A stretch of DNA of 64,000 nucleotides from Gelidibacter salicanalis. Lineage in GTDB: Bacteria > Bacteroidota > Bacteroidia > Flavobacteriales > Flavobacteriaceae. Position numbers and translations under genes: made by a program. Shown in pieces: positions 1 through 64,000 of the stretch (position 1 is its first letter; each line of letters opens with the position of its first letter). A model generated the notes under the pieces. That model worked only from the letters and a program-made list of their open reading frames with translations, was not told the DNA's origin and made no database searches. The stretch lies in NCBI RefSeq assembly GCF_016469035.1, contig NZ_JAEHJZ010000004.1:47171-111170 (forward strand). Reading direction: 5' to 3'.

Positions 1-323
1 ATGCTATTCCGGTGAATAAACACGATGCGGACACGGCGTTCGAATCTGCTACCTGTATTGGTTGTGGTGCCTGTGTTGCGAGTTGTGTAAATTCTTCCGC
101 CATGTTATTTGTCGGTGCTAAGGTGTCTCAGTTCGCGTTATTGCCACAAGGAAAAATTGAAGCTACTGAACGTGTTTTAAACATGGTGAAGCAAATGGAC
201 GAAGAAGGTTTTGGTAACTGTACCAATACTGGGGCTTGTGAAGTTGAATGCCCTAAAGGCATCTCCCTTGAAAATATTGCCCGACTAAATCGCGAATATT
301 TAGCGGCAAGCTTAAAAGGATAA
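1..323 (+). CDS. sdhB: Succinate dehydrogenase iron-sulfur subunit, C-terminal part
   Basis: Only the C-terminal part of the gene is present. The reading frame is open to the left edge, with codons for Ala-Ile-Pro before the GTG at position 12, so that GTG is an internal Val rather than a start. The CIGCGAC cluster-binding motif and the later [15 protein letters not shown] segment carry the cysteines for the 4Fe-4S and 3Fe-4S clusters of SdhB/FrdB. In the family this subunit passes electrons from the flavoprotein subunit to the membrane quinone site of complex II. sdhA and the cytochrome subunit should lie just left of the window. A clear terminator follows, so this is the last gene of its operon. 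Confidence 0.93.
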
Positions 324-366
324 TCTTATAGTCAACTTCCCCCTTAGGAAGTCATTAATTTCAATT

Positions 367-396
367 AAAATCCCAATGCTTTATTGGGATTTTTTG
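367..396 (+). terminator. Rho-independent terminator after sdhB
   Basis: A perfect 10-bp stem (AAAATCCCAA with TTGGGATTTT) around a 7-nt loop runs into a T tract. It lies 44 bases after the sdhB stop and before the M28 peptidase start. Confidence 0.85.
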
Positions 397-424
397 TTTC
401 TTTATATTTTAAACCCCATCCTTT

Positions 425-1357
425 ATGAAGCACCAATTGTGGCTTACACTTTTTGCAGTTCTTAGTCTTACTATCGGGTCTTGCGCACAGAAACTCGATC
501 AAAAAATCGCGATTCAGGTCCCCTATCTTTTTAATGCGGACAGTATATTAGTTCACATCAAAACCTTATCATCTGATGCTTTTGAAGGCCGACGTACAGG
601 TACCTCTGGCGCCGAAAAAGCCAAGAATTACATCATTGAGAAATATACACACTTAAATGTACTTCCCTTTGTGCCAGACTATCAGCAGCCTTTTTCATTT
701 ACGGCTCGGGGCAAAACTTATAATGGGGTGAATGTCTTAGGGCTCATCAAAGGCTCTCAACATCCCGAAAACTATATTGTTATCAGTGCGCATTATGACC
801 ACGAAGGCATAAAAAACAATCAAATTTATAATGGCGCTGATGACAACGCTTCGGGTGTTGCCGCATTATTTGCAGTTGCTGAGTATTTCGAAACCCATCC
901 GCCAGAGCACTCCGTCATCTTGGCCGCTTTTGATGCCGAAGAATTGGGTCTTGCGGGGTCGCACCATTTTGTTGCAAATTCAATCGTACCCTTACAACAT
1001 ATTAAACTCAATATTAATATGGACATGATTGGTCGTAATGACAACAATGAACTTTATGCAGTGGGAACAGCGTTTAATGACACCTTAAAAACAGTCATTT
1101 CCAATTTTAAAAATCCTAAAGAGTTGACACTTTTGATGGGTCATGACGGTAAAGACGGATTACAAAATTGGACGATGTCTTCAGACCACGCCCCGTTTCA
1201 TAAAAAAAACATTCCCTTTTTATACTTCGGAGTAGAAGACCATAAGGACTATCACGAGCCTACTGATGATTTTGAAAATATGCATCCAGAATTTTACATT
1301 ATGGCCGTTAATACCATCATTTCAATTTTCGCTACATTAGACGCGATGCACTTTTAG
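425..1357 (+). CDS. M28 family metallopeptidase lipoprotein
   Basis: A 310-residue zinc aminopeptidase-like protein with a lipoprotein signal (lipobox IGSC, Cys20), so it probably sits in the envelope facing the periplasm. All five metal ligands of the M28 family are visible: His123 in SAHYDH, Asp139 in GADDN, Glu172/173 in DAEELG, Asp200 in NMDMIG and His277 in YHEPTD. Family members remove N-terminal residues from peptides; the substrate here is unknown. The MutS-like gene follows after 17 bases on the same strand and may be co-transcribed. No internal damage is seen. Confidence 0.88.
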   Translation: MKHQLWLTLFAVLSLTIGSCAQKLDQKIAIQVPYLFNADSILVHIKTLSSDAFEGRRTGTSGAEKAKNYIIEKYTHLNVLPFVPDYQQPFSFTARGKTYNGVNVLGLIKGSQHPENYIVISAHYDHEGIKNNQIYNGADDNASGVAALFAVAEYFETHPPEHSVILAAFDAEELGLAGSHHFVANSIVPLQHIKLNINMDMIGRNDNNELYAVGTAFNDTLKTVISNFKNPKELTLLMGHDGKDGLQNWTMSSDHAPFHKKNIPFLYFGVEDHKDYHEPTDDFENMHPEFYIMAVNTIISIFATLDAMHF

Positions 1358-1374
1358 ACTTAACTTTTTTATTT

Positions 1375-3144
1375 ATGGATCATCCAAATACCTATTACCA
1401 GCAACACTCAGAACGCTTTCAGGCTGAAGCGAATGCTTTACATAAAAAGATGACCGTTTTAAGCACACTCCGTATTTTGGTGTTTATACTTACGGGAGTT
1501 GGTGTTTATTTGACCTTTTATAATTGGCAAATTGCTGCAGGAATCGCGGTTGTGGGCATCCTGGTATTTGTATTCCTATTATCGAGGTATACAGACCTTA
1601 AAGCACAAAGAGCGCTCAAAAAATCCTTAACAGAAATCAATCAAACAGAGCTGGACATTAGTTCTGGCAATTTTCATGCAAGAGACCAAGGGGTAATATT
1701 TCAAGATCCTTTACATTTTTACAGTCTGGACATCGATTTGTTTGGACGGGGTTCATTCTTTCAATTTATCAATAGAACGGTTATTGAGGAAGGCACACAG
1801 GAACTAGCTGCTGCGTTAAAAGCCAATACGGTTGACGGCATTGAACAACGTCAGGAAGCCATAAAAGAACTCGCTTCAAAACCTAAATGGCGCCAATTAT
1901 ATTCCGCTACCGCAAGTTTGATAAAAGTAGAAACTTCTGCACATGTCATCATCACTTGGCTAAAAGATCATACGATCTTTTTACCAAAAGCGATGAAATG
2001 GATTCCGATGGCGTTCTTTGGAGGCACCGTCATCTTATTCGCATTATTCTTTTTAAAACTACTCAGTATTGACTTTTTAGGCTATTGGCTTTTAATAGGA
2101 TTAGCGATTACTGGAATTTATGTGAAAAAAGTTAATGACTTGGCGTTTCATACAGGAAAAGTGAAGGACACTTTTAAACAATACGCCTTGCTCCTCAAGC
2201 AAATTGAAAACGAAACCTTTACCTCTGAATTGCTCATAGCCAAGCAAAAACAAATTCAATCAGAATCAGAACAGGCCTCACTTATTTTCAATAAGTTTTC
2301 AAAAGCTTTAGACGCGCTCGATAATAGAAGCAATTTTATTTCTGCGCTTTTTGGAAACGGTTATTTTTTAACCGATTTAAAAAACAGTTACAAGGTAGAG
2401 CAATGGCTAGCTGCTTATAAAAACAAAGTAGAAGATTGGTTTGAGGTGGTGTCCTTTTTTGACGCTTACAATAGTTTGGGCAATTATGCATTTAACCATC
2501 CACAGTACGTTTTTCCAACCATTACCACTGACAAATACGTTATCAATGCGATCAATTTAGGTCACCCCTTACTAAAAACGGAGAAGCGGGTGGATAATGA
2601 CTTAAGTATTGAAAATGAACAATTTTTTATTGTCACAGGTGCTAATATGGCTGGTAAGAGCACATTCTTGAGAACGGTCTCCCTTCATATTGTGATGGCT
2701 AATGTTGGTCTGCCGGTTTGTGCCACGTCGAGCAGCTACAACCCCGTAAAACTAATTACAAGCATGCGTACCAGCGACTCGTTAACTGATGATAGCTCTT
2801 ACTTCTTTTCAGAATTGAAACGCTTAAAATTCATTGTAGACGCTATACAGCAAGAACCGTATTTTATCATCTTGGATGAAATACTGAAAGGCACCAACAG
2901 TACAGACAAAGCTATTGGCTCCCGCAAGTTTGTAGAAAAGCTTGTAGCATCAAATGCCACGGGAATCATTGCGACACACGATTTAAGCTTATGCGAAATA
3001 GAGAAGGAACTGGAAGACGTTAAAAACTATTATTTTGATGCTGAAATCATTGATGATGAATTGCATTTTGATTACACATTTAAAACAGGCGTGTGCAAGA
3101 ATATGAATGCAAGTTTCTTGTTGAAGAAGATGCAGATTGTATAA
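1375..3144 (+). CDS. Membrane-anchored MutS-like ATPase
   Basis: 589 residues. The C-terminal third is a MutS domain V ATPase, with Walker A GANMAGKST near residue 420, Walker B FIILDE near 497 and a following TNSTD loop. The N-terminal half has hydrophobic segments at about residues 28-70 and 205-250 that look like two transmembrane pairs. There is no MutS mismatch-recognition domain. It therefore belongs to the short MutS-related proteins common in Bacteroidota, whose role is not established; a DNA mismatch repair function should not be assumed. It is convergent with rpmA and separated from it by two hairpins. Confidence 0.8.
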   Translation: MDHPNTYYQQHSERFQAEANALHKKMTVLSTLRILVFILTGVGVYLTFYNWQIAAGIAVVGILVFVFLLSRYTDLKAQRALKKSLTEINQTELDISSGNFHARDQGVIFQDPLHFYSLDIDLFGRGSFFQFINRTVIEEGTQELAAALKANTVDGIEQRQEAIKELASKPKWRQLYSATASLIKVETSAHVIITWLKDHTIFLPKAMKWIPMAFFGGTVILFALFFLKLLSIDFLGYWLLIGLAITGIYVKKVNDLAFHTGKVKDTFKQYALLLKQIENETFTSELLIAKQKQIQSESEQASLIFNKFSKALDALDNRSNFISALFGNGYFLTDLKNSYKVEQWLAAYKNKVEDWFEVVSFFDAYNSLGNYAFNHPQYVFPTITTDKYVINAINLGHPLLKTEKRVDNDLSIENEQFFIVTGANMAGKSTFLRTVSLHIVMANVGLPVCATSSSYNPVKLITSMRTSDSLTDDSSYFFSELKRLKFIVDAIQQEPYFIILDEILKGTNSTDKAIGSRKFVEKLVASNATGIIATHDLSLCEIEKELEDVKNYYFDAEIIDDELHFDYTFKTGVCKNMNASFLLKKMQIV

Positions 3145-3151
3145 ATCAAAA

Positions 3152-3184
3152 AGCCCTCACAGGTTTTGGAAACCTGTGAGGGCT
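3152..3184. repeat. Dispersed palindrome with CTCACAGGTTT core
   Basis: A perfect 15-bp inverted repeat (arms 3152-3166 and 3170-3184, loop TGG) right after the MutS-like stop. A close relative lies at 44555-44587 (shared core CTCACAGGTTT/AAACCTGTGAG), so this is a repeated element. It has no T tract of its own. Confidence 0.7.
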
Positions 3185-3195
3185 GATCTATAACT

Positions 3196-3233
3196 AAAAA
3201 ACCCTTTCTGATAACTAACAGAAAGGGTTTTTT
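3196..3233. terminator. Bidirectional terminator between mutS-like gene and rpmA
   Basis: A 15-bp perfect stem AAAAAACCCTTTCTG with CAGAAAGGGTTTTTT. The A run on one side and T run on the other allow it to work for both converging genes. Confidence 0.85.
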
Positions 3234-3257
3234 GATGTATAAAAGAATTTATGAAAA

Positions 3258-3518
3258 TTAAACCTCAAACGGTTCAATTGACACATAAGACTTGTTGTCT
3301 TTTTTCTTTGTAAATTTGACTAGACCATCAACTTGTGCATGTAAAGTGTGATCTTTTCCACCATACACATTCTCACCTGGGTGATGTGTATAGCCTCTTT
3401 GTCTTACGATGATATTTCCAGCAATAGCAGCTTGTCCACCAAAAATCTTAACACCTAAGCGTTTTGATTCTGATTCTCTACCGTTTTTAGAACTACCAAC
3501 TCCTTTTTTATGAGCCAT
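3258..3518 (-). CDS. rpmA: 50S ribosomal protein L27
   Basis: 86 residues with the family's characteristic N-terminus ([15 protein letters not shown]) and the IVRQRG segment. It has no cleavable N-terminal extension of the Firmicutes kind. L27 reaches the peptidyl transferase centre of the large ribosomal subunit. It lies 28 bases downstream of rplU in the usual rplU-rpmA operon. Confidence 0.98.
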
Positions 3519-3546
3519 TGTCTTAAGGTTTTAATTGTTTACTTTA

Positions 3547-4290
3547 TTATTTTTTGTCTTTCAACAAAGCTTTTGCTTGTTTTACCCACTCATCAGATTC
3601 GATTTTATCACGGGTGATGCCATCAATAGCTGAAAGTTCTTCTCTATCAGCAGCTTTCAATTTGCTGATTTGCTCAAACGTATAGATCCCTAATTCATTA
3701 AGATTCTCTTCGTAAACAGGACCAATTCCGTTGATCAATTTCAAATCATCAGCATCTCCTTTTAGAGCAGTTCCGATACTATGAAGCACTTTGTCAATGT
3801 TGATTTTAATCTGTGCATCTTCAGCTCTGTTCTCAGCACGAGAAACCAAATTTTCACTGACCTCAACTTCTTTTTTAGCTGTTTTTTTAGGTTCTACTTT
3901 TTTAGCTTCTTTAACTGGAGCAGCTTTTTCAGCTTTTGCTGGTTTTGCTTTTACAGTTTTCTCAGCTTTAGTAGCTCCTGAAGCAAGAATGCTTTCAATA
4001 ACGATTTCAGTAAGAGATTGACGGTGTCCGTTTTTTACACGGTAACCTTTACGTCTTTTCTTTTTGAAAACGATAACTTTATCACCTTTAAGGTGACTTA
4101 AGACTTTTGCTCCTACTTGAGCTCCGTCTATAGCTGGGGCGCCTAAAGTAATATTGTCACCATCACCAATCAGAAGAACATTATCGAAAGACACGGTCTT
4201 TCCTTCTTCTGTTGCTAAACGGTGAACAAACACTTTCTGGTCTTTTTCAACTTTGAATTGTTGCCCTGCTATCTCTACAATTGCGTACAT
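3547..4290 (-). CDS. rplU: 50S ribosomal protein L21 with C-terminal HhH extension
   Basis: Residues 1 to about 103 are an ordinary L21 (start MYAIVEIAGQQ, KKRRKGYRVKNGHRQ segment). A Lys/Ala/Glu-rich linker follows to about 160, then a helix-hairpin-helix-type domain (KLINGIGPVYEENL, later AIDGITRDKI) to residue 247. L21 is normally about 103 residues, so the protein is more than doubled in length. Such tails occur in other Flavobacteriia. The tail probably binds nucleic acid, but its role is inference. The gene heads the rplU-rpmA operon and has the best-matching promoter in the window. Confidence 0.95.
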   Translation of the reverse strand: MYAIVEIAGQQFKVEKDQKVFVHRLATEEGKTVSFDNVLLIGDGDNITLGAPAIDGAQVGAKVLSHLKGDKVIVFKKKRRKGYRVKNGHRQSLTEIVIESILASGATKAEKTVKAKPAKAEKAAPVKEAKKVEPKKTAKKEVEVSENLVSRAENRAEDAQIKINIDKVLHSIGTALKGDADDLKLINGIGPVYEENLNELGIYTFEQISKLKAADREELSAIDGITRDKIESDEWVKQAKALLKDKK

Positions 4291-4333
4291 AGCGTTACGT
4301 TTAAATTAGTTAATTTTTGTTATAAAATGGGTG

Positions 4334-4364
4334 CAAATATACACCTAAATAATTAATCTACAAA
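4334..4364 (-). promoter_or_regulatory. rplU-rpmA promoter, Bacteroidota type
   Basis: On the minus strand, TTTG (4361-4364) is followed by 19 bases and then TATATTTG (4334-4341), matching the flavobacterial -33/-7 consensus TTG-N17-20-TAnnTTTG. The predicted leader to the rplU ATG is about 40 bases. Confidence 0.75.
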
Positions 4365-4470
4365 CGTTTTATGGCCGGAGAGTTGATTATTTTGAATAAA
4401 AGCGGAAAAATCAGAATCATACGTTTTCCAAAAACAAATAAATTCAAATAAAACAACACTTAACGAATAA

Positions 4471-4516
4471 AAAAAAGCCCTAAACTTACCGTCTTCCAGA
4501 CAGATTCATAGAGCAG
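4471..4516 (-). terminator. Possible terminator of the ModF-like ABC gene
   Basis: On the minus strand an imperfect long hairpin (outer GCTCTA with TAGGGC, inner CTGTCT with AGACGG) is followed by eight T. It lies just downstream of the ABC gene stop. Confidence 0.45.
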
Positions 4517-4530
4517 CCTTTTATTTAAAA

Positions 4531-5790
4531 CTACGATTTTATTCGTCCAATAGAACCGTTTTTAGTGGGTGTTAATTCATAAATATGAGACGGAACCAAT
4601 GATTTTTCTATCGTATGGGACACATATATGACGGTTATCTCGGTCCTTTCAATTAAAGTATTTAGCAATTGCGCCACCAAATTGGTGTTTTCTTGGTCAA
4701 GCCCTTCAAAAGGTTCATCCAAAATCAATAAAGGTGGCTGTTTAATTAATGCTCTAATTATCAATACTAATCTTTGTTGACCTAAGGGCAATCTGTTGAA
4801 ATAGACATTTTTTAAATGCCTTATATTAATGACTTCCAACCATTGAATTGCTTTTTCCTGTTGCAACCCACTAGGTTTTACATACAAGCCAACGGAATCG
4901 AAAAAGCCAGATAAAACCATTTGTTCTACTGTATGATTTTTCTTAAACAATTCGGCTAAATGGGTAGAGAAATGACCAATTTTCTTTTTGAGGTTCCAAA
5001 TACTTTCGCCACTTCCTTTTTTTTTGTCAAAAATCGTGATGTTTTGACCGTAGGCCTTTGGGTTTTCACCATTAATTAAAGATAATATTGTACTTTTTCC
5101 TGAGCCATTAGGCCCTATTAATTGCCAAAACTCACCGTGCTTAACTTCCCATGTAATATCTGTTATAATGGGCTGATCATCATAATCTATGCGAACCTGA
5201 TCAAATTTTATGATTTTTTCATAAACCTTATTATAGGATAATAATGAACTAGGAAATATAGGTGCTACGTTACTTTGTTGAGTTTGGAAGGGGTTAGGGA
5301 TGTCAAAAATGTCGAAGGAATTATCATATACATATCCTTTTCTATTTATAAATGGCAGTAAATTTTCTTCGCGATTTGCCAATTGAATTATTGAAATAGA
5401 ATTTGATAATTCAACAAGTTGATTTGATAGATCGATCCGTGATTGCTGATCCAAATGATCAAAGGGATTGTCTAAAATAATATAGTCTGGTGTTTGGGCT
5501 AAACAATATTCTAACAACACTTTTCGGCGTTCACCCGAAGAAAAGGTATGCAATTGTCTGTTTTCAGATTTTGAAATTTCAATACTATCGTATCGGTGCT
5601 CCTTTTCGATAAATTGAGCAATTGTCAAATCAGAAAACAATACACCTTTGCAGTCATTAAAAACACTTAAGCCTCCGTTAGATTTACCGGATAGAATCGT
5701 GTTTATAAAAACTATTTTATTGACAGTATTGGATAATAACATTCCAAAATGCACAACGCTTTGGTTCAAGGATTTGGGATTGACTTGCAA
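4531..5790 (-). CDS. ModF-like tandem ABC ATPase with degenerate first module
   Basis: 419 residues with two ATP-binding cassette halves and no membrane segments. The second half is complete: GPNGSGKST near residue 228, signature-like LPLGQQRLV near 325, and LLILDEPFEGLD near 345. The first half keeps a signature-like FSSGERRK and a Walker B-like YIILDNPF but has no recognisable Walker A; SGKSNGG near residue 34 is the nearest remnant. The layout resembles ModF, an ABC ATPase named for molybdate, but no permease is adjacent, so the substrate is unknown. It is followed upstream by the DUF4199 gene with a 21-base gap. Confidence 0.75.
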   Translation of the reverse strand: MQVNPKSLNQSVVHFGMLLSNTVNKIVFINTILSGKSNGGLSVFNDCKGVLFSDLTIAQFIEKEHRYDSIEISKSENRQLHTFSSGERRKVLLEYCLAQTPDYIILDNPFDHLDQQSRIDLSNQLVELSNSISIIQLANREENLLPFINRKGYVYDNSFDIFDIPNPFQTQQSNVAPIFPSSLLSYNKVYEKIIKFDQVRIDYDDQPIITDITWEVKHGEFWQLIGPNGSGKSTILSLINGENPKAYGQNITIFDKKKGSGESIWNLKKKIGHFSTHLAELFKKNHTVEQMVLSGFFDSVGLYVKPSGLQQEKAIQWLEVINIRHLKNVYFNRLPLGQQRLVLIIRALIKQPPLLILDEPFEGLDQENTNLVAQLLNTLIERTEITVIYVSHTIEKSLVPSHIYELTPTKNGSIGRIKS

Positions 5791-5811
5791 ATAAATGGAA
5801 ATTATCTTCTA

Positions 5812-6297
5812 TTACTTCAATTTCGGACTATTATCAATTAAATCTTCCTGCTGGCCAACATGTTGACTTTTCTTAAAAATTTGCATAAACATGAGGGTCA
5901 ACACAGCTGTTGAGGCCAATCCTTCCATCAAGATAATAAGTATTAACAAACCTGCTCCCTGACCAGTATCATCAAACCAGCCCCTTAAAACAGTTTCTGG
6001 AAATTCAGGATCCAAATGGAACATATATACCGCCATAAATACAACAAATATTCCTGTGGCTATAAAGCCTGTGAGCAATCCTGTCTTAAAACCATCGACA
6101 TATGAAAATTCTGAATTGAATTTAAACTTGTAATACTTAATGGAGAAATAGATGCCCGCTGCCATAAAAAGACCATTAGCCAAGCGCAACCATATATTGT
6201 TATGTAAATTAAACAACTTTAAGATTAAGAAGTACGCAATTAAACTACCAGCAATAAATAATCCATATTTTAAAGCTACTGACAAAGATCTGTTCAT
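5812..6297 (-). CDS. DUF4199 family membrane protein
   Basis: 161 residues with four predicted transmembrane helices (roughly residues 10-27, 37-55, 70-92 and 112-138) and a short hydrophilic tail. The spacing and the FSYVDGFKTG segment before helix 3 fit the DUF4199 family of Bacteroidota, which has no assigned function. It is on the same strand as, and 21 bases upstream of, the ModF-like ATPase, so the two may be one transcript. Whether it serves as a membrane partner of the ATPase is not shown. Confidence 0.7.
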   Translation of the reverse strand: MNRSLSVALKYGLFIAGSLIAYFLILKLFNLHNNIWLRLANGLFMAAGIYFSIKYYKFKFNSEFSYVDGFKTGLLTGFIATGIFVVFMAVYMFHLDPEFPETVLRGWFDDTGQGAGLLILIILMEGLASTAVLTLMFMQIFKKSQHVGQQEDLIDNSPKLK

Positions 6298-6409
6298 GGA
6301 TGTTCGATATTTAGGCTTATGAATCTTAAAATTCGTAAAAATTTATTTATAAACACAATTTTTAAGACTTATTTTATAGCTTAAGTGCTTAAATACTACA
6401 ATCATTTCA

Positions 6410-6417
6410 TATTTTTG
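6410..6417 (+). promoter_or_regulatory. -7 box upstream of the M16 peptidase pair
   Basis: TATTTTTG matches TAnnTTTG about 70 bases before the M16 start. No clear -33 TTG is seen at the right spacing. Confidence 0.45.
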
Positions 6418-6487
6418 AGTTTAAGTGTAACAACTGTTAGTTAAATGCTACTTACAGTATATGATAATTAATATTAAAAAGAAAACA

Positions 6488-7807
6488 ATGAAAAAATGTT
6501 TATTCTCTTTGGCCTCTTTGCTGCTTCTTGGCACATTTGCCAATGCGCAACAGGTCGAATTTGAGGAGTTTGATTTAGATAACGGTTTGCACGTCATTCT
6601 TCATCAGGACAATTCAGCTCCCGTGGTAATTACCTCAGTCATGTATGATGTTGGTGGAAAGGATTTTGAGCCTAACCGTACAGGTTTTGCCCATTTCTTT
6701 GAGCACCTTTTATTTGAAGGCACTCAAAATATTGCCCGAGGTGAATGGTTTAACGTTGTTTCTTCAAACGGAGGGACCAACAACGCCAATACCTCTTTAG
6801 ATAGAACCTATTATTACGAAGTGTTCCCATCAAACAATCTAGAATTGGGTTTATGGATGGAGTCTGAGCGTTTAATGCACCCTATCATCAATCAAATTGG
6901 TGTAGACACCCAAAATGAAGTGGTTAAGGAAGAGAAACGATTGCGTTATGACAATGCGCCATACGGTGGATTCTTAGGGGCGGTTGGAGAAAACTTATTT
7001 AAAGTGCATCCGTACAAAGAAAAAAACATTGGTGAAATGGAAGACTTGGATGCCGCTACTTTAGAGGAATTCCAAGCGTATTTCAAGAAATATTATGTCC
7101 CAAACAACGCTGTTTTGGTAGTTGCTGGTGATATTGACAAGACCAAAACCAAGAAAATGGTAAAGGATTACTTTGGTGAGATCCCAAGAGGTGCTGACGT
7201 GGTTAGAAATTTCTCTAAAGAAACCCCTATCACTGAAACCATTAAGGCCACAGCTTACGACAACAATATTCAAATTCCTGCAGTTATTGCGGCTTACCGT
7301 ACGCCAGGCTTTAAGGATCGTGAGTCGTATATTTTAGACATGGTGTCCAGTTATTTGAGTGGTGGAAAAAGCTCAGTGCTTTACAAAAAATTGGTTGACG
7401 ATAAAAAGATGGCCCTTCAAGCACAAGCTATCAACATTGGGCAAATGGACTACAGTGTATTTGCCATTTTAGCGTTGCCTTTAGGTGATGTTACCCTAGA
7501 CGCTTTATTGCGTGAAATGGATGAGGAGATCGCAACACTTCAAAACGAATTGATTTCAGAAAGAGATTACCAAAAACTGAAAAACCAATTCGAAAACCGT
7601 TACGTCAACTCCAATTCTAGCGTAGAAGGTATTGCTGAAAATTTAGCCACTAACTATTTATTAAAAGGTGATGTTAACCTTATTAATAGCGAAATTGAAA
7701 TCTACCGCTCTATTACCAGAGAAGAGATTAGAGACGTTGCTAAAAAGTACCTAAGTCCTAACCAACGTTTAGAACTAGACTATCTTCCAAAAAAAGATGA
7801 CCAATAA
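6488..7807 (+). CDS. M16 family zinc peptidase, catalytic subunit
   Basis: 439 residues when started at ATG 6488, which places the signal peptide (MKKCLFSLASLLLLG... ending at ANAQ) at the N-terminus. The in-frame ATG at 6461 would add nine charged residues in front of it and is less likely. The inverted zinc motif HxxEH is present (HFFEH), followed about 75 residues later by EVVKEEKR with the third ligand Glu. M16 enzymes degrade peptides in a clamshell formed by two halves. The next gene encodes a partner without HxxEH, as in two-subunit bacterial M16 pairs. It is likely periplasmic. Confidence 0.9.
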   Translation: MKKCLFSLASLLLLGTFANAQQVEFEEFDLDNGLHVILHQDNSAPVVITSVMYDVGGKDFEPNRTGFAHFFEHLLFEGTQNIARGEWFNVVSSNGGTNNANTSLDRTYYYEVFPSNNLELGLWMESERLMHPIINQIGVDTQNEVVKEEKRLRYDNAPYGGFLGAVGENLFKVHPYKEKNIGEMEDLDAATLEEFQAYFKKYYVPNNAVLVVAGDIDKTKTKKMVKDYFGEIPRGADVVRNFSKETPITETIKATAYDNNIQIPAVIAAYRTPGFKDRESYILDMVSSYLSGGKSSVLYKKLVDDKKMALQAQAINIGQMDYSVFAILALPLGDVTLDALLREMDEEIATLQNELISERDYQKLKNQFENRYVNSNSSVEGIAENLATNYLLKGDVNLINSEIEIYRSITREEIRDVAKKYLSPNQRLELDYLPKKDDQ

Positions 7808-7834
7808 TTAAAACTTAAACAAACATTGAATCAT

Positions 7835-9910
7835 ATGAAAACTTATATATCAGCGTTCTTAATGGTGTTTTTTATGGCTTTTTCTGTACATGCACAAATT
7901 GACCGTTCAAAACAACCGCAACCTGGACCTGCTCCAAAAATCGATTTAAAGTCGCCTCAAGAATTTACCCTTAAAAACGGTATGAAGGTGATGGTTGTAG
8001 AAAACCACAAATTACCTAGAGTCTCTTTTAGCTTAACCATTGACAACAAACCAGAAACTGAAGGCGCTAAAGCTGGAGTTTCTAGTTTAGTTGGTAGCAT
8101 GTTGGGCAATGGAACAACATCTATCTCAAAAGAAAAATTCAACGAAGAAATTGATTTCTTAGGTGCCAGATTGAGCTTTAGTTCTTCAGGAGCGTACGCA
8201 AGTGCACTCTCTCAATACTCTGATCGTATTTTAGAACTCATGGCAGATGCTGCTATGCATCCATTATTGGTTAAAGAAGAGTTTAATAAAGAAAAAGAAA
8301 GACTTATTGAAGGCTTAAAATCTCAAGAAAAAAGTGTTGATGCTGTTGCAGGACGTGTAGGAAGAGCATTGTCTTATGGGGTTAACCATCCCTACGGAGA
8401 ATTTATCACTACGGAATCTGTTAATAATGTCACTTTTGAAGATATTAGCGCATTCTACGAAGAAAACTTCAACCCAAACAATGCGTATTTAGTAGTTGTG
8501 GGCGATGTAAACTTTAAGGAAATCAAGTCGCAAGTTGAAAAACGTTTTGGGAGTTCTACAAAATCTGTAGACGTTAAAGTTAGTGTTCCAGATGCAAGAC
8601 CAAATGTTCAGTACACACAAATTAATTTTGTAGACATGTCAAATGCAGTTCAGTCGAACATTTCATTATCTAACAATGTCGATTTGAAAATGAACCATCC
8701 TGATTATCACGCGGTGTTAATCGCCAATAAAATCTTGGGTGGTGGCTTTGGGAGCTACCTTAACATGAATTTACGTGAAAAGCACGCCTATACCTATGGC
8801 GCGCGTTCTGGGGTGGATGCTGACAAGTATGTAGGGCGTTTTACTGCAAGTACTGCGGTAAGAAATATGGTTACTGACAGTGCGGTGGTTCAAACCTTAA
8901 AGGAAATTAATCGTATCAAATCAGAACCTGTAAGTGCAGAAGACCTTAGAAATGCAAAAGCAAAGTATGTAGGAGACTTTGTATTGGCTTTAGAAAGTCC
9001 ACAAACGGTGGCTAGATATGCATTGAACATTAAATTAAACAATTTGCCTAAAGACTTCTACGAAACGTTTTTGCAAAAAATCAATGCTGTAACTGCTGAA
9101 GATGTAAACCGTGTTGCAAACACGTATTTTAAACCAGAAAACGCACGTATCGTTATTGTAGGTAAAGGTGCTGATGTATTAGAGAACCTTGAAAAAACAG
9201 GTATTCCAATCTTGTATTTTGACACCTATGCAAACCCAGTTGACAAACCAAAATTCACAAAACCAATCCCTGATGGCGTGACTACAACCACCGTAATGGA
9301 TGCTTATTTTAAAGCCGTTGGTGGAAAAGAAAAAGCAAAAGCGGTGAAGTCTGTATGGACTACCGCAAATGTAACCATTGAAGGGGCTCCGTTTTCTCCA
9401 ATGGGAGAAATGAAAGCGATGACACCAAACAAAACCTCTATGGAAATGACTATAGAAGGTATGGGTCTCATCATGAAACAAAAATTTAATGGCACCACTG
9501 GATACATTGAGCAACAAGGTGCCAAAAAAGACTTGACTGAAGATCAAATTAAAGAGCAAAAAGCGACGCATGCCATCTTCCCAGAATTGTATTTTGAGCC
9601 AAGCAATTTAGCGTTAGAAAGTGTTATCAGTATTGATGGCAGTGATGCTTACAAGATTAAAGTGTCTGAAAATGGAAAAGATTCATTCCGTTATTATGAT
9701 GCAGAAACGGGTTACTTAGTAAGAGTCGAAAAAACGTCTGAATTACAAGGTCAAACATTTACTACTGTAGAAAATTACGGTAACTACTCGCCTGTAAAAG
9801 AAATGATGTATCCGTACAGCATATCTGTAACTACAGGGCCACAAGTAGTTAAAATGAATGTCACCAATCATAGAGTTAATGAAGGTGTTACTGAAGCAGA
9901 TTTCAACTAA
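7835..9910 (+). CDS. M16 family non-catalytic partner with LolA-like C-terminal domain
   Basis: 691 residues from ATG 7835; a TTG at 7826 is less likely. The signal peptide ends at VHAQ. Residues from about 40 to 460 are an M16 tandem fold, but the zinc motif is missing: the equivalent region reads SSLVGSMLGNGTTS. It is therefore probably the binding half of a pair with the preceding peptidase, 27 bases upstream. From about residue 490 a separate domain begins (VMDAYFKAVGGKEKAK), resembling the lipoprotein-sorting (LolA/LolB-like) beta sheet often attached to Bacteroidota envelope proteins. A terminator follows. Confidence 0.85.
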   Translation: MKTYISAFLMVFFMAFSVHAQIDRSKQPQPGPAPKIDLKSPQEFTLKNGMKVMVVENHKLPRVSFSLTIDNKPETEGAKAGVSSLVGSMLGNGTTSISKEKFNEEIDFLGARLSFSSSGAYASALSQYSDRILELMADAAMHPLLVKEEFNKEKERLIEGLKSQEKSVDAVAGRVGRALSYGVNHPYGEFITTESVNNVTFEDISAFYEENFNPNNAYLVVVGDVNFKEIKSQVEKRFGSSTKSVDVKVSVPDARPNVQYTQINFVDMSNAVQSNISLSNNVDLKMNHPDYHAVLIANKILGGGFGSYLNMNLREKHAYTYGARSGVDADKYVGRFTASTAVRNMVTDSAVVQTLKEINRIKSEPVSAEDLRNAKAKYVGDFVLALESPQTVARYALNIKLNNLPKDFYETFLQKINAVTAEDVNRVANTYFKPENARIVIVGKGADVLENLEKTGIPILYFDTYANPVDKPKFTKPIPDGVTTTTVMDAYFKAVGGKEKAKAVKSVWTTANVTIEGAPFSPMGEMKAMTPNKTSMEMTIEGMGLIMKQKFNGTTGYIEQQGAKKDLTEDQIKEQKATHAIFPELYFEPSNLALESVISIDGSDAYKIKVSENGKDSFRYYDAETGYLVRVEKTSELQGQTFTTVENYGNYSPVKEMMYPYSISVTTGPQVVKMNVTNHRVNEGVTEADFN

Positions 9911-9932
9911 TACCATATAACCTTATTTATTT

Positions 9933-9964
9933 AAAGCCTGAAGACATATACTTCAGGCTTTCTT
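9933..9964 (+). terminator. Terminator after the M16 pair
   Basis: Perfect 11-bp stem AAAGCCTGAAG with CTTCAGGCTTT, 7-nt loop, then a short T/C run. Confidence 0.8.
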
Positions 9965-10083
9965 ATTGTTTATGCTATGAGGAAGATTCACAGCCTCTAC
10001 TGCCTACCTTGAAAGAATTGAATCCTATTTAGCAAAATTGAAACGAGACTTTTCTAGGTTAAAATGTTGAATTTTGGCACACT

Positions 10084-10113
10084 AAAGATCATAATTCCTT
10101 AATTTTGATCTTT
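10084..10113. repeat. Inverted repeat upstream of the metal-binding lipoprotein gene
   Basis: AAAGATCA at 10084-10091 pairs with TGATCTTT at 10106-10113, and AATT pairs with AATT inside, giving a 13-position stem with one T-T mismatch and loop CCTT. It lies about 50 bases before the ATG at 10163. It could be an operator or the hairpin of a short upstream transcript. Confidence 0.5.
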
Positions 10114-10162
10114 CTAAGCTTTTTATACAACAACCCCTATAAAATTCAAGATATCTATCACT

Positions 10163-10609
10163 ATGAAAACACTTAAAGCATTTGTATTGCTATCTGCACT
10201 AGCGCTCGTTTCAGTAAGTTGTAAAGACAATGCGCAACCAGAGATCAAGACAGTAGAGATGGAGCAACCAGAGATGGCTTCAAAATTAACGTTGGATCCT
10301 AACGCGACCTATGCAAAGGCAGAGTTTGGTATTGAAGGGATGACTTGCGTGATGGGTTGTGCAAAAACCATTGAAAAGAAAATTGCCAAAATGGAAGGCG
10401 TAAAATCTGCTACGGTCGATTTTGACAGACGTTTGGCTATGGTAGAATATGATAACGCCAAGGTTACCCCAAATGCGCTTGAAGAGGCTGTGGTATCGGT
10501 TTCAGACACCTACAGCGTGAATAGCATGAAAACAGTGGATGCCTTTTCTTCTGAACAACATACTTGTGATGCAGAATGCATGGCGAATTGTCCTCATAAA
10601 AAGATGTGA
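10163..10609 (+). CDS. Heavy-metal-associated (HMA) domain lipoprotein
   Basis: 148 residues with a lipoprotein signal (lipobox VSVSC). An HMA ferredoxin-like domain occupies about residues 50-120, with the metal motif GMTCVMGC: the family's usual GMTCxxC has become CxxxC by one residue. A second Cys/His-rich patch at the C-terminus (TCDAECMANCPHKKM) could also hold metal. Such proteins carry copper or similar soft metals in the periplasm. No copper ATPase or regulator is adjacent. An in-frame, Cys-rich continuation lies just past two stop codons. Confidence 0.8.
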   Translation: MKTLKAFVLLSALALVSVSCKDNAQPEIKTVEMEQPEMASKLTLDPNATYAKAEFGIEGMTCVMGCAKTIEKKIAKMEGVKSATVDFDRRLAMVEYDNAKVTPNALEEAVVSVSDTYSVNSMKTVDAFSSEQHTCDAECMANCPHKKM

Positions 10610-10627
10610 GATTAAGCCCGCGACAAG

Positions 10628-10747
10628 ATGTCCTGTGATGCAGATTGTAAAAAAGTCTGTTGTCCTAAGAAAGAGAAATATGACTTTTCTATATATAACT
10701 TAAAAACCACCGTACAACACAGTGGTTTTTTTATGAACTTACCTTAA
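10628..10747 (+). pseudogene. Cys-rich 39-codon ORF, possible detached tail of the HMA lipoprotein
   Basis: The ATG at 10628 is in the same frame as the HMA gene, 19 bases past its stop (two in-frame stops between, TGA and TAA). It reads MSCDADCKKVCCPKKEKYD and then loses character across the terminator. The CDADC..CCPKK pattern copies the CDAEC..CPHKK end of the HMA protein, so it may be a repeated metal-binding tail cut off by stops, or a tiny translated metal-binding peptide. I cannot decide between these. Confidence 0.35.
10702..10732. terminator. Terminator between HMA and YciI genes
   Basis: Stem AAAAACCAC with GTGGTTTTT and a T tract, between converging genes. Confidence 0.75.
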
Positions 10748-11257
10748 AGCATAACCTTTAGGCGCCCACCAAGGGTGGATTTCAATTTCTAGACTTCCCG
10801 CTTTTACCAAGGGGTCCGCATTGGCCAAACTATCTGCTAGTTTTATCGTTGGAACGTTATAGATCGTTATCCCCATGATTTCACCCACATCCCCAAACGG
10901 ACCAGAAATATCAGCATAGCCCATATCGTACATCTTTTTCAAATGTTCTAGATGCAATTTTTGCAACCGTTTATATTCTTCTTCATTTTGTATTTTAGTT
11001 GAGCCACTCTTCAAAAAAGCAATAAAATATTGCTGCATAATAATCGTGTCCTTGGTTTTCTCATCGATCACATCAAAAATCTCAAAGCCTTTATCGAGCA
11101 AATCTTTTCTGAGCTGTGTTTTAGTTTTGGGTTCTGAAACTACAGAATCTAAACGTTCTGAGCTGATGGTCACATCATCTTTATCTATTTTTCGGTATTT
11201 TTCGCTACAAGATGTTAACACAAACAATACCCCTAGTATATAAACTATTGTTTTCAT
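10739..11257 (-). CDS. YciI-like domain lipoprotein
   Basis: 172 residues with a lipoprotein signal (lipobox LTSC). From about residue 73 the sequence fits the YCII-related (ferredoxin-like) fold: YFIAFLKSG at the start, the HLEHLKKMYDMG helix, then ISGPFGDVGEIMG and a C-terminal IEIHPWW. Free-standing YciI proteins are small cytoplasmic enzymes of varied or unknown activity; a lipid-anchored version is typical of Bacteroidota. Function is not known. It lies 23 bases downstream of the CYTH gene and may share its transcript. Confidence 0.72.
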   Translation of the reverse strand: MKTIVYILGVLFVLTSCSEKYRKIDKDDVTISSERLDSVVSEPKTKTQLRKDLLDKGFEIFDVIDEKTKDTIIMQQYFIAFLKSGSTKIQNEEEYKRLQKLHLEHLKKMYDMGYADISGPFGDVGEIMGITIYNVPTIKLADSLANADPLVKAGSLEIEIHPWWAPKGYALR

Positions 11258-11280
11258 ACGCTTCTTTTTATCGATTTATA

Positions 11281-11760
11281 TTAATCCCAATTTTTAAATG
11301 GATGCTTTACCAATTGAGAATTGAAATATTTTAACTGTCCCGTCACTTCTTCTCCCAGCCAATTTGGTTTATGAAAGTTTTCAGCCACTTCATTGAGCTC
11401 TACTTCAGCCACTACAAGTCCTTCATTAACCCCAAAAAACTCATCCACTTCAAACACATGTTCTCCAGATTGAACTTCATATCTAATTTTGTCAATCATA
11501 CCTTCTTCGCATAACTGTAAAAGCGCTTCAGCATCAGATTTTGAAATTTCCTTTTCCCATTCAAAACGCGACACGCCGTCGTCTGAAGTTTCTCCTTTGA
11601 TGGTCAAAAACCCTTGATCGCCTTTTAATCTGACGCGCACCGTTCGGCTTTTATCAGAATTTAAAAACGCTTGTACTATCCGTGTCTTCTTAAATGCCTC
11701 CGACTTAAATTGATCAGAAAGGACTAAAAATTTACGTTCTATTTCAATTAATTTGCTCAC
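11281..11760 (-). CDS. CYTH domain (triphosphate tunnel) protein
   Basis: 159 residues, opening with the EIERKFLV signature of CYTH enzymes. Alternating charged strands (RTVRVRLKGDQGFLTIKG, later EVDEFFG and AEVEL) supply the Lys/Arg/Glu lining of the phosphate tunnel. Bacterial relatives hydrolyse inorganic triphosphate; that activity is likely here but not proven. The start codon lies inside the 3' end of the next upstream gene (17-base overlap), so the pair is translationally coupled. Confidence 0.85.
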   Translation of the reverse strand: MSKLIEIERKFLVLSDQFKSEAFKKTRIVQAFLNSDKSRTVRVRLKGDQGFLTIKGETSDDGVSRFEWEKEISKSDAEALLQLCEEGMIDKIRYEVQSGEHVFEVDEFFGVNEGLVVAEVELNEVAENFHKPNWLGEEVTGQLKYFNSQLVKHPFKNWD

Positions 11761-12412
11761 CTAGTTCCTGAATTTTCTTTGATTTTATACGTACGGCATC
11801 ATGGTCATTATTCGCTAACCACACCATACATCTTGCAATGGTTTCTGGAGCAATAGGCTGGTAACGCTTTAAATCTCCAAAGCGGAATATGGGCTTGATA
11901 AAATTCATTATAATTTTAAATATATGTTCGCCTAACCTAAATTCCTCCCGCTCTCCGGTAATTAAAGAGGGTTGAAGAATATAAGTTTTGGGGATTTGTA
12001 AATCTAAAACCGCTGCTTCCATGAGGCCTTTGGTCCTGTTATAAAACACCTTACTGTTCTTTTTGGCACCCAGAGCAGAGATGACCACAAAGGTATCAAT
12101 GCCATTCTCCTTACATAATTTTGCCGCAGCTACAGGAATGCCGTAGTCTATTTTGACGTAGGTATCCTTATCAGATGTTTTGGCTTTGGTGGTCCCAATA
12201 CAGCAATACACTTCATCAGACTTAAATTTATTGGCATAGTGTTCGAGTTGAAAAAGGTCAATGATATATTCCTCTAATTTAGGATGTTTTAGTTCAACAC
12301 TATTCCTTCCAAAAACCGTCACGTGACCATACCGTTCATCATCCAGGAGCATTTTTAATAACATGTTTCCTGTGAGTCCTGTTGCACCCAAAACAATCGC
12401 TGTTTTTGCCAT
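11744..12412 (-). CDS. NAD(P)-binding Rossmann protein, atypical SDR
   Basis: 222 residues. The N-terminal GATGLTGNMLL is a GxxGxxG nucleotide-binding loop, and the fold continues with VFGRNS, VYCCIGTTKAK and TFVVISALGAKKNS, as in the HTATIP2/YwnB-like group of atypical short-chain dehydrogenases. The catalytic Tyr-x-x-x-Lys is represented by YNRTKG. Substrate unknown. It is divergent from dinB, with starts 43 bases apart, and overlaps the CYTH gene by 17 bases. Confidence 0.82.
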   Translation of the reverse strand: MAKTAIVLGATGLTGNMLLKMLLDDERYGHVTVFGRNSVELKHPKLEEYIIDLFQLEHYANKFKSDEVYCCIGTTKAKTSDKDTYVKIDYGIPVAAAKLCKENGIDTFVVISALGAKKNSKVFYNRTKGLMEAAVLDLQIPKTYILQPSLITGEREEFRLGEHIFKIIMNFIKPIFRFGDLKRYQPIAPETIARCMVWLANNDHDAVRIKSKKIQELGEQIN

Positions 12413-12455
12413 CTTTTATAATTTCTGTTCCGCTTAGATGTTATAAATTTACGGC

Positions 12456-13565
12456 ATGCCAAACGATTTACCAATAAGAAAGATCATTCATGTAGATATG
12501 GACGCATTTTACGCTTCTGTAGAGCAAATGGACCATCCTGAACTTAAAGGGAAAGCCTTGGCTGTTGGTGGGAGCGAGAAACGCGGAGTTGTGGCAGCGG
12601 CGAGTTATGAAGCGCGGAAATTTGGGGTGCGTAGTGCTATGAGTGGTGTGCAAGCCAAACGCAACTGTCCGGAATTGATCTTTGTAAAACCACGGTTTGA
12701 CCGTTATAAAGACATCTCCAAACAAGTCAGAGCCATTTTCTACGAGTATACAGATTTGGTGGAACCGCTTTCTTTGGATGAAGCGTATTTGGATGTGACG
12801 GTGAATAAAACCGGGAATCCCAGTGCCTCTTTGATTGCTCAAGAAATTAGGGTACGGATTTTAGAAGAAGTTGGTATCACCGCTTCTGCAGGGATATCGG
12901 TCAATAAATTTGTAGCTAAGATTGCCAGCGACTACAACAAACCTAACGGACAAAAAACGGTTAATCCGGAAGACGTTTTAGAATTTCTGGAGGTTTTGGA
13001 CATTCGGAAATTCCACGGTGTAGGCAAAGTCACGGCAGATAAAATGTACCAATTGGGAATTTTTACGGGACGCGATTTAAAGTCCAAAACTTTAGACTAT
13101 CTCGAAGATCATTTTGGAAAATCTGGAAGTTACTATTACAATCTTGTAAGAGGGATTCACAATAGCGAAGTTAAACCCAACCGCATCCGAAAATCGTTGG
13201 CTGCTGAGCGCACCTTCAACGAAAACTTATCCAGTGAAATTTTTATGCTCCAACGGTTGGATACCATTGCCACCGAAGTAGCCAAACGTTTGGAGCAAAG
13301 TAAAGTGGCCGGTAAAACCATCACACTAAAAATAAAATATAGCGATTTCACCCTGCAAACCAGAAGTAAAACCTTACCCTATTTTATAAGTAATAAAGAC
13401 ATCATTCTTGACACCGCCAAAGATTTATTATATCAGGAAAAGATGAGCAATTCAGTAAGATTACTGGGAATTTCATTGTCCAATTTGAATACTGAGGACA
13501 GTACTTCTAAAGCAACTGAACTTAAAGAAAAAAGTGTCAGTGTACAGCTGAAGTTTGGGTTTTAG
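12456..13565 (+). CDS. dinB: DNA polymerase IV (Y family)
   Basis: 369 residues. The palm motifs are HVDMDAFYASVEQ near the start and SLDEAYLDV near residue 109, giving the acidic metal ligands; SYEARKFGVRSAM is the Y-family finger segment. A helix-hairpin-helix thumb (KFHGVGKVTADKM) and little finger follow. The enzyme performs error-prone translesion synthesis. It lacks a recognisable C-terminal beta-clamp motif beyond a possible QLKFGF end, which fits the QLxLF-type clamp box. A weak -7 box (TAAATTTA near 12444) precedes the ATG. Confidence 0.95.
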   Translation: MPNDLPIRKIIHVDMDAFYASVEQMDHPELKGKALAVGGSEKRGVVAAASYEARKFGVRSAMSGVQAKRNCPELIFVKPRFDRYKDISKQVRAIFYEYTDLVEPLSLDEAYLDVTVNKTGNPSASLIAQEIRVRILEEVGITASAGISVNKFVAKIASDYNKPNGQKTVNPEDVLEFLEVLDIRKFHGVGKVTADKMYQLGIFTGRDLKSKTLDYLEDHFGKSGSYYYNLVRGIHNSEVKPNRIRKSLAAERTFNENLSSEIFMLQRLDTIATEVAKRLEQSKVAGKTITLKIKYSDFTLQTRSKTLPYFISNKDIILDTAKDLLYQEKMSNSVRLLGISLSNLNTEDSTSKATELKEKSVSVQLKFGF

Positions 13566-13592
13566 TGTCTTTTCTATTTCAAATATGCTACT

Positions 13593-13988
13593 CTAATATG
13601 CACTCACACTTATCTCAGCCTTATATTCAGAAGCCTCGATTGTACCATCGGCAATTGGATATGGTGTAATGTTAAGCAGCCTGATTGATAGACCATCTAT
13701 AACCGTATCATTTTGAAACCCATTATTAGTATGCAAACTAAAGCTTTTGCTCACTTTATTTTTATTTAAGGTAAAAGCCGCCGTAGCATCGCCTTCCCAA
13801 ACGCATTGTAGCCCTTTGGCACATCTGGAATCATTAAAAACAGAGTCTAGGCAAATACGGACCTCGTTTTCTAACGCAGTCACACAATCGTTTACTTTTA
13901 AAGTAATTGAACTTTGGGTAGAAAGGTCATTTTTGCCGCAACCCAAACAGCATAGAATGAGAAACGGAATCAGAAACTTTTGAATCAT
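13593..13988 (-). CDS. Hypothetical lipoprotein
   Basis: 131 residues with a lipoprotein signal (lipobox LGCG). The mature part is short and predicted all-beta, with four cysteines (C34, C47, C57, C62 approximately) that could form disulfides in the periplasm, and a CVWEGDA segment around residue 62. I recognise no named family. It converges on dinB with 27 bases between stops. Confidence 0.6.
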   Translation of the reverse strand: MIQKFLIPFLILCCLGCGKNDLSTQSSITLKVNDCVTALENEVRICLDSVFNDSRCAKGLQCVWEGDATAAFTLNKNKVSKSFSLHTNNGFQNDTVIDGLSIRLLNITPYPIADGTIEASEYKAEISVSAY

Positions 13989-14073
13989 AAGGAGACGGTT
14001 TAACTAATAGATGCGATTACTGTTCAATGGTTGCGCTCAGATCATATCATATCAAATCTCCTTTTAAAACGAT

Positions 14074-14104
14074 AAACCCCAAAGTCTTAGTGACTTTGAG
14101 GTTT
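14074..14104 (-). terminator. Likely terminator of the pyk operon
   Basis: Near-perfect 13-bp stem (AAACCTCAAAGTC with GACTTTGGGGTTT on the minus strand) 31 bases after the pyk stop; the T tract is weak. Confidence 0.65.
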
Positions 14105-14134
14105 TATATTGTAATATCAAATTCTTATTGCTGT

Positions 14135-15577
14135 TTAAAAACTACAACTCGTAATTTCTGTAACTCTTAAGGTATTGACCATTCCTTTTTCTTGGATTGG
14201 CATCGCGGCCAAACTAACGAGCATGTCTCCCGCCTCAAGATATCCTTTCTGACAGGCAATTGCATTTACATCTTCAATAGTTTCATCAGTACTGACAAAT
14301 TTATCGTAGAAAAACGCTTTTACACCCCATAATAGATTGAGTTGGGTTAAAATACGTTTGTTAGACGTGAATACTAAAATATGAGAACTTGGTCTCCATG
14401 CTGAAATTTGAAATGCCGTATACCCACTATTGGTTAAGGTAGAGATAGCTTTGGCATTGATTTCATTGGCCATATTGGCCGCATGGTAACAAATTGATTT
14501 GGTAATATAACGTTTTGTACGAATATGTGGGGGCGATTGTGGCACCTTAATCAACGGAGAATCTTCCACACTTTTAATGATATTACTCATTTGTCTGATT
14601 ACTTGCACAGGGTATTGCCCAACTGAAGTTTCTCCAGAAAGCATTACCGCATCAGCACCATCCATTACGGAGTTGGCAACGTCATTCACTTCCGCTCGTG
14701 TTGGTGTCAAACTAGAAATCATGGTTTCCATCATTTGCGTAGCGATAATTACAGGAATTCTTGCGCGCTTAGCGCGTAATACCAATTGCTTTTGAATTAA
14801 TGGAACTTCCTCTGCAGGAATTTCCACACCCAAATCGCCACGTGCCACCATCAATCCGTCACAGTAGGCCACAATTTTATCAATATTTTCAACAGCTTCG
14901 GGCTTTTCAATTTTTGCTATGATTGGAATTTTATGATCGCTATGTTCTTCAATCAATTCTTTCAGTTGCATTAAGTCTTCTGCGTGACGTACAAAAGATA
15001 AGGCCATCCAATCCACTTTCATCTTAATGGCAAAAATGGCATCTTCAATGTCCTTTTCTGTCAATGCGGGCTGTGAGATATTGGTGTTTGGCAGGTTGAC
15101 GCCTTTTTTGGATTTTAAAGGTCCGCCTTGAATAACGCGGGCTTTAACTTCTGATTTTTTATCTGTAGATACCACTTCAAAAATTAACTTTCCATCATCA
15201 AGTAAGATGCGCTCCCCTGGTTTGGCATCCTGTGGAAATCGATCATAGGTCATGTAGACACGTTCTTTTGTGCCCTCAAATTTCTTTCCAGTTGCAAAGA
15301 TGATTTCATCTCCTGCATTTACCACAACTTCACCCTTCATGACCCCAACGCGTAATTTCGGACCTTGCAAATCACCTAGGATGGCTGCATTATACCCAAA
15401 TTCATCATTAAGTTCACGGATCATTTGGATGCGTTCTTCCACATCAGCATAATCAGCATGTGAAAAGTTGATTCTAAACACATCTACCCCTTCATCAAGC
15501 ATTGCTTTTAATACGGCTTTAGTACTTGTTGCTGGCCCTAAAGTGGCTACTATTTTAGTTTTTTTACGTTTCTGCAT
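14135..15577 (-). CDS. pyk: Pyruvate kinase
   Basis: 480 residues, full length. The N-terminal TKIVATLGPAT, the metal/catalytic IAKIEKPEAVENID and VARGDLGVEIP, and the GADAVMLSGETS segment are all family signatures. It converts phosphoenolpyruvate and ADP to pyruvate and ATP at the end of glycolysis. It is last in the acpP-fabF-rnc-IPExxxVDY-pyk block and starts only three bases after the preceding gene, so co-transcription is likely. Confidence 0.98.
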   Translation of the reverse strand: MQKRKKTKIVATLGPATSTKAVLKAMLDEGVDVFRINFSHADYADVEERIQMIRELNDEFGYNAAILGDLQGPKLRVGVMKGEVVVNAGDEIIFATGKKFEGTKERVYMTYDRFPQDAKPGERILLDDGKLIFEVVSTDKKSEVKARVIQGGPLKSKKGVNLPNTNISQPALTEKDIEDAIFAIKMKVDWMALSFVRHAEDLMQLKELIEEHSDHKIPIIAKIEKPEAVENIDKIVAYCDGLMVARGDLGVEIPAEEVPLIQKQLVLRAKRARIPVIIATQMMETMISSLTPTRAEVNDVANSVMDGADAVMLSGETSVGQYPVQVIRQMSNIIKSVEDSPLIKVPQSPPHIRTKRYITKSICYHAANMANEINAKAISTLTNSGYTAFQISAWRPSSHILVFTSNKRILTQLNLLWGVKAFFYDKFVSTDETIEDVNAIACQKGYLEAGDMLVSLAAMPIQEKGMVNTLRVTEITSCSF

Positions 15578-15580
15578 TAA

Positions 15581-16060
15581 TCAAAAAATTAAGTTGTCTT
15601 TAGACTTTAGTTGGTCTATGTCTATGGTATAAGTTGTTATGACTTGCGGTATAGCTTGTATTTTTTCTAAGATATCCTTTTCATCTAGGTACCGGTCTTC
15701 ATTGGTGATCTTAATTAAAAAATCCACATTTTTAAGTTCTGGTAAAAAATGATAGGTTTTTAAGACTTTCTCACTGGTTGAAAATAAGGAACCCGAGCTT
15801 TGTAAACTGTCTTCTTCCTTTTTGCAAACGTTTGCTACCATGTGCCAGGTTGTAAATAGCTTTTCATCAAACCATTCATAAATTGGATAGGTTGCGGCAA
15901 AATACTTATAGTCTAAATCTTGAGGCTGACGTGTTAAATTCAGATTCAAATATTTATTGAGAAGATAGGCTAGTCTGTAATCTTCCAACCTACAATGTAC
16001 GGCTAAAAGCGAGTAGGAAGCGTCATAGAAATCATCTACAAGTAGTTTGTGTAACGCCAT
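15581..16060 (-). CDS. IPExxxVDY family protein
   Basis: 159 residues without signal or membrane segment. The segment LPELKNVDF near residue 113 fits the conserved I/L-P-E-x-x-x-V-D-Y/F pattern that gives this Bacteroidota family its name. Biochemical function is unknown; the usual position just upstream of pyk is kept here with a three-base gap. That linkage is the only functional hint. Confidence 0.8.
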   Translation of the reverse strand: MALHKLLVDDFYDASYSLLAVHCRLEDYRLAYLLNKYLNLNLTRQPQDLDYKYFAATYPIYEWFDEKLFTTWHMVANVCKKEEDSLQSSGSLFSTSEKVLKTYHFLPELKNVDFLIKITNEDRYLDEKDILEKIQAIPQVITTYTIDIDQLKSKDNLIF

Positions 16061-16188
16061 AGTAATAACAACATGAACTGTAAAGATAGTACTTTTATCT
16101 CCACGGCATTGTGAAGTTTTAGTAATTCTTAACTGGTTCTACTGCACGAAATCGTTATAGTTAGTAACTTTTATCAAAAGTCCGTAAA

Positions 16189-16935
16189 CTATTCCTTAAA
16201 TGACTGATTAATTCTATTTTGAAAGGCGAAAAAAGCTCGTTTGGAAGCTTTCTCTTCAGCTTTCTTTTTGGAAGTGGCCCTGCCTTTTGCCACTATTTTC
16301 CCATCGATGGAGAGTTTAACGGAAAAATGCTTCATATTGTCATTTCCAGTATCTTCATAAACATTATAGTCGAAGGTTTTCTTTTCCTTTTGACACCATT
16401 CAATCAATAAACTTTTATAACTGATCACCTTCCCTTCCAGGGTCTCAATATCAATGTGCTTATCAATGACATTTTTGTAGATGAATTTTTCACATTGTTT
16501 ATAGCCTTTATCTAAAAATATAGCGCCCACCAATGCTTCAAATAAATTGCCGTGAATGTTACTGCCAAAATTATTCTTTGGAATTTTCGATTCCACAAAG
16601 TCAATGAGCTTCAATTCTTTGCCCAATTCATTGAGGTGCTCTCTACTGACAACTTTTGAGCGCATTTTTGTTAAATAGCCCTCATCACCATCAGGCACTT
16701 CACTATACAAATAAGAAGCAATAACGGCCCCTAGCATAGCATCACCAACAAATTCAAGACGTTCATAATTGAGTGCTATTCCCTTTTCATCCTTCACATT
16801 CATGGAACGATGCGTAAACGCTTTAACGTAAAGTGTTTTATTTTTTGGTTTATACCCTACAATCTTTTGGATTTGCAAAAAAAAATTCCCGTCATTTTTA
16901 GAACGGGAATTTAATATGTTACGAATGTAGTTCAT
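16189..16935 (-). CDS. rnc: Ribonuclease III
   Basis: 248 residues. The RNase III signature ERLEFVGDAML gives the catalytic acidic residues, and the second set lies in LFEALVGAIFLD. A double-stranded RNA-binding domain fills the C-terminus (SYKSLLIEWCQ, then GRATSKKKAEEKASKRAF). It cleaves dsRNA, including rRNA precursors. It lies 7 bases downstream of fabF, a neighbourhood (acpP-fabF-rnc) shared by many bacteria. Confidence 0.97.
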   Translation of the reverse strand: MNYIRNILNSRSKNDGNFFLQIQKIVGYKPKNKTLYVKAFTHRSMNVKDEKGIALNYERLEFVGDAMLGAVIASYLYSEVPDGDEGYLTKMRSKVVSREHLNELGKELKLIDFVESKIPKNNFGSNIHGNLFEALVGAIFLDKGYKQCEKFIYKNVIDKHIDIETLEGKVISYKSLLIEWCQKEKKTFDYNVYEDTGNDNMKHFSVKLSIDGKIVAKGRATSKKKAEEKASKRAFFAFQNRINQSFKE

Positions 16936-16942
16936 TCGGGAT

Positions 16943-18193
16943 TTAGTCTAATTTTTTAAATAATACGCAGGCGTTATGACCGCCAAATCCAAAGGTATTA
17001 CTCATAGCCACTCTAACATCTCTCTTTTGAGCTTTGTTAAGTGTTAAGTTTAATTGCGGATCAATATTTTCATCAACTACCGTGTGGTTAATTGTTGGAG
17101 GCACAATACCGTGTTCCATTGCCAAAATAGCAGCAATAGATTCAATGGCACCGGCAGCACCCAACAAATGCCCCGTCATGGATTTTGTTGAATTGATATT
17201 AATTTTCTTGGCATGTTCTCCAAAAACTTCCGTAATAGCTTTTAGCTCAGCAACATCACCTAAAGGTGTGGATGTACCATGTGTGTTGATATGATCAACA
17301 TCTTCAGGCTTCAATCCAGCATTGTCCAAACAATTTTTCATTACGGCAATAACTCCTATTCCTTCCGGATGTGGTGCAGTCATGTGGTACGCATCTGAAG
17401 ACAATCCGCCTCCTAGTACTTCCGCATAGATCTTTGCGCCTCTAGCCTTTGCGTGCTCATAATCTTCCAAGATAATGGCCCCAGCACCTTCACCCAAGAC
17501 AAAACCATCTCTGGTGGCGTCAAACGGTCTCGAAGCTGTTTCTGGACTTTCATTTCTGGTCGATAAGGCATGCATGGCATTAAAGCCACCCATTCCTGCT
17601 TTGGTAACCGCCGCTTCACTTCCACCGGTAACAATAACATCACAATACCCCAAACGAATATAATTTAGAGCATCAATCATTGCATTGGCAGAGGATGCAC
17701 AGGCCGAAACCGTGGTATAGTTAGGACCCATAAATCCATGTTTTATGGAAATGTTTCCTGGAGCTATATCAGCAATCATTTTTGGAATAAAGAAAGGGTT
17801 GAAACGCGGAGTTCCATCACCAGCGGCAAAATTTAGAACTTCGTCCTGAAAAGTCTCCAACCCTCCAATACCAGCACCCCAAATAACACCGACACGAAGT
17901 TTATCAACAACACTCAAATCAAGTTTCGCATCCAAAATAGCTTCATCAGAAGCCACCATAGCATATTGCGTAAACCTGTCCATCCTGTTGACGAGCTTCC
18001 TATCAATAAATTTGGTTGGTTCAAAGTTTTTTAATTCGCATGCGAATTTAGTCTTGAACTTTTCAGCATCAAAATAAGTTATTGGCCCGGCACCGCTTTT
18101 GCCACTAATCAAGGCTTCCCAATATTCATCTTTGGTATTCCCGATTGGTGTAAGCGCACCTAAACCCGTAACTACAACTCGCCTTAATTCCAT
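16943..18193 (-). CDS. fabF: Beta-ketoacyl-ACP synthase II
   Basis: 416 residues. The thiolase-fold triad is complete: Cys in VSACASSA, His in NTHGTSTPLGD and His in MTGHLLGAAG. It elongates acyl-ACP with malonyl-ACP in general fatty acid synthesis. It lies 12 bases downstream of acpP. A second, more divergent ketosynthase at 56.8-58.0 kb belongs to the polyketide block. Confidence 0.97.
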   Translation of the reverse strand: MELRRVVVTGLGALTPIGNTKDEYWEALISGKSGAGPITYFDAEKFKTKFACELKNFEPTKFIDRKLVNRMDRFTQYAMVASDEAILDAKLDLSVVDKLRVGVIWGAGIGGLETFQDEVLNFAAGDGTPRFNPFFIPKMIADIAPGNISIKHGFMGPNYTTVSACASSANAMIDALNYIRLGYCDVIVTGGSEAAVTKAGMGGFNAMHALSTRNESPETASRPFDATRDGFVLGEGAGAIILEDYEHAKARGAKIYAEVLGGGLSSDAYHMTAPHPEGIGVIAVMKNCLDNAGLKPEDVDHINTHGTSTPLGDVAELKAITEVFGEHAKKININSTKSMTGHLLGAAGAIESIAAILAMEHGIVPPTINHTVVDENIDPQLNLTLNKAQKRDVRVAMSNTFGFGGHNACVLFKKLD

Positions 18194-18205
18194 AAAGTCT
18201 GTTAC

Positions 18206-18439
18206 TTATTTCGCTGCTTCTATGTAAGAGATAGCTTGACCAACTGTCGCAATGTTTTCTGCTTGGTCATCTGGGATTTGAATATCGAATTCTTTTTCGA
18301 ACTCCATGATCAATTCTACAGTATCCAAAGAATCTGCTCCTAAATCATTTGTGAAGCTCGCTTCAGTGACAACTTCGTTCTCGTCTACACCTAATTTGTC
18401 TACTATAATCGCTTTTACTCTTGATGCAATGTCTGACAT
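18206..18439 (-). CDS. acpP: Acyl carrier protein
   Basis: 77 residues, acidic, with the phosphopantetheine attachment Ser in [10 protein letters not shown]. It carries growing acyl chains for fatty acid synthesis and is the first gene of the acpP-fabF-rnc block. It is divergent from purN across about 270 bases. The other ACP in the window (56.5 kb) has a different Ser environment and belongs to the PKS locus. Confidence 0.98.
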
Positions 18440-18468
18440 AATCTTTAATTTTAAGTTTTATTAATTGG

Positions 18469-18476
18469 CAAAAATA
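18469..18476 (-). promoter_or_regulatory. -7 box of acpP
   Basis: On the minus strand TATTTTTG matches TAnnTTTG, about 30 bases before the acpP ATG. No clear -33 TTG. Confidence 0.5.
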
Positions 18477-18707
18477 AAAAACTTTACTTTAAAACCCATT
18501 TTTATTTCTACAATGTGTTTGTAATTTAGTAAATATACATTGAAGTATTTCTATTTTAGCTCCCAATTGTTAATATTTATTCTTTTTTTTGTTTCGAATA
18601 TTGAAGCGAATATCTGTAAATGAAATGAGATTACGGAATTTTGCTGAACATTTTTTAATTTGATAGCGAATAGCATCTGACAATAATATAAATAGAGATC
18701 GTAGCAG

Positions 18708-19283
18708 ATGAAACGTATTGTAATTTTTGCGTCCGGAAGTGGTACTAATGCTGAAAATTTAATCAATTTTTTTCATAACAGAAAAACGGGTTCTGTCATT
18801 CAGGTATTGACTAACAATCCTCATGCCAAAGTTTTAGACCGTTGTAAGTCCTTAAAAGTTAGCGCACTGTCGTTTAACAGAGTTGCTTTTACCCAAACCC
18901 ATGACGTCTTGAATATTTTAAAGGCATCACAACCCGATTTAATCGTGTTGGCAGGGTTTCTATGGAAGTTTCCAGAGTTTATACTTCATGAGTTTCCAAA
19001 TAAGGTCATCAACATTCATCCGGCATTGCTTCCAAAGTTTGGGGGCAAAGGCATGTATGGCGGTTTTGTGCACGAGGCTGTAATTGCCAAGAAAGAAACT
19101 GAAACAGGCATCACCATTCATTATGTGAATGAACATTATGACGAAGGTGCTATTATTTTTCAAGAAAAATGTGAGGTCAGTCTAACAGATACTGCAGAAA
19201 CGGTAGCGGCTAAAATACATGATTTGGAAATGCAACATTTTCCAAAAGTGGTTGAAAAATTGCTTTTATCCGAAAAGCTTTAG
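18708..19283 (+). CDS. purN: Phosphoribosylglycinamide formyltransferase
   Basis: 191 residues. ASGSGTNAENL forms the phosphate-binding loop. The catalytic Asn-His-Asp set is visible in INIHPALLPKF and HYDEGAIIFQ. It transfers a formyl group from 10-formyl-THF to GAR, step 3 of purine synthesis. It stands apart from other pur genes except the amidophosphoribosyltransferase 2 kb away. The RNase H gene follows after 9 bases. Confidence 0.95.
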   Translation: MKRIVIFASGSGTNAENLINFFHNRKTGSVIQVLTNNPHAKVLDRCKSLKVSALSFNRVAFTQTHDVLNILKASQPDLIVLAGFLWKFPEFILHEFPNKVINIHPALLPKFGGKGMYGGFVHEAVIAKKETETGITIHYVNEHYDEGAIIFQEKCEVSLTDTAETVAAKIHDLEMQHFPKVVEKLLLSEKL

Positions 19284-19292
19284 TGTAAATTC

Positions 19293-19943
19293 GTGAAATT
19301 CGTGTCAAAAAAAAAGAAAAAATATTATACCGTCTGGAAAGGCCATAAAACTGGAATCTTTGAGAAATGGAACGACTGCAAAGCCCAAATCAAAGATTAC
19401 CAAGGTGCTCAATATAAATCTTTTGAAACCTTTGAAGCGGCAAAAAAAGCATTGAACGGCAACTATAAAGATTATATTGGTAAGTCCAAAAGTTTCAAGA
19501 GCGGACTCTCAGAAACTGAACTGCAAAAAATTGGTCAGCCTAATTTCAATTCTATTTCTGTAGATGCGGCTTCTAGCGGCAATCCTGGCATTATGGAGTA
19601 CAGAGGTGTGGACACCAAAACCAAAAAACAATTATTTATTCAAGGACCATTCCCTGAAGGCACTAATAATATTGGCGAATTTTTGGCCATCGTACACGGT
19701 TTGGCTTTGCTTAAAAAAAATGGGAGCCAACGCATTATTTACACTGACTCTAGAACCGCCATGAGTTGGGTCAGAAAGAAAATCTGTAATACCAAATTAC
19801 CCCGAAACTCTAAAAACGAAGCGCTTTTTGTGTTGGTAGATAGAGCAGTAAATTGGCTTAAAACTAACACTTACACCACTACTGTGGTTAAATGGGAAAC
19901 CAAAGCCTGGGGTGAGATTCCTGCGGATTTTGGGAGGAAATAA
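19293..19943 (+). CDS. Ribonuclease H with N-terminal viroplasmin-like domain
   Basis: 216 residues. Residues 8-50 (YYTVWKGHKTGIF to FETFEAAKKAL) are the viroplasmin-like domain that binds RNA-DNA hybrid, and about 80-216 is an RNase HI domain. Catalytic acids are visible as Asp in ISVDAASSGNPG, Glu in NNIGEFLA and Asp in IYTDSRTA. No ATG is available near the N-terminus; the start is GTG at 19293 or 19302. It probably removes RNA from RNA-DNA hybrids. Confidence 0.88.
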   Translation: MKFVSKKKKKYYTVWKGHKTGIFEKWNDCKAQIKDYQGAQYKSFETFEAAKKALNGNYKDYIGKSKSFKSGLSETELQKIGQPNFNSISVDAASSGNPGIMEYRGVDTKTKKQLFIQGPFPEGTNNIGEFLAIVHGLALLKKNGSQRIIYTDSRTAMSWVRKKICNTKLPRNSKNEALFVLVDRAVNWLKTNTYTTTVVKWETKAWGEIPADFGRK

Positions 19944-20001
19944 TCAATTCTTTAGGATTATTTTATCAGAAAACTGTGCCCAATTCGTAGCTAAAAAACC
20001 T

Positions 20002-20009
20002 TATATTTG
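20002..20009 (+). promoter_or_regulatory. -7 box of the PfkB kinase gene
   Basis: TATATTTG, an exact TAnnTTTG match, 21 bases before the ATG at 20031. It supports that ATG over the TTG at 20007, which would lie inside the box. Confidence 0.6.
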
Positions 20010-20030
20010 CAGCAAATTTTAAACCTCACT

Positions 20031-20963
20031 ATGAGCAAATTAGTAATTGTAGGTACCGTTGCTTTTGACGCTATTGAAACTCCTTTTGGGAAAACTGATA
20101 AAATACTAGGCGGCGCCGCAACCTTTATAGGTTTGGCAGCGTCCCAATTTAACGTTAATGCAGCCGTTGTGTCGGTTGTTGGTGGAGATTTTCCTCAAGA
20201 GTATTTAGATTTATTATCAGATAGGGATATAGACATCTCAGGTGTTGAAATCATCAAAGAAGGCAAAACCTTTTTTTGGAGTGGCAAATACCACAATGAT
20301 ATGAACACGCGTGATACCTTGGCAACAGAATTAAATGTTCTTGCTGATTTCAATCCTGCAGTTCCAGAAGCTTTCAAAGATGCCAACGTGGTGATGTTAG
20401 GTAATTTGCACCCCTTAGTACAAATGAGTGTTTTGGAGCAAATGAAAAAGAAGCCAAAACTGGTGATTTTGGACACTATGAATTTTTGGATGGATTGCGC
20501 TCTTGAAGCGTTAAAAGCTGTCATTAAAAAAGTAGATGTCATTACTATTAACGACGAAGAGGCTCGCCAATTGACGGGCGAGTATTCTCTTGTGGTGGCG
20601 GCCCGTAAAATCCAAAAAATGGGTCCACAATACGTCGTGATCAAAAAAGGAGAACATGGCGCACTGTTATTCCACGATGAGAATGTGTTTTTCGCCCCTG
20701 CCCTTCCCTTAGAGGAAGTATTTGATCCAACTGGCGCCGGAGATACCTTTGCTGGTGGATTTGCTGGATTTTTGGCAAAAACAGAAGACTATTCTTTTGA
20801 AAATATGAAAAATGCGGTCATTTACGGTTCTACTTTAGCGTCTTTTTGTGTGGAGAAATTTGGAACAGAACGCATGCAAACACTTCAAGACAAAGAAATT
20901 TACCGACGATTGGATCAATTCAAGCAATTGACCCAATTTGAAATCGTCTTAGAGAACAATTAA
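20031..20963 (+). CDS. PfkB family carbohydrate kinase
   Basis: 310 residues from ATG 20031. The N-terminal LGGAATFIGLAAS is the sugar-binding glycine-rich segment and the C-terminal DPTGAGDTFAGGF carries the catalytic Asp and anion hole of the ribokinase/PfkB family. The substrate (sugar or nucleoside) cannot be told from these motifs. Its neighbours purN and the amidophosphoribosyltransferase make a nucleoside or ribose role plausible, but this is inference. Confidence 0.88.
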   Translation: MSKLVIVGTVAFDAIETPFGKTDKILGGAATFIGLAASQFNVNAAVVSVVGGDFPQEYLDLLSDRDIDISGVEIIKEGKTFFWSGKYHNDMNTRDTLATELNVLADFNPAVPEAFKDANVVMLGNLHPLVQMSVLEQMKKKPKLVILDTMNFWMDCALEALKAVIKKVDVITINDEEARQLTGEYSLVVAARKIQKMGPQYVVIKKGEHGALLFHDENVFFAPALPLEEVFDPTGAGDTFAGGFAGFLAKTEDYSFENMKNAVIYGSTLASFCVEKFGTERMQTLQDKEIYRRLDQFKQLTQFEIVLENN

Positions 20964-21058
20964 TCACTAATCAATAACACAAGACAATTTACTATGATGT
21001 TTAAATCACAAATTAAAAATTCATATCACATTGTTCTTGCCAAAAACGTTTAAAAACC

Positions 21059-21130
21059 ATGACAGTACATTTATTTGACATGATCTATAAACAACAATTA
21101 TCTCAAGGATATACAATTGAATTGCAATAA
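21059..21130 (+). CDS. Possible 23-residue peptide ORF
   Basis: ATG at 21059 reads MTVHLFDMIYKQQLSQGYT and four more residues, then stops at 21130. The stop is four bases before a strong terminator, so a transcript certainly seems to end here. Another 19-codon ORF (20994-21053) lies just upstream. Either a small peptide or a small RNA would explain the region; no family is recognised. Confidence 0.3.
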   Translation: MTVHLFDMIYKQQLSQGYTIELQ

Positions 21131-21134
21131 ACTG

Positions 21135-21160
21135 ACGCGCTCCAAATGGAGCGCGTTTTT
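21135..21160 (+). terminator. Strong terminator before the amidophosphoribosyltransferase gene
   Basis: Perfect 10-bp GC-rich stem ACGCGCTCCA with TGGAGCGCGT, loop AA, followed by T residues. It lies 175 bases after the PfkB stop and directly after the small ORF. Confidence 0.88.
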
Positions 21161-21240
21161 AAATACCCGTTGTTTGTAATACTCTCAACTCTATTACGAC
21201 AAAATTTACTATTAAAGACATCTAAAATTAAAACAACCCA

Positions 21241-23139
21241 ATGAGTGATGCGTTAAAACATGAGTGCGGAATTGCACTCATCAGACTTTTAAAACCTTTA
21301 GATTACTACAAAGAGAAATACGGTAGTGCCTTTTACGGGGTCAATAAAATGTATTTGATGATGGAAAAGCAGCACAATCGCGGGCAGGATGGCGCTGGTT
21401 TTGCAAGTATCAAACTCGACACTGCTCCTGGAGAACGGTACATCAGTCGCGTGCGCTCCATTGCACAACAACCTATTCAGGATATTTTTGCGCAAATTAA
21501 CGAGCGCATCAATAAAGAATTGACAGAACACCCAGAATATGCGGATGATGTCGAATTGCAGAAAAAGAATATCCCATATATTGGAGAACTGCTTTTAGGC
21601 CACGTACGTTACGGCACTTACGGAAAAAACAGCGTGGAGAGTGTACATCCATTTTTAAGGCAAAACAATTGGATGCATAGAAATCTAATTCTGGCAGGTA
21701 ATTTCAACATGACCAATGTTAATGAGTTATTTGAAGGATTGGTAAAAATAGGACAACATCCTAAGGAAAAGGCAGACACAGTGACCATCATGGAAAAAAT
21801 AGGTCATTTTTTAGATGATGCCGTTGCTAAAAAATATAAGCAACTGAAGAATGAAGGGTATAATAAAAATGAATGTTCGCCATTGATTGCTGACCGTCTC
21901 AATGTTGCAAAAATATTGAAACGCTCCGCAAAAGATTGGGATGGCGGGTATGCCATGGCGGGATTGTTAGGCCATGGCGATTCTTTTGTATTACGAGATC
22001 CTTCTGGCATAAGACCTGCATACTATTATCAAGATGACGAGATTGTAGTAGTGGCTTCTGAGCGTCCAGTAATTCAAACTGTTTTTAATGTAGAATTTGA
22101 TGCAGTACAAGAGCTTCCGCCAGGGCATGCAATAATTACCAAGAAATCAGGAGAAACGGCCATTAAAAAAATATTAGAACCGCTAGAACGTAAAGCATGT
22201 TCATTTGAACGCATATATTTTTCAAGAGGAAGTGATGCCGAAATTTATCAGGAGCGTAAAAAGTTAGGGAAATTATTGATGCCAAAAGTATTGGAGGCCA
22301 TTGATTATGATACTAAAAACAGTGTCTTCTCCTATATTCCAAATACCGCAGAAACTTCATTTTTTGGAATGATTGAAACGCTTGAGGACCACCTCAACAA
22401 AAAGAAAACAAAAGCCATTCTTGAAGGCAACGGTGGACTCTCTGCAGATAAGGTGACACAAATTTTATCAGAGAGACCTCGGATAGAAAAAATTGCCATT
22501 AAAGATGTTAAGCTTAGAACTTTTATTACGGAAGACAGCAGTCGGGATGATTTAGTAGCACATGTGTATGACGTGACCTACGGCGTCATTAAACCTACAG
22601 ACAATTTGGTGATTATTGATGATAGTATTGTACGCGGTACCACACTTAAAAAGAGTATTATTAAGATGATGGACAGACTACACCCTAAAAAAATAGTGGT
22701 GGTCTCCTCTGCTCCACAAATTCGTTATCCGGATTGCTATGGTATTGACATGGCAAGACTGGAAGATCTTATTGCTTTCAGAGCCATGCTTGAGCTACTA
22801 AAAGAAAACAACAAATATCATCTTATAAAAGAAGTGTATACTAAATGTATTGCACAGGTGCATTTGGAAGATAAAGAGGTTCGGAATTTTGTTAAAGAAC
22901 TCTACAGTCAATTTACTGCGGAACAAATTTCAGATAAAATTGCAGTGCTTATTTGCGATACATCTGTTAAAACTGAGGTGAAGGCCATTTTTCAAACCAT
23001 CGAAAATTTACATCTGGCTTGTCCAAAAAATCTTGGAGATTGGTATTTCACAGGAAACTATCCAACACCGGGAGGAAATCGTGTAGTCAATAAAGCATTT
23101 ATCAATTTCTATGAAGGAAATAATGCCCGTGCCTACTAG
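21241..23139 (+). CDS. Amidophosphoribosyltransferase (PurF-like)
   Basis: 632 residues, longer than classical PurF (about 470-510). The Ntn glutaminase nucleophile is Cys9 in HECGIAL, preceded by a short peptide that may be removed. NRGQDGAG and GHVRYGTYG follow in the glutaminase domain, and VIIDDSIVRGTT is the PRPP-binding loop of the type I phosphoribosyltransferase domain. The C-terminal 120 residues extend beyond typical PurF. The family is annotated as the first step of purine synthesis; in flavobacteria this long form is a distinct subfamily, so specificity is less certain. Confidence 0.88.
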   Translation: MSDALKHECGIALIRLLKPLDYYKEKYGSAFYGVNKMYLMMEKQHNRGQDGAGFASIKLDTAPGERYISRVRSIAQQPIQDIFAQINERINKELTEHPEYADDVELQKKNIPYIGELLLGHVRYGTYGKNSVESVHPFLRQNNWMHRNLILAGNFNMTNVNELFEGLVKIGQHPKEKADTVTIMEKIGHFLDDAVAKKYKQLKNEGYNKNECSPLIADRLNVAKILKRSAKDWDGGYAMAGLLGHGDSFVLRDPSGIRPAYYYQDDEIVVVASERPVIQTVFNVEFDAVQELPPGHAIITKKSGETAIKKILEPLERKACSFERIYFSRGSDAEIYQERKKLGKLLMPKVLEAIDYDTKNSVFSYIPNTAETSFFGMIETLEDHLNKKKTKAILEGNGGLSADKVTQILSERPRIEKIAIKDVKLRTFITEDSSRDDLVAHVYDVTYGVIKPTDNLVIIDDSIVRGTTLKKSIIKMMDRLHPKKIVVVSSAPQIRYPDCYGIDMARLEDLIAFRAMLELLKENNKYHLIKEVYTKCIAQVHLEDKEVRNFVKELYSQFTAEQISDKIAVLICDTSVKTEVKAIFQTIENLHLACPKNLGDWYFTGNYPTPGGNRVVNKAFINFYEGNNARAY

Positions 23140-23252
23140 TTTGAAAACGAGATGATTATGCGGATTGCCCGAAATATATTCTTTTAATCGGATAATTCCG
23201 CAGTTAATCTAAAAAATATTAGAGTTATTAAAATTCAATATACATTAGCAAT

Positions 23253-23325
23253 ACCATAACATAAGTAGGTTAAGTTCATGGTAGATTTGGGGCAAAAAAA
23301 GGTAAACTTAGGTTTACCTTTTTTT
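23253..23325 (+). ncRNA. Predicted small RNA, copy 1
   Basis: A 47-base element (starting ACCATAACATAAGTAGG, ending GGGGCAAAAAA) is repeated at 23506 with one mismatch. Both are followed by a perfect terminator. Here the stem is GGTAAAC/GTTTACC with loop TTAG, flanked by seven A and seven T. ACCATAAC at the 5' end can pair with GTT(c)ATGGT (23274-23282), leaving a 13-base loop, so the RNA would have two hairpins. A -7-like box TACATTAG (23241-23248) sits four bases before the element, the same spacing as in copy 2. No ORF of note. I do not recognise the family. Confidence 0.65.
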
Positions 23326-23505
23326 ATGCTCCTACTTTTTAAATTTAGTTTGATGAAGTTCCACATAATATTTTCAAAAAATACTGATAAATATCATAGT
23401 ATAATTAATAATATAATTGTAACCTAAAACTTCATTCAGCCTAATTTATTCGCCGTTGATCTAATATATGTAAGAATTCTCTTTTAGTCTACCTATATTT
23501 GTTTC

Positions 23506-23576
23506 ACCATAACATAAGTAGGTTAAGTTTATGGTAGATTTGGGGCAAAAAAGGTGGACACTCGTCCACCTTTTTT
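23506..23576 (+). ncRNA. Predicted small RNA, copy 2
   Basis: Second copy of the element, with its only body change (C to T) at the bulge of the 5' hairpin. The terminator stem here is GGTGGAC/GTCCACC with loop ACTC, flanked by six A and six T. Two stem positions differ from copy 1, and both partner bases changed too. An exact -7 box TATATTTG (23494-23501) lies four bases before the element, so the predicted RNA starts near 23506-23508 and ends after the T run, about 71 bases. The 180 bases between the copies hold no gene and are very AT-rich. Confidence 0.7.
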
Positions 23577-23581
23577 CATGA

Positions 23582-23601
23582 ATACCTGCGAACGCAGGTA
23601 T
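23582..23601. repeat. Short palindrome ATACCTGCG-AA-CGCAGGTAT
   Basis: A perfect 9-bp inverted repeat with a 2-base loop, just past the second RNA element. It is GC-richer than its surroundings and looks like a dispersed palindromic element; no second copy was found in the window. Confidence 0.5.
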
Positions 23602-23640
23602 CTCTAATTTAGAACCCCAATTACATTCCATCTAAACCAA

Positions 23641-23669
23641 AAAAAAAAGCAAACCCCTTTGAGTTTGCT
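23641..23669 (-). terminator. Terminator of the superoxide dismutase gene
   Basis: On the minus strand AGCAAAC pairs with GTTTGCT and is followed by a run of eight or more T, 24 bases after the sod stop. Confidence 0.75.
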
Positions 23670-23692
23670 CTTCTATAAGATATAATTGAAAC

Positions 23693-24301
23693 TTATTTCG
23701 CTTCTGCGTAACGTCTTTCAACTTCGTTCCAGTTAATCACATTAAAAAATGCATTAATATAATCTGGTCTTTTGTTTTGATATTTTAAATAATAAGCATG
23801 TTCCCAAACATCCAATCCTAAAATTGGCGTTCCTCCACACCCAGCACCAGGCATTAATGGATTATCTTGATTAGGTGTGGAGCATATTTCAACTTTTCCA
23901 CCTTTATGTACGCACAACCAAGCCCAACCAGAACCAAACTGGGTTGCAGCTGCTTTACTGAATTCATCCTTAAACGCATCAACGGATTTAAACTCAGACT
24001 CAATTGCAGCTTTTAGGTCTCCAGACAACTGTCCTTTACCTTCTGGATTCATCACTTCCCAAAAAAGAGAGTGGTTATAGAAGCCACCACCATTATTTCT
24101 AACGGCTTTATTATCCATATCTAAGTTGATCAAAATATTTTCGATAGTTTTTCCAGCCATATCAGTTCCTTCAATAGCGCTGTTCAGTTTATCTGTATAA
24201 CCTTGATGATGTTTAGTATGATGTATTTCCATTGTTTTTGCATCAATATGAGGCTCTAAAGCATCATAAGCATATTTTAATTTCGGTAATTCGAAAGCCA
24301 T
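23693..24301 (-). CDS. Fe/Mn superoxide dismutase
   Basis: 202 residues without signal peptide, so cytoplasmic. Metal ligands of the Fe/Mn family are visible: His in MEIHHTKHH, His in [11 protein letters not shown], and Asp and His in [10 protein letters not shown]. The GSGWAWL segment is also typical. It converts superoxide to peroxide and oxygen. Metal choice (sodA or sodB) cannot be fixed from these motifs. It is divergent from the AddA-like gene. Confidence 0.96.
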
Positions 24302-24338
24302 AATGTATATGTTTTTAAGTGTTAATATTTATTCTACC

Positions 24339-24346
24339 CAAATTTA
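24339..24346 (-). promoter_or_regulatory. -7 box of the superoxide dismutase gene
   Basis: Minus-strand TAAATTTG matches TAnnTTTG about 38 bases before the sod ATG. Confidence 0.5.
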
Positions 24347-24511
24347 CACATAATACTGTGCATTTAAAAATATTAACCGCTTCGTATCTAAGAGTTAAGA
24401 AAAGTTTAACGTTGGCAACCAGTAAGGTATAGTTAGTCCATACCCATGGAATTCTTTAAAATTATCCAAATAAATCAGCTTTAGTTTTTATCTTGTCTCA
24501 AAATCCAAAAC

Positions 24512-27500
24512 ATGGACATCCAACATCCGTTTTCAATATATAATGCTTCGGCAGGAAGTGGCAAAACCTTTACACTTGTAAAAGTGTATTTAAAAATCTT
24601 ATTGACCTCCAGTCAAAAGAATGCGTTTAAAAACATATTGGCCCTAACTTTTACCAACAAAGCGGTTGCTGAGATGAAGGCTCGTGTGGTAGACATGCTT
24701 ATTGCTTTTGCAAATCCATCCATTTTGGAGAAGCCTACGCCAATGTTCACTATACTTTCTGAAGAACTCCAAATGGATTCCAAAGAACTGCATGAAAAGG
24801 CCAAGATTATTTTAAATACTATTGCCCATAACTATGCGGCCTTCGACATTTCTACCATTGATAAGTTTAACCATAGACTGATCAGGACATTTGCGCATGA
24901 CTTAAAATTGCCGCTAAATTTTGAAGTAGAGTTAGACACCAAAACAATTCTCGCCAAAGCGGTAGATCAACTTATTGACAAAGCGGGAACGGAAAAGGAA
25001 CTCACCAAAATATTAGTCGATTTTGCGATTGAAAAGGCTGACGATGATAAAAGCTGGGATGTGGCTTTTGATTTTAATCAGATTGCACAATTACTGATTA
25101 ATGAAAATGACCTCCCGTATATTGAATTGTTAAAAGATAAAACGCTAGATGATTTTAAAAATCTTAAAACACAACTTATTGCGCAAATTGGTCAATTAGA
25201 AACTGCTATTGCCCAAACTGCACAAGAAACCTTATCGCTTTTTGAAACCAATGGGTTGCAGTTTACTGATTTCTCGAGCAGCTATCTACCCAAACATTTT
25301 TTAAAATTATCTGAAAGCAATTTTGAGGTCAGTTTTGGCTTAAAGTGGCAACAGGATCTAAGCGACGGAAATCCATTGTATCCCAAAAAACGATTGGATG
25401 CCTATAAAATGACTGCCATTGACAATCTTCAACCGAGCATCAATACAGCGTTTGAAGAAACCAAGCAAGCCATTGTCCAATTTAAATTTCTGAGGAATGT
25501 TCTCAAAAACATCACTCCCTTATCCGTTTTGAATGCTATTTATAATAGTCTTCAAGATATTAAGGCCGATGAAGATCTGGTACTCATTTCAGAATTCAAC
25601 AGCTTAATCAGCAATGAAATAAAGTCGCAACCAGCGCCCTTTATTTATGAGCGGATGGGTGAAAAATTCAAGCATTACTTTATTGATGAGTTTCAGGACA
25701 CCTCCGTAAAACAGTGGGAAAATTTAATTCCTTTAATAGACAATGCCATCTCTGGTCAAAACTTAAAAGGCGAAACCGGCTCCGCAATGTTGGTAGGAGA
25801 CGCCAAACAGGCCATTTATAGATGGCGCGGCGGAAAGGCAGAACAATTTATAGATTTATATACAGCCAAGCAGCAGCCGTTTCAAACACCACAGAACGTT
25901 GAAAATCTACCCGCCAATTATAGGAGTTTAGAAACCATTGTAAATTTCAACAATAGTTTATTTAAGCATTTGTCTTCCTTCGTGGTTACGAACCCTTCCC
26001 ATCGCCAAATTTATGAAGCCAGCCATCAGCAGCCGTTTTTAAAGGGAGAAGGCTATATAGAATTGTCCTTATTAGAGTTTGAACCTGAAGAAAAGGATAA
26101 AACCTACGGATTCAACGTTCTGCAAGCGATCAAAAAAGCGCAGGACAACAAATTTGAATTGCGCGACATTTGCATCATTACAAGAAAAGCTAAAGAAGGC
26201 ATTGCGCTTGCTGAATATTTGAGTATTGAAGGTGTGCCTATCATTTCTTCGGAATCGTTACTGCTCAAAAATTCGCCTGAAGTACAATTTTTAACCAGCA
26301 TCATCGCCTTGGCTTCACAGCCTTATAATGACATGTTGAAAATTGAAACGCTGAGTTATTTGGCAGACCACCAACTTCATCTGAATGATAAACATTTGTT
26401 TTTTAACGGTCTGGTGCATTTGGAGGCTTCTGACATGTTTGAAAGACTCCAAGAGTACGACTTGTATTTCAATTTCAATCAATTTTTACAATTGCCCTTT
26501 TATGAGGCAGTAGAGAGTTTAGTGAGGCAGTTTCACCTCAATAAGACATCCAATGCATACATTCAATTTTTTCTGGATGAAGTGTTAGATTTTTCACAGA
26601 AATACAATGCGGGATTTTCAAGTTTCACTTCCCATTGGGACATTAAAAAAGAGAAACTTTCCATAACCTCTCCACAAGGCAATAATGCGGTGCAGATTAT
26701 GACCATTCACAAATCAAAAGGTTTGGAATTTCCGATTGTTATTTTCCCCTATGCTAACCAAGACATTTATTTTGATAGGTCTCCAAAAGTGTGGTTCCCC
26801 GTAGCACCAGAAGCTTTTAACGGATTTTCTAACGTTTTTATTAACCTCAATAAAGAGTTGCAGGAGCTGGGCCCCTTAGGTGAAAACATGTACACTGAAT
26901 ATAGGACGCAATTAGAATTGGACAGTATGAACCTGTTATATGTAGTGCTCACTCGCGCCGTAGAGCAACTTTACGTTATCTCAGAATATGATGTTGATAA
27001 AGCACAAAACGAAAAGCTTGGGTGGTATTCAGGATTGTTCATCAGTTACCTTAAATCTTTAGGCGTTTGGGATAGTTCCAAAAAGAGTTATACGTTTGGC
27101 TCTCCCACGCGCATCTTGTCTCCCAAAAAAATAGAAACTTCAACAACTCAAGAGCATTTTATTTCTGTCGCCAAAGAAGATCATGATTTAAAGATTGTCA
27201 CCAATGCCGGATACTTATGGGATACGCAACAAGAAGCGGCTATAGAAAAAGGAAATCTGGTCCATTTGATCATGTCAAAAATAGAGTCAGACACAGATAT
27301 CGATGTGGTTTTTGAAGCGTTTCAAAATAAAGGCGATTTAACCGCTCAACAATGTGTGGAACTAAGACCTATAATACTCAGCATTGTTCACCATGACAAA
27401 TTAAAAGCGTATTTTAAGTCAGGATTGCAGGTTTATAATGAAAAAGACATTTTAGCCTCCGGAGGTCTTATTTTAAGGCCAGACCGGATTGTAGTCAACA

Positions 27501-27664
27501 ACGCGCGTCAAGCGGTTATCATTGATTACAAAACGGGCACTGCCCATATAAACCATCATAATCAACTTAACGAATACCAAACTATTCTCGAAGAAATGGG
27601 TTTTAGTGTGGCAAAAAAAATACTTGTTTACATAAATGAGGACATTCAAATAAAAGAATTTTAA
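24512..27664 (+). CDS. AddA-like UvrD-family helicase-nuclease
   Basis: 1050 residues. Superfamily 1 helicase motifs run in order: [12 protein letters not shown] (Walker A, residue 10), [22 protein letters not shown] (Walker B), [24 protein letters not shown] and VVLTRAVEQ. The C-terminus has a RecB-type nuclease end with [15 protein letters not shown] and IIDYKTG. Together with the AddB-like protein encoded at 30437-33196 it should form a double-strand-break resection enzyme. The two genes are separated by kbl and ompA instead of being adjacent. Its stop codon is part of the next promoter. Confidence 0.9.
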
Positions 27665-27669
27665 CTTTG
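27662..27669 (+). promoter_or_regulatory. -7 box of kbl on the preceding stop codon
   Basis: TAACTTTG matches TAnnTTTG, and its TAA is the helicase-nuclease stop codon. It lies 18 bases before the kbl ATG at 27688 and rules out the TTG at 27667 as start. Confidence 0.55.
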
Positions 27670-27687
27670 CATAAAATCAAATACATC

Positions 27688-28884
27688 ATGTACGGCAACA
27701 AACTACAACAACACTTACAAAAAGAACTTAAAGACATTAAAGAAGCTGGACTTTATAAAGAAGAGCGCATTATCACCTCTCCTCAGGGTGCAGAAATCAC
27801 ACTGAACACTGGTGAGACAGTCTTAAATTTTTGTGCCAATAATTATTTAGGTCTTTCCTCACACCCAGAAGTCGTGAAGGCTGCCAAGGACACTTTGGAC
27901 TCACACGGTTTTGGAATGTCGTCAGTACGCTTTATTTGCGGTACACAAGACATCCATAAAACATTAGAACAAAAAATTGCCGAATTTTACGGTACTGAAG
28001 ATACCATCTTGTATGCTGCGGCCTTTGATGCCAATGGTGGTGTGTTTGAACCTTTATTGGATGCCAATGACGCTATTATATCAGATTCTTTAAACCATGC
28101 GTCCATTATTGATGGGGTGCGTTTGTGCAAAGCAGCTCGATATCGTTATGAAAATAGCAATATGGAAGATCTTGAACAACAACTTATCGCTGCCAATGAA
28201 AAGGGCGCCCGATTTAAGATTATTGTAACAGACGGCGTATTTTCTATGGACGGTATCGTAGCACCATTGGATAAAATTTGTGATTTAGCTGATAAATATG
28301 ATGCGATGGTCATGATTGACGAATGTCATGCTACTGGATTTATTGGCGAAACAGGTCGTGGCACCTTAGAAGAGAAGGGAGTGATGGATCGTATTGACAT
28401 TATTACAGGCACCTTAGGTAAGGCTATGGGAGGCGCCATGGGTGGTTATACTACAGGTAAAAAAGAAATTATAGCCTTATTGCGTCAACGCTCAAGACCA
28501 TATTTGTTCTCTAACTCTCTTGCGCCTGCTATTGTTGGTGCTTCTATTAAGGTATTTGAGATGCTGGCCAACGATACCACGCTAAGAGATCAACTGGCAG
28601 AAAACACTGCCTATTTTAAAGAAGGCATGCAAAAAGCAGGATTTGACATTATCAATGGAGATTCAGCAATTGTACCGGTCATGTTGTATGACGCAAAATT
28701 ATCTCAAACCATGGCAAACATGCTTCTGCAAGAAGGAATTTATGTAATAGGATTCTTTTTTCCCGTGGTTCCAAAAGACAAAGCCAGAATTAGAGTTCAG
28801 CTTTCAGCCGCTCATACAAAAGCGCATTTAGATAAGGCCATTGCAGCTTTTATTAAGGTTGGCAAAAGCTTGGAGATTATTTAA
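27688..28884 (+). CDS. kbl: Glycine C-acetyltransferase (2-amino-3-ketobutyrate CoA ligase)
   Basis: 398 residues from ATG 27688. It is an alpha-oxoamine synthase: [12 protein letters not shown] near the start, [10 protein letters not shown], and the PLP lysine in [10 protein letters not shown]. It splits 2-amino-3-ketobutyrate into glycine and acetyl-CoA in threonine breakdown. The usual partner threonine dehydrogenase is not next to it. Related enzymes (AONS, SPT) share the fold, but the N-terminal region and length match Kbl best. Confidence 0.9.
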
Positions 28885-28931
28885 ATTCAGTCCAAACACT
28901 GATATTTTAAGAAAATTACTATAATATTTTA

Positions 28932-28939
28932 TATATTTG
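28932..28939 (+). promoter_or_regulatory. -7 box of the OmpA family gene
   Basis: TATATTTG, exact TAnnTTTG match, about 70 bases before the ATG; the implied leader is about 63 bases. Confidence 0.55.
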
Positions 28940-29008
28940 TCTTTGTTAATAAAATTTTACAACTTACTTTTGTCCATTAATTAACACTTAAAATTAAATT
29001 ATTAGAAT

Positions 29009-30370
29009 ATGAAAAATCTTAGCAGATTATTTTTCGCTATGTTGCTTGTATTGAGCTTTAGCAACGCCAACGCGCAAGACGAAAACAACCCTTGGGCAAT
29101 TGGGGTTGGTGTGAACGCAGTTGACTTTTATCCAACAGGCGAAGACGGCCAAGGTGAAATCTTTGATGAATACTTCAATTTTGGAGATCACTACAACGTC
29201 TTGCCTTCTTTATCTTCTATCTCTGTTTCTAGATACCTATCTGACGGATTTACATTAACCGCAGCAGGTACTATCAACGAAATCAGTAAAATTGGAGATA
29301 GTTCAGCTGATGATTTATCTTACTATGGATTAGATGGTACAGTTAGATACAGTTTTGCAAGTCTTGTAAACTCTCCTGTTTTTGAGCCTTATTTAGGCGT
29401 AGGTGGTGGTTACACATGGGTTGACGACATTGGTGCAGGTACTTTAAACGGAACTTTAGGTTTTAACTTATGGTTTTCTGAAAATATCGGTATGACTGTA
29501 CAGTCTGCTTACAAGCATTCATTTGAAGACTATTTAGCTACACATTTCCAACATACTGTTGGTTTAGCTCTTAAATTCGGTGGAAAAGATACTGATGGAG
29601 ACGGTGTATATGACAAAGATGACGCTTGTCCGGATGTTCCTGGTTTAGCAGCTTTTAATGGTTGTCCAGATTCTGACAACGATGGTATTGAAGATTCTAA
29701 AGATGATTGTCCTAACGAAGCTGGTTTAGCTGAGTTTAACGGTTGTCCTGATACTGACGGTGATGGTGTTCCAGATAACAAAGACGAATGTCCTACAGTT
29801 GCTGGCTTGAAAGCATTAAACGGTTGTCCTGATGCTGATGGCGATGGTGTAGCTGATAAAGATGACGAATGTCCTAATGAAGCTGGTCCTGCTGCAAACA
29901 AAGGATGTCCTTGGAAAGATACAGACGGCGACGGTGTATTAGACAAAGATGACAAATGTCCTAACGAAGCTGGCACAGTAGCAAACAATGGTTGTCCTGA
30001 AGTTAAGCCAACTGTTGAAGAAATGAAAACTCTTAACGAGTACGCTAGAACAATCTTATTTGATACAGGTAAATCTACCTTCAAAAAAGAATCTATCCAA
30101 ACGTTAGAGTCTATGCATGCTATCTTCCACAAATATCCAGAAGCAACTTTCGTTCTAGAAGGATATACTGATAGTGTTGGATCAGAAAGATCTAACCAAT
30201 TATTGTCAGAAAGAAGAGCTACTGCAGTAAAAGATTGGTTAATTGCAAATGGAATTGAAACAGAGCGTTTAACAGCGAAAGGTTTTGGTGAAGAGAATCC
30301 AATTGATTCTAACAAAACTGCTGCTGGTAGAACTAACAACAGACGTGTAGAAGTAAAACTTACAAACTAA
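29009..30370 (+). CDS. OmpA family protein with thrombospondin type 3 repeats
   Basis: 453 residues. A signal peptide ends at NANAQ. Residues 25-190 are predicted beta-barrel. Five TSP3 calcium-binding repeats follow (each near DTDGDGVxDxxDxCP, about residues 192-335), and an OmpA peptidoglycan-binding domain closes the protein ([22 protein letters not shown]). It links the outer membrane to peptidoglycan, with a calcium-stiffened spacer. The repeats vary little in DNA and could change in number by recombination. It has its own promoter and terminator. Confidence 0.93.
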
Positions 30371-30394
30371 GTTTTAACACCTAATAATATTTAG

Positions 30395-30425
30395 AAAAAA
30401 CGCTCCGATATTCGGGGCGTTTTTT
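30395..30425 (+). terminator. Terminator after the OmpA family gene
   Basis: Stem AACGCTCCG with CGGGGCGTT (one wobble), flanked by A and T runs; it ends 11 bases before the AddB-like start. Confidence 0.8.
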
Positions 30426-30436
30426 ATATTTATAAC

Positions 30437-33196
30437 ATGACAAGTTTTCTAAAAGAAGTAATAGACCACATACAAAAAGAAGAGACGGATATAGCAAATC
30501 TGACCTTTATCTTGCCCAGTAAAAGGGCGGGCACATTCTTAAAGAACATTCTTTCCCAAAGCATCTCGAAAACTATTTTTGCGCCAGAAATTTTATCAAT
30601 TGAAGAATTCGTTGAAGAATTGTCTGAACTTAATTACGCCACCAACACCGAGCTCCTTTTTGAGTTCTACAAGATTTACAAAGAACTCACACCAGAACCT
30701 CAACAAGAAACCTTTGATCAGTTTTCTAAATGGGGCCAACTCCTACTTCAAGATTTTAATGAAATCGATCGGTTCCTTATAGAACCAGACTATATTTTTG
30801 AATACCTAAAATCGATTAAAGAACTAAATCATTGGTCGTTATCAGAGCCGCAGACGCCGTATATTGAGAACTATCTATCTTTTTGGAACCGTCTTAAAGT
30901 TTACTACACTAAATTTAAAGCCGAGTTAATCTTAAACAAAAAAGGATATCAAGGCTTAGTCTATAGAGAAGCAGTAAACGGCATTGAACCTTACATAGCT
31001 TCCAACCCAAACAAACAACATGTTTTTATTGGCTTTAACGCCCTAAATAAAGCTGAAGAACGCATTATCCAAGAATTGCTGCAACACAAATTAGCCAGCA
31101 TTTATTGGGATATTGACCAGGCATTTATAAACAACCCGATCCATGATGCCGGCTTATTTATAAGACAACATCTTAAAAATTGGCCCTATTTTAAACATCA
31201 TAACATTCAATGGATAGGTAACAATTACAGTGTAGCAAAGGACATTCATACCATTGCTGTTCCAAAAAACATTGGCCAAGTTAAATATATTGGAGCGTTG
31301 TTAGATAGTTTACCACTGGCCGATTTAAAAAAGACCGCAGTTGTGTTAGGAGATGAAACGCTTTTAATGCCACTACTCAATTCTATACCTGAAAAAGTAG
31401 AGGCCATTAATATTACCATGGGCCTTCCTTTGAAATCCGTGCCTCTGGCTTCCTTATTTGATGCCCTTTTTAAGGTTCAAAAAAATCATACCAATGAACT
31501 TTATTATAAGGATGTGGTTGCCATTTTATCGCACGCCTCTATACAATCTGTATTAACGCACAACAACATCAATTACAGCAGTCAGATTATCAATTACATC
31601 CAGAGCAACAATATTGTAACCATAACCGTTGAGAAACTAATTGGGTTGGCAGAGTCAAAGCAAGATGTTATGAGGCTCTTATTTCAATCTTGGCATAATG
31701 ACCCAGAAAAAGCACTTAAAAACTGCTCTCAACTCATCTTAACCCTAAAAGCGCATCTCGATGTAGATAAATCAAAACATCTATTGGCCTTGGAATACCT
31801 GTATCGATTCAACCAGATTTTCAATGAACTCCAACGTTACAATACCAAGTACGCACTCATTAGCAACAGTACCACCCTCTACTATCTCTACAGAGAACTT
31901 TTAAGCAGTGAAACCTTAGATTTTCAAGGAGAACCTTTACAAGGTCTTCAAATTATGGGAATGTTGGAATCTCGTGTGCTCGATTTTGAAACGGTGATTA
32001 TCTCTTCCGTTAACGAAGGCATCCTTCCGGCTGGAAAAAGTACAAATTCGTTTATTCCTTTTGATGTTAAACTTGAGAATGGCTTACCCACCTATAAAGA
32101 AAAAGATGCGGTGTATACCTATCATTTTTACCGACTCTTACAACGTGCCAAAAACGTGTATATCATTTATAATACAGAACCTGATGTGTTAAACGGTGGT
32201 GAGAAAAGTCGTTTTATCACGCAGCTTCAAATAGAAAATATCCACGCCATCAAACATAGTATCGTGGTTCCTAAAGTGGAGGTGGCCCAAAAATCGCCCA
32301 TAATTATTACAAAAACCGAATCCGTTTCCCAACAATTACAGCAAGTTGCGACCAACGGATTTTCGCCATCCTCTCTCACCAATTATATCAGAAATCCTAT
32401 CGACTTTTACTATCAAAAGGTGCTGAAGATTCAGAGCTTTGAAGATGTAGAAGAAACAGTTGCAGCCAACACCTTAGGAAGTGTAATTCATCAAACTTTG
32501 GAGGACTTTTATACCCCTTATAAAGGTCAATTCTTGACAGAAGCCCATTTAAAGCAAATGAAAACCTTGATTAATGAAAGCGTCACACATCATTTTAAGT
32601 CGTTGTATAAGGAAGGCGACATGACCAAAGGGAAGAATCTGATCATTCTTGAAGTTGCAAAACGCTATGTGTCCAATTTTATCAGTAAGGAAATGGAAAC
32701 CTTAAAAGCGGGACATCAAATTAAGATTATCGATCTAGAAAAAAAACTGAACATTGAACTCAACATTCCTGAACTGGCATTTCCTGTTCATTTAAGAGGC
32801 TCTGTAGATCGAATTGACGAGTTTGATGGTACGCTGAGGATTATTGATTATAAGACAGGAAAAGTCAGCCAAGGGCAAGTAGAAATAGTCGAATGGGAAG
32901 ACATGACTTCAGATTATACGAAATACAGTAAAAGTTTTCAAATCTTGGCTTATGCCTATATGCTCAATGAAACTGAAAGATTTGCCCAACCTATTGAAGC
33001 AGGGATTATTTCTTTCAAGAACCTTCAGGGCGACTATTTTTTAAAATTTGGAAAAAAACCATCGGCGAGAAGCAGGGACAAAGAACACAACATCTCACCA
33101 GAAACATTAGAGGCGTTTTATATAGAACTTAAAAAATTGATTTTGGAGATTTGTAATTCTGACCTGGATTTTATTGAAAAAGATGTTGAACATTAG
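30437..33196 (+). CDS. AddB-like PD-(D/E)XK nuclease
   Basis: 919 residues. An inactivated helicase-like N-terminal part is followed by a RecB-type nuclease at about residues 640-900: SSLTNYIRNPIDFYY, LGSVIHQTLEDFY (His), GSVDRIDE (Asp) and RIIDYKTGK (Asp, Lys). No Walker A is seen, as in several AddB proteins. It is the likely partner of the AddA-like helicase-nuclease 2.8 kb upstream. The stop overlaps by four bases with the convergent histidine kinase gene. Confidence 0.85.
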   Translation: MTSFLKEVIDHIQKEETDIANLTFILPSKRAGTFLKNILSQSISKTIFAPEILSIEEFVEELSELNYATNTELLFEFYKIYKELTPEPQQETFDQFSKWGQLLLQDFNEIDRFLIEPDYIFEYLKSIKELNHWSLSEPQTPYIENYLSFWNRLKVYYTKFKAELILNKKGYQGLVYREAVNGIEPYIASNPNKQHVFIGFNALNKAEERIIQELLQHKLASIYWDIDQAFINNPIHDAGLFIRQHLKNWPYFKHHNIQWIGNNYSVAKDIHTIAVPKNIGQVKYIGALLDSLPLADLKKTAVVLGDETLLMPLLNSIPEKVEAINITMGLPLKSVPLASLFDALFKVQKNHTNELYYKDVVAILSHASIQSVLTHNNINYSSQIINYIQSNNIVTITVEKLIGLAESKQDVMRLLFQSWHNDPEKALKNCSQLILTLKAHLDVDKSKHLLALEYLYRFNQIFNELQRYNTKYALISNSTTLYYLYRELLSSETLDFQGEPLQGLQIMGMLESRVLDFETVIISSVNEGILPAGKSTNSFIPFDVKLENGLPTYKEKDAVYTYHFYRLLQRAKNVYIIYNTEPDVLNGGEKSRFITQLQIENIHAIKHSIVVPKVEVAQKSPIIITKTESVSQQLQQVATNGFSPSSLTNYIRNPIDFYYQKVLKIQSFEDVEETVAANTLGSVIHQTLEDFYTPYKGQFLTEAHLKQMKTLINESVTHHFKSLYKEGDMTKGKNLIILEVAKRYVSNFISKEMETLKAGHQIKIIDLEKKLNIELNIPELAFPVHLRGSVDRIDEFDGTLRIIDYKTGKVSQGQVEIVEWEDMTSDYTKYSKSFQILAYAYMLNETERFAQPIEAGIISFKNLQGDYFLKFGKKPSARSRDKEHNISPETLEAFYIELKKLILEICNSDLDFIEKDVEH

Positions 33197-35565
33197 GCCG
33201 TTTTGGATGTTAAACTTCGTAGCTGGTAAATTTTTTTCATAAGCACTTCCTTATCAACAGGTTTGGTCATATAATCATTCATCCCAATTTCTAACACTTT
33301 TTGACGTGTTTCTTGCATCGCGTCTGCAGTAACTGCAATTATGGGGATGTCTTCAATTTCGGATCCCAAGATCCCGCTGCGTATAATTTGTGTCGCTTCA
33401 TAACCATCCATAATAGGCATCTGCAAATCCATTAAAATAAGATCATAAGCATCTTTTTCAAGAGCTTCCACAGCCTTCTGTCCATTGTCTACAACAACAA
33501 AACTGATGTTTTGCGAACACCCTAACAACTTTTTCATCACCATTTGATTGAGCACATTATCTTCTACAACCAAGATATGCATTTCTGGGAATAAGCTTAT
33601 TGTTAAGACTGATTCGTCCGCATATTCCCTATGTCTAGCAACCACTTCAATAGGCAAGTCGATAAAAACACTAGTGCCTTCTCCTTCCTTGCTTTCAAAT
33701 TTAATTGTTCCTTTAAAAAGGCCCACTAGCTGCCTTACAATCGTAAGCCCAAGGCCAATGCCCCCAATTTGGCGTTTATGATCTAAACGCATTTGACTAA
33801 AACTGTCATACATATACCTTTTCATGTCATCTTTGATTCCAATACCAGTGTCCGCAATATGAAAAGAAAAGCGCGAGTGATTTTTGGACTGAAAGGTACA
33901 TTTTAGAGTGAACTTTACCTGCCCTATAGTTGTGAATTTTACAGCGTTGCACAATACATTATTGATAATTTGCACAAACCGTACAGCATCACCTTTAACA
34001 ATTGCTGGAATCTCAGGATCAATCTCAAAGTGGTACTTTAACCCTTTTCTCTCTGCCTCCAGTTTCCAATTACGGCTAATCTGATTAAGCGCAATTGAAG
34101 GATCAAAATCTTCCATGGTTAACTCCAGTGCATTAGTCTCAATTTTTTCAAAATCTAATATGTCATTGATGTTGCTCAATAAGCTCAACGATGCGTTTTT
34201 GATAATCTCATAATTCTTTTTATGCTCTTGGTCAGAACGGCTACTTAATTGCATTTCTGCAATACCCATAATGGCATTAATAGGTGTTCGTAATTCATGG
34301 CTCATATTTGACATGAAATACGTTTTTAGTTGGCTTATTTCTTCTGAATTTGTCAAAGCTTCTTCTTGGGAAGTCTCTTTTTCTTCTCTCAACCTTTTGA
34401 TAAGATTCGTCATGGATAACGATAAAAATATAACTTCCAAACCACTTCCAAACTTAGCACTGTTAAGCGTATAAAAATTATTCGGCAACAAACTCAAATT
34501 ATTCATGACAAATCCTAAAAGCCCTACTACTAAAAAGAATATTCCAATAGAAAAAAATGAATCAACTGCCATACCTTTGTAGCGCATCACAAAAACCGTT
34601 GTCAGAATTAAAGACAAGCTTATCAATCCGTTTATATTACTCAACGGATACACAAAAGCCATCATTTTTGGGCTTATAAGTACCATTAGAAGTAAAATCC
34701 CTATCACTACATAGAAAAATTTGTACCATTTATAGGAAGAATTGAGCTGTGTTTGGACACTTAAAAAATGCTCGCAATATTTTAGGAGAAAAAAATTGGT
34801 GGCCAATGCCGTAAACAACACAGCTTTATCATTAAAAAAGCCACCATTTGGGAATATATACTGAAAAATAAAGCCGTCCAATGTGCTTTGCAATAAGCCG
34901 ATTGAAAACACATAAATGCCATAGTACAAAAAAGATTTAGCTTTTAAACTTATATAAAAAAATAAGTAGATGATTCCCGCTAAAAAAAGCATACCATAAA
35001 ACAGTCCAAGAAATAACTGTTGCTTATAGTTCATGATCCAGAATGCTGTTTCTGAATACAGAGCCAATGGTAAATTAATTGTTTCACCATCACTCTTTAA
35101 ATGAATATAGAATTGCTGTACTGTTTGAGGGGATAACATAATTTTAAAAACCGTGGAACGATGTGGTATTTGGCGGTCTTCAAACTTAATTTGATCACCA
35201 CTTTGAAAATGGATGATACCAGAGTCTAAAGTTTGATACAAATCAGCTTTGTCAGTGACAGGACGTGCCGTTTCCAAATAATAAACAATTGGGACATCAG
35301 TGATGTTCTGCATTTTAAAACGCATCCAATAATGGTCAGATGTAAACCCAACACTGTGATTTTCAGATTTCAGACTGTTGAATCCTGTAAATGTGTCCTG
35401 TTGTTGAAGAAACTCAGCTAGGCTGTAATCATTTTCTCCAACGTTGATAAAATCAGCGTATTCATAAAGTTCTCCCTTGCTGGTTGAAGAATTATAAATA
35501 AGATTTTGAGCTGACAAGCCAGCACATATAAAATAGGCACAAAGTAGGAGTAGTTTTTGTTTCAT
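33193..35565 (-). CDS. Hybrid sensor histidine kinase/response regulator, 7TMR-DISM type
   Basis: 790 residues. A signal peptide is followed by a periplasmic DISM-type beta domain (to about 180), seven transmembrane helices (about 180-385), a short coiled coil, a HisKA dimerisation domain with the phospho-His in SNMSHELRTPINA, an HATPase domain (GIGLGLTIV), and a receiver with the phospho-Asp in DLILMDLQMPIMDG. The extracellular domain resembles those sensing carbohydrates or small ligands, but the ligand is unknown. No DNA-binding regulator is adjacent, so the output is unclear. Confidence 0.92.
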   Translation of the reverse strand: MKQKLLLLCAYFICAGLSAQNLIYNSSTSKGELYEYADFINVGENDYSLAEFLQQQDTFTGFNSLKSENHSVGFTSDHYWMRFKMQNITDVPIVYYLETARPVTDKADLYQTLDSGIIHFQSGDQIKFEDRQIPHRSTVFKIMLSPQTVQQFYIHLKSDGETINLPLALYSETAFWIMNYKQQLFLGLFYGMLFLAGIIYLFFYISLKAKSFLYYGIYVFSIGLLQSTLDGFIFQYIFPNGGFFNDKAVLFTALATNFFLLKYCEHFLSVQTQLNSSYKWYKFFYVVIGILLLMVLISPKMMAFVYPLSNINGLISLSLILTTVFVMRYKGMAVDSFFSIGIFFLVVGLLGFVMNNLSLLPNNFYTLNSAKFGSGLEVIFLSLSMTNLIKRLREEKETSQEEALTNSEEISQLKTYFMSNMSHELRTPINAIMGIAEMQLSSRSDQEHKKNYEIIKNASLSLLSNINDILDFEKIETNALELTMEDFDPSIALNQISRNWKLEAERKGLKYHFEIDPEIPAIVKGDAVRFVQIINNVLCNAVKFTTIGQVKFTLKCTFQSKNHSRFSFHIADTGIGIKDDMKRYMYDSFSQMRLDHKRQIGGIGLGLTIVRQLVGLFKGTIKFESKEGEGTSVFIDLPIEVVARHREYADESVLTISLFPEMHILVVEDNVLNQMVMKKLLGCSQNISFVVVDNGQKAVEALEKDAYDLILMDLQMPIMDGYEATQIIRSGILGSEIEDIPIIAVTADAMQETRQKVLEIGMNDYMTKPVDKEVLMKKIYQLRSLTSKTA

Positions 35566-35655
35566 GGTTGGGGCCTTTAAACACTTTAAACTTACGAAAA
35601 AACAATAGATATGGTTTAAATGTAAGATTAAATAGCGTTAGAACAACATAAAAAC

Positions 35656-35681
35656 AAAAAAGCAACGCTTTCGCATTGCTT
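35656..35681 (-). terminator. Terminator of tRNA-Ala
   Basis: On the minus strand AAGCAATGC pairs with GCGTTGCTT (one wobble), loop GAAA, followed by T residues. It lies directly downstream of the tRNA. Confidence 0.75.
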
Positions 35682-35687
35682 TTCCCG

Positions 35688-35761
35688 TGGAGAAGATCGG
35701 GCTCGAACCGACGACCTCTTGGCTGCCAGCCAAGCGCTCTAGCCAACTGAGCTACATCCCC
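35688..35761 (-). tRNA. tRNA-Ala(GGC)
   Basis: 74 bases forming a full cloverleaf on the minus strand: acceptor GGGGATG with CTTCTCC (one T-T mismatch), D arm with GCTCAGTTGGCTAGAGC, anticodon stem CTTGG/CCAAG around CTGGCAG (anticodon GGC), and T arm GTCGG/CCGAT around TTCGAGC. The last base is the discriminator A; CCA is not fully encoded. Its first ten bases overlap the end of the GIY-YIG gene upstream. Confidence 0.93.
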
Positions 35762-35994
35762 AAATTATGTTTACGCCACCTTCGACCAGCGGCAGATTTT
35801 AAATACTTTTCTCTCGTTCTAGCCTCTGTTCTCGTTTCAAATTCTTCTAAATGAAACAAATCCCACGGCCGAAATGCTTTCGTTGACTTTACTTGTCCAG
35901 AATTATGTGTTTTCAGTCTCTCTTTGAAATCTGATGACATACCAACATAATAACGGTCAAATTTAATACTATATATGATATAAACAACATACAT
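35752..35994 (-). CDS. Small GIY-YIG nuclease, copy 1
   Basis: 80 residues, one GIY-YIG domain and nothing else. The motif is VVYIIYS...YYVGMS, followed by Arg26 in KERLKTHN and the Glu of REKYLKS, as in UvrC-like and homing nuclease domains. The last codons Gly-Met-stop (GGG ATG TAG) are the first bases of tRNA-Ala, so the gene and tRNA overlap by ten bases. Its ATG lies right behind a broken 5' half of the same tRNA. A second copy at 36089 differs at only two residues. A mobile or homing role is inferred. Confidence 0.8.
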   Translation of the reverse strand: MYVVYIIYSIKFDRYYVGMSSDFKERLKTHNSGQVKSTKAFRPWDLFHLEEFETRTEARTREKYLKSAAGRRWRKHNLGM

Positions 35995-36016
35995 AATGTC
36001 CAGCCTTAAAGCGCTC

Positions 36017-36048
36017 CCCGCCCGTACCGAACGGTACGTTCGGGCGGG
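36017..36048. repeat. Palindrome type A, copy 1 (CCCGCCCG...CGGGCGGG)
   Basis: Outer arms CCCGCCCG and CGGGCGGG (8 bp) with an inner GTACCG/CGGTAC hairpin. It is inserted in the D arm of the broken tRNA and repeated identically at 36354-36385. The GC content is far above its surroundings. Confidence 0.7.
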
Positions 36049-36060
36049 TAGCCAACTGAG

Positions 36061-36089
36061 CCTGCCCCAATGAATTCGTTCAGGCGGGC
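36061..36089. repeat. Palindrome type B, copy 1 (CCTGCCCC...CAGGCGGGC)
   Basis: Degenerate palindrome centred on GAATTC, inserted ten bases into the broken tRNA. Type B copies recur at 36398-36426 and, changed, at 36427-36455; a related piece lies at 50932-50953. Confidence 0.65.
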
Positions 36090-36331
36090 TACATCCCCAA
36101 ATTATGTTTGCGCCACCTTCGACCAGTGGCAGATTTTAAATACTTTTCTTTCGTTCTAGCCTCTGTTCTCGTTTCAAATTCTTCTAAATGAAACAAATCC
36201 CACGGCCGAAATGCCTTCGTTGACTTTACTTGTCCAGAATTATGTGTTTTCAGTCTCTCTTTGAAATCTGATGACATACCAACATAATAGCGGTCAAATT
36301 TAATACTATATATGATATAAACAACATACAT
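36089..36331 (-). CDS. Small GIY-YIG nuclease, copy 2
   Basis: 80 residues, same domain and motif residues as copy 1; the two proteins differ at two positions near the C-terminus (Arg/Lys and Ala/Thr). The DNA of the 337-base unit is nearly identical, so the duplication is recent or kept alike by conversion. It also ends with GGG ATG TAG, here from the broken tRNA copy rather than an intact tRNA. Confidence 0.78.
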   Translation of the reverse strand: MYVVYIIYSIKFDRYYVGMSSDFKERLKTHNSGQVKSTKAFRPWDLFHLEEFETRTEARTKEKYLKSATGRRWRKHNLGM

Positions 36332-36353
36332 AATGTCCAGCCTTAAAGCGCTC

Positions 36354-36385
36354 CCCGCCCGTACCGAACGGTACGTTCGGGCGGG
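36354..36385. repeat. Palindrome type A, copy 2
   Basis: Identical to the type A palindrome at 36017-36048 and at the same position in the second broken tRNA. Confidence 0.7.
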
Positions 36386-36397
36386 TAGCCAACTGAG

Positions 36398-36455
36398 CCT
36401 GCCCCAATGAATTCGTTCAGGCGGGCCTGCCCGAATAAAATTCGTTTAGGCGGGC
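36398..36455. repeat. Two tandem type B palindromes
   Basis: The first (36398-36426) equals the copy at 36061; the second (36427-36455) has diverged (CTGCCCGAATAAAATTCG...). Head-to-tail growth at one insertion site suggests that the element can multiply locally. Confidence 0.65.
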
Positions 36456-36522
36456 TACATCCCCAAATTATGTTTACGCCACCTTCGACCAGCGGCAGAT
36501 TTTAAATACTTTTCTCTCGTTC
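36455..36522 (-). pseudogene. GIY-YIG remnant, C-terminal end only
   Basis: The last roughly 22 codons (REKYLKS..GRRWRKHNLGM-stop) of a third GIY-YIG copy. Homology breaks abruptly at 36522, where unrelated sequence leads to the universal stress protein gene. It marks the far end of the tandem array. Confidence 0.75.
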
Positions 36523-36546
36523 TTCTCGCTTTTATGGTTTGAAATT

Positions 36547-37344
36547 TTATTTTAAACCACCTAAAACCAGCACTGGCAGTGTGGAGCTATTAAAATCTTT
36601 TTTAAGAATGGTATTATTCTCCCAAATCTTCGTAAAAAATCCTCTTTTTCGTCTTACCACACATAGCATATTGGGTTTACTATCCTTATAATTTTCCAAA
36701 ACGCCCTGAAATGTTGTAGCATTTGTACTATATGTTGTGTGGCTTAACAAATCTGCCAACTCTTTATTTATAACAAAGTCGCCTTCATTATAGAACGGAG
36801 TCTGGATCAAAAGTAAATTAATTTTTGAATTGAATTGCCGTTTTATTGAAATTAATGGCGTAAACACATCATCTTTTTTAATGACGGCTGATTTTAAAGC
36901 AATTAAAATAGTGTCTATGGGTTTAAACGTAAATTCCTCTGGTACTATTAGAGCTGGAATATTAGTTTGTTTAATAATTTTACCAGAAGTTTTACCTAAA
37001 TACACTTCCTCCTTAATAGAATTTGTTCTTGGTTCCACCAAGATTAAATCAATATCCGCAGTCTGACAAACAAGTTCTAATGTTGGTATCAATTTCCCTT
37101 TAAAGGTTTTTACAACCACGGCAACACCGGTGGTATCAACTTTAGCGACGTGCGCCTTTAAAAAATCCATACTTTCGCGCTCAATGAGGGCTTCACCCTT
37201 TATGTTGGCACCCGTTTTGGTAGTGACATTAAAGATGTGTACAACATATAACTTAGCGCCAAATGCTCGGGCAAAATCAACTGCATATTGCAAATGGCTT
37301 ACGGCATTTTTTGACGATCCTACTGGAACTAAAATAGTCTTCAT
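36547..37344 (-). CDS. Universal stress protein, tandem Usp domains
   Basis: 265 residues. Two Usp (UspA-like) domains are recognisable: residues 1-140 start with TILVPVGSSKNAVSHLQYA and the second starts near 150. The ATP-binding G-x2-G-x9-G-S/T motif is only partly visible (YLGKTSGKIIKQTNIPALIVP in the first half), so nucleotide binding is uncertain. The family helps cells survive stress and slow growth. It is divergent from the GNAT gene, with interleaved -7 boxes. Confidence 0.82.
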   Translation of the reverse strand: MKTILVPVGSSKNAVSHLQYAVDFARAFGAKLYVVHIFNVTTKTGANIKGEALIERESMDFLKAHVAKVDTTGVAVVVKTFKGKLIPTLELVCQTADIDLILVEPRTNSIKEEVYLGKTSGKIIKQTNIPALIVPEEFTFKPIDTILIALKSAVIKKDDVFTPLISIKRQFNSKINLLLIQTPFYNEGDFVINKELADLLSHTTYSTNATTFQGVLENYKDSKPNMLCVVRRKRGFFTKIWENNTILKKDFNSSTLPVLVLGGLK

Positions 37345-37359
37345 GTGTAATTTTAATAC

Positions 37360-37377
37360 TAAATTTGGGCAAAAATA
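37360..37377. promoter_or_regulatory. Interleaved divergent -7 boxes (GNAT + / Usp -)
   Basis: TAAATTTG (37360-37367, plus strand) points at the GNAT gene, and TATTTTTG (37370-37377 on the minus strand) points at the Usp gene. They are two bases apart, so two polymerases cannot bind at once. Confidence 0.55.
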
Positions 37378-37386
37378 GACATTAAA

Positions 37387-37887
37387 ATGATTCGGAAAGC
37401 AACCTCTAAAGATATTGACGAAATATTAGTTGTTACTAAGGCTTGCGCCATCACGATGGTACACAAAGGTATTTATCAATGGAATGAGCATTACCCAAGC
37501 GGCACTGCCTTTGAAAAAGATATCCAAAGAGATGAACTCTATGTTTTAATTCATGAAGAGACTGTTATTGGATCGATTGTGATTTCTACCTTGATGGACA
37601 CGGAATATGAACCGATAGTGTGGTTAACTCCCAACCAAAACAATTTATATATCCACCGTCTGTCCGTGCATCCAGATTATCAAGGTCAAGGGTATGCACA
37701 GCAACTGATGGATTTTGCTGAAAATTTTGGTAAAGAAAATGGTTTTGCTTCTATACGCTTGGATACCTTTTCCCAGAACCATAGAAACCAAAAATTTTAC
37801 GAACTTCGCGGCTATAAGCGTTTAGGATCCATTTATTTTCCTAAACAAAGTGAACATCCATTTTATTGTTACGAATACATCCTGTGA
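37387..37887 (+). CDS. GNAT family N-acetyltransferase
   Basis: 166 residues. The acetyl-CoA loop is seen as VHPDYQGQGYAQQLM (Q/R-x-x-G-x-A motif) near residue 100, preceded by the LYIHRLSV strand. GNAT enzymes move an acetyl group to amines on small molecules or proteins; the substrate is unknown. Its TGA stop overlaps the GTG start of the MATE gene (GTGA), so the two are coupled. Confidence 0.85.
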   Translation: MIRKATSKDIDEILVVTKACAITMVHKGIYQWNEHYPSGTAFEKDIQRDELYVLIHEETVIGSIVISTLMDTEYEPIVWLTPNQNNLYIHRLSVHPDYQGQGYAQQLMDFAENFGKENGFASIRLDTFSQNHRNQKFYELRGYKRLGSIYFPKQSEHPFYCYEYIL

Positions 37888-39218
37888 ATTCCACCATCAG
37901 TTTAAAAAATATCAACCGCATTGCCATACCTGCCCTTATTGCCGGGGTATCAGAACCAATCTTGTCAATCACAGATACGGCAATTGTGGGCAATATTGAT
38001 GTAAATGCCACAGAGTCTTTAGCAGCCGTAGGCATTGTTGGCGCCTTCATCTCCATGCTCATTTGGGTGTTGGGCCAAACCCGCAGCGCTATTTCGTCAA
38101 TTGTCTCGCAATATGTGGGCTCAGACCAATTGGACGACATCAAATCCTTGCCGGCACAGGCCATTTTCATCATTACGTCATTAAGCGTTTTGATTATTTT
38201 GGGCACCTACCCGTTTGCGCAATTTATTTTTAAGCTTTATAATGCCTCCGATTTAATTTTAGAGTATTGCGTTACCTATTATAGAATTCGCGTCTTTGGT
38301 TTTCCATTTACCTTGTTTACCATTGCCGTATTTGGAGCTTTTAGAGGTTTACAAAACACCTTCTACCCTATGATTATTGCTATTATAGGGGCCTCTACAA
38401 ATATTATTTTAGACATCATACTCGTGTATGGCGTAAGTGGCTACGTTGAGCCCATGTATATTGAAGGTGCCGCCTATGCCAGTGTTGCTGCCCAATTTCT
38501 AATGGCTCTATGTTCCGCTTATTTTTTACTCACAAAAACGGTTATTCCTCTAAAAATAACCTTTCCATTCAATAAAGAAATCAACCGATTTTTATTGATG
38601 ATTGCCAACCTCTTCGTCAGAACCTTAGCCTTAAACGTCACCCTATATTTTGCAAACGCCTATGCTACCAGCTACGGAAAAGAATACATTGCTGCTTATA
38701 CCATTGCTATTAATTTATGGTTTTTGGGCGCATTTATTATTGATGGCTATGCCAGTGCAGGAAATATTCTTTCAGGAAAATTGTTTGGAGCAAACAGACC
38801 AGACTTATTAATAGCCCTAAGTAATAAGCTTATAAAATATGGGATTTTGGTAGGTGTTGGGTTGGCGGCCATTGGAGCACTATTATACTATCCTTTGGGC
38901 AATTTATTTTCTAATGATCCTGCGGTTTTAGAAGCCTTTTATGAGGTGTTTTGGATTGTTCTTGTGATGCAGCCCATTTGTGCCTTAGCGTTTATTTTTG
39001 ATGGCATGTTTAAAGGATTAGGGCGTATGAAATACCTACGGAATGTCTTGTTAGGTGCGACATTCTTAGTCTTTTTACCAATCCTCCTCTATTTAGATTA
39101 TTTGGAATATCAACTCTACGCCATTTTTATAGCGATGACCTTTTGGATGCTTGCAAGAGGCTTACCATTGATCATAAAATTTAGACAACTCTTTTTGCCA
39201 ACTCCTCAAAACGATTAA
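37884..39218 (+). CDS. MATE family efflux transporter
   Basis: 444 residues from GTG 37884, chosen because it gives the four-base GTGA overlap with the GNAT gene; a TTG at 37866 is possible but less likely. Twelve transmembrane helices in two halves fit the MatE family, which exports drugs or metabolites using H+ or Na+. PALIAGVSEPILSITD in helix 1 is typical of the DinF-like branch. Its TAA stop is part of the next gene's -7 box. Confidence 0.9.
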   Translation: MNSTISLKNINRIAIPALIAGVSEPILSITDTAIVGNIDVNATESLAAVGIVGAFISMLIWVLGQTRSAISSIVSQYVGSDQLDDIKSLPAQAIFIITSLSVLIILGTYPFAQFIFKLYNASDLILEYCVTYYRIRVFGFPFTLFTIAVFGAFRGLQNTFYPMIIAIIGASTNIILDIILVYGVSGYVEPMYIEGAAYASVAAQFLMALCSAYFLLTKTVIPLKITFPFNKEINRFLLMIANLFVRTLALNVTLYFANAYATSYGKEYIAAYTIAINLWFLGAFIIDGYASAGNILSGKLFGANRPDLLIALSNKLIKYGILVGVGLAAIGALLYYPLGNLFSNDPAVLEAFYEVFWIVLVMQPICALAFIFDGMFKGLGRMKYLRNVLLGATFLVFLPILLYLDYLEYQLYAIFIAMTFWMLARGLPLIIKFRQLFLPTPQND

Positions 39219-39223
39219 CTTTG
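39216..39223 (+). promoter_or_regulatory. -7 box on the MATE stop codon
   Basis: TAACTTTG matches TAnnTTTG, and its TAA is the MATE stop. It lies 21 bases before the ATG of a small membrane protein, the same arrangement as at kbl. Confidence 0.5.
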
Positions 39224-39244
39224 ACAACGAATAATTAAAAAACT

Positions 39245-39343
39245 ATGGAATTTCTAAATTTTTTAGGTGGTAATGGCTTGTTTTTAATCTTAGCTATTGT
39301 GTTGATTGTGGTCTATGTTTATAACCGCAGAAAAAACAAATAA
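39245..39343 (+). CDS. 32-residue single-pass membrane protein
   Basis: Starts MEFLNFLGGNGLFLILAIV and ends in YNRRKNK. One transmembrane helix (about residues 10-26) with a positive C-terminal end gives an N-out/C-in orientation. A matching -7 box lies upstream and the stop is two bases from the convergent oxygenase gene. Function unknown. Confidence 0.6.
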   Translation: MEFLNFLGGNGLFLILAIVLIVVYVYNRRKNK

Positions 39344-39345
39344 TC

Positions 39346-39987
39346 TTAACGCGTTTTTAACCATCCTGTAATACTCAATCTTTGGGTATGGACGGGTTTT
39401 ACTTCGTGCTCAAGGATTTGACTTTCAAAAATAACCACCCTACCTGGAAACGGATAAATTACCTTTTCCACTTCCTTGCCGTTGTCATCTAAATACAACA
39501 CCAATTCGCCACCATTTTCTGGCAACCAACCCGCTTCATTCAGATAACATACAAACGAAAGTTTTCGACGGTCGTCATTTTGAAACGTATCTAAGTGACG
39601 TTTATAAAACGTGCCTTGAGGATATACGGCATAGTGGAATTCCTTACGAAGAATTCCTAAAAAACAGGTCTTATTAAGATAATTGATCAAACTATTAATT
39701 TTATTAAAGAATAGATGTTCTGCAGCATTGGTATGCGCCTCGTCAATCCATAAGATGACATCGCCTCTAATGGATTTTACGATAACTTCATTGACTCTAT
39801 TGCCAATGGCGGCTTTTTTAAACACATCTTCTTCGTGTTTGTCAATTAAAGATTGCCGCAACATTTGGACCTCTTCATCAGTAAAAAAATCTTCAACAAT
39901 GGCATACTTTTGCGCAATAATATCCTCTATGATCTTTTCGTATAAAGGATTTTCAACAAAGGCAATCTCTTCAAAAAGTTGATTCAT
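39346..39987 (-). CDS. 2OG-Fe(II) oxygenase
   Basis: 213 residues. The iron facial triad is visible as HLDTF (His-x-Asp) near residue 132 and His in ILEHEVKPV near residue 194, followed by the 2-oxoglutarate-binding Arg in QRLSITGWL. The Gly-rich PENGGELVLY and FPGRVVIFES are typical of the P4H/SM-20-like group, which hydroxylates protein side chains, often proline. The substrate is unknown. The N-terminal 60 residues are family-specific. Confidence 0.85.
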   Translation of the reverse strand: MNQLFEEIAFVENPLYEKIIEDIIAQKYAIVEDFFTDEEVQMLRQSLIDKHEEDVFKKAAIGNRVNEVIVKSIRGDVILWIDEAHTNAAEHLFFNKINSLINYLNKTCFLGILRKEFHYAVYPQGTFYKRHLDTFQNDDRRKLSFVCYLNEAGWLPENGGELVLYLDDNGKEVEKVIYPFPGRVVIFESQILEHEVKPVHTQRLSITGWLKTR

Positions 39988-40078
39988 TTAAAAGCAAATT
40001 AAAAGGAGAAATTCAAATAAATACGTGACGATTCTCGACCAAATGTAATCTAAAAACGGTTTCCTTTTACAATTTGAA

Positions 40079-40086
40079 TATCTTTG
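40079..40086 (+). promoter_or_regulatory. -7 box of the 6-carboxytetrahydropterin synthase gene
   Basis: TATCTTTG matches TAnnTTTG, 17 bases before the ATG. Confidence 0.55.
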
Positions 40087-40103
40087 CAGTAAATTGACGC
40101 TAT

Positions 40104-40553
40104 ATGAGCAAAATCCGAATTACCAAACAATTTTCTTTTGAAACCGGCCATGCCCTTTATGGTTATGATGGCAAGTGCAAAAATGTGCACGGACACAGTT
40201 ATAAATTATCGGTTACCGTTATTGGTACGCCAATAAGTGATCCTTCTAACGTTAAATACGGGATGGTGATTGACTTTTCTGATTTGAAAAAAATTGTTAA
40301 ATCCGAAATTGTGGATATTTTTGACCATGCCACTGTATTCAATAAAAACACACCACATGTAGAATTGGCGAAAGAATTGGCAGATAGAGACCACAACGTG
40401 CTTTTAGTCGATTACCAGCCTACCAGTGAAATGATGGTGATTGATTTTGCGCAAAAGATTAAAAAACATTTACCAGAAACCATACAACTGTATGCTTTGA
40501 GACTTCAGGAAACTGATACCAGTTTTGCAGAATGGTTTGCGAGTGATAACTAG
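40104..40553 (+). CDS. queD: 6-carboxytetrahydropterin synthase / PTPS family
   Basis: 149 residues. Zinc ligands of the PTPS fold: His in FETGHAL and two His in VHGHSYKL; the catalytic Cys lies in GKCKNVHG. The active-site Glu is in LRLQETDTSF. The CxxxHGH pattern fits QueD, which makes 6-carboxytetrahydropterin for queuosine and related 7-deazaguanines. No other que genes are adjacent. The stop codon lies at the edge of a repeat patch. Confidence 0.87.
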   Translation: MSKIRITKQFSFETGHALYGYDGKCKNVHGHSYKLSVTVIGTPISDPSNVKYGMVIDFSDLKKIVKSEIVDIFDHATVFNKNTPHVELAKELADRDHNVLLVDYQPTSEMMVIDFAQKIKKHLPETIQLYALRLQETDTSFAEWFASDN

Positions 40554-40636
40554 TGTTTAGTTGGCAGTGCTCAGTTTACAGTTGGCAGTAATCAGTTGGC
40601 AGTCTAAAGTTGGCAGTCTTCAGTCTCTAGTGTTTA
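40550..40636 (+). repeat. Degenerate repeat patch, AGTTGGCAGT x4
   Basis: AGTTGGCAGT occurs at 40559, 40580, 40594 and 40608, and the patch is framed by CTAGTGTTTA at 40550 and 40627. Between copies are CAGT-rich spacers. It fills the gap between queD and the LpxH-like gene and includes the queD stop codon. Confidence 0.7.
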
Positions 40637-40667
40637 ATTATGAAATTCTTGCTTTGGCAGGAATTAA

Positions 40668-40675
40668 TATCTTTG
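40668..40675 (+). promoter_or_regulatory. -7 box abutting the LpxH-like start codon
   Basis: TATCTTTG matches TAnnTTTG and ends only four bases before the ATG at 40680, so the transcript would be leaderless or nearly so. Confidence 0.5.
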
Positions 40676-40679
40676 TTTG

Positions 40680-41432
40680 ATGAATATTCCCAAAGGAAAA
40701 AAAATTTACTTTGCTTCTGACAACCATTTGGGAGCGCCTACCAATGCACAATCGTTTCCGCGTGAAAAGAAATTTGTGGCTTGGTTAGACGACATCAAAG
40801 ATGATGCAGCAGCTATATTTCTTCTGGGCGATTTATTCGATTTTTGGTTTGAATACAAAACCGTTGTCCCGAAAGGGTTTACACGGACTTTAGGGAAACT
40901 CGCCGAAATCAGTGATTCTGGCATTCCCATCTATTATTTTGTGGGCAATCACGATTTGTGGATGCATGGCTATTTTGAGGAAGAGCTTAATATTGAGGTA
41001 TTTCATAAACCGAAGGAGTTCATTTTTAATGACAAACTCTTTTTTATAGGTCATGGTGATGGTTTGGGCCCTCACGATAAAGGCTATAAACGTATGAAAA
41101 AAGTGTTTACCAACCCGTTTTTTCAATGGTGTTTCAGATGGCTCCACCCTGATTTAGGCGTGAAACTTGCCCAACATCTCTCTGTAAAAAATAAATTGAT
41201 CTCGGGAGATGGCGATGCCAAATTTTTAGGCGAAGAAAAAGAGTGGTTGGTTCAGTATTCCAAACGAAAATTAGAAGATAAGCACCGCGACTATTTTGTA
41301 TTTGGTCACCGCCATTTACCTCTGGAAATAAAGTTAAATGACCATTCAACCTACCTCAACTTAGGCGATTGGATTCAGTATTTTACCTATGGTGTTTTTG
41401 ACGGTGAGACATTTGAGTTAAAAACCTACTAA
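40680..41432 (+). CDS. UDP-2,3-diacylglucosamine hydrolase-like metallophosphatase
   Basis: 250 residues from ATG 40680. Calcineurin-like metal motifs run in order: SDNHLGA (DxH), LLGDLFDFW (GDxxD), VGNHDLWM (GNHD), GHGDGLG and FGHRHLP (GHxH). The family member LpxH removes UMP in lipid A synthesis; this length and the FDFWFEY segment fit an LpxH-type enzyme of Bacteroidota. It overlaps the convergent MFS gene by four bases. Confidence 0.85.
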   Translation: MNIPKGKKIYFASDNHLGAPTNAQSFPREKKFVAWLDDIKDDAAAIFLLGDLFDFWFEYKTVVPKGFTRTLGKLAEISDSGIPIYYFVGNHDLWMHGYFEEELNIEVFHKPKEFIFNDKLFFIGHGDGLGPHDKGYKRMKKVFTNPFFQWCFRWLHPDLGVKLAQHLSVKNKLISGDGDAKFLGEEKEWLVQYSKRKLEDKHRDYFVFGHRHLPLEIKLNDHSTYLNLGDWIQYFTYGVFDGETFELKTY

Positions 41433-42709
41433 ACTTCCTTTTCGTGCGCTTCCAAATCTTTTCTCAGATCCAATTTTCTAAATGACGGAGAAACAAGCCC
41501 TGTAGTTACCACTGTCAGTATGGTCATCGTACCTCCAAAAACAACGGCAGTCACAGTTCCCATCAGCTTTGCGGTCACGCCACTTTCAAAAGCGCCAAGC
41601 TCATTGGAAGATCCTACAAACATGGAGTTTACTGAAGCTACCCGCCCACGCATATGATCCGGTGTTTTTAACTGCAAGATGGTTTGACGAATCACCATAG
41701 AAACGCCATCCGTCACCCCGCTGAAAAACAAGGCGACAACGGACACCCAAAAGATGGAAGACAGACCAAACACGATAATACAAACCCCAAAACCAAAAAT
41801 AGCCGCCAAGAGTTTCATTCCTGCATTTTTACTGATCGGGATATAGGCTGTAATTAACATTGTAAGAAATGCACCTACTGCCGGTGCGGCCCGTAACACA
41901 CCAAATCCTTCAGAGCCCACTTCAAGAATATCCTGCGCAAATATGGGCAATAGGGCAATAGCACCTCCAAAAAGCACCGCGACCATATCCAACGTCAAAG
42001 CTCCCAATACCGCTTTTGTTTTAAACACAAATTTGACACCCTCCTTTAAGCTTTGCATGACAGGTTCGCCAATTTTAGGATTTAAAATCGGCTTTTTAGG
42101 AATACGAAGCAAGTTGACCAAAGCCAACAAGGCGAACGCCAAAATTAGACACATGGACCAATGCACACCAATCCAGCTGATACTAAAACCCGCCAAAGCT
42201 GGACCTAAAACCGACGCCACTTGCCATGTAGAACTGCTCCAAGTGGCCGCATTGGGATATAATTTTTTAGGCACAATCAAAGCAATTAATGAAAACACCG
42301 TGGGTCCGATAAACGCCCGCACCAAGCCTCCCATAAATACTAAGGCATAAATACTATAGAGTACCATAGTGGTGGACCAATTGTCCACCACTAAAGGCCA
42401 AGTCAATAAAAAGAGTCCTAAACTGATGATTGAGAATCCAACAATGCATTTGATAAGCAGTCCGCGTTTTTCACTTTGATCCACAATATGTCCTGCAAAA
42501 AGTGCCATGGACAAGGCCGGAACAATTTCCATGAGTCCGATAAGTCCTAATGACAACGGATCTTTTGTTATGGAATACACTTGCCATTCAATCACAATAA
42601 ATTGCATAGACCAGGCAAAGACGAGTGCAAAACGAACTAATAAAAAAATATTGAATTCCTTGATGCGGAGTGCGGCGTACGGATCTTTCTTAATTGGTTG
42701 TTGTTCCAT
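41429..42709 (-). CDS. MFS transporter
   Basis: 426 residues from the ATG at 42709; the upstream ATG at 42772 would add 21 residues and would start inside the predicted -7 box. About twelve transmembrane helices fit the major facilitator fold, with a DxSEKRG-type loop (DQSEKRGLL) between helices 2 and 3. The sequence is near the MFS_3/enterobactin-exporter type group (IEWQVYSITKDPLSLGLIG). The cargo is unknown. Confidence 0.87.
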   Translation of the reverse strand: MEQQPIKKDPYAALRIKEFNIFLLVRFALVFAWSMQFIVIEWQVYSITKDPLSLGLIGLMEIVPALSMALFAGHIVDQSEKRGLLIKCIVGFSIISLGLFLLTWPLVVDNWSTTMVLYSIYALVFMGGLVRAFIGPTVFSLIALIVPKKLYPNAATWSSSTWQVASVLGPALAGFSISWIGVHWSMCLILAFALLALVNLLRIPKKPILNPKIGEPVMQSLKEGVKFVFKTKAVLGALTLDMVAVLFGGAIALLPIFAQDILEVGSEGFGVLRAAPAVGAFLTMLITAYIPISKNAGMKLLAAIFGFGVCIIVFGLSSIFWVSVVALFFSGVTDGVSMVIRQTILQLKTPDHMRGRVASVNSMFVGSSNELGAFESGVTAKLMGTVTAVVFGGTMTILTVVTTGLVSPSFRKLDLRKDLEAHEKEV

Positions 42710-42769
42710 AAGTGTCAGTCCTTTCGCAATACAGGCTTGTGCATCTTGAAAGGCGATTGAAGTTTGACA

Positions 42770-42777
42770 CAAAAATA
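42770..42777 (-). promoter_or_regulatory. -7 box of the MFS gene
   Basis: Minus-strand TATTTTTG matches TAnnTTTG, about 60 bases before the preferred MFS start at 42709. Confidence 0.45.
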
Positions 42778-42823
42778 AAACAAACTGCCATTAATTTAAT
42801 TTCTGGAAGCGAATAAATTAAAA

Positions 42824-44515
42824 TCAGAGTTTGATATCCCTTAACTTCAATTGCAAACTCACATTACCCTGCCAATGGTTCTCATCAATGGAATACACGG
42901 CCTTAAACGGTTTTTTATCAGTGATGAGTTCACATTTATCACCCAAATTAAACCCAATACCTACAATTTGTTGGGAGTGTCCTTGCTTGGCGGTAATTCT
43001 TAAATGCTTATCATCGCCACCCACGCATTTACCATAGCCAGTATCCTGTAAGTTTTCGGTCATAAAAATCGGCGCCATATTTCCGGGTCCAAAAGGAGCG
43101 AATTGTTTCAGAATTCGGTAAAATTTCGGGGTAATATCTTTGAAGTCGATCGCCATATCTACTCTAATTTCTGGAGTCAATAGCGCTTTATCTATAGTGT
43201 TGGAAACCTCATCTTCAAAAGCTTGCTTAAACGCGTCATAATTTTCAGATTTCATGGTCAACCCTGCCGCATACTTATGACCCCCAAATTGTTCAATATG
43301 ATGGCTACAGGCTTCAAGCGCGTTATACACATCAAAACCACTAACTGAGCGTGCCGAAGCAGCTAATCTATCGCCACTTTTGGTAAACACCAAGGTAGGT
43401 CTGTAATAGGTTTCAATCAATCGAGACGCCACAATCCCTATCACCCCTTTATGCCAAGACTCATGATATACCACAGAGGTGAGCCGTTCTTGTTCTTTAA
43501 ATTCCTCTATTTGGAGTAAGGCTTCTTGGGTTATTTGTTGATCGGCTTCTTTTCTATCAGAATTGAATTGTTCAATTTGTGCGGCATAGGTTTGTGCAAG
43601 TTCCTGGTCTTCCTCTGTTAATAAAGTGACAGCATAATTACCGTGTTTCATCCGCCCTGCAGCATTGATTCTTGGCGCGACGATAAAAACCACATCAGTA
43701 ATGGTCATTTCGGTTTTCTTGGTTTGATCAATAATTGCTTTGATGCCCGCACGCGGATGCTCATTAATTACTTGTAGGCCAAAATACGCCAAAGTCCTAT
43801 TTTCTCCCGTAATTGGAACAATATCCGCGCCAATAGCAGTGGCCACCAAGTCAAGATAGGCTATCAAATCTTCAATAGATTTACCATCATTTGACGCTAA
43901 GGCCTGAACCAATTTAAAACCAACCCCGCAACCACACAACTCGTCATAGGGGTAGTTACAATCATCACGTTTAGGATCTAAGATGGCAACGGCATCCGGG
44001 AGTTGAGCACCGGGCCTGTGATGGTCGCAAATAATAAAATCGATTCCTTTTTCTTTCGCGTAGGCGACTTTATCAATGGCTTTAATCCCGCAATCTAGCG
44101 CGATGATTAAAGAAAAGTCATTGTCATCCGCAAAGTCGATGCCTTTTATAGACACCCCATAACCTTCTCCATACCGATCCGGAATGTAGGTAGCCACAGT
44201 ATCGATTCTCGTTTTTAAATAGGACGACATCAAGGCTACTGAGGTGGTGCCATCCACATCGTAATCGCCAAAAACCAATATATTCTCACCCTTGGCAAAG
44301 GCTTGCTCAATGCGTGCTACAGCCTTGTCCATATCAGTCATTAAAAAGGGATCGTGAAGATCGCTTAGACTTGGCCTAAAAAACTGTTTGGCGGACTCAT
44401 AGGTTTCAATGCCTCGTTGCAGCAATAAAGACGCAATAGAATCCCCCACTTGAAGGGCTTCCGCTAGATCCTTTATTTTGGAAAGCTCTGGTTTGGGTTT
44501 TAAGGTCCAGCGCAT
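42824..44515 (-). CDS. recJ: Single-stranded-DNA-specific 5'-3' exonuclease
   Basis: 563 residues. DHH-superfamily motifs: VFGDYDVDGTTS near residue 79, ALDCGIK, ICDHHRPG near 159, and AAGRMKHG near 297; the DHHA1 segment has QFGGHKYAAG. It degrades ssDNA from the 5' end in recombination and repair. It stands as a single gene, with no terminator of its own seen. Confidence 0.96.
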   Translation of the reverse strand: MRWTLKPKPELSKIKDLAEALQVGDSIASLLLQRGIETYESAKQFFRPSLSDLHDPFLMTDMDKAVARIEQAFAKGENILVFGDYDVDGTTSVALMSSYLKTRIDTVATYIPDRYGEGYGVSIKGIDFADDNDFSLIIALDCGIKAIDKVAYAKEKGIDFIICDHHRPGAQLPDAVAILDPKRDDCNYPYDELCGCGVGFKLVQALASNDGKSIEDLIAYLDLVATAIGADIVPITGENRTLAYFGLQVINEHPRAGIKAIIDQTKKTEMTITDVVFIVAPRINAAGRMKHGNYAVTLLTEEDQELAQTYAAQIEQFNSDRKEADQQITQEALLQIEEFKEQERLTSVVYHESWHKGVIGIVASRLIETYYRPTLVFTKSGDRLAASARSVSGFDVYNALEACSHHIEQFGGHKYAAGLTMKSENYDAFKQAFEDEVSNTIDKALLTPEIRVDMAIDFKDITPKFYRILKQFAPFGPGNMAPIFMTENLQDTGYGKCVGGDDKHLRITAKQGHSQQIVGIGFNLGDKCELITDKKPFKAVYSIDENHWQGNVSLQLKLRDIKL

Positions 44516-44554
44516 GTTGGGAATGATTTATGGTTGGATGATTTATAATAGATC

Positions 44555-44587
44555 AGACCTCACAGGTTTTAAAAACCTGTGAGGTCT
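44555..44587. repeat. Dispersed palindrome, second copy (CTCACAGGTTT core)
   Basis: Perfect 16-bp inverted repeat (arms 44555-44570 and 44572-44587) between the OsmC stop and the recJ start. Its CTCACAGGTTT/AAACCTGTGAG core is shared with 3152-3184. It may serve as the OsmC terminator. Confidence 0.7.
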
Positions 44588-44598
44588 TGGTATAAAAC

Positions 44599-45021
44599 TT
44601 AGTTATTATGATAATGAATAGACGTGTTCACTTTGGCAAACTTTTTAAACATTTCCATAACGCCACAATATTTCTCAATAGATAAATCCACTGCTTTTTT
44701 GATTTTATCTTCATTTAAATCGTTACCATAAAAGTGATATTCTACAGACACCGTGTGATACGTTTTCGGGTGTTCTTCCGTCAATTCGCCATAAGTATCC
44801 ATTCTGAAATCTGAAATGTCAACTTTCATTTTCTTTAGGATAGAAACCACATCCAGACCTGAACACCCCGCCAAAGCCGAAAGCATCATCGCTTTTGGAC
44901 GTAAACCAGAATTGTTGCCGCCATCTTCTTCTGAAGTGTCGATTAATAGGGTTTTTCCGCTCGGATTATCAGATTCAAATTGAGAATTTCCTTTCCAATG
45001 GGTAATAACTTTATGATCCAT
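44599..45021 (-). CDS. OsmC family protein
   Basis: 140 residues. The conserved Cys of the second motif is in LAGCSGLDVVSILKKM near residue 53, and the C-terminal IEKYCGVM holds a further Cys. OsmC/Ohr proteins reduce organic hydroperoxides with paired cysteines; here one Cys is in the usual helix and the N-terminal Cys of Ohr is missing, so it is closer to the YhfA/OsmC-like group than to Ohr. It has a good -7 box. Confidence 0.85.
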   Translation of the reverse strand: MDHKVITHWKGNSQFESDNPSGKTLLIDTSEEDGGNNSGLRPKAMMLSALAGCSGLDVVSILKKMKVDISDFRMDTYGELTEEHPKTYHTVSVEYHFYGNDLNEDKIKKAVDLSIEKYCGVMEMFKKFAKVNTSIHYHNN

Positions 45022-45062
45022 GTATGTGTATTTTAAATTTTTATGTTCTTAATCTCGTTATC

Positions 45063-45070
45063 CAAAAATA
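45063..45070 (-). promoter_or_regulatory. -7 box of the OsmC family gene
   Basis: Minus-strand TATTTTTG matches TAnnTTTG about 42 bases before the ATG. Confidence 0.5.
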
Positions 45071-45374
45071 CTACTAAATATCAAGATTACCTCTTTGGTA
45101 GATGGCAATAAATTTGAGTCCCGATAGAATACATAATTTTGAGAAACCTAACAAAGTTTGCTTCCAATCCCATGAAGAAGAGGTTCATTTGAAACCAGAC
45201 TCCTCGATAATTTAACTTATGACGAAATCCTTATTTTTATTATTTGTAACGAGAGAAAATTATCAATGAAGGTAGATTTGCTTAACAAATGAATAGAAAG
45301 AATTTTTTAATAGTCATTCCGATAAAAGAAACACAGTCAAGCAAAACTCTATTTTGATATTAAATAACCTAAAC
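45071..45374. other. Intergenic stretch with no recognisable feature
   Basis: About 300 bases between the OsmC promoter and a small ORF. I see no hairpin with a T tract, repeat, tRNA-like fold or long reading frame in it. Confidence 0.5.
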
Positions 45375-45530
45375 ATGGGACTAATTACAATAAACCTCAA
45401 AGGAAAGCACACATTAAAGTGTCTCAAATTTTTTGTGTTTTGGGTTATACTCCCGATGTCCTGCGGTCTGTTTTATCTTATAGTTTTTCAAACAGATAAA
45501 CTAATCTCCATCTTGAATACTATTCGTTAA
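45375..45530 (+). CDS. Possible 51-residue small membrane protein
   Basis: ATG at 45375 opens a 51-codon frame with a charged N-terminus (NLKGKHTLKCLK) and one or two hydrophobic stretches (residues 18-40). Its last 30 bases run over the 3' end of the uracil-DNA glycosylase gene on the other strand. No convincing promoter is seen. It could be chance. Confidence 0.25.
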   Translation: MGLITINLKGKHTLKCLKFFVFWVILPMSCGLFYLIVFQTDKLISILNTIR

Positions 45531-46094
45531 TATGGATTGTATGGATTGCTTCAATTCCGGCACAACCTCCTTCTCAAACCAAGGGTTCCGCGTCAACCAA
45601 AACCGATTTCGCGGTGAGGGATGCGGCAACGGAAAAAATCTGGGCAAATACTCTTGATAATTATCCACCGTTTCCGTCAAGGTCTTTTTAGCGTCTTTCT
45701 TTAAATAATATTTTTGGGCATACATTCCAATTAATAACACCAATTTTACATTTGGCATCACCTCCCAAAGTTGAGTATGCCATTGCGGGGCGCATTCTGG
45801 TCGTGGTGGTAAATCGCCGCCCTTCCCTCGTCCTGGATAACAAAAGCCCATCGGAATGATGGCAAAATTCCTTTCATCATAAAATTCTTCAGCGGTTACG
45901 CCTAACCAACTTCGCAGTTGCTTCCCGCTGGCGTCATCCCAAGGAATTCCAGAGGCATGCACTTTGGTACCCGGCGCCTGTCCAATAATCACAATTTTAG
46001 AAGTGGAATTGAAGGTAACAACCGGTCTTGGTCCTAGCGGTAAATGCGCTTTACACAGCATGCAGTTTTTTATGCTTTGACGTAAATCTTGCAT
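45501..46094 (-). CDS. Uracil-DNA glycosylase family protein
   Basis: 197 residues. Motif 1 reads IIGQAPGTKVH and the C-terminal motif reads PHPSPRNRFW, which are the catalytic loop and the DNA-inserting loop of the UDG superfamily. CMLCKAHLPLG near the start keeps two cysteines, but the four-cysteine cluster of family 4 is not evident. It removes uracil or other damaged bases. It lies 8 bases downstream of the flavin oxidoreductase gene. Confidence 0.82.
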   Translation of the reverse strand: MQDLRQSIKNCMLCKAHLPLGPRPVVTFNSTSKIVIIGQAPGTKVHASGIPWDDASGKQLRSWLGVTAEEFYDERNFAIIPMGFCYPGRGKGGDLPPRPECAPQWHTQLWEVMPNVKLVLLIGMYAQKYYLKKDAKKTLTETVDNYQEYLPRFFPLPHPSPRNRFWLTRNPWFEKEVVPELKQSIQSILTNSIQDGD

Positions 46095-46102
46095 CCCAAT
46101 GA

Positions 46103-47461
46103 TTACTTATTTTCCATCATCTTTTTCATGTCCATACCAAACGACGGATAGGTCATCATCATCCGCTTAAATTCTTTGCTGGTCATACTATTATAAATAG
46201 CGGCTGCAAATACATTGATGCTTTCATTCGCCTCCGAACTTAAAATATGAGCGCCCACAATTTCATCCGTGCGCTCATTCACCAATATGGTATACGCATA
46301 GGTGTCTTCGTTCTCTTTTTTGGCATTATACCAACCACTAGAATCGCCTTGATAGACCCTGATATTTTTGTAACGCGCCTTGGCGTCTTCTTCACCATAC
46401 CCTACTGAAGATAAATTTGGAGTTGTAAACACTGTGGACGGCACACAAGGGACATCTAAGGTCTTTGATTTTTCTTTTATCACATTGTTCCCAACAATAT
46501 AACCTTGCAATCCCGAAAGTGGGGTTAATGACGGCGATTTATTAGAAACGTCTCCACAGGCATAAACCTTTGGGTGGGATTTACTTTGTAAATAATCATT
46601 GACTACAATACCATTTTTATCAGCATCAATACCGGCCTTATCCAGTTCTAAAGCTTCAATGGCAGGAATTCTTCCCGTTGCATTAATGACCATTCTGGAT
46701 TTTTGGGTTTTGGTTTTCCCATTATAGCTATAAAAAACCTTTTTATTCTTCTTCAATTTCTCAACTGCTGTAACCTCAGCATTAAAAACAAATTTCACAC
46801 CTAAGCTTTCCAACTTCGCAATCAATTTTTTAACCAGAAATTGATCAAAGTCTCCCAGCGCCGTTTCAGCGCTTTCCAGAACGGTAACTTTTGAACCCAA
46901 TGTGGCCAACATACATGCAAACTCCATGGTGATATATCCTGATCCAATAAATGTGATGGATTTTGGGATTTTCTTTAAATTCAGAATATCTTCACTTACT
47001 TTTAGGTACTCCTTCCCATCAATATCAAGTGGTCTAGGAATGTTTCCTGTGGCAATCACAAAATAATCTGCAGAAACCACTTTACCTTCGACTTCCACTT
47101 CATTTTTACTGATAAATTTTGGCGATTGATGGTACATTGCAATGCCGAAGCCTTTCATTTTCTCTTCAGTATTTGGCGGAATGGGATTAGAGAATGAGCG
47201 TTTAAATTTTTGGACTTTCTTCCAATTCAATTTGGGCATTTTTTGAATTCCTGACCCTTTCAAATTCCGACTTTGGTAAATCAGTTTTGAAAACTGCAAT
47301 ACTATTCTTTTGGAATCGCAGCCTCTATTCGCACAGGTGCCTCCAAATTCTCTATTGTCAGCAATGGCGACACTCAAGTCATTTTCGGCACATATCTCAG
47401 CTGCCGTTTGCCCGGCAACACCACTACCAATGATAAAAACGTTGTAATGTTTGTTTTTCAT
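46103..47461 (-). CDS. NAD(P)/FAD-dependent disulfide-oxidoreductase-like protein
   Basis: 452 residues. FAD-binding GSGVAGQTAA at the start, a redox pair CANRGC near residue 43, and an NAD-binding GSGYITMEFA near residue 165. The C-terminal motif that normally holds the catalytic His of glutathione reductase-type enzymes (HxxP) reads MTYPSFGMD here, so the His is replaced. It is therefore unlikely to be a standard disulfide reductase, although Bacteroidota relatives are often called that. It is transcribed ahead of the uracil-DNA glycosylase gene. Confidence 0.8.
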   Translation of the reverse strand: MKNKHYNVFIIGSGVAGQTAAEICAENDLSVAIADNREFGGTCANRGCDSKRIVLQFSKLIYQSRNLKGSGIQKMPKLNWKKVQKFKRSFSNPIPPNTEEKMKGFGIAMYHQSPKFISKNEVEVEGKVVSADYFVIATGNIPRPLDIDGKEYLKVSEDILNLKKIPKSITFIGSGYITMEFACMLATLGSKVTVLESAETALGDFDQFLVKKLIAKLESLGVKFVFNAEVTAVEKLKKNKKVFYSYNGKTKTQKSRMVINATGRIPAIEALELDKAGIDADKNGIVVNDYLQSKSHPKVYACGDVSNKSPSLTPLSGLQGYIVGNNVIKEKSKTLDVPCVPSTVFTTPNLSSVGYGEEDAKARYKNIRVYQGDSSGWYNAKKENEDTYAYTILVNERTDEIVGAHILSSEANESINVFAAAIYNSMTSKEFKRMMMTYPSFGMDMKKMMENK

Positions 47462-47541
47462 AATCTCTATATATGGCTAATAAGATACTAAAGTTCTTAC
47501 CAGAATATGTTAGGGAAAATCTAAAAGTTATAAGAAATTGA

Positions 47542-48219
47542 TTACTCCTTAGGTTTGCCACCTACTACAATGACTATTTCGCCCTTAGGAGGTTTTTGAG
47601 TGTAATGCTCCAGCACTTCTTTAGCGGTGCCTCTTATGGTTTCTTCATAGAGTTTTGTCAATTCCCGAGAGACGGAAACAGGCCGATCTTCACCAAAATA
47701 CTCGCAAAAATGCGCTAAGGTTTTGATGAGTTTATGCGGACTCTCATAAAAAATCATGGTTCGTGTTTCTTCTGCAAGTTGTAAGAATCGTGTTTGCCTG
47801 CCTTTTTTGACCGGAAGAAACCCTTCAAAAACAAATTTGTCGTTGGGCAAACCGCTGTTCACCAAAGCAGGGACGAATGCAGTGGCTCCCGGTAAACAGT
47901 CTACTTCAATACCGTGCTCAATGCAGGCACGTGCCAATAAAAATCCAGGGTCTGAAATGGCAGGCGTACCCGCATCACTAATTAAAGCAATGGTCGTCCC
48001 GGATTTAATTTTTTCAATTAAATGTTCTACCGTTCTATGTTCATTGTGCATATGATGCGATTGCGAACGGGTAGCAATTTCAAAATGTTTCAGGAGTTTT
48101 CCAGACGTGCGCGTGTCTTCAGCCAAAATCAGATCGACTTCCTTTAGCACCTCAACAGCTCTAAAGGTCATATCCTTGAGATTACCGATAGGGGTTGGTA
48201 CAATAAATAATTTACTCAT
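47542..48219 (-). CDS. rsmI: 16S rRNA (cytidine-1402-2'-O)-methyltransferase
   Basis: 225 residues. The N-terminal PTPIGNLKDMTFRA, the AEDTRTSGKLL segment and SDAGTPAISDPG are hallmark motifs of RsmI (tetrapyrrole-methylase fold). It 2'-O-methylates C1402 in the ribosomal decoding centre, using SAM. It lies three bases downstream of the uncharacterised gene at 48223-48990, so the two are co-transcribed. Confidence 0.94.
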   Translation of the reverse strand: MSKLFIVPTPIGNLKDMTFRAVEVLKEVDLILAEDTRTSGKLLKHFEIATRSQSHHMHNEHRTVEHLIEKIKSGTTIALISDAGTPAISDPGFLLARACIEHGIEVDCLPGATAFVPALVNSGLPNDKFVFEGFLPVKKGRQTRFLQLAEETRTMIFYESPHKLIKTLAHFCEYFGEDRPVSVSRELTKLYEETIRGTAKEVLEHYTQKPPKGEIVIVVGGKPKE

Positions 48220-48222
48220 CTA

Positions 48223-48990
48223 TTAATCAAACTTACCTTCAATAATCCCCATAAAACGCTCTTCAATTGGTTCTTTACCTTCCCAATTGTTATAATCTGG
48301 CTTGACAATATTCTGGATTAAATTCCGTGCCTCCTCAAAAGAACTAGAGGTATTGATTTGAGACAGGACGCGTTCATAATCTTCACGCTGGCCATCAAAA
48401 AGATGTTTTATAAACGCTATTTTATCATTGAGACCAATATTAAGGCCATGTTTGAGTTTATCATTCAAAGTTTTTCTCAGTTGCTCTTTAGACTTGGATG
48501 CAGATACAGGATCAAACACCGGCATATTTTTAAAACCTGCAGTCAATTCATCAAAATCGTCCTTAGGCTCTAGCGCCTCTGGGGGAGGAGATGTAGGAGC
48601 GGATGCTGGAGGCGGTGTCTGCTCAAAAAAGGCATCAACTTCATGCGTTTCGTGAGGCATTTGTGCCACCAAATCTTTAATTTTCTCCATCACGGGCTCC
48701 ATGATGCCGTCATCTTCTATTTCATCAAGATTGACATATATTTTATCACCACGTTCAATGTTATCACTTATTTTATTATTGAAGGCAACATCTAACATAT
48801 CAAAGAATGAAGAATCCACTCCTATAGTAGGTAAGCCTTGTTCCAGGTTTTCATTGGCAAATTTCAAAACACTCAATTTTTCATATAAAAGACCTGTTTC
48901 ACGATGCAGTTCGGCAACATTCTCTTTCCCCTTCAATTTAAGAATTCTATGCGCAATGCTCATTAATTCCGACTCCAACTTCTTCTTCAT
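48223..48990 (-). CDS. Conserved hypothetical protein, flavobacterial type
   Basis: 255 residues, cytoplasmic and acidic. Residues 1-105 are helical, a Pro/Ala-rich linker (near 120-140) follows, and the C-terminal half (DLKFGLNIGLNDKIAFI-like, read as KHGLNIGLNDKIAFIKHLFDG) is again helical. I recognise no catalytic motif. The same protein type is common upstream of rsmI in Flavobacteriaceae as far as I can recall; function unknown. It is divergent from tdk. Confidence 0.65.
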   Translation of the reverse strand: MKKKLESELMSIAHRILKLKGKENVAELHRETGLLYEKLSVLKFANENLEQGLPTIGVDSSFFDMLDVAFNNKISDNIERGDKIYVNLDEIEDDGIMEPVMEKIKDLVAQMPHETHEVDAFFEQTPPPASAPTSPPPEALEPKDDFDELTAGFKNMPVFDPVSASKSKEQLRKTLNDKLKHGLNIGLNDKIAFIKHLFDGQREDYERVLSQINTSSSFEEARNLIQNIVKPDYNNWEGKEPIEERFMGIIEGKFD

Positions 48991-49093
48991 AACTTTTAAC
49001 TTTAATTCTAATTTATGCTTATGATTTTTAATAAATTTACGCCACCTTTATATAAAACGAGGATGAGCTTTGTTTTAGTGTTAAAATTACGAA

Positions 49094-49729
49094 ATGTTTC
49101 TTGAAAATACAGTAAATCCTAAAGAACAATTTGGGTGGATTGAGGTTATTTGTGGATCAATGTTTTCTGGTAAGACCGAAGAATTGATCAGGCGTCTTAA
49201 ACGTGCCCAGTTTGCAAAACAAAAAGTGGAGATTTTTAAACCCGCTGTTGATGTACGTTATGACGAAGACATGGTAATGTCTCATGATGCTAACCAAATT
49301 CGTTCGACATCAGTTCCCGCCGCAGCAAATATTCCTATTTTGGCTGATGGTTGTGAAGTGGTTGGGATTGACGAAGCCCAGTTTTTTGATGATGAAATTG
49401 TTCGTGTGTGCAATGATTTGGCCAACAAAGGCGTTCGGGTAATTGTTGCGGGATTAGATATGGATTTCAAGGGCAATCCGTTTGGCCCCATGCCCAATTT
49501 AATGGCTACTGCCGAGTATGTTACCAAAGTGCACGCTATTTGCACCCGCACCGGAAATTTGGCACAATACAGTTACAGAAAATCTCAAAATGATGCGCTG
49601 GTTATGTTGGGCCAAGTGGATGAATATGAGCCTTTAAGTCGTGGTGCTTTTTACAAGGCCATGGCAAAAGACAAAATGAGTCCCAAGAAAGTGAATGATA
49701 CTGAAAAACTAAAAGATTCCAATGCCTAA
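49094..49729 (+). CDS. tdk: Thymidine kinase
   Basis: 211 residues. Walker A GSMFSGKTEEL near residue 22, IDEAQFFDD near residue 93, and the lasso loop with the YSYRKS end. The type II structural zinc site, usually four Cys, is largely absent: CTRTG keeps only one Cys, and the second pair is replaced by LSRGAFYK. It makes dTMP from thymidine and ATP. Its last eight bases overlap the alr start, so the two are coupled. Confidence 0.93.
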   Translation: MFLENTVNPKEQFGWIEVICGSMFSGKTEELIRRLKRAQFAKQKVEIFKPAVDVRYDEDMVMSHDANQIRSTSVPAAANIPILADGCEVVGIDEAQFFDDEIVRVCNDLANKGVRVIVAGLDMDFKGNPFGPMPNLMATAEYVTKVHAICTRTGNLAQYSYRKSQNDALVMLGQVDEYEPLSRGAFYKAMAKDKMSPKKVNDTEKLKDSNA

Positions 49730-50828
49730 AGCGCAAGAAACTGTACTCGAAATTGATCTTTCTGCTCTAAAACACAATTTTGAATATCTCAAATCAAAAC
49801 TCCAAAAGGATACTAAATTTTTAGCCGTTGTAAAAGCCTTTGCTTATGGCAATGATGCGGATACTATAGCACTCTATCTTCAAGATTTGGGTGTTGATTA
49901 TTTTGCGGTGGCCTATACCGGTGAAGGCGTTGCCCTAAGAAATGCGGGGATTACCAAACCCATTTTAGTACTGCATCCGTTACCAACAAGTTTCCATACC
50001 ATTATAGAGCGCTGTTTAGAACCCAGCATTTACAATTGGAAGGTGTTAAACGCGTTTTTAGAAGTTGCTACCGCTAAAAATCAAAAGCAGTATCCCATCC
50101 ATCTCAAATTTAATACCGGCCTGAATAGACTGGGGTTTGATCTTGAGGATATCCAAACAATACATTCTAAACTACAATGGTCAGAAACGATACATATAAA
50201 ATCAATCTTTTCGCATTTGGCAGCGAGTGAAGATTTAAGCGAAAAAGCATTTACAGAGCAACAAATACAGTCGTTTAAGAACATCACCGAAACCTTTGAG
50301 AAAGTTTTTGATTATAAACCTTTGCTTCACCTCAGCAATACCTCAGGAATTTTAAATTATTCTGATGCTCATCTCGATATGGTCAGAAGCGGAATAGGTC
50401 TTTACGGTTTCGGTAATTCTGAAAAAGAAAATAAAAATTTTAAACCGATAGCAACATTAAAGTCGGTCATTTCTCAAATCCATCACATTGAAAAAGGAGA
50501 AACGGTAGGCTATAATCGGGCCTTTAAAAGTGAAGAAGCAATTACCACCGCCACCATTCCTATTGGTCATGCTGATGGTATTGGACGGCAATACGGACAA
50601 GGCAAAGGATATGTGATTATTAAGAGCCAAAAAGCACCTATTGTTGGCAATGTATGTATGGACATGATCATGGTCAACATTACGGGTATTGTCTGTGAAG
50701 AGGGTGATGAAGTCATTATTTTTGATACGTCGCATACCGCAGAACACCTAGCCAATACCGCAAACACCATTTCCTATGAGCTTGTTACCGCAATTTCGCA
50801 ACGGGTAAAGCGCATCATCATAAAATAA
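49722..50828 (+). CDS. alr: Alanine racemase
   Basis: 368 residues. The PLP lysine is in VVKAFAYGND (the family usually has KADAYGHG), the catalytic Tyr is in VGYNRAF, and the binding loop reads PIGHADGIGR where GYADGY is usual. It makes D-alanine for peptidoglycan. It overlaps tdk by eight bases and is probably co-transcribed with it. Confidence 0.93.
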   Translation: MPKAQETVLEIDLSALKHNFEYLKSKLQKDTKFLAVVKAFAYGNDADTIALYLQDLGVDYFAVAYTGEGVALRNAGITKPILVLHPLPTSFHTIIERCLEPSIYNWKVLNAFLEVATAKNQKQYPIHLKFNTGLNRLGFDLEDIQTIHSKLQWSETIHIKSIFSHLAASEDLSEKAFTEQQIQSFKNITETFEKVFDYKPLLHLSNTSGILNYSDAHLDMVRSGIGLYGFGNSEKENKNFKPIATLKSVISQIHHIEKGETVGYNRAFKSEEAITTATIPIGHADGIGRQYGQGKGYVIIKSQKAPIVGNVCMDMIMVNITGIVCEEGDEVIIFDTSHTAEHLANTANTISYELVTAISQRVKRIIIK

Positions 50829-50931
50829 ACCACTATGAATTGGAAATCCATAGTTTTATATTTGCAGACTGAAAGTCTGTTTCGTGAAATAGCCGATAAA
50901 GAATAGGAAAAAACACATAATTATTTGTGTA

Positions 50932-50953
50932 CCCGCCTGAACGGACGGGCAGG
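50932..50953. repeat. GC-rich repeat fragment related to the type B palindromes
   Basis: The block CCCGCCTGAACGGACGGGC and its flank share the CCCGCCTGAACG arm with the type B palindromes in the tRNA array. The rest of the alr-mscL gap (50829-51060) holds nothing else that I can identify. Confidence 0.5.
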
Positions 50954-51066
50954 TTCGTGGCTAAAATATTTATAGAAACTAAAGTAACTGCAATGGAATT
51001 GCAGGGCTTTAACCTTTAACTAGAGAATAAAACATTCCTAGAAATTTAACATTTCTCAATTTTTCA

Positions 51067-51074
51067 TACATTAG
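51067..51074 (+). promoter_or_regulatory. -7-like box of mscL (TACATTAG variant)
   Basis: TACATTAG, one base off TAnnTTTG, 30 bases before the ATG. The same variant stands before asd and before small RNA copy 1. Confidence 0.4.
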
Positions 51075-51104
51075 CAATTAACAACTAACTTAAATCAATG
51101 TATT

Positions 51105-51506
51105 ATGTGGAAAGAATTTAAAAATTTCATTATGACTGGCAACGTTATAGATTTAGCCGTAGCCGTTATTCTTGCAGGTGCCGTTGGCTTAGTGATAAAT
51201 GGATTTGTAACTGACATTATGATGCCTATTGTAGGTAACTTTGCGGGAGGCGTTGATTTTGCCGATATGAAATATGTCTTATCTCCAGCTGATATTGCTG
51301 CTGATGGCACAATCACCAAACCAGAAAATGCAATTATGTATGGGAAGTGGGTCAACTCTATCATTAACTTGTTAATTGTTGGTTTCGTATTGTTTATAAT
51401 TGTTAAAGCGTATAATAAAACTAAAAAACCAAAAGCCGCACCTGCACCAGCAGGACCAACTGAAATTGACTTGCTGAAGGAAATCAGAGACGCATTAAAA
51501 AAATAA
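51105..51506 (+). CDS. mscL: Large-conductance mechanosensitive channel
   Basis: 133 residues. The N-terminal FKNFIMTGNVIDLAVAVILAG matches the MscL signature (gating helix 1), and a second helix near residue 85-105 (WVNSIINLLIVGF) leads to a charged tail. It opens under membrane tension to release solutes in osmotic downshock. The TSS-distal region ends in a strong terminator. Confidence 0.96.
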   Translation: MWKEFKNFIMTGNVIDLAVAVILAGAVGLVINGFVTDIMMPIVGNFAGGVDFADMKYVLSPADIAADGTITKPENAIMYGKWVNSIINLLIVGFVLFIIVKAYNKTKKPKAAPAPAGPTEIDLLKEIRDALKK

Positions 51507-51533
51507 TTCCGCTACACCTCATATCCTAACTTA

Positions 51534-51570
51534 AACCCGATTCCTCAAATGGATCGGGTTCTTTTTTTTT
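51534..51570 (+). terminator. Terminator after mscL
   Basis: Stem AACCCGAT with ATCGGGTT, 11-nt loop, then a run of ten T after one C. Confidence 0.85.
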
Positions 51571-51603
51571 TAAAATCTTCTTTAATCGCTCTCAATTTAT
51601 GGT

Positions 51604-51611
51604 TACATTAG
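51604..51611 (+). promoter_or_regulatory. -7-like box of asd (TACATTAG variant)
   Basis: TACATTAG, 22 bases before the asd ATG. Confidence 0.4.
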
Positions 51612-51632
51612 CTCCTTAAATAATTTTGAATT

Positions 51633-52622
51633 ATGAAAGTAGCCGTTGTTGGTGCCACTGGAATGGTTGGCGAAGTAATGTTAAAAGTTCTTGAAGAACG
51701 TAATTTTCCATTTACAGAATTGATGCTCGTAGCCTCAGAAAGGTCTGCGGGTAAAGAAATTAAGTTTAAGGATAAGACCTATAAGGTAATTGGTTTGGCG
51801 GAAGCTGTTGCCAATAAGCCAGACGTTGCACTTTTTTCTGCAGGAGGAGACACGTCTTTAGAGTGGGCTCCCAAATTTGCAGAAGTGGGTACCACCGTTA
51901 TTGACAATTCTTCCGCTTGGAGAATGGACGGGTCTAAAAAGTTAATTGTACCAGAGATCAATGCTGATCAGCTGACCAAAGAAGATAAAATTATCGCGAA
52001 CCCCAATTGCTCTACCATTCAGTTGGTGATGATTTTGGCACCGCTTCATAAAAAATACAGTATCAAGAGGATTGTGGTTTCTACCTACCAATCTATTACA
52101 GGCACTGGATTGAAGGCTGTTAAACAACTAGAAAACGAATTGGCAGGTGTCCAAGGTGAGATGGCCTATCCTTACCCAATTCATAAAAATGCCATTCCAC
52201 ATTGCGATGTATTTGAAGAAAACGGTTACACCAAAGAGGAAATGAAACTGGTCAGAGAAACTCAAAAAATTCTTGACGACCGTTCTATTGCAGTTACTGC
52301 AACTGCAGTGAGAATCCCTACAGAAGGAGGTCACAGTGAATCGGTAAACATCGCGTTTAAAAATGATTTTGATGTGACGGAAATCCGTAAACTCCTAAGT
52401 CAGACCCCAGGTGTTGTAGTTCAGGACAATATTGATGTAAACACCTATCCAATGCCAATTTACGCTAATGGAAAAGATGATGTTTTTGTGGGACGGATCC
52501 GTCGTGATGAATCACAGCCAAACTCACTTAATTTATGGATTGTAAGTGACAACTTAAGAAAAGGTGCCGCTACCAATACCATTCAGATTGCTGAATACCT
52601 GATGGCTAATAAACTCCTTTAG
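51633..52622 (+). CDS. asd: Aspartate-semialdehyde dehydrogenase
   Basis: 329 residues. The N-terminal GATGMVGEVML is the NADP-binding loop. The catalytic Cys is in ANPNCSTIQ near residue 129 and the His in TEGGHSES near residue 236. It makes aspartate semialdehyde for lysine, threonine, methionine and cell-wall precursors. It is a single gene with its own promoter-like box and terminator. Confidence 0.97.
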   Translation: MKVAVVGATGMVGEVMLKVLEERNFPFTELMLVASERSAGKEIKFKDKTYKVIGLAEAVANKPDVALFSAGGDTSLEWAPKFAEVGTTVIDNSSAWRMDGSKKLIVPEINADQLTKEDKIIANPNCSTIQLVMILAPLHKKYSIKRIVVSTYQSITGTGLKAVKQLENELAGVQGEMAYPYPIHKNAIPHCDVFEENGYTKEEMKLVRETQKILDDRSIAVTATAVRIPTEGGHSESVNIAFKNDFDVTEIRKLLSQTPGVVVQDNIDVNTYPMPIYANGKDDVFVGRIRRDESQPNSLNLWIVSDNLRKGAATNTIQIAEYLMANKLL

Positions 52623-52690
52623 CCTTAGCCTCTAATTGTAAGGAATACTTTTAAGATTAAACGTATTAAGATATTTCTTAAGAAAATATT

Positions 52691-52726
52691 AAAAAGTCCT
52701 CTACATCCGTTTGTAGGGGCTTTTTT
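52691..52726 (+). terminator. Terminator after asd
   Basis: Imperfect stem around TCTACA/TGTAGG, extended by AAAAA/TTTTT on the flanks, with a T tract. Confidence 0.75.
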
Positions 52727-52729
52727 GTT

Positions 52730-52737
52730 TATTTTTG
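52730..52737 (+). promoter_or_regulatory. -7 box of the prolyl oligopeptidase gene
   Basis: TATTTTTG matches TAnnTTTG, 28 bases before the ATG. A TTTG at 52710-52713 lies upstream with a 16-base spacer, one short of the usual range. Confidence 0.5.
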
Positions 52738-52765
52738 GAACACAACACTAAACACCGTTACTCCT

Positions 52766-54934
52766 ATGAAAAACTTAGCGCTGGCTATAATAATTCTCAC
52801 TACAATTACCGCCTGCAAAAACGAAAATGAACTCAAAAATTCCAATGCAATTGCTGTGACGTATCCTGAAACAAAAACAGTGGACAGTGTAGATACTTAT
52901 TTTGGAGAACAAGTAAATGATCCGTACCGCTGGCTCGAAGACGATAGAAGTGAAGAAACCGGGGATTGGGTAAAAGCCCAAAATAAAGTTACTGGCGATT
53001 ATTTAGCTCATATTCCATACCGCCAAGAGCTTAAGGACCGTTTGGAAGAGATTTGGAACTATGAAAAAGTTGGCGCCCCTTTTATTGAAGGCGATTATAC
53101 TTATTTCTATAAAAATGACGGACTTCAAAATCAATCAGTGATTTACAGAAAGAAGAATGACGATGATAAAGAAGAGGTTTTTTTAGATCCAAATACCTTC
53201 AGTAATGATGGCACTGTTTCTTTAGGCGGCATCAGTTTCTCTAAAGACGGCAAAATTTTGGCCTATTCCATTTCAGAAGGTGGGAGCGATTGGCGTAAGG
53301 TCATCGTAATGAATATTGAAACCAAAGAACAGATTGAAGACACCCTGGTTGATGTTAAATTCAGCGGCATCTCCTGGAAAAATAACGATGGGTTCTATTA
53401 CTCAAGTTATGACAAACCTAAAGGGAGTGAACTTTCTGCAAAAACTGACCAACATAAACTCTTCTATCATAAATTAGGAACGTCTCAAAAGCAAGACCAG
53501 TTGATTTACGGTGGGACACCAGAAGAAAAACACCGTTATGTAAGCGGAAGCGTTACTGAAGACGGAAAATATTTGTTTATCTACCCTAGAAGTTCAACGT
53601 CTGGTTCAAAATTATTAATGAAAGACTTGTCAAAACCTAACAGTAAAATCGTAACGATTTTAAACAATTTTGATACGGATTCTTCTGTTATGGAAAATGT
53701 GGGCAGCACTTTATATATCATCACCAATAAAAATGCACCAAACCAAAAAGTAGTCACTGTAGATGCTTCAAATCCGAGTCCAGAACATTGGAAGGATTTT
53801 ATTCCTGAAACAGAAAATGTATTAAGCGCTTCAACAAGTAGTGGGTATATTTTTGCAAGTTATATGGTGGATGCTGTATCTCAAGTAAAACAATACGATT
53901 ACGATGGTAAATTGGTGAGAGAAATTGAACTTCCAGGCGTAGGAAGTGCCGGTGGATTTGGAGGCAAAAAGGATGATGAAACAGTTTATTTTTCGTTTTC
54001 TAATTACATCACACCAAGCACAATTTACACACTCAATCCTAAAACTGGGGCTTCTGGGGTGTATAAAAAACCAGAAATTAAATATAATCCTGAGGATTTT
54101 GAAAGCAAGCAAGTGTTTTACACTTCAAAAGACGGCACAAAAATTCCGATGCTTATTTCTTATAAGAAAGGTACGGAACTTAACGGTAAAAATCCTACCA
54201 TTTTATACAGTTACGGCGGCTTCAACATTTCAATGACGCCATCGTTTAGCATTGCCAATGCCGTTTGGATGGAGCAAGGTGGTGTGTATGCCGTTCCTAA
54301 CATTCGTGGGGGTGGAGAGTATGGTAAAAAATGGCATGATGCCGGTACTCAACTTAAAAAGCAAAATGTGTTTGACGATTTTATCGCTGCTGCAGAATAT
54401 TTGATTGACAACAAGTATACCTCATCAGATTATTTAGCCATTCGTGGTGGATCAAACGGCGGACTTTTAGTTGGTGCGACCATGACGCAACGTCCAGACT
54501 TAGTAAAAGTTGCCATCCCAGCAGTTGGGGTGTTGGATATGTTACGTTACCATACATTCACGTCAGGTGCAGGTTGGGCTTATGATTACGGAACGTCTGA
54601 AGATAACAAAGAAATGTTTGACTATTTAAAAGGCTATTCGCCAGTCCATAATGTGAAAGAGGGCGTGGCATATCCTGCAACTATGATTACTACTGGAGAT
54701 CATGATGATCGTGTGGTTCCTGCGCATAGTTTTAAATTTGCAGCGGAATTACAGAGTAAGCAAACTGGCATGAATCCAACTTTAATCAGAATTGAAACTG
54801 ATGCAGGCCACGGTGCAGGAACTCCTGTAAGCAAAACCATTGAGCAGTATGCTGATATTTTCGGTTTCACGCTTTACAATATGGGCTATAAAGAGTTACC
54901 AAATAAAACCATGACGAAGGTTAAAGGCAAATAA
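52766..54934 (+). CDS. Prolyl oligopeptidase (S9A) lipoprotein
   Basis: 722 residues with a lipoprotein signal (lipobox ITAC). The propeller starts near DPYRWLED. The catalytic triad is visible as Ser in [10 protein letters not shown] near residue 570, Asp in GDHDDRVVP near 650, and His in DAGHGAG near 687. It cleaves short peptides after proline. Lipid anchoring suggests that it acts in the periplasm or at the envelope. It has its own terminator. Confidence 0.94.
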
Positions 54935-54953
54935 CATCAATTTTTAAACTATA

Positions 54954-54996
54954 AAAACCTTTCAGTCTGATGTTTTACGGATTGAAAGGTTTTCTT
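54954..54996 (+). terminator. Terminator after the prolyl oligopeptidase gene
   Basis: Stem of about 17 bp (AAAACCTTTCA with TGAAAGGTTTT at its base) followed by a CTTTT run. Confidence 0.8.
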
Positions 54997-55007
54997 TTAT
55001 CTACACT

Positions 55008-55934
55008 ATGTTAAACGTAAAAAACATCACTTTTTCATACAACCCCAAACACACGGAAACTCCTGTGTTAAAAGATTTAGACTTTACGGTAGAACAAGGC
55101 GATCACTTGTCCATTATTGGGGAAAGTGGTTCTGGAAAATCAACACTCCTAAAATTGATTTACGGCGAATATGACTTAAATGAAGGACAGATTTTCTGGA
55201 AAGACAATGAGATCTTAGGTCCTAAATACAATCTTGTAGTTGGCTACGAGTATATGAAATATGTGGCTCAGGAATTTGATTTGATGCCCTTTATCACCGT
55301 TGAAGAAAATGTGGGCAAACACCTGTCCAACTTTTTTCCGGAAGAGAAGAAGGAGCGTATTAAAGAGCTTTTAAATGTTGTAGAACTCCAAGATTTTGCA
55401 AAAACGAAAGTCAAAACTTTAAGTGGGGGGCAAAAGCAACGAGTGGCTTTGGCAAGAGCCTTGGCAAAACAACCGGAGATTATCCTTTTGGATGAGCCTT
55501 TTAGCCACATTGATAATTTCCAGAAGCAATCCTTACGCCGAAGTGTTTTTAAATACCTGAAAGAAAAGAAAATCACCTGCCTTGTCGCCACCCATGATAA
55601 GGAAGACGTGTTAGGTTTTGCGGATAGAATGCTGGTACTTCACGATTCTAAAATCATCGCCAATGATTCTCCTCAAGAGTTGTATCGCAACCCAGAAACC
55701 CCATTAATTGCGTCTTTCTTTGGCGAAGTAAATATGCTTAATGATCAAATCATTTATGCACACCAATTACAGGCTGTTGCAGATTCTGATCTTAAAGCAC
55801 GCGTAGTTCAAAATTATTTTAAAGGGCCGAATTATTTAATTGAAGCTGAACACGAGGATGCGATCCTAAGGTTTGAGCATCCCACAGCTTTAGAAGTAGA
55901 TTTGAAAGTTTTTCTTAAGATTTTAGAACGTTAA
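55008..55934 (+). CDS. ABC transporter ATP-binding protein
   Basis: 308 residues. Walker A GESGSGKST near residue 42, signature LSGGQKQRV near 139, Walker B EIILLDEPF near 158, and switch His in ATHDKED. A C-terminal extension after residue 235 resembles the regulatory beta domain of PotA/FbpC-type importers. No permease or binding protein is adjacent, so the substrate cannot be assigned. It overlaps the convergent phosphopantetheinyl transferase gene by 20 bases. Confidence 0.85.
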   Translation: MLNVKNITFSYNPKHTETPVLKDLDFTVEQGDHLSIIGESGSGKSTLLKLIYGEYDLNEGQIFWKDNEILGPKYNLVVGYEYMKYVAQEFDLMPFITVEENVGKHLSNFFPEEKKERIKELLNVVELQDFAKTKVKTLSGGQKQRVALARALAKQPEIILLDEPFSHIDNFQKQSLRRSVFKYLKEKKITCLVATHDKEDVLGFADRMLVLHDSKIIANDSPQELYRNPETPLIASFFGEVNMLNDQIIYAHQLQAVADSDLKARVVQNYFKGPNYLIEAEHEDAILRFEHPTALEVDLKVFLKILER

Positions 55935-56496
55935 ATGCACACGCGCCATAATGGCCATGATGCGTAAGTGAGAGTTGTTCTTTTTGCACTTCTCCATTAA
56001 TATAAAATTGTGGGATGCCTGTGGGGTTTTTAATAATCGTAACAGACTTATTAGGAACATTTTTATAAGCAGCATACGCTTTTGAAGCATGTCTAACACT
56101 TTCAGAGTGTTGGGCATTATAATCAGCACTTGAAAATTGAAATATTTTTGAAGTCCACTGCGACTTTAAAAAAGCAGTAGTTTGGATAAATTTCTGATGT
56201 GTTTTTGTGAATGTTGACACTGAAACATTCTTATAAAAGACCCGTCCCTGGATGGAATTTATGACAGCACATTTAAAATCCTTCGGATTGAACCGAACCC
56301 TTCCACCGGCTCTGGAAGTGATTTTATAAACGCTTTCTTTCATTGTCCATAAACGCCAGATATTTTGAAATTGCTGGTCGTCAGAACGAATGAAATCCTG
56401 TTCATCAGTATTGAATAGCTTATCTAAAAAGCGTTGTTCTTGCCAACGGGAATTGCATTTTGCAAATTCTAAATCGACAATATCGTTACCAATCAT
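55915..56496 (-). CDS. 4'-phosphopantetheinyl transferase superfamily protein
   Basis: 193 residues. GNDIVDLE at the N-terminus gives the metal-binding Asp, and LWTMKESVYK near residue 55 is the WxxKExxxK motif. It attaches the phosphopantetheine arm to an acyl carrier protein. Its ATG overlaps the stop of the ACP gene immediately upstream (TAATG), so the pair almost certainly works together. Confidence 0.88.
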   Translation of the reverse strand: MIGNDIVDLEFAKCNSRWQEQRFLDKLFNTDEQDFIRSDDQQFQNIWRLWTMKESVYKITSRAGGRVRFNPKDFKCAVINSIQGRVFYKNVSVSTFTKTHQKFIQTTAFLKSQWTSKIFQFSSADYNAQHSESVRHASKAYAAYKNVPNKSVTIIKNPTGIPQFYINGEVQKEQLSLTHHGHYGACAFNVLKS

Positions 56497-56747
56497 TAGG
56501 TAGCGATTTTGGAATTGACAATTGCCATGGCCGCTTTTACGGAAAGCATTTGCTCCATCTCCTCATTGTCAATGCGGATATCAAATTCGTCCTCCACATC
56601 CAAAATAATGTCTACCAAATTGGCTGAATTTATTTTTAAATCGCCCACAAATGTCGTCTCTTCTGACAGCTCATTAAAAGCGCCTTCATCCTGAACATAA
56701 GGTTGGACGATGGCTTTCATTTTGGCAATTAATTCTTCGTTTTTCAT
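56496..56747 (-). CDS. Acyl carrier protein of the PKS locus
   Basis: 83 residues, acidic. The helix-2 start reads INSANLVDI, so the attachment site is probably Ser in NSANL in place of the classical DSL. It is the second ACP in the window and is translationally coupled to the phosphopantetheinyl transferase gene. It should carry the acyl chain built by the locus ketosynthase. Confidence 0.87.
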   Translation of the reverse strand: MKNEELIAKMKAIVQPYVQDEGAFNELSEETTFVGDLKINSANLVDIILDVEDEFDIRIDNEEMEQMLSVKAAMAIVNSKIAT

Positions 56748-56780
56748 ACAAATTATAAGCTCTAGAGCCTTTTGAATAAT

Positions 56781-58049
56781 TTAGTTATACTTCTTAAAGA
56801 TAATACATGCGTTGACATCACCAAAACCAAAACTAGCTTTTGCGGCGATGGTCAACTCTTTTTTTAACAGCTGTTTCGGAATTTTTTCATCAGCAATCAA
56901 TTCCAGAATTTCAGGATGCACATCCTCACAATTGATGTTTGGAAACACAAACTGCTCCTTTAATTGTAACACGGTAGCTACACTTTCAATGCTTCCCGCA
57001 GCAGCGAGGCAATGACCCACCATCGATTTCAACGAGTTGATATACGGAAAATCAGCCCCAGTCCGACCCAAGGCCTTGGTCCAGTTTTCAATTTCGAGAC
57101 TGTCTTTTGAAGTGGCGGTCAGATGCCCGTTTATCGCGTCAATAGTCTTGGCTTCAATTCCTGAATTTTCAATGGCACTTGTTATGCAACGCTGTACAGC
57201 TTCCGGATTGGGCGCGGTCAACGTACCCCCATTGCGTTGGCCACCAGAATTAACATGACCTCCCAAAACCTCCGCGTAAATACACGCGCCACGCTCTATA
57301 GCACTTTCTAAAGATTCTAAAACCATGGCACCGGCGCCACTTCCGGGCACAAAACCACTTGCTGAAACACTCATCGGTCGCGATCCTTTTTGTGGTGAGT
57401 CATTATGTTTATAAGTCATGACGCGCATGGCATCAAATCCGCCCCAAATGTAAGGGCCATCATCACTACAACTACCTACCAACATTCGTTTGGCATGTCC
57501 GTTCTTGATCCGCTCAAATCCCATTAAAATAGCTTCCGTTCCGGTTGTACAAGCTGAGGAATTGGTTGTAACCTGGTTACCCAAACCCAGAATCCCACCA
57601 AGATAGGCACTGATGCCACTGGCCATGGTTTGCAGTACGACCGTGCTACCCATACGCTTCACCTCGCCGGCATCCACTTTATAAATGGCTTCGCGGAATT
57701 TTTCAACGCCTGAAGTACCGGTACCAAAAATGCAACCGCACTCATAATCCAAGTCACTATCAGGATCGATCTCAAAACCGGCGTCCTTCCAAGCATCCAT
57801 TCCAGCCATACAACCATACAAAATGCCTGAACTGTTAAACCCTCGGAGTTGTAAAGGCGTGAGATATTCCAATTTTTTTTCTTCTGAAACCTGCGGAATC
57901 CCACCAATACAGCACGAAAAATTAGCAGCTTTTAAATTGTCGTGATAGGTAACCCCTGAGGTTCCGAGTTTAATCGCCTCATTAAACGCTTCTAAGCCCA
58001 CACCGTTTGGTGCCACAACGCCCATTCCTGTAATAACAACTCTAGTCAT
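56781..58049 (-). CDS. Beta-ketoacyl-ACP synthase of the PKS locus
   Basis: 422 residues, thiolase fold. The nucleophile is Cys in NSSACTTGTE. The first catalytic His is in INGHLTATSKDS, where FabF has THGTSTPL-like sequence, and the second His is in MVGHCLAAAGS. The triad is complete but the surrounding loop is unusual, suggesting a specialised elongation enzyme. Its start overlaps the end of the dehydratase gene by eight bases. It is distinct from the housekeeping fabF at 16.9 kb. Confidence 0.88.
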   Translation of the reverse strand: MTRVVITGMGVVAPNGVGLEAFNEAIKLGTSGVTYHDNLKAANFSCCIGGIPQVSEEKKLEYLTPLQLRGFNSSGILYGCMAGMDAWKDAGFEIDPDSDLDYECGCIFGTGTSGVEKFREAIYKVDAGEVKRMGSTVVLQTMASGISAYLGGILGLGNQVTTNSSACTTGTEAILMGFERIKNGHAKRMLVGSCSDDGPYIWGGFDAMRVMTYKHNDSPQKGSRPMSVSASGFVPGSGAGAMVLESLESAIERGACIYAEVLGGHVNSGGQRNGGTLTAPNPEAVQRCITSAIENSGIEAKTIDAINGHLTATSKDSLEIENWTKALGRTGADFPYINSLKSMVGHCLAAAGSIESVATVLQLKEQFVFPNINCEDVHPEILELIADEKIPKQLLKKELTIAAKASFGFGDVNACIIFKKYN

Positions 58050-58491
58050 GGTTTTTAGATTTTAGCATTCCTGAAATGGTGCCTCTGCATACCAATTCGC
58101 CTTTTTCATTAAAAAGTTTTACGTTGCATTTTAATTTATTGAATCGGAACACCTCTTTTTCAGAAATAACGGTCACCGTTTCCCCCGGAAAAACGGGTAG
58201 ATAAAAGTCCACGTAGCTTGACGTTAATGCAATTTGCGGTTTAAAATTTTCAGTTATATCATCTTTCAGCAGATATATCCCCAAGCATACCACACCAATT
58301 TGCGCCATGCACTCCGTTAAAATAACACCTGGGGTAATGGGATGTGATTTAAAGTGACCTTTAAAAAAATATTCCGCTTCTTTAAATGTATAGTACCCAG
58401 TGGCGCCTTCTCCTGAAATTATGGAAAGACCATCTACAAACAGAAACGGATCTGCATAAGGCAATAAAGATATAATGTCTTTTGAGGTCAT
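58042..58491 (-). CDS. FabZ-like 3-hydroxyacyl-ACP dehydratase
   Basis: 149 residues, one hotdog domain. The motif HFKSHPITPGVILTE with the catalytic His and the Glu in LTECMAQ is that of FabZ/FabA. It removes water from 3-hydroxyacyl-ACP to give the enoyl form. Position between the reductase and the ketosynthase supports a dedicated chain-building role. Confidence 0.86.
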   Translation of the reverse strand: MTSKDIISLLPYADPFLFVDGLSIISGEGATGYYTFKEAEYFFKGHFKSHPITPGVILTECMAQIGVVCLGIYLLKDDITENFKPQIALTSSYVDFYLPVFPGETVTVISEKEVFRFNKLKCNVKLFNEKGELVCRGTISGMLKSKNHD

Positions 58492-58557
58492 TTATAGTTT
58501 TATTTTTTCTTTGTAAAAGGTGAATTCACAACTTTCTAAGGCTTCCTAACAAAATAC

Positions 58558-59793
58558 TTAATTTCTGTTTCCCAAAAATTCGGTTGGCCATTCCAAACTT
58601 AGTTTTTGAGGTGATGTATTTAAAATGATCAAATGATCCCCCTCAAATTTAAGTCTGAGTATTTCTTGCCCTCGATAGAGCAAAACTTCATTTGTAGCTT
58701 CAGTATACAGGGCTGCATCAATATCTCCTTTCCCCCAATTAAAAGGCCAATTCACAACTAAATCTGAAATCATTTTAGGGCTTTCAACGATTTGTAATTT
58801 GTTCTTTCTATAAGGTATTTTAAGATATTGGTCCCCTTTGAAAACATAACTATGTTTTGTTTTTGGATTAAAAAAGGCCGCATCCCAATGGCCCATCCGC
58901 CAATAATTTGATAGATCAGGAAATAACGTGTTTAGCGGCTTGGGATACCCATCTTCAATAGTTGAAGATCCCGGTTTTAAAGCGACATAGTGCTCACCTT
59001 TAAATATATAAATAAGATTTTCGAATTTGTTATAGTACGCTGCGTCAAAATTTGAGTTCCAATCTTCCAGAAATTCAGGAAGGGCGGCTGCTATTGTGGA
59101 ATAGCTAGCACTAGAGTCTTGACCCCTTATCAGAATATCTTCAATAAACTTACTGTGGATATCTACACCTCGCCTTTTGTCTTTTAAACTGTACGCAGCA
59201 TCAATTTTAGGCCAAAGCACAGATTTACAGTAATTTGGGTTATTCATGCAGTTTTCATACATAGCGCCATAATCCGTTTTATGATCTGGTTTGGGAGTAA
59301 TATCACCTTCAATGATATACTTTGAATGCACCAAATCTTTGTCACTAAAGCATCCTGACACCGACATGGCATGCCAATGGTTGGACACTACAAAAAGCCG
59401 ATCGCCGTCATTAATTAATTTCGTGCCATCTGAATGTTTTAGGTTGCGACTGTAGCAATAATTCTGAGCCGTACTTTTCGACTTTTCTTCCTTATAAATT
59501 ATAGTTTCAGGAACCCCTTTGGCGATTAAAACATCAGCCATAATGGTAGCCTCACAAATACTGGAACTATGCGCCCCGCAACCACCCGACACAATAATAT
59601 AGTCGACGTCTTTTTTTGAGTTATAAACATTAAAACCAACTTCTGCCCGTTCTATAGACGTATTTAAATTCCCAGACCCCAGTATGAGTAGTATTGTTTT
59701 TGAAGTGTCATTTTCAATGGATTGACCAAGGCTTACCAGAGAACACAGCAGTGTTACAATCCAGATTCTATCAATTAAAAACTTCATAATCAT
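58558..59793 (-). CDS. YdcF-like (DUF218) domain fused to hemopexin repeats
   Basis: 411 residues. A signal peptide is followed by a DUF218/YdcF-like domain (about residues 30-190, with ILGSGN, SGGCGAHS and KSKSTAQN segments). Three hemopexin-like blades follow, each with an NFDAAYYN / HWDAAFFN / DIDAALYT opening and a FKG/YRG turn, at about 245, 300 and 360. No heme ligand can be assigned. Both domain types are known separately; I do not recall this combination as common. It is probably exported. Its role in the PKS block is unclear. Confidence 0.75.
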   Translation of the reverse strand: MIMKFLIDRIWIVTLLCSLVSLGQSIENDTSKTILLILGSGNLNTSIERAEVGFNVYNSKKDVDYIIVSGGCGAHSSSICEATIMADVLIAKGVPETIIYKEEKSKSTAQNYCYSRNLKHSDGTKLINDGDRLFVVSNHWHAMSVSGCFSDKDLVHSKYIIEGDITPKPDHKTDYGAMYENCMNNPNYCKSVLWPKIDAAYSLKDKRRGVDIHSKFIEDILIRGQDSSASYSTIAAALPEFLEDWNSNFDAAYYNKFENLIYIFKGEHYVALKPGSSTIEDGYPKPLNTLFPDLSNYWRMGHWDAAFFNPKTKHSYVFKGDQYLKIPYRKNKLQIVESPKMISDLVVNWPFNWGKGDIDAALYTEATNEVLLYRGQEILRLKFEGDHLIILNTSPQKLSLEWPTEFLGNRN

Positions 59794-59826
59794 AAGGTGT
59801 TTTTTATTTTAATCAATAAGCTCCGT

Positions 59827-60624
59827 TTATGAGATATGTTCGCCACCATCCACAGGAATCACGCAGCCGTTGATCCAGCTTGCTTCGTCTTTACTTAACA
59901 GATATACAACGTTGGCTACATCTTCTGGTGTGGTCAATCGCTTGAAAGGATTTCTTTTTAAGGAATGTGCCTTTAGTTCTTCGCTACCTGGAATCATTCG
60001 TAAAGATGCTGTATCTGTCACGCCTGCTTGTATGCAATTGGCCCGAATTCCGAAAGGTGCAAATTCTAAAGCAATATTTCTTGTAATCGCCTCCAAGGTC
60101 ACTTTAGCAGCCGATACTGCCGCATAATTCTTCCATGCTTTGGTATTGCCTTCACTCGTAAAACTGATGATCCTGGCATCGTTAGCAAATAATTTTGCTT
60201 CAAAAATTGCTTGCGTCCAGTCGTACAAACTAATGGCCATGGCATTGATAGTCAAATTGAAATCGTCAGTACTTAAAATAGGCTGATCCTCTGAAAGCAT
60301 CGGTTTTAAATTGCCTTTGGCAACACTGTGTACCAAGGTCCGAATACGTCCCTCTGCGCCACAAAGCTCTTTTAATTCTGAGATTAATTCGTTTCGTTTC
60401 TCAATTTTAAAAGCATCTGCATTAAAGGCTTTAAACTGTACGCCGGTGTTACGAATGGTATCAAATTCTGTTTCAATACTGTCTTTTTGGGCTCGCGGAT
60501 TACGATGAATGATACAAATATTCATGCCGTGTTGGGCTAAAGTTTTGGCCGTAGCCAAACCCAAACCACTAGAGCCGCCCAAAATAAGGGCCCAATAATT
60601 TTTATTTTGAAACTCATTAATCAT
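59827..60624 (-). CDS. FabL/FabI-like enoyl-ACP reductase (SDR)
   Basis: 265 residues. The Rossmann loop reads GGSSGLGLATA. The active site is Tyr-x6-Lys (YAAVSAAK near residue 170), the spacing of enoyl reductases rather than the Tyr-x3-Lys of FabG. It reduces the enoyl-ACP made by the dehydratase. Position 43 bases downstream of the type III PKS gene ties it to the same operon. Confidence 0.82.
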   Translation of the reverse strand: MINEFQNKNYWALILGGSSGLGLATAKTLAQHGMNICIIHRNPRAQKDSIETEFDTIRNTGVQFKAFNADAFKIEKRNELISELKELCGAEGRIRTLVHSVAKGNLKPMLSEDQPILSTDDFNLTINAMAISLYDWTQAIFEAKLFANDARIISFTSEGNTKAWKNYAAVSAAKVTLEAITRNIALEFAPFGIRANCIQAGVTDTASLRMIPGSEELKAHSLKRNPFKRLTTPEDVANVVYLLSKDEASWINGCVIPVDGGEHIS

Positions 60625-60666
60625 ATCAATTGTTCTGTAAATTATTCCGATTTACTTGGTTATCAA

Positions 60667-61719
60667 CTACCATTTCAGTAAAATCCGCTGCGCTGAAAAT
60701 CCTGGACCGAAACTTAACATCAATCCGATATCGCCTTTGGGCAAGTCTCTTTCCATGAAACGTTCCAACACATATAACACCGTCGCGCTACTCATGTTGC
60801 CATACAATTTAAGAACTTCTTTGGTATCATCAATATTTTTTCCCAAAGTACCGAACAGCTCCTCCACCGTTTGTACTATTTTTTTACCTCCAGGATGAAA
60901 GATAAGATGGTCTAAATCTTCAATACTCATCTGGTTGCGCTCTAAAAACGGATGGACAATTTGCGGAAAATGGCTTGAAATGGTTTCAGGGACTGCTTTA
61001 TCCAAAATCATCTGCAACCCCGTATTGACGAGTTTAAATCCCATCATTTGCTCCGCATCATAAAAATGGTACATGGCCTCATCGAGAATTTCCGGACCTT
61101 TATCATCTTCATACGAAGACAAAATTACACTTGCGGCACCGTCACCAAAAATGGCGGCACTTACAATATTCGCCATGGAATAATCGTCAAGCTGAAAGGT
61201 AGCGGTAGGCGATTCAACCGCAATGACCACTGCACGTTTGTTGGGATTGGATTTTAAAAAGTTCTTGGCATAAATAATCCCTGAAACTCCTGCGGCACAA
61301 CCCATTTCAGTTACTGGCAAACGGATAATATCCTGTCGCATTTTTAACCGATTGATCAGATAGGCATCTAAGGACGGAATCATAATGCCTGTACAACTGA
61401 CCGTGATAATATAGTCAATATCAGTTGGCTGAAGCTTGGCTTTTTCTAGCGATTTCAATAAGGCTTGTTCTCCTAAGGTTATAACTTCTCGGATATAAAT
61501 GTCATTTTTTTCTTCGAAAGAGCTATTCAAAAACACTTCTTCCGCATCCATAATAGAATACCGCTTATCTACCCCTGCATTTTCAAACAATTTGATCACT
61601 TTACGTTGAAAGCGCTCCTCCTGCCCATCTAGCCACACGTTTAAATACGGAATGATGTCCTTTGTGTCTCTAGAATATTTTGGCAATTGCTTGGCAACCG
61701 ATGTTATTTTTACTTTCAT
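60667..61719 (-). CDS. Type III polyketide synthase
   Basis: 350 residues, chalcone-synthase fold. The catalytic triad is visible: Cys141 in MGCAAGVSG, His275 in FHPGGKK and Asn308 in YGNMSS. The C-terminal GFGPGF-like loop reads SFGPGFSAQ. Such enzymes take an acyl starter and malonyl units to make alkylpyrones or alkylresorcinols. The surrounding ACP, KS, DH and ER genes suggest a long-chain acyl starter. It starts 125 bases downstream of a heptanucleotide tandem array. Confidence 0.9.
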   Translation of the reverse strand: MKVKITSVAKQLPKYSRDTKDIIPYLNVWLDGQEERFQRKVIKLFENAGVDKRYSIMDAEEVFLNSSFEEKNDIYIREVITLGEQALLKSLEKAKLQPTDIDYIITVSCTGIMIPSLDAYLINRLKMRQDIIRLPVTEMGCAAGVSGIIYAKNFLKSNPNKRAVVIAVESPTATFQLDDYSMANIVSAAIFGDGAASVILSSYEDDKGPEILDEAMYHFYDAEQMMGFKLVNTGLQMILDKAVPETISSHFPQIVHPFLERNQMSIEDLDHLIFHPGGKKIVQTVEELFGTLGKNIDDTKEVLKLYGNMSSATVLYVLERFMERDLPKGDIGLMLSFGPGFSAQRILLKW

Positions 61720-61843
61720 GTGTTTGATACAATTTTTAATGGAACGCTGATGACGCTGATACTGCTGATTAAACTGATTTTTATGAAGTTAAAATGCGCC
61801 AAAATTTCACATTTTTGTTTTAACTTCAATGTCTTTTTCATTC

Positions 61844-61994
61844 ACCTGAAACCTGAAACCTGAAACCTGAAACCTGAAACCTGAAACCTGAAACCTGAAA
61901 CCTGAAACCTGAAACCTGAAACCTGAAACCTCAAACCTGAAACCTGAAACCTCAAACCTGAAACTCAAACCTCAAACCTCAAACCTCAAACCTC
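61844..61994. repeat. 7-bp tandem repeat array (ACCTGAA/ACCTCAA), about 21 units
   Basis: The first 12 units are pure ACCTGAA; later units switch between ACCTGAA and ACCTCAA, and one unit at 61963 is six bases (ACTCAA). On the coding strand of the neighbouring genes it reads TTCAGGT/TTGAGGT. The end of the array forms the last codons (FEV) and stop of the methyltransferase gene. It lies between that gene and the PKS start. Confidence 0.93.
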
Positions 61995-62698
61995 CTAAGC
62001 ACCCACTGATACCTAAACGCCCATTTCCATTTGAGTTGATACTTACTATTTAGTTGTGATGATAATTCAACCAGTTCCTTTCTTTTAAAGCCCCGCAATA
62101 CGGACGTCAACCCATCTTCAATAATCATTTTATTGTTTACAGGAATTGTGATCAGCTTGAACAAATAAAACGCCAATCGGTGTCTGTGTAAATCGTTAAC
62201 CACGATGCCAATCGTTGCTATTTTAAATAGGTGACGTAATAGTTGCAACAATTCATGTTCCTTAAAGTGGTGCAGGAATAACGTGCTAATCACAATATCA
62301 TAATGCAGCGTTTTAAATCTTTCAGAAAACACATCAATATTAAGAAACTCAATATTCTCATACTCTGCAGAAATAGTTTTAGCATAATCCGTAGTGTTTT
62401 TATTGGCATCTATGCCTATCAACTGAAACCGATACCCTTCGGTTTTAGCATATTTTGCAATGGCTCTCAACATATCACCACCCCCACAACCCAGGTCGAT
62501 AATTGTGATAGGCTGCGTTTTTGGTTGGTCTTTCAAAAGTATTTTCAGTCCATTAATAGTCACCGCATTCCCACCTAAAAATTTATTAATCGTTGCCAAT
62601 TTGTTTAGCGTATCATTAAGTACAGGGCCATGAATGGAAAAATCATCCATGATCTCTTCCGCTTCAGTCCGATGCCTAGTGTCGATTAAAAAACTCAT
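61979..62698 (-). CDS. SAM-dependent methyltransferase
   Basis: 239 residues, class I fold. SAM-binding motif I is IDLGCGGGDMLR near residue 78, followed by LIGIDANKN (motif II) and DIVISTLFLHHF near residue 140. The C-terminal half is family-variable. Its last residues and stop come from the tandem array. By position next to the PKS it is likely to methylate the ring or chain of the product. It overlaps the oxidoreductase gene by four bases. Confidence 0.85.
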   Translation of the reverse strand: MSFLIDTRHRTEAEEIMDDFSIHGPVLNDTLNKLATINKFLGGNAVTINGLKILLKDQPKTQPITIIDLGCGGGDMLRAIAKYAKTEGYRFQLIGIDANKNTTDYAKTISAEYENIEFLNIDVFSERFKTLHYDIVISTLFLHHFKEHELLQLLRHLFKIATIGIVVNDLHRHRLAFYLFKLITIPVNNKMIIEDGLTSVLRGFKRKELVELSSQLNSKYQLKWKWAFRYQWVLRRFEV

Positions 62699-63804
62699 TT
62701 TACAAGCATCGGTTTTCCGTGGGTTTGCTTAATAATAAAAGGCATCAAGAAGGGCATTTTTTTTAGTGTAATAAGCGCTGTTTCTGAAAGTGTACTATTG
62801 TTGAATAATTTAGAAACGAAATGACCAACTTTCAACCGATTTTTGAAATTTTGATTCCAAGCTTTCGCGTAGGATACTTCTAAAGTGCTTCTGGAAATGG
62901 TATGTTTAAAATAGTCAAGAATAAGTTCTGAGGCTATTTGAGCACTTCTAATAGCCATACTCATGCCGTTGCCACAAAGAGGGTGAATCATTCCCGCGGA
63001 ATCGCCACACATGATCATATGCTCTTCTACCGGTGGTTTGCGGTCAAACGAAATCTGGCTGATGGTTAATGGGATATCAAACACTGGCGTGGTATTTTCA
63101 AAAATCGTTTTTATGTGGTTGTTTTTATAAAGTACCTGTTGTTGAAACTCCTCAATGTCCTTATATTTTTTAAACGCTGCTAAATTGGTGATATAACACA
63201 CATTAATACTGTCATCTTCCACTTTAGACACCCCACAGTAACCCCCTTCAAAATTATGCAACGCCACCACATCATCAGGGAAGTCGCCTTTTACATGCGT
63301 TTTTACGGCTAAATAAGGCGATTTATTTTTGATAAACGTACGATTTAAACTAACGTCTAGGTTAGTGCGTTTGCCGTAGGCGCCAATGGTGATTTTCGCT
63401 TTATAGCGTCCGTTTTCTTTGGTGTCTACAGTAAATTTTTCATCCAAAAACTGCACTTGCACTACTGTATCCTGAACCATATGCACACCTTCTTCTTTAG
63501 CCTTTAAAAATAGTGCCTCATCCAAAGCGTAGCGACTGATTCCAAATCCGCCCAAAGGCAAATCAGCTGAAATTAATTGACTTTTGGCACTCGACACTTG
63601 GAGTCTGTTGATTTTTTTCGCTCCACAATCAAAGACATTAATCCCTAAAAAACGTAAATACGGCAGCACTTCATTGGAAACATACTCCCCACAAACTTTG
63701 TGCTTGGGATAGGTATTTTTTTCAATGAGAACGACACTAATTCCTGTTTTTTGTAAATGGATCGCTGCTGTAAGACCGGCTAATCCGCCTCCAATAATCA
63801 GCAC
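62695..63804 (-). CDS. FAD-dependent oxidoreductase, geranylgeranyl-reductase-like
   Basis: 369 residues from GTG 63804. FAD-binding GGGLAGLTAAIHL at the N-terminus, the KVCGEYVS segment, and MCGDSAGMIHPLCGNGM (the DG/GD motif) near residue 270 fit the group of GGR-type flavoenzymes and phenol hydroxylases. The reading frame is open upstream to 63855 (FDV precedes LIIGGG), but holds no ATG, so the true start is unclear. It is the first gene of the block and probably acts as a ring hydroxylase or chain reductase. Confidence 0.8.
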   Translation of the reverse strand: MLIIGGGLAGLTAAIHLQKTGISVVLIEKNTYPKHKVCGEYVSNEVLPYLRFLGINVFDCGAKKINRLQVSSAKSQLISADLPLGGFGISRYALDEALFLKAKEEGVHMVQDTVVQVQFLDEKFTVDTKENGRYKAKITIGAYGKRTNLDVSLNRTFIKNKSPYLAVKTHVKGDFPDDVVALHNFEGGYCGVSKVEDDSINVCYITNLAAFKKYKDIEEFQQQVLYKNNHIKTIFENTTPVFDIPLTISQISFDRKPPVEEHMIMCGDSAGMIHPLCGNGMSMAIRSAQIASELILDYFKHTISRSTLEVSYAKAWNQNFKNRLKVGHFVSKLFNNSTLSETALITLKKMPFLMPFIIKQTHGKPMLVK

Positions 63805-63858
63805 ATCAAAAGTGGTTCCTTTATTTTCCAGACAAGATGATTTAGCAATTAATTTTTA

Positions 63859-64000
63859 TTAAAGATAAAGGGTTTTTACTAAAAAAGATACTGTGATAGT
63901 CAGAGAATAGTGTTTTATTTTAGTTTCAAATCACTAGAACAGAAGACAAATGCGAGCTGAATTTTAATTAGTGAAACTGAATTTTTAAAAGTTGCGAAGC
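63859..64000. other. Upstream region of the biosynthetic block, no feature seen
   Basis: AT-rich. I find no good minus-strand TAnnTTTG box, hairpin or ORF before the window ends. Confidence 0.4.

Follow-up and report, generated by a model that had tools for sequence, protein, structure and literature searches.

A probable minimal selfish element of tRNA genes, built of an 80-residue GIY-YIG nuclease gene and palindromes, in Gelidibacter salicanalis and related bacteria

The window, i.e. the whole stretch of 64,000 nucleotides of Gelidibacter salicanalis DNA that was analysed, carries a minus-strand array in which a nuclease remnant is followed by two near-identical GIY-YIG genes, each with a broken 5' part of tRNA-Ala upstream, and by a single intact tRNA-Ala(GGC). 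An earlier note on this DNA, made from the sequence alone, had described this array, and it is borne out by the coordinates, ARAGORN, Rfam and Pfam (Table 1). The broken tRNAs were taken there for plain 5' halves. Instead, they consist of t1-11, t11-22 and t23-30 separated by palindromes, which the note had missed: each dead copy runs from t1-11 over palindrome A (twice in the distal copy), t11-22, palindrome B and t23-30 to an imperfect GGCTGG stretch. The gene end GGG ATG TAG, read before as tRNA base 3 onward, is t2-t10.

Table 1. Features of the tRNA-Ala array, in window coordinates
Feature	Position	Strand	Basis
Terminator-like stem-loop 3' of the intact tRNA	35656..35685	-	1 found vs 1.3 expected in shuffles
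Intact tRNA-Ala(GGC), sole working copy	35687..35761	-	ARAGORN; Rfam RF00005, 63.3 bits at 35688-35761
GIY-YIG nuclease copy 1, 80 aa; t2-t10 of the intact tRNA supply its final codons and stop	35752..35994	-	ORF list, Pfam
Dead tRNA-Ala copy 1, t23-30 (36009-36016) and GGCTGG (36000-36005), adjoining the nuclease start	36000..36016	-	
Palindrome B (CCCGCC class), splits dead tRNA copy 1 at t22/23	36017..36048	-	Pattern match
Dead tRNA-Ala copy 1, t11-22	36049..36060	-	
Palindrome A, splits dead tRNA copy 1 at t10/11; one-base overlap with t1-11	36061..36088	-	
Dead tRNA-Ala copy 1, t1-11, overlaps the end of nuclease copy 2	36088..36098	-	
GIY-YIG nuclease copy 2, 80 aa, differing from copy 1 at 2 residues	36089..36331	-	ORF list, Pfam
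Dead tRNA-Ala copy 2, t23-30 (36346-36353) and GGCTGG (36337-36342)	36337..36353	-	
Palindrome B, splits dead tRNA copy 2 at t22/23	36354..36385	-	Pattern match
Dead tRNA-Ala copy 2, t11-22	36386..36397	-	
Tandem pair of palindromes A (36398-36425, 36426-36454), splits dead tRNA copy 2 at t10/11	36398..36454	-	
Dead tRNA-Ala copy 2, t1-11	36454..36464	-	
Third nuclease copy, oldest, C-terminal remnant (query residues 51-80, 80% identity)	36458..36547	-	Contig place converted to window coordinates

The array contains two direct repeats of 300 nt, 98% identical and spaced 337 bp, and a third copy of 108 nt at 36439-36546 that matches them at 87-89%. Nuclease copies 1 and 2 differ at 5 of 243 nt. 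The array holds the nuclease and dead parts of the tRNA in several copies but the working tRNA only once. The pattern CCCGCCCG-N8,20-CGGGCGGG is matched twice in the window vs 0 times in 100 shuffles. With 31 tRNA genes above the cut-off in the genome, the chance of a random gene of this size lying within 150 bp of a same-strand tRNA is about 0.002. An Rfam search of 35400-36800 (E<=1) returned the tRNA and one weak sRNA match only, with no self-splicing intron RNA around the ORF; a group I intron was rejected on this ground. Besides the nuclease, the array has only short overlapping frames among its ORFs of 40 aa or more, and no integrase gene is among them.

Pfam GIY-YIG (PF01541) matches copies 1 and 2 with E-values of 2.3e-17 and 2.1e-17, respectively. 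The domain covers residues 1-71 of the 80, leaving no room for a separate DNA-binding domain, such as homing endonucleases usually (not universally) carry for a long site. Residues Y5, Y16, R26 and E62 are invariant in an 11-member alignment; the conserved Tyr, Arg and Glu of GIY-YIG nucleases have catalytic roles. By profile comparison, the nearest solved relatives are PDB 1zg2, 1ywl and the structure-specific SLX1. Homing-endonuclease profiles match the window nuclease only weakly, and a candidate defence model weakly matches 3 of the 11 members and not the window protein. The unit's protein matches GIY-YIG-type families only, and no HUH (Y1) transposase is found in the unit. The nuclease is under purifying selection, with a median dN/dS of 0.21 and all 50 usable pairs (equal length, 60-97% identity, dS 0.05-1.5) below 0.5. 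Neither a phage nor a plasmid collection holds a relative of the window protein at E<=1e-5; phage or plasmid carriage was rejected on this ground, and there is therefore no known vehicle between cells.

Surveying relatives of the nuclease and their surroundings, as had been proposed in the earlier note, placed close relatives at tRNA genes. An intact same-strand tRNA lies within 150 bp in 128 of 199 fetched full-length nuclease genes scoring at least 60 bits (130 when two ARAGORN SeC/suppressor calls are included), and an opposite-strand tRNA beside the nuclease in none of them. Among the 71 relatives without such a neighbour, 53 have a clear tRNA piece. The control, 42 weaker GIY-YIG genes, gave 0 with a tRNA within 150 bp and 3 with a same-strand tRNA within 700 bp. 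Flanking tRNA pieces of at least 28 bits occur in 142/199 relatives, vs 0/42 weaker GIY-YIG genes and 4/400 random window segments. Since score decided which loci were picked and tandem copies make up many of the matches (85/199), these percentages describe the fetched set and not all GIY-YIG genes or independent events. At E<=1e-17, matches are present in 112 of 299 sampled Flavobacteriaceae genomes and in 156 of 395 genomes of a phylum sample. For 19 of the 20 loci fetched from the latter, an intact same-strand tRNA lies near the nuclease; the twentieth (L330) has a tRNA 3' piece, seen by eye.

The same anatomy is shared by tRNAs for Ala, Arg, Pro, Leu, Met, Asn, Asp, Val and Phe, to which the phylum search adds Ser and Thr. 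It comes in two mirror-image forms, counting 83 and 48 of the 131 units (out of 199) with an assignable form, among which L205 is of doubtful form and L107 is flanked on either side by intact tRNAs. In the 5' form, the nuclease lies ahead of the tRNA with the dead 5' part upstream of it; in the 3' form, it follows the tRNA and its terminator, and the dead 3' part lies beyond it. The earlier note did not foresee the latter form, which restores the 3' part of the tRNA together with its terminator. The dead-copy pieces listed are mostly 100% identical to the neighbouring intact tRNA.

Genomes without an insert were also found, at tRNA-Asn. With the same flank, the tRNA-Asn site of 10 Gelidibacter genomes is occupied in one, scarred in five and empty, i.e. 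an uninterrupted tRNA, in four. In the occupied allele the insert interrupts the tRNA region and a complete tRNA remains; the pairwise alignment of empty and occupied alleles agrees through the tRNA and terminator only, the upstream agreement coming from the flank comparison. The Ala element or a remnant of it is present in all 10 genomes and is ancestral in Gelidibacter, where its history is therefore in large part vertical. The usp gene, tried as a synteny marker to locate an empty Ala site, has a match in only 4/10 Gelidibacter genomes at E<=1e-30. Together, the tRNA-linked relatives and the tRNA-Asn comparison make the idea of a nuclease with a restoring tRNA copy, as put forward earlier, fit the anatomy. 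Its companion claim, insertion in the anticodon loop, does not hold as a general rule. Between palindrome and nuclease, the tRNA match in the relatives stops at t27-t30 in most cases and at t31-t38 in some, and the anticodon loop therefore does not form a sharp boundary; what recurs are the palindrome positions.

Palindromes recur in dead tRNAs at t22/23, t10/11, t15/17, t29/45, t38/47 and t52/66. With a first set of regular expressions, written like the later ones after viewing the sequences, they were found on the dead-copy side in 71/83 and 27/48 units of the two forms, vs 5/83 and 1/48 in an opposite-flank control that covers this first set and not the extended one. The class of palindrome agrees better with the nuclease tree than with host or tRNA. 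On this tree (82 columns, 130 rows, 62 of 127 inner branches open) the class changes 9 times, vs a mean of 68.7 in 1000 shuffles (minimum 61) and of 21.3 (minimum 15) when shuffling within the same anticodon only; these tests dropped 11 of the 130 rows, namely nine without a recognised palindrome, L251 (a run of N) and L202 (a tRNA-Pro array mislabelled Ser). The agreement is partly explained by shared descent of whole units. The tRNA identity (anticodon) needs 21 parsimony changes, some of which, those between anticodons of one amino acid, may be anticodon mutations. A host repeat landing randomly in dead tRNAs was rejected, as the class is shared in 11/40 same-genome pairs (0.216 for all pairs) vs 111/119 nearest nucleases from other genomes.

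Palindromes of the CCCGCC pattern are present in 14 of 22 genomes of the CCCGCC nuclease clade vs 11 of 277 others, a count uncorrected for kinship, in which the 22 genomes were assigned by hand, unlisted matches may include more of them, and the 277 include G007, which holds a remnant. A few of the pattern matches are other palindromes. In the contexts viewed (20 fetched stretches and the listed places, not every palindrome), CCCGCC-class palindromes also occur away from tRNA and nuclease. Several extra copies lie in tRNA-like sequence (both of G182, one of G082 and one of G020). Split tRNAs also stand in tandem with no nuclease nearby, and split copies of tRNA-Leu (three), tRNA-Val and tRNA-Met have no nuclease within the stretch fetched.

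Taken together, the array is probably a minimal homing-type selfish element of tRNA genes, in which an 80-residue GIY-YIG nuclease and a lineage-typical palindrome lie between two partial copies of the target tRNA. The element leaves one tRNA whole, and its cleavage activity and mobility are presumed. In such a scheme, the nuclease would nick or cut an unoccupied tRNA gene, most likely between the D and anticodon arms. The unit could then be copied in by recombination repair from an occupied locus, the two pairing by their tRNA homology to one side of the palindrome, and the side of pairing would decide which of the two mirror-image forms results. Of the two tRNA copies, the palindrome splits only one, and the host retains its essential gene in the other, which is whole. 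Judging from order and strand, the nuclease may be read from the tRNA's own transcription unit, with the tRNA freed either by processing at its 5' end or by readthrough of its terminator. With the palindrome in it, the dead copy might be spoilt as a target and also be unfit as partner in a precise deletion. Arrays, remnants and scars are all present, and the direct repeats would allow this tandem expansion and decay of units. Counting against a homing element, the intact tRNA in the occupied allele resembles the unoccupied target, in the 3' form with both native flanks, and the protein is too small for a DNA-binding domain of its own. The ancestral Ala element of Gelidibacter, the CCCGCC-class palindromes away from tRNA and nuclease, the nuclease-free tandem split tRNAs and the lack of relatives at E<=1e-5 in the phage and plasmid collections count on the same side.

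Several other explanations have to be weighed. The nuclease might by chance have come to lie before tRNA-Ala and been tandem-duplicated with the tRNA 5' part, nothing being mobile. The closely spaced, nearly identical direct repeats, the ancestral Ala site and the tandem split tRNAs that occur without nuclease would all agree with this. Nevertheless, we regard it as improbable, because the same anatomy is found at many different tRNAs in two mirror forms, tRNA-Asn is unoccupied with the same flanks, and the palindromes sit at recurrent tRNA positions. Rather more can be said for a REP/RAYT-like system, in which the palindrome is the mobile unit and the nuclease its mobiliser, tRNA genes are favoured by their hairpin-folding DNA and nuclease-free copies are non-autonomous. 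The tracking of nuclease lineage by palindrome class, the excess of CCCGCC palindromes in their clade, the nuclease-free split tRNAs and the structure-specific SLX1 among the nearest solved relatives speak for it. However, in single units just one flank of the nuclease carries the palindrome, RAYT enzymes are HUH transposases and not GIY-YIG proteins, the clade count has the limits given above, including its few other palindromes, and several of the extra copies (G182, G082, G020) lie in tRNA-like sequence; we hold this reading to be rather unlikely.

The nuclease could also serve the host by altering tRNA dosage or by guarding the tRNA gene from other elements. SegB amplifies tRNA genes of T-even phages, its repeats pairing a tRNA gene with segB and the enzyme cutting within tRNA genes (PMC13096335). 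Purifying selection on the nuclease and the weak defence-model matches (3/11 members, not the window protein) would fit such a role. We give it little credence, since the array in the window multiplies dead tRNA parts with the nuclease instead of working tRNA, and decay and scars are frequent.

Beyond the preferred reading of a homing-type selfish element, a phylum-wide class can be proposed tentatively, as a possibility that we hold to be short of likely. The nuclease and its own palindrome would form a two-part machine moving among tRNA genes, using part of each target's sequence to keep that target whole, from either tRNA end, with the palindrome as cognate end and the nuclease-free split tRNAs as non-autonomous offspring. 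If true, this machine would be the GIY-YIG counterpart of REP/RAYT. While tRNA genes are classic integration sites, a nuclease element within a tRNA transcription unit that rebuilds either gene part would be a new parasite route into an essential gene. Such an element would account for broken tRNA copies and for some false SeC/suppressor tRNA calls (L059, L211). With an enzyme gene of 240 bp and a partner palindrome, it also offers a test case for the specificity of a GIY-YIG domain without DNA-binding domain.

Among known systems, REP palindromes and their RAYT enzymes, HUH transposases, share short palindromes tied to one DNA-processing enzyme lineage; here the enzyme is a GIY-YIG nuclease with no HUH (Y1) transposase in the unit, the targets are tRNAs and a target part is duplicated. 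Integrase elements in tRNA genes likewise restore the tRNA and displace a fragment of it (PMC9897764), whereas the window unit, of about 340 bp, lacks an integrase among ORFs of at least 40 aa and has dead copies split by palindromes. Stand-alone UPF0213/Slx1-like GIY-YIG proteins, among them the prokaryotic members of the Slx1 family, which PMC1564403 describes as a minimal stand-alone variant, resemble the nuclease in domain and size (PDB 1zg2, 1ywl and SLX1 by profile); the lower-scoring GIY-YIG genes differ from it in having neither a tRNA within 150 bp nor tRNA pieces (0/42). In fungal mitochondria, the mORFs in atp6, atp9, cox2 and nad3 are endonuclease ORFs inserted with a copy of the gene end, pushing the resident end beyond the ORF and giving a whole hybrid gene (PMC3630166). 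The window-type unit is similarly an endonuclease ORF with a duplicated gene end and a displaced resident end. In contrast, the mORFs lie in mitochondrial protein genes, at 3' (carboxy-terminal) ends only, with a divergent inserted end read as foreign; here tRNA genes are used at either end, most dead-copy pieces match the intact tRNA at 100%, and a palindrome lies in the dead copy. SegB of T-even phages is a free-standing GIY-YIG homing endonuclease near tRNA genes that cuts inside them; its tandem 718-bp repeats hold tRNA-Tyr and segB, and the 3' end of segB shares microhomology with the 5' end of the tRNA (PMC13096335). A GIY-YIG enzyme adjoining tRNA genes and tandem repeats are common to both. 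However, SegB is phage-borne and its repeats multiply the whole tRNA, while the element described here lies on bacterial chromosomes, encodes a protein of 80 residues, comes in mirror forms and includes both a palindrome and a dead part of the tRNA; the window protein has no relative in the phage collection at E<=1e-5. The earlier statement that no element of this form was known stands uncontradicted by the searches made for the element as a whole, with SegB (PMC13096335) and the mORFs (PMC3630166) close in logic. As for free-standing homing endonucleases, a site unoccupied in relatives is found, at tRNA-Asn.

The minus-strand order described in the earlier note (GIY-YIG remnant, broken tRNA-Ala, copy 2, broken tRNA-Ala, copy 1, intact tRNA-Ala(GGC)) was confirmed. 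Copies 1 and 2 are 80 aa each, differ in 5 of 243 bases and two residues, and both match the Pfam GIY-YIG domain, the window nuclease being a bare catalytic domain. The direct repeats of the array have a spacing of 337 bp and are 98% identical across 300 nt. Both broken tRNA-Ala copies are split by palindromes, a feature absent from the note, with palindrome A doubled in the distal copy. In a profile search, the solved relatives of the nuclease are the UPF0213 proteins 1zg2 and 1ywl, followed by SLX1 and, weakly, I-TevI (E 0.0013). The median dN/dS of the nuclease is 0.21, with values below 0.5 in all 50 usable pairs, and the protein is thus selected for function. Three of the 11 nuclease members in the alignment and profile A1 weakly match the PADLOC candidate defence model PDC-S14; where members of this family carry such a label, it may indicate tRNA elements and not defence.

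Positions of palindromes and junctions, as bases (t) of the neighbouring intact tRNA
Feature	Units	Position
Broken tRNA-Ala	window	t1-11, palindrome A, t11-22, palindrome B, t23-30, imperfect GGCTGG, nuclease
Nuclease stop codon	window	t8-t10 of the tRNA that comes next
CCCGCC palindrome		t22/23 or about t10/11
CTGCC palindrome		t23/24 or t10
Asn palindrome	5' form	t15/17
CCCGA palindrome	3' form	t29/45 (anticodon arm replaced) or T-arm positions
TCACGC palindrome		t10, t29/45, t52/66
TCCGCC palindrome	six Met units, 3' form	t38/47 or 39/48

Among the fetched loci, 278 distinct GIY-YIG matches were obtained before the 20 phylum-search loci (L326-L345) were added. A survey of the surroundings of the nuclease relatives, as the earlier note had proposed, places 128 of the 199 full-length relatives (at least 60 bits) within 150 bp of an intact tRNA on the same strand, or 130 with two SeC/suppressor calls. 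Within 700 bp this rises to 164 of 199, and none of the 199 has an intact tRNA on the opposite strand at that distance. None of the 42 GIY-YIG genes scoring under 60 bits lies within 150 bp of a tRNA, and three lie within 700 bp of a same-strand one. Flanking tRNA pieces of at least 28 bits accompany 142 of the 199 relatives, versus 0 of the 42 low-scoring genes and 4 of 400 random window segments. Of the 71 relatives that lack a nearby intact tRNA, 53 carry such a piece. That leaves 18: weaker pieces, mostly within tandem arrays, flank 13 of them, and five (L045, L047, L069, L070, L206) have no convincing tRNA trace in their flanks. ARAGORN called palindrome-split tRNA copies at two loci (L059, L211) SeC or suppressor tRNAs, and split copies probably give rise to false tRNA annotations in these genomes. 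At 12 loci (L035, L036, L039, L058, L063, L067, L105, L107, L109, L114, L118, L120), the contig ends in or near an array of this kind, which suggests that draft assemblies break at the units, so that copy numbers may be underestimated.

In each of the 10 Gelidibacter genomes, the window protein has a match of some kind at E<=0.001. Other GIY-YIG genes of this genus lie directly 5' of tRNA-Pro, tRNA-Asn or tRNA-Leu, behind broken copies of the same tRNA, and further ones lie 3' of a tRNA in a mirror-image arrangement. Five more (L019, L022-L024, L026), all from the low-scoring group, have no tRNA nearby. Four of these (L019, L023, L024, L026) lie amid another repeat, GTTCTCGATACATCC ... TATCGAGAAGCG (inspected flanks: L019 and L023), and the low-scoring group may possess its own repeat partner. 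Beyond the genus, profile A1 matches 42 of 60 family genomes at E<=1e-8 with the low-scoring group counted in, 112 of 299 family genomes at E<=1e-17, and 156 of 395 genomes at phylum scale. At 19 of the 20 phylum-search loci, 16 of which are from other families, an intact same-strand tRNA is near the nuclease; the other (L330) has a tRNA 3' piece, recognised by eye, and one of the 20 (L344) shows no clear dead tRNA copy. A single-protein scan of genome contigs also found distant relatives in one Neomarinimicrobiota (L115) and two Verrucomicrobia (L116, L117) genomes, each with an intact same-strand tRNA shortly upstream; a clear broken copy was not seen in their flanks.

Two mirror-image forms could be distinguished for 131 of 199 units, 68 being unassignable. 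The 5' form (83/131) consists of native flank, dead t1-t22, palindrome, short further tRNA sequence, nuclease and intact tRNA, the nuclease match ending anywhere from 8 bases within the tRNA to 41 bases ahead of it in 82 of 83 units and at 91 in one. The 3' form (48/131, 47 measured) consists of intact tRNA, terminator, nuclease and a dead tRNA 3' part with palindrome, which often replaces the anticodon arm. Its nuclease lies 33-67 bases past the tRNA in 41 of 47 units and up to 164 in the rest, and several inspected units have a second terminator copy. In 5'-form units, what was the upstream flank of the tRNA precedes both genes, and nuclease and tRNA are presumably on one transcript.

The comparison with nuclease-free genomes suggested in the earlier note was made at tRNA-Asn. 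A 361-base query over the flank before the dead tRNA-Asn of the window's genome has a match in each of the 10 Gelidibacter genomes. It leads straight into an intact tRNA-Asn in four (G001, G006, G008, G009), into dead copy, palindrome, nuclease and then intact tRNA in one (G000), and into a nuclease-free scar ahead of tRNA-Asn in five (G002, G003, G004, G005, G007). Between the occupied G000 and the empty G008, agreement resumes through tRNA-Asn and terminator. At tRNA-Ala, the nuclease is present in G000, G001 and G009, decayed in G008 and reduced to a C-terminal remnant in G002-G007; no empty site was found among the 10 genomes. Based on both sites, gain and decay of units are likely, the empty Asn sites being never occupied or cleanly lost. 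In G007 (L283) and G009 (L289), some 7 kb separate a tRNA-Ala 3' part (t28-75) from the intact tRNA-Ala; this part might be the leftover of an integrase island at the same gene.

A palindrome was recognised in the dead part of 120 out of 130 representative units; nine lack one and one is masked. The six palindrome classes track the nuclease clades, with nine changes over 119 rows. Across 1000 shuffles the mean is 68.7 (minimum 61); it falls to 57.5 (49) if shuffling is confined to units of one form and to 21.3 (15) if it is confined to units with the same anticodon. Part of the agreement between class and clade is explained by whole units being inherited together at a locus. The palindrome is also retained when tRNA identity switches among Ala, Arg and Met or among Leu, Met and Arg, which argues that it travels with the nuclease. 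At tRNA-Arg(TCG), five units have the CCCGCC class and six the CTGCC class, according to nuclease clade. By parsimony on the poorly resolved nuclease tree, tRNA identity changes 21 times. Unit pairs from the same genome share a class in 11 of 40 cases, versus 0.216 for all pairs.

Of 299 family genomes, 25 contain the CCCGCC pattern and one contains its backwards control. The pattern is found in 14 of 22 genomes assigned by hand to that nuclease clade versus 11 of 277 others (Fisher p ~3e-12, kinship uncorrected), and in 10 of 22 versus 11 of 277 with the nuclease's own dead-tRNA copies set aside (p ~1e-7, likewise uncorrected). Fetched stretches without a nuclease contain three tandem CCCGCC-split tRNA-Leu units (L311, G182), a CCCGCC-split tRNA-Val beside an intact one (L313), a CCCGCC-split tRNA-Leu where a contig ends (L317), and a tandem pair of split tRNA-Met 5' parts followed by intact tRNA-Met (L325, G004). 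The tRNA-Leu units of L311 and the tRNA-Met units are possibly non-autonomous derivatives. Other extra CCCGCC copies are located within or next to simple repeats, or in different DNA that lacks tRNA pieces. Stand-alone CCCGCC palindromes within or adjoining short repeats (for example with the unit TTGTTGA) were observed at L152, L154-L157 and L302-L307, with no nuclease match within the fetched stretches. The TCACGC pattern has 2 to 10 copies per genome in the 10 Gelidibacter genomes, counts that tell little because the backwards control of this short pattern is equally frequent in G000 (four each).

The data establish how the units are built, their strand bias, their tandem arrays and decay, the existence of both empty and occupied alleles, the constraint on the protein and the link between nuclease and palindrome. 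A mechanism can be proposed. The nuclease would cut the tRNA gene, and repair by recombination via tRNA homology would insert the unit, the palindrome shielding the dead copy from cutting or precise deletion. A unit with a palindrome-split tRNA part, if it recombined with an intact tRNA gene via one side or the other, would give the 5' or the 3' form. Jumps between tRNA identities would need a break in the new target and copying of the unit, recombination alone being insufficient. The intact tRNA of an occupied locus presumably escapes cutting; according to the SegB paper, donor alleles are usually poorly cut (PMC13096335).

Among the papers listed from an open-access library, none describes GIY-YIG elements at bacterial chromosomal tRNA genes in its title or abstract opening. 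We rate the units as belonging with homing-type endonuclease elements, a known kind, in which, to our knowledge, the palindrome partner has no counterpart. In fungal mitochondrial mORFs, as described in PMC3630166, an endonuclease comes together with a copy of the end of the gene that was invaded. The nearest parallel to the bacterial tRNA nuclease units is SegB of T-even phages. According to PMC13096335, it cleaves tRNA genes and gives rise to 718-bp tandem repeats made up of tRNA-Tyr and segB, where the 5' end of the tRNA shares microhomology with the 3' end of segB.
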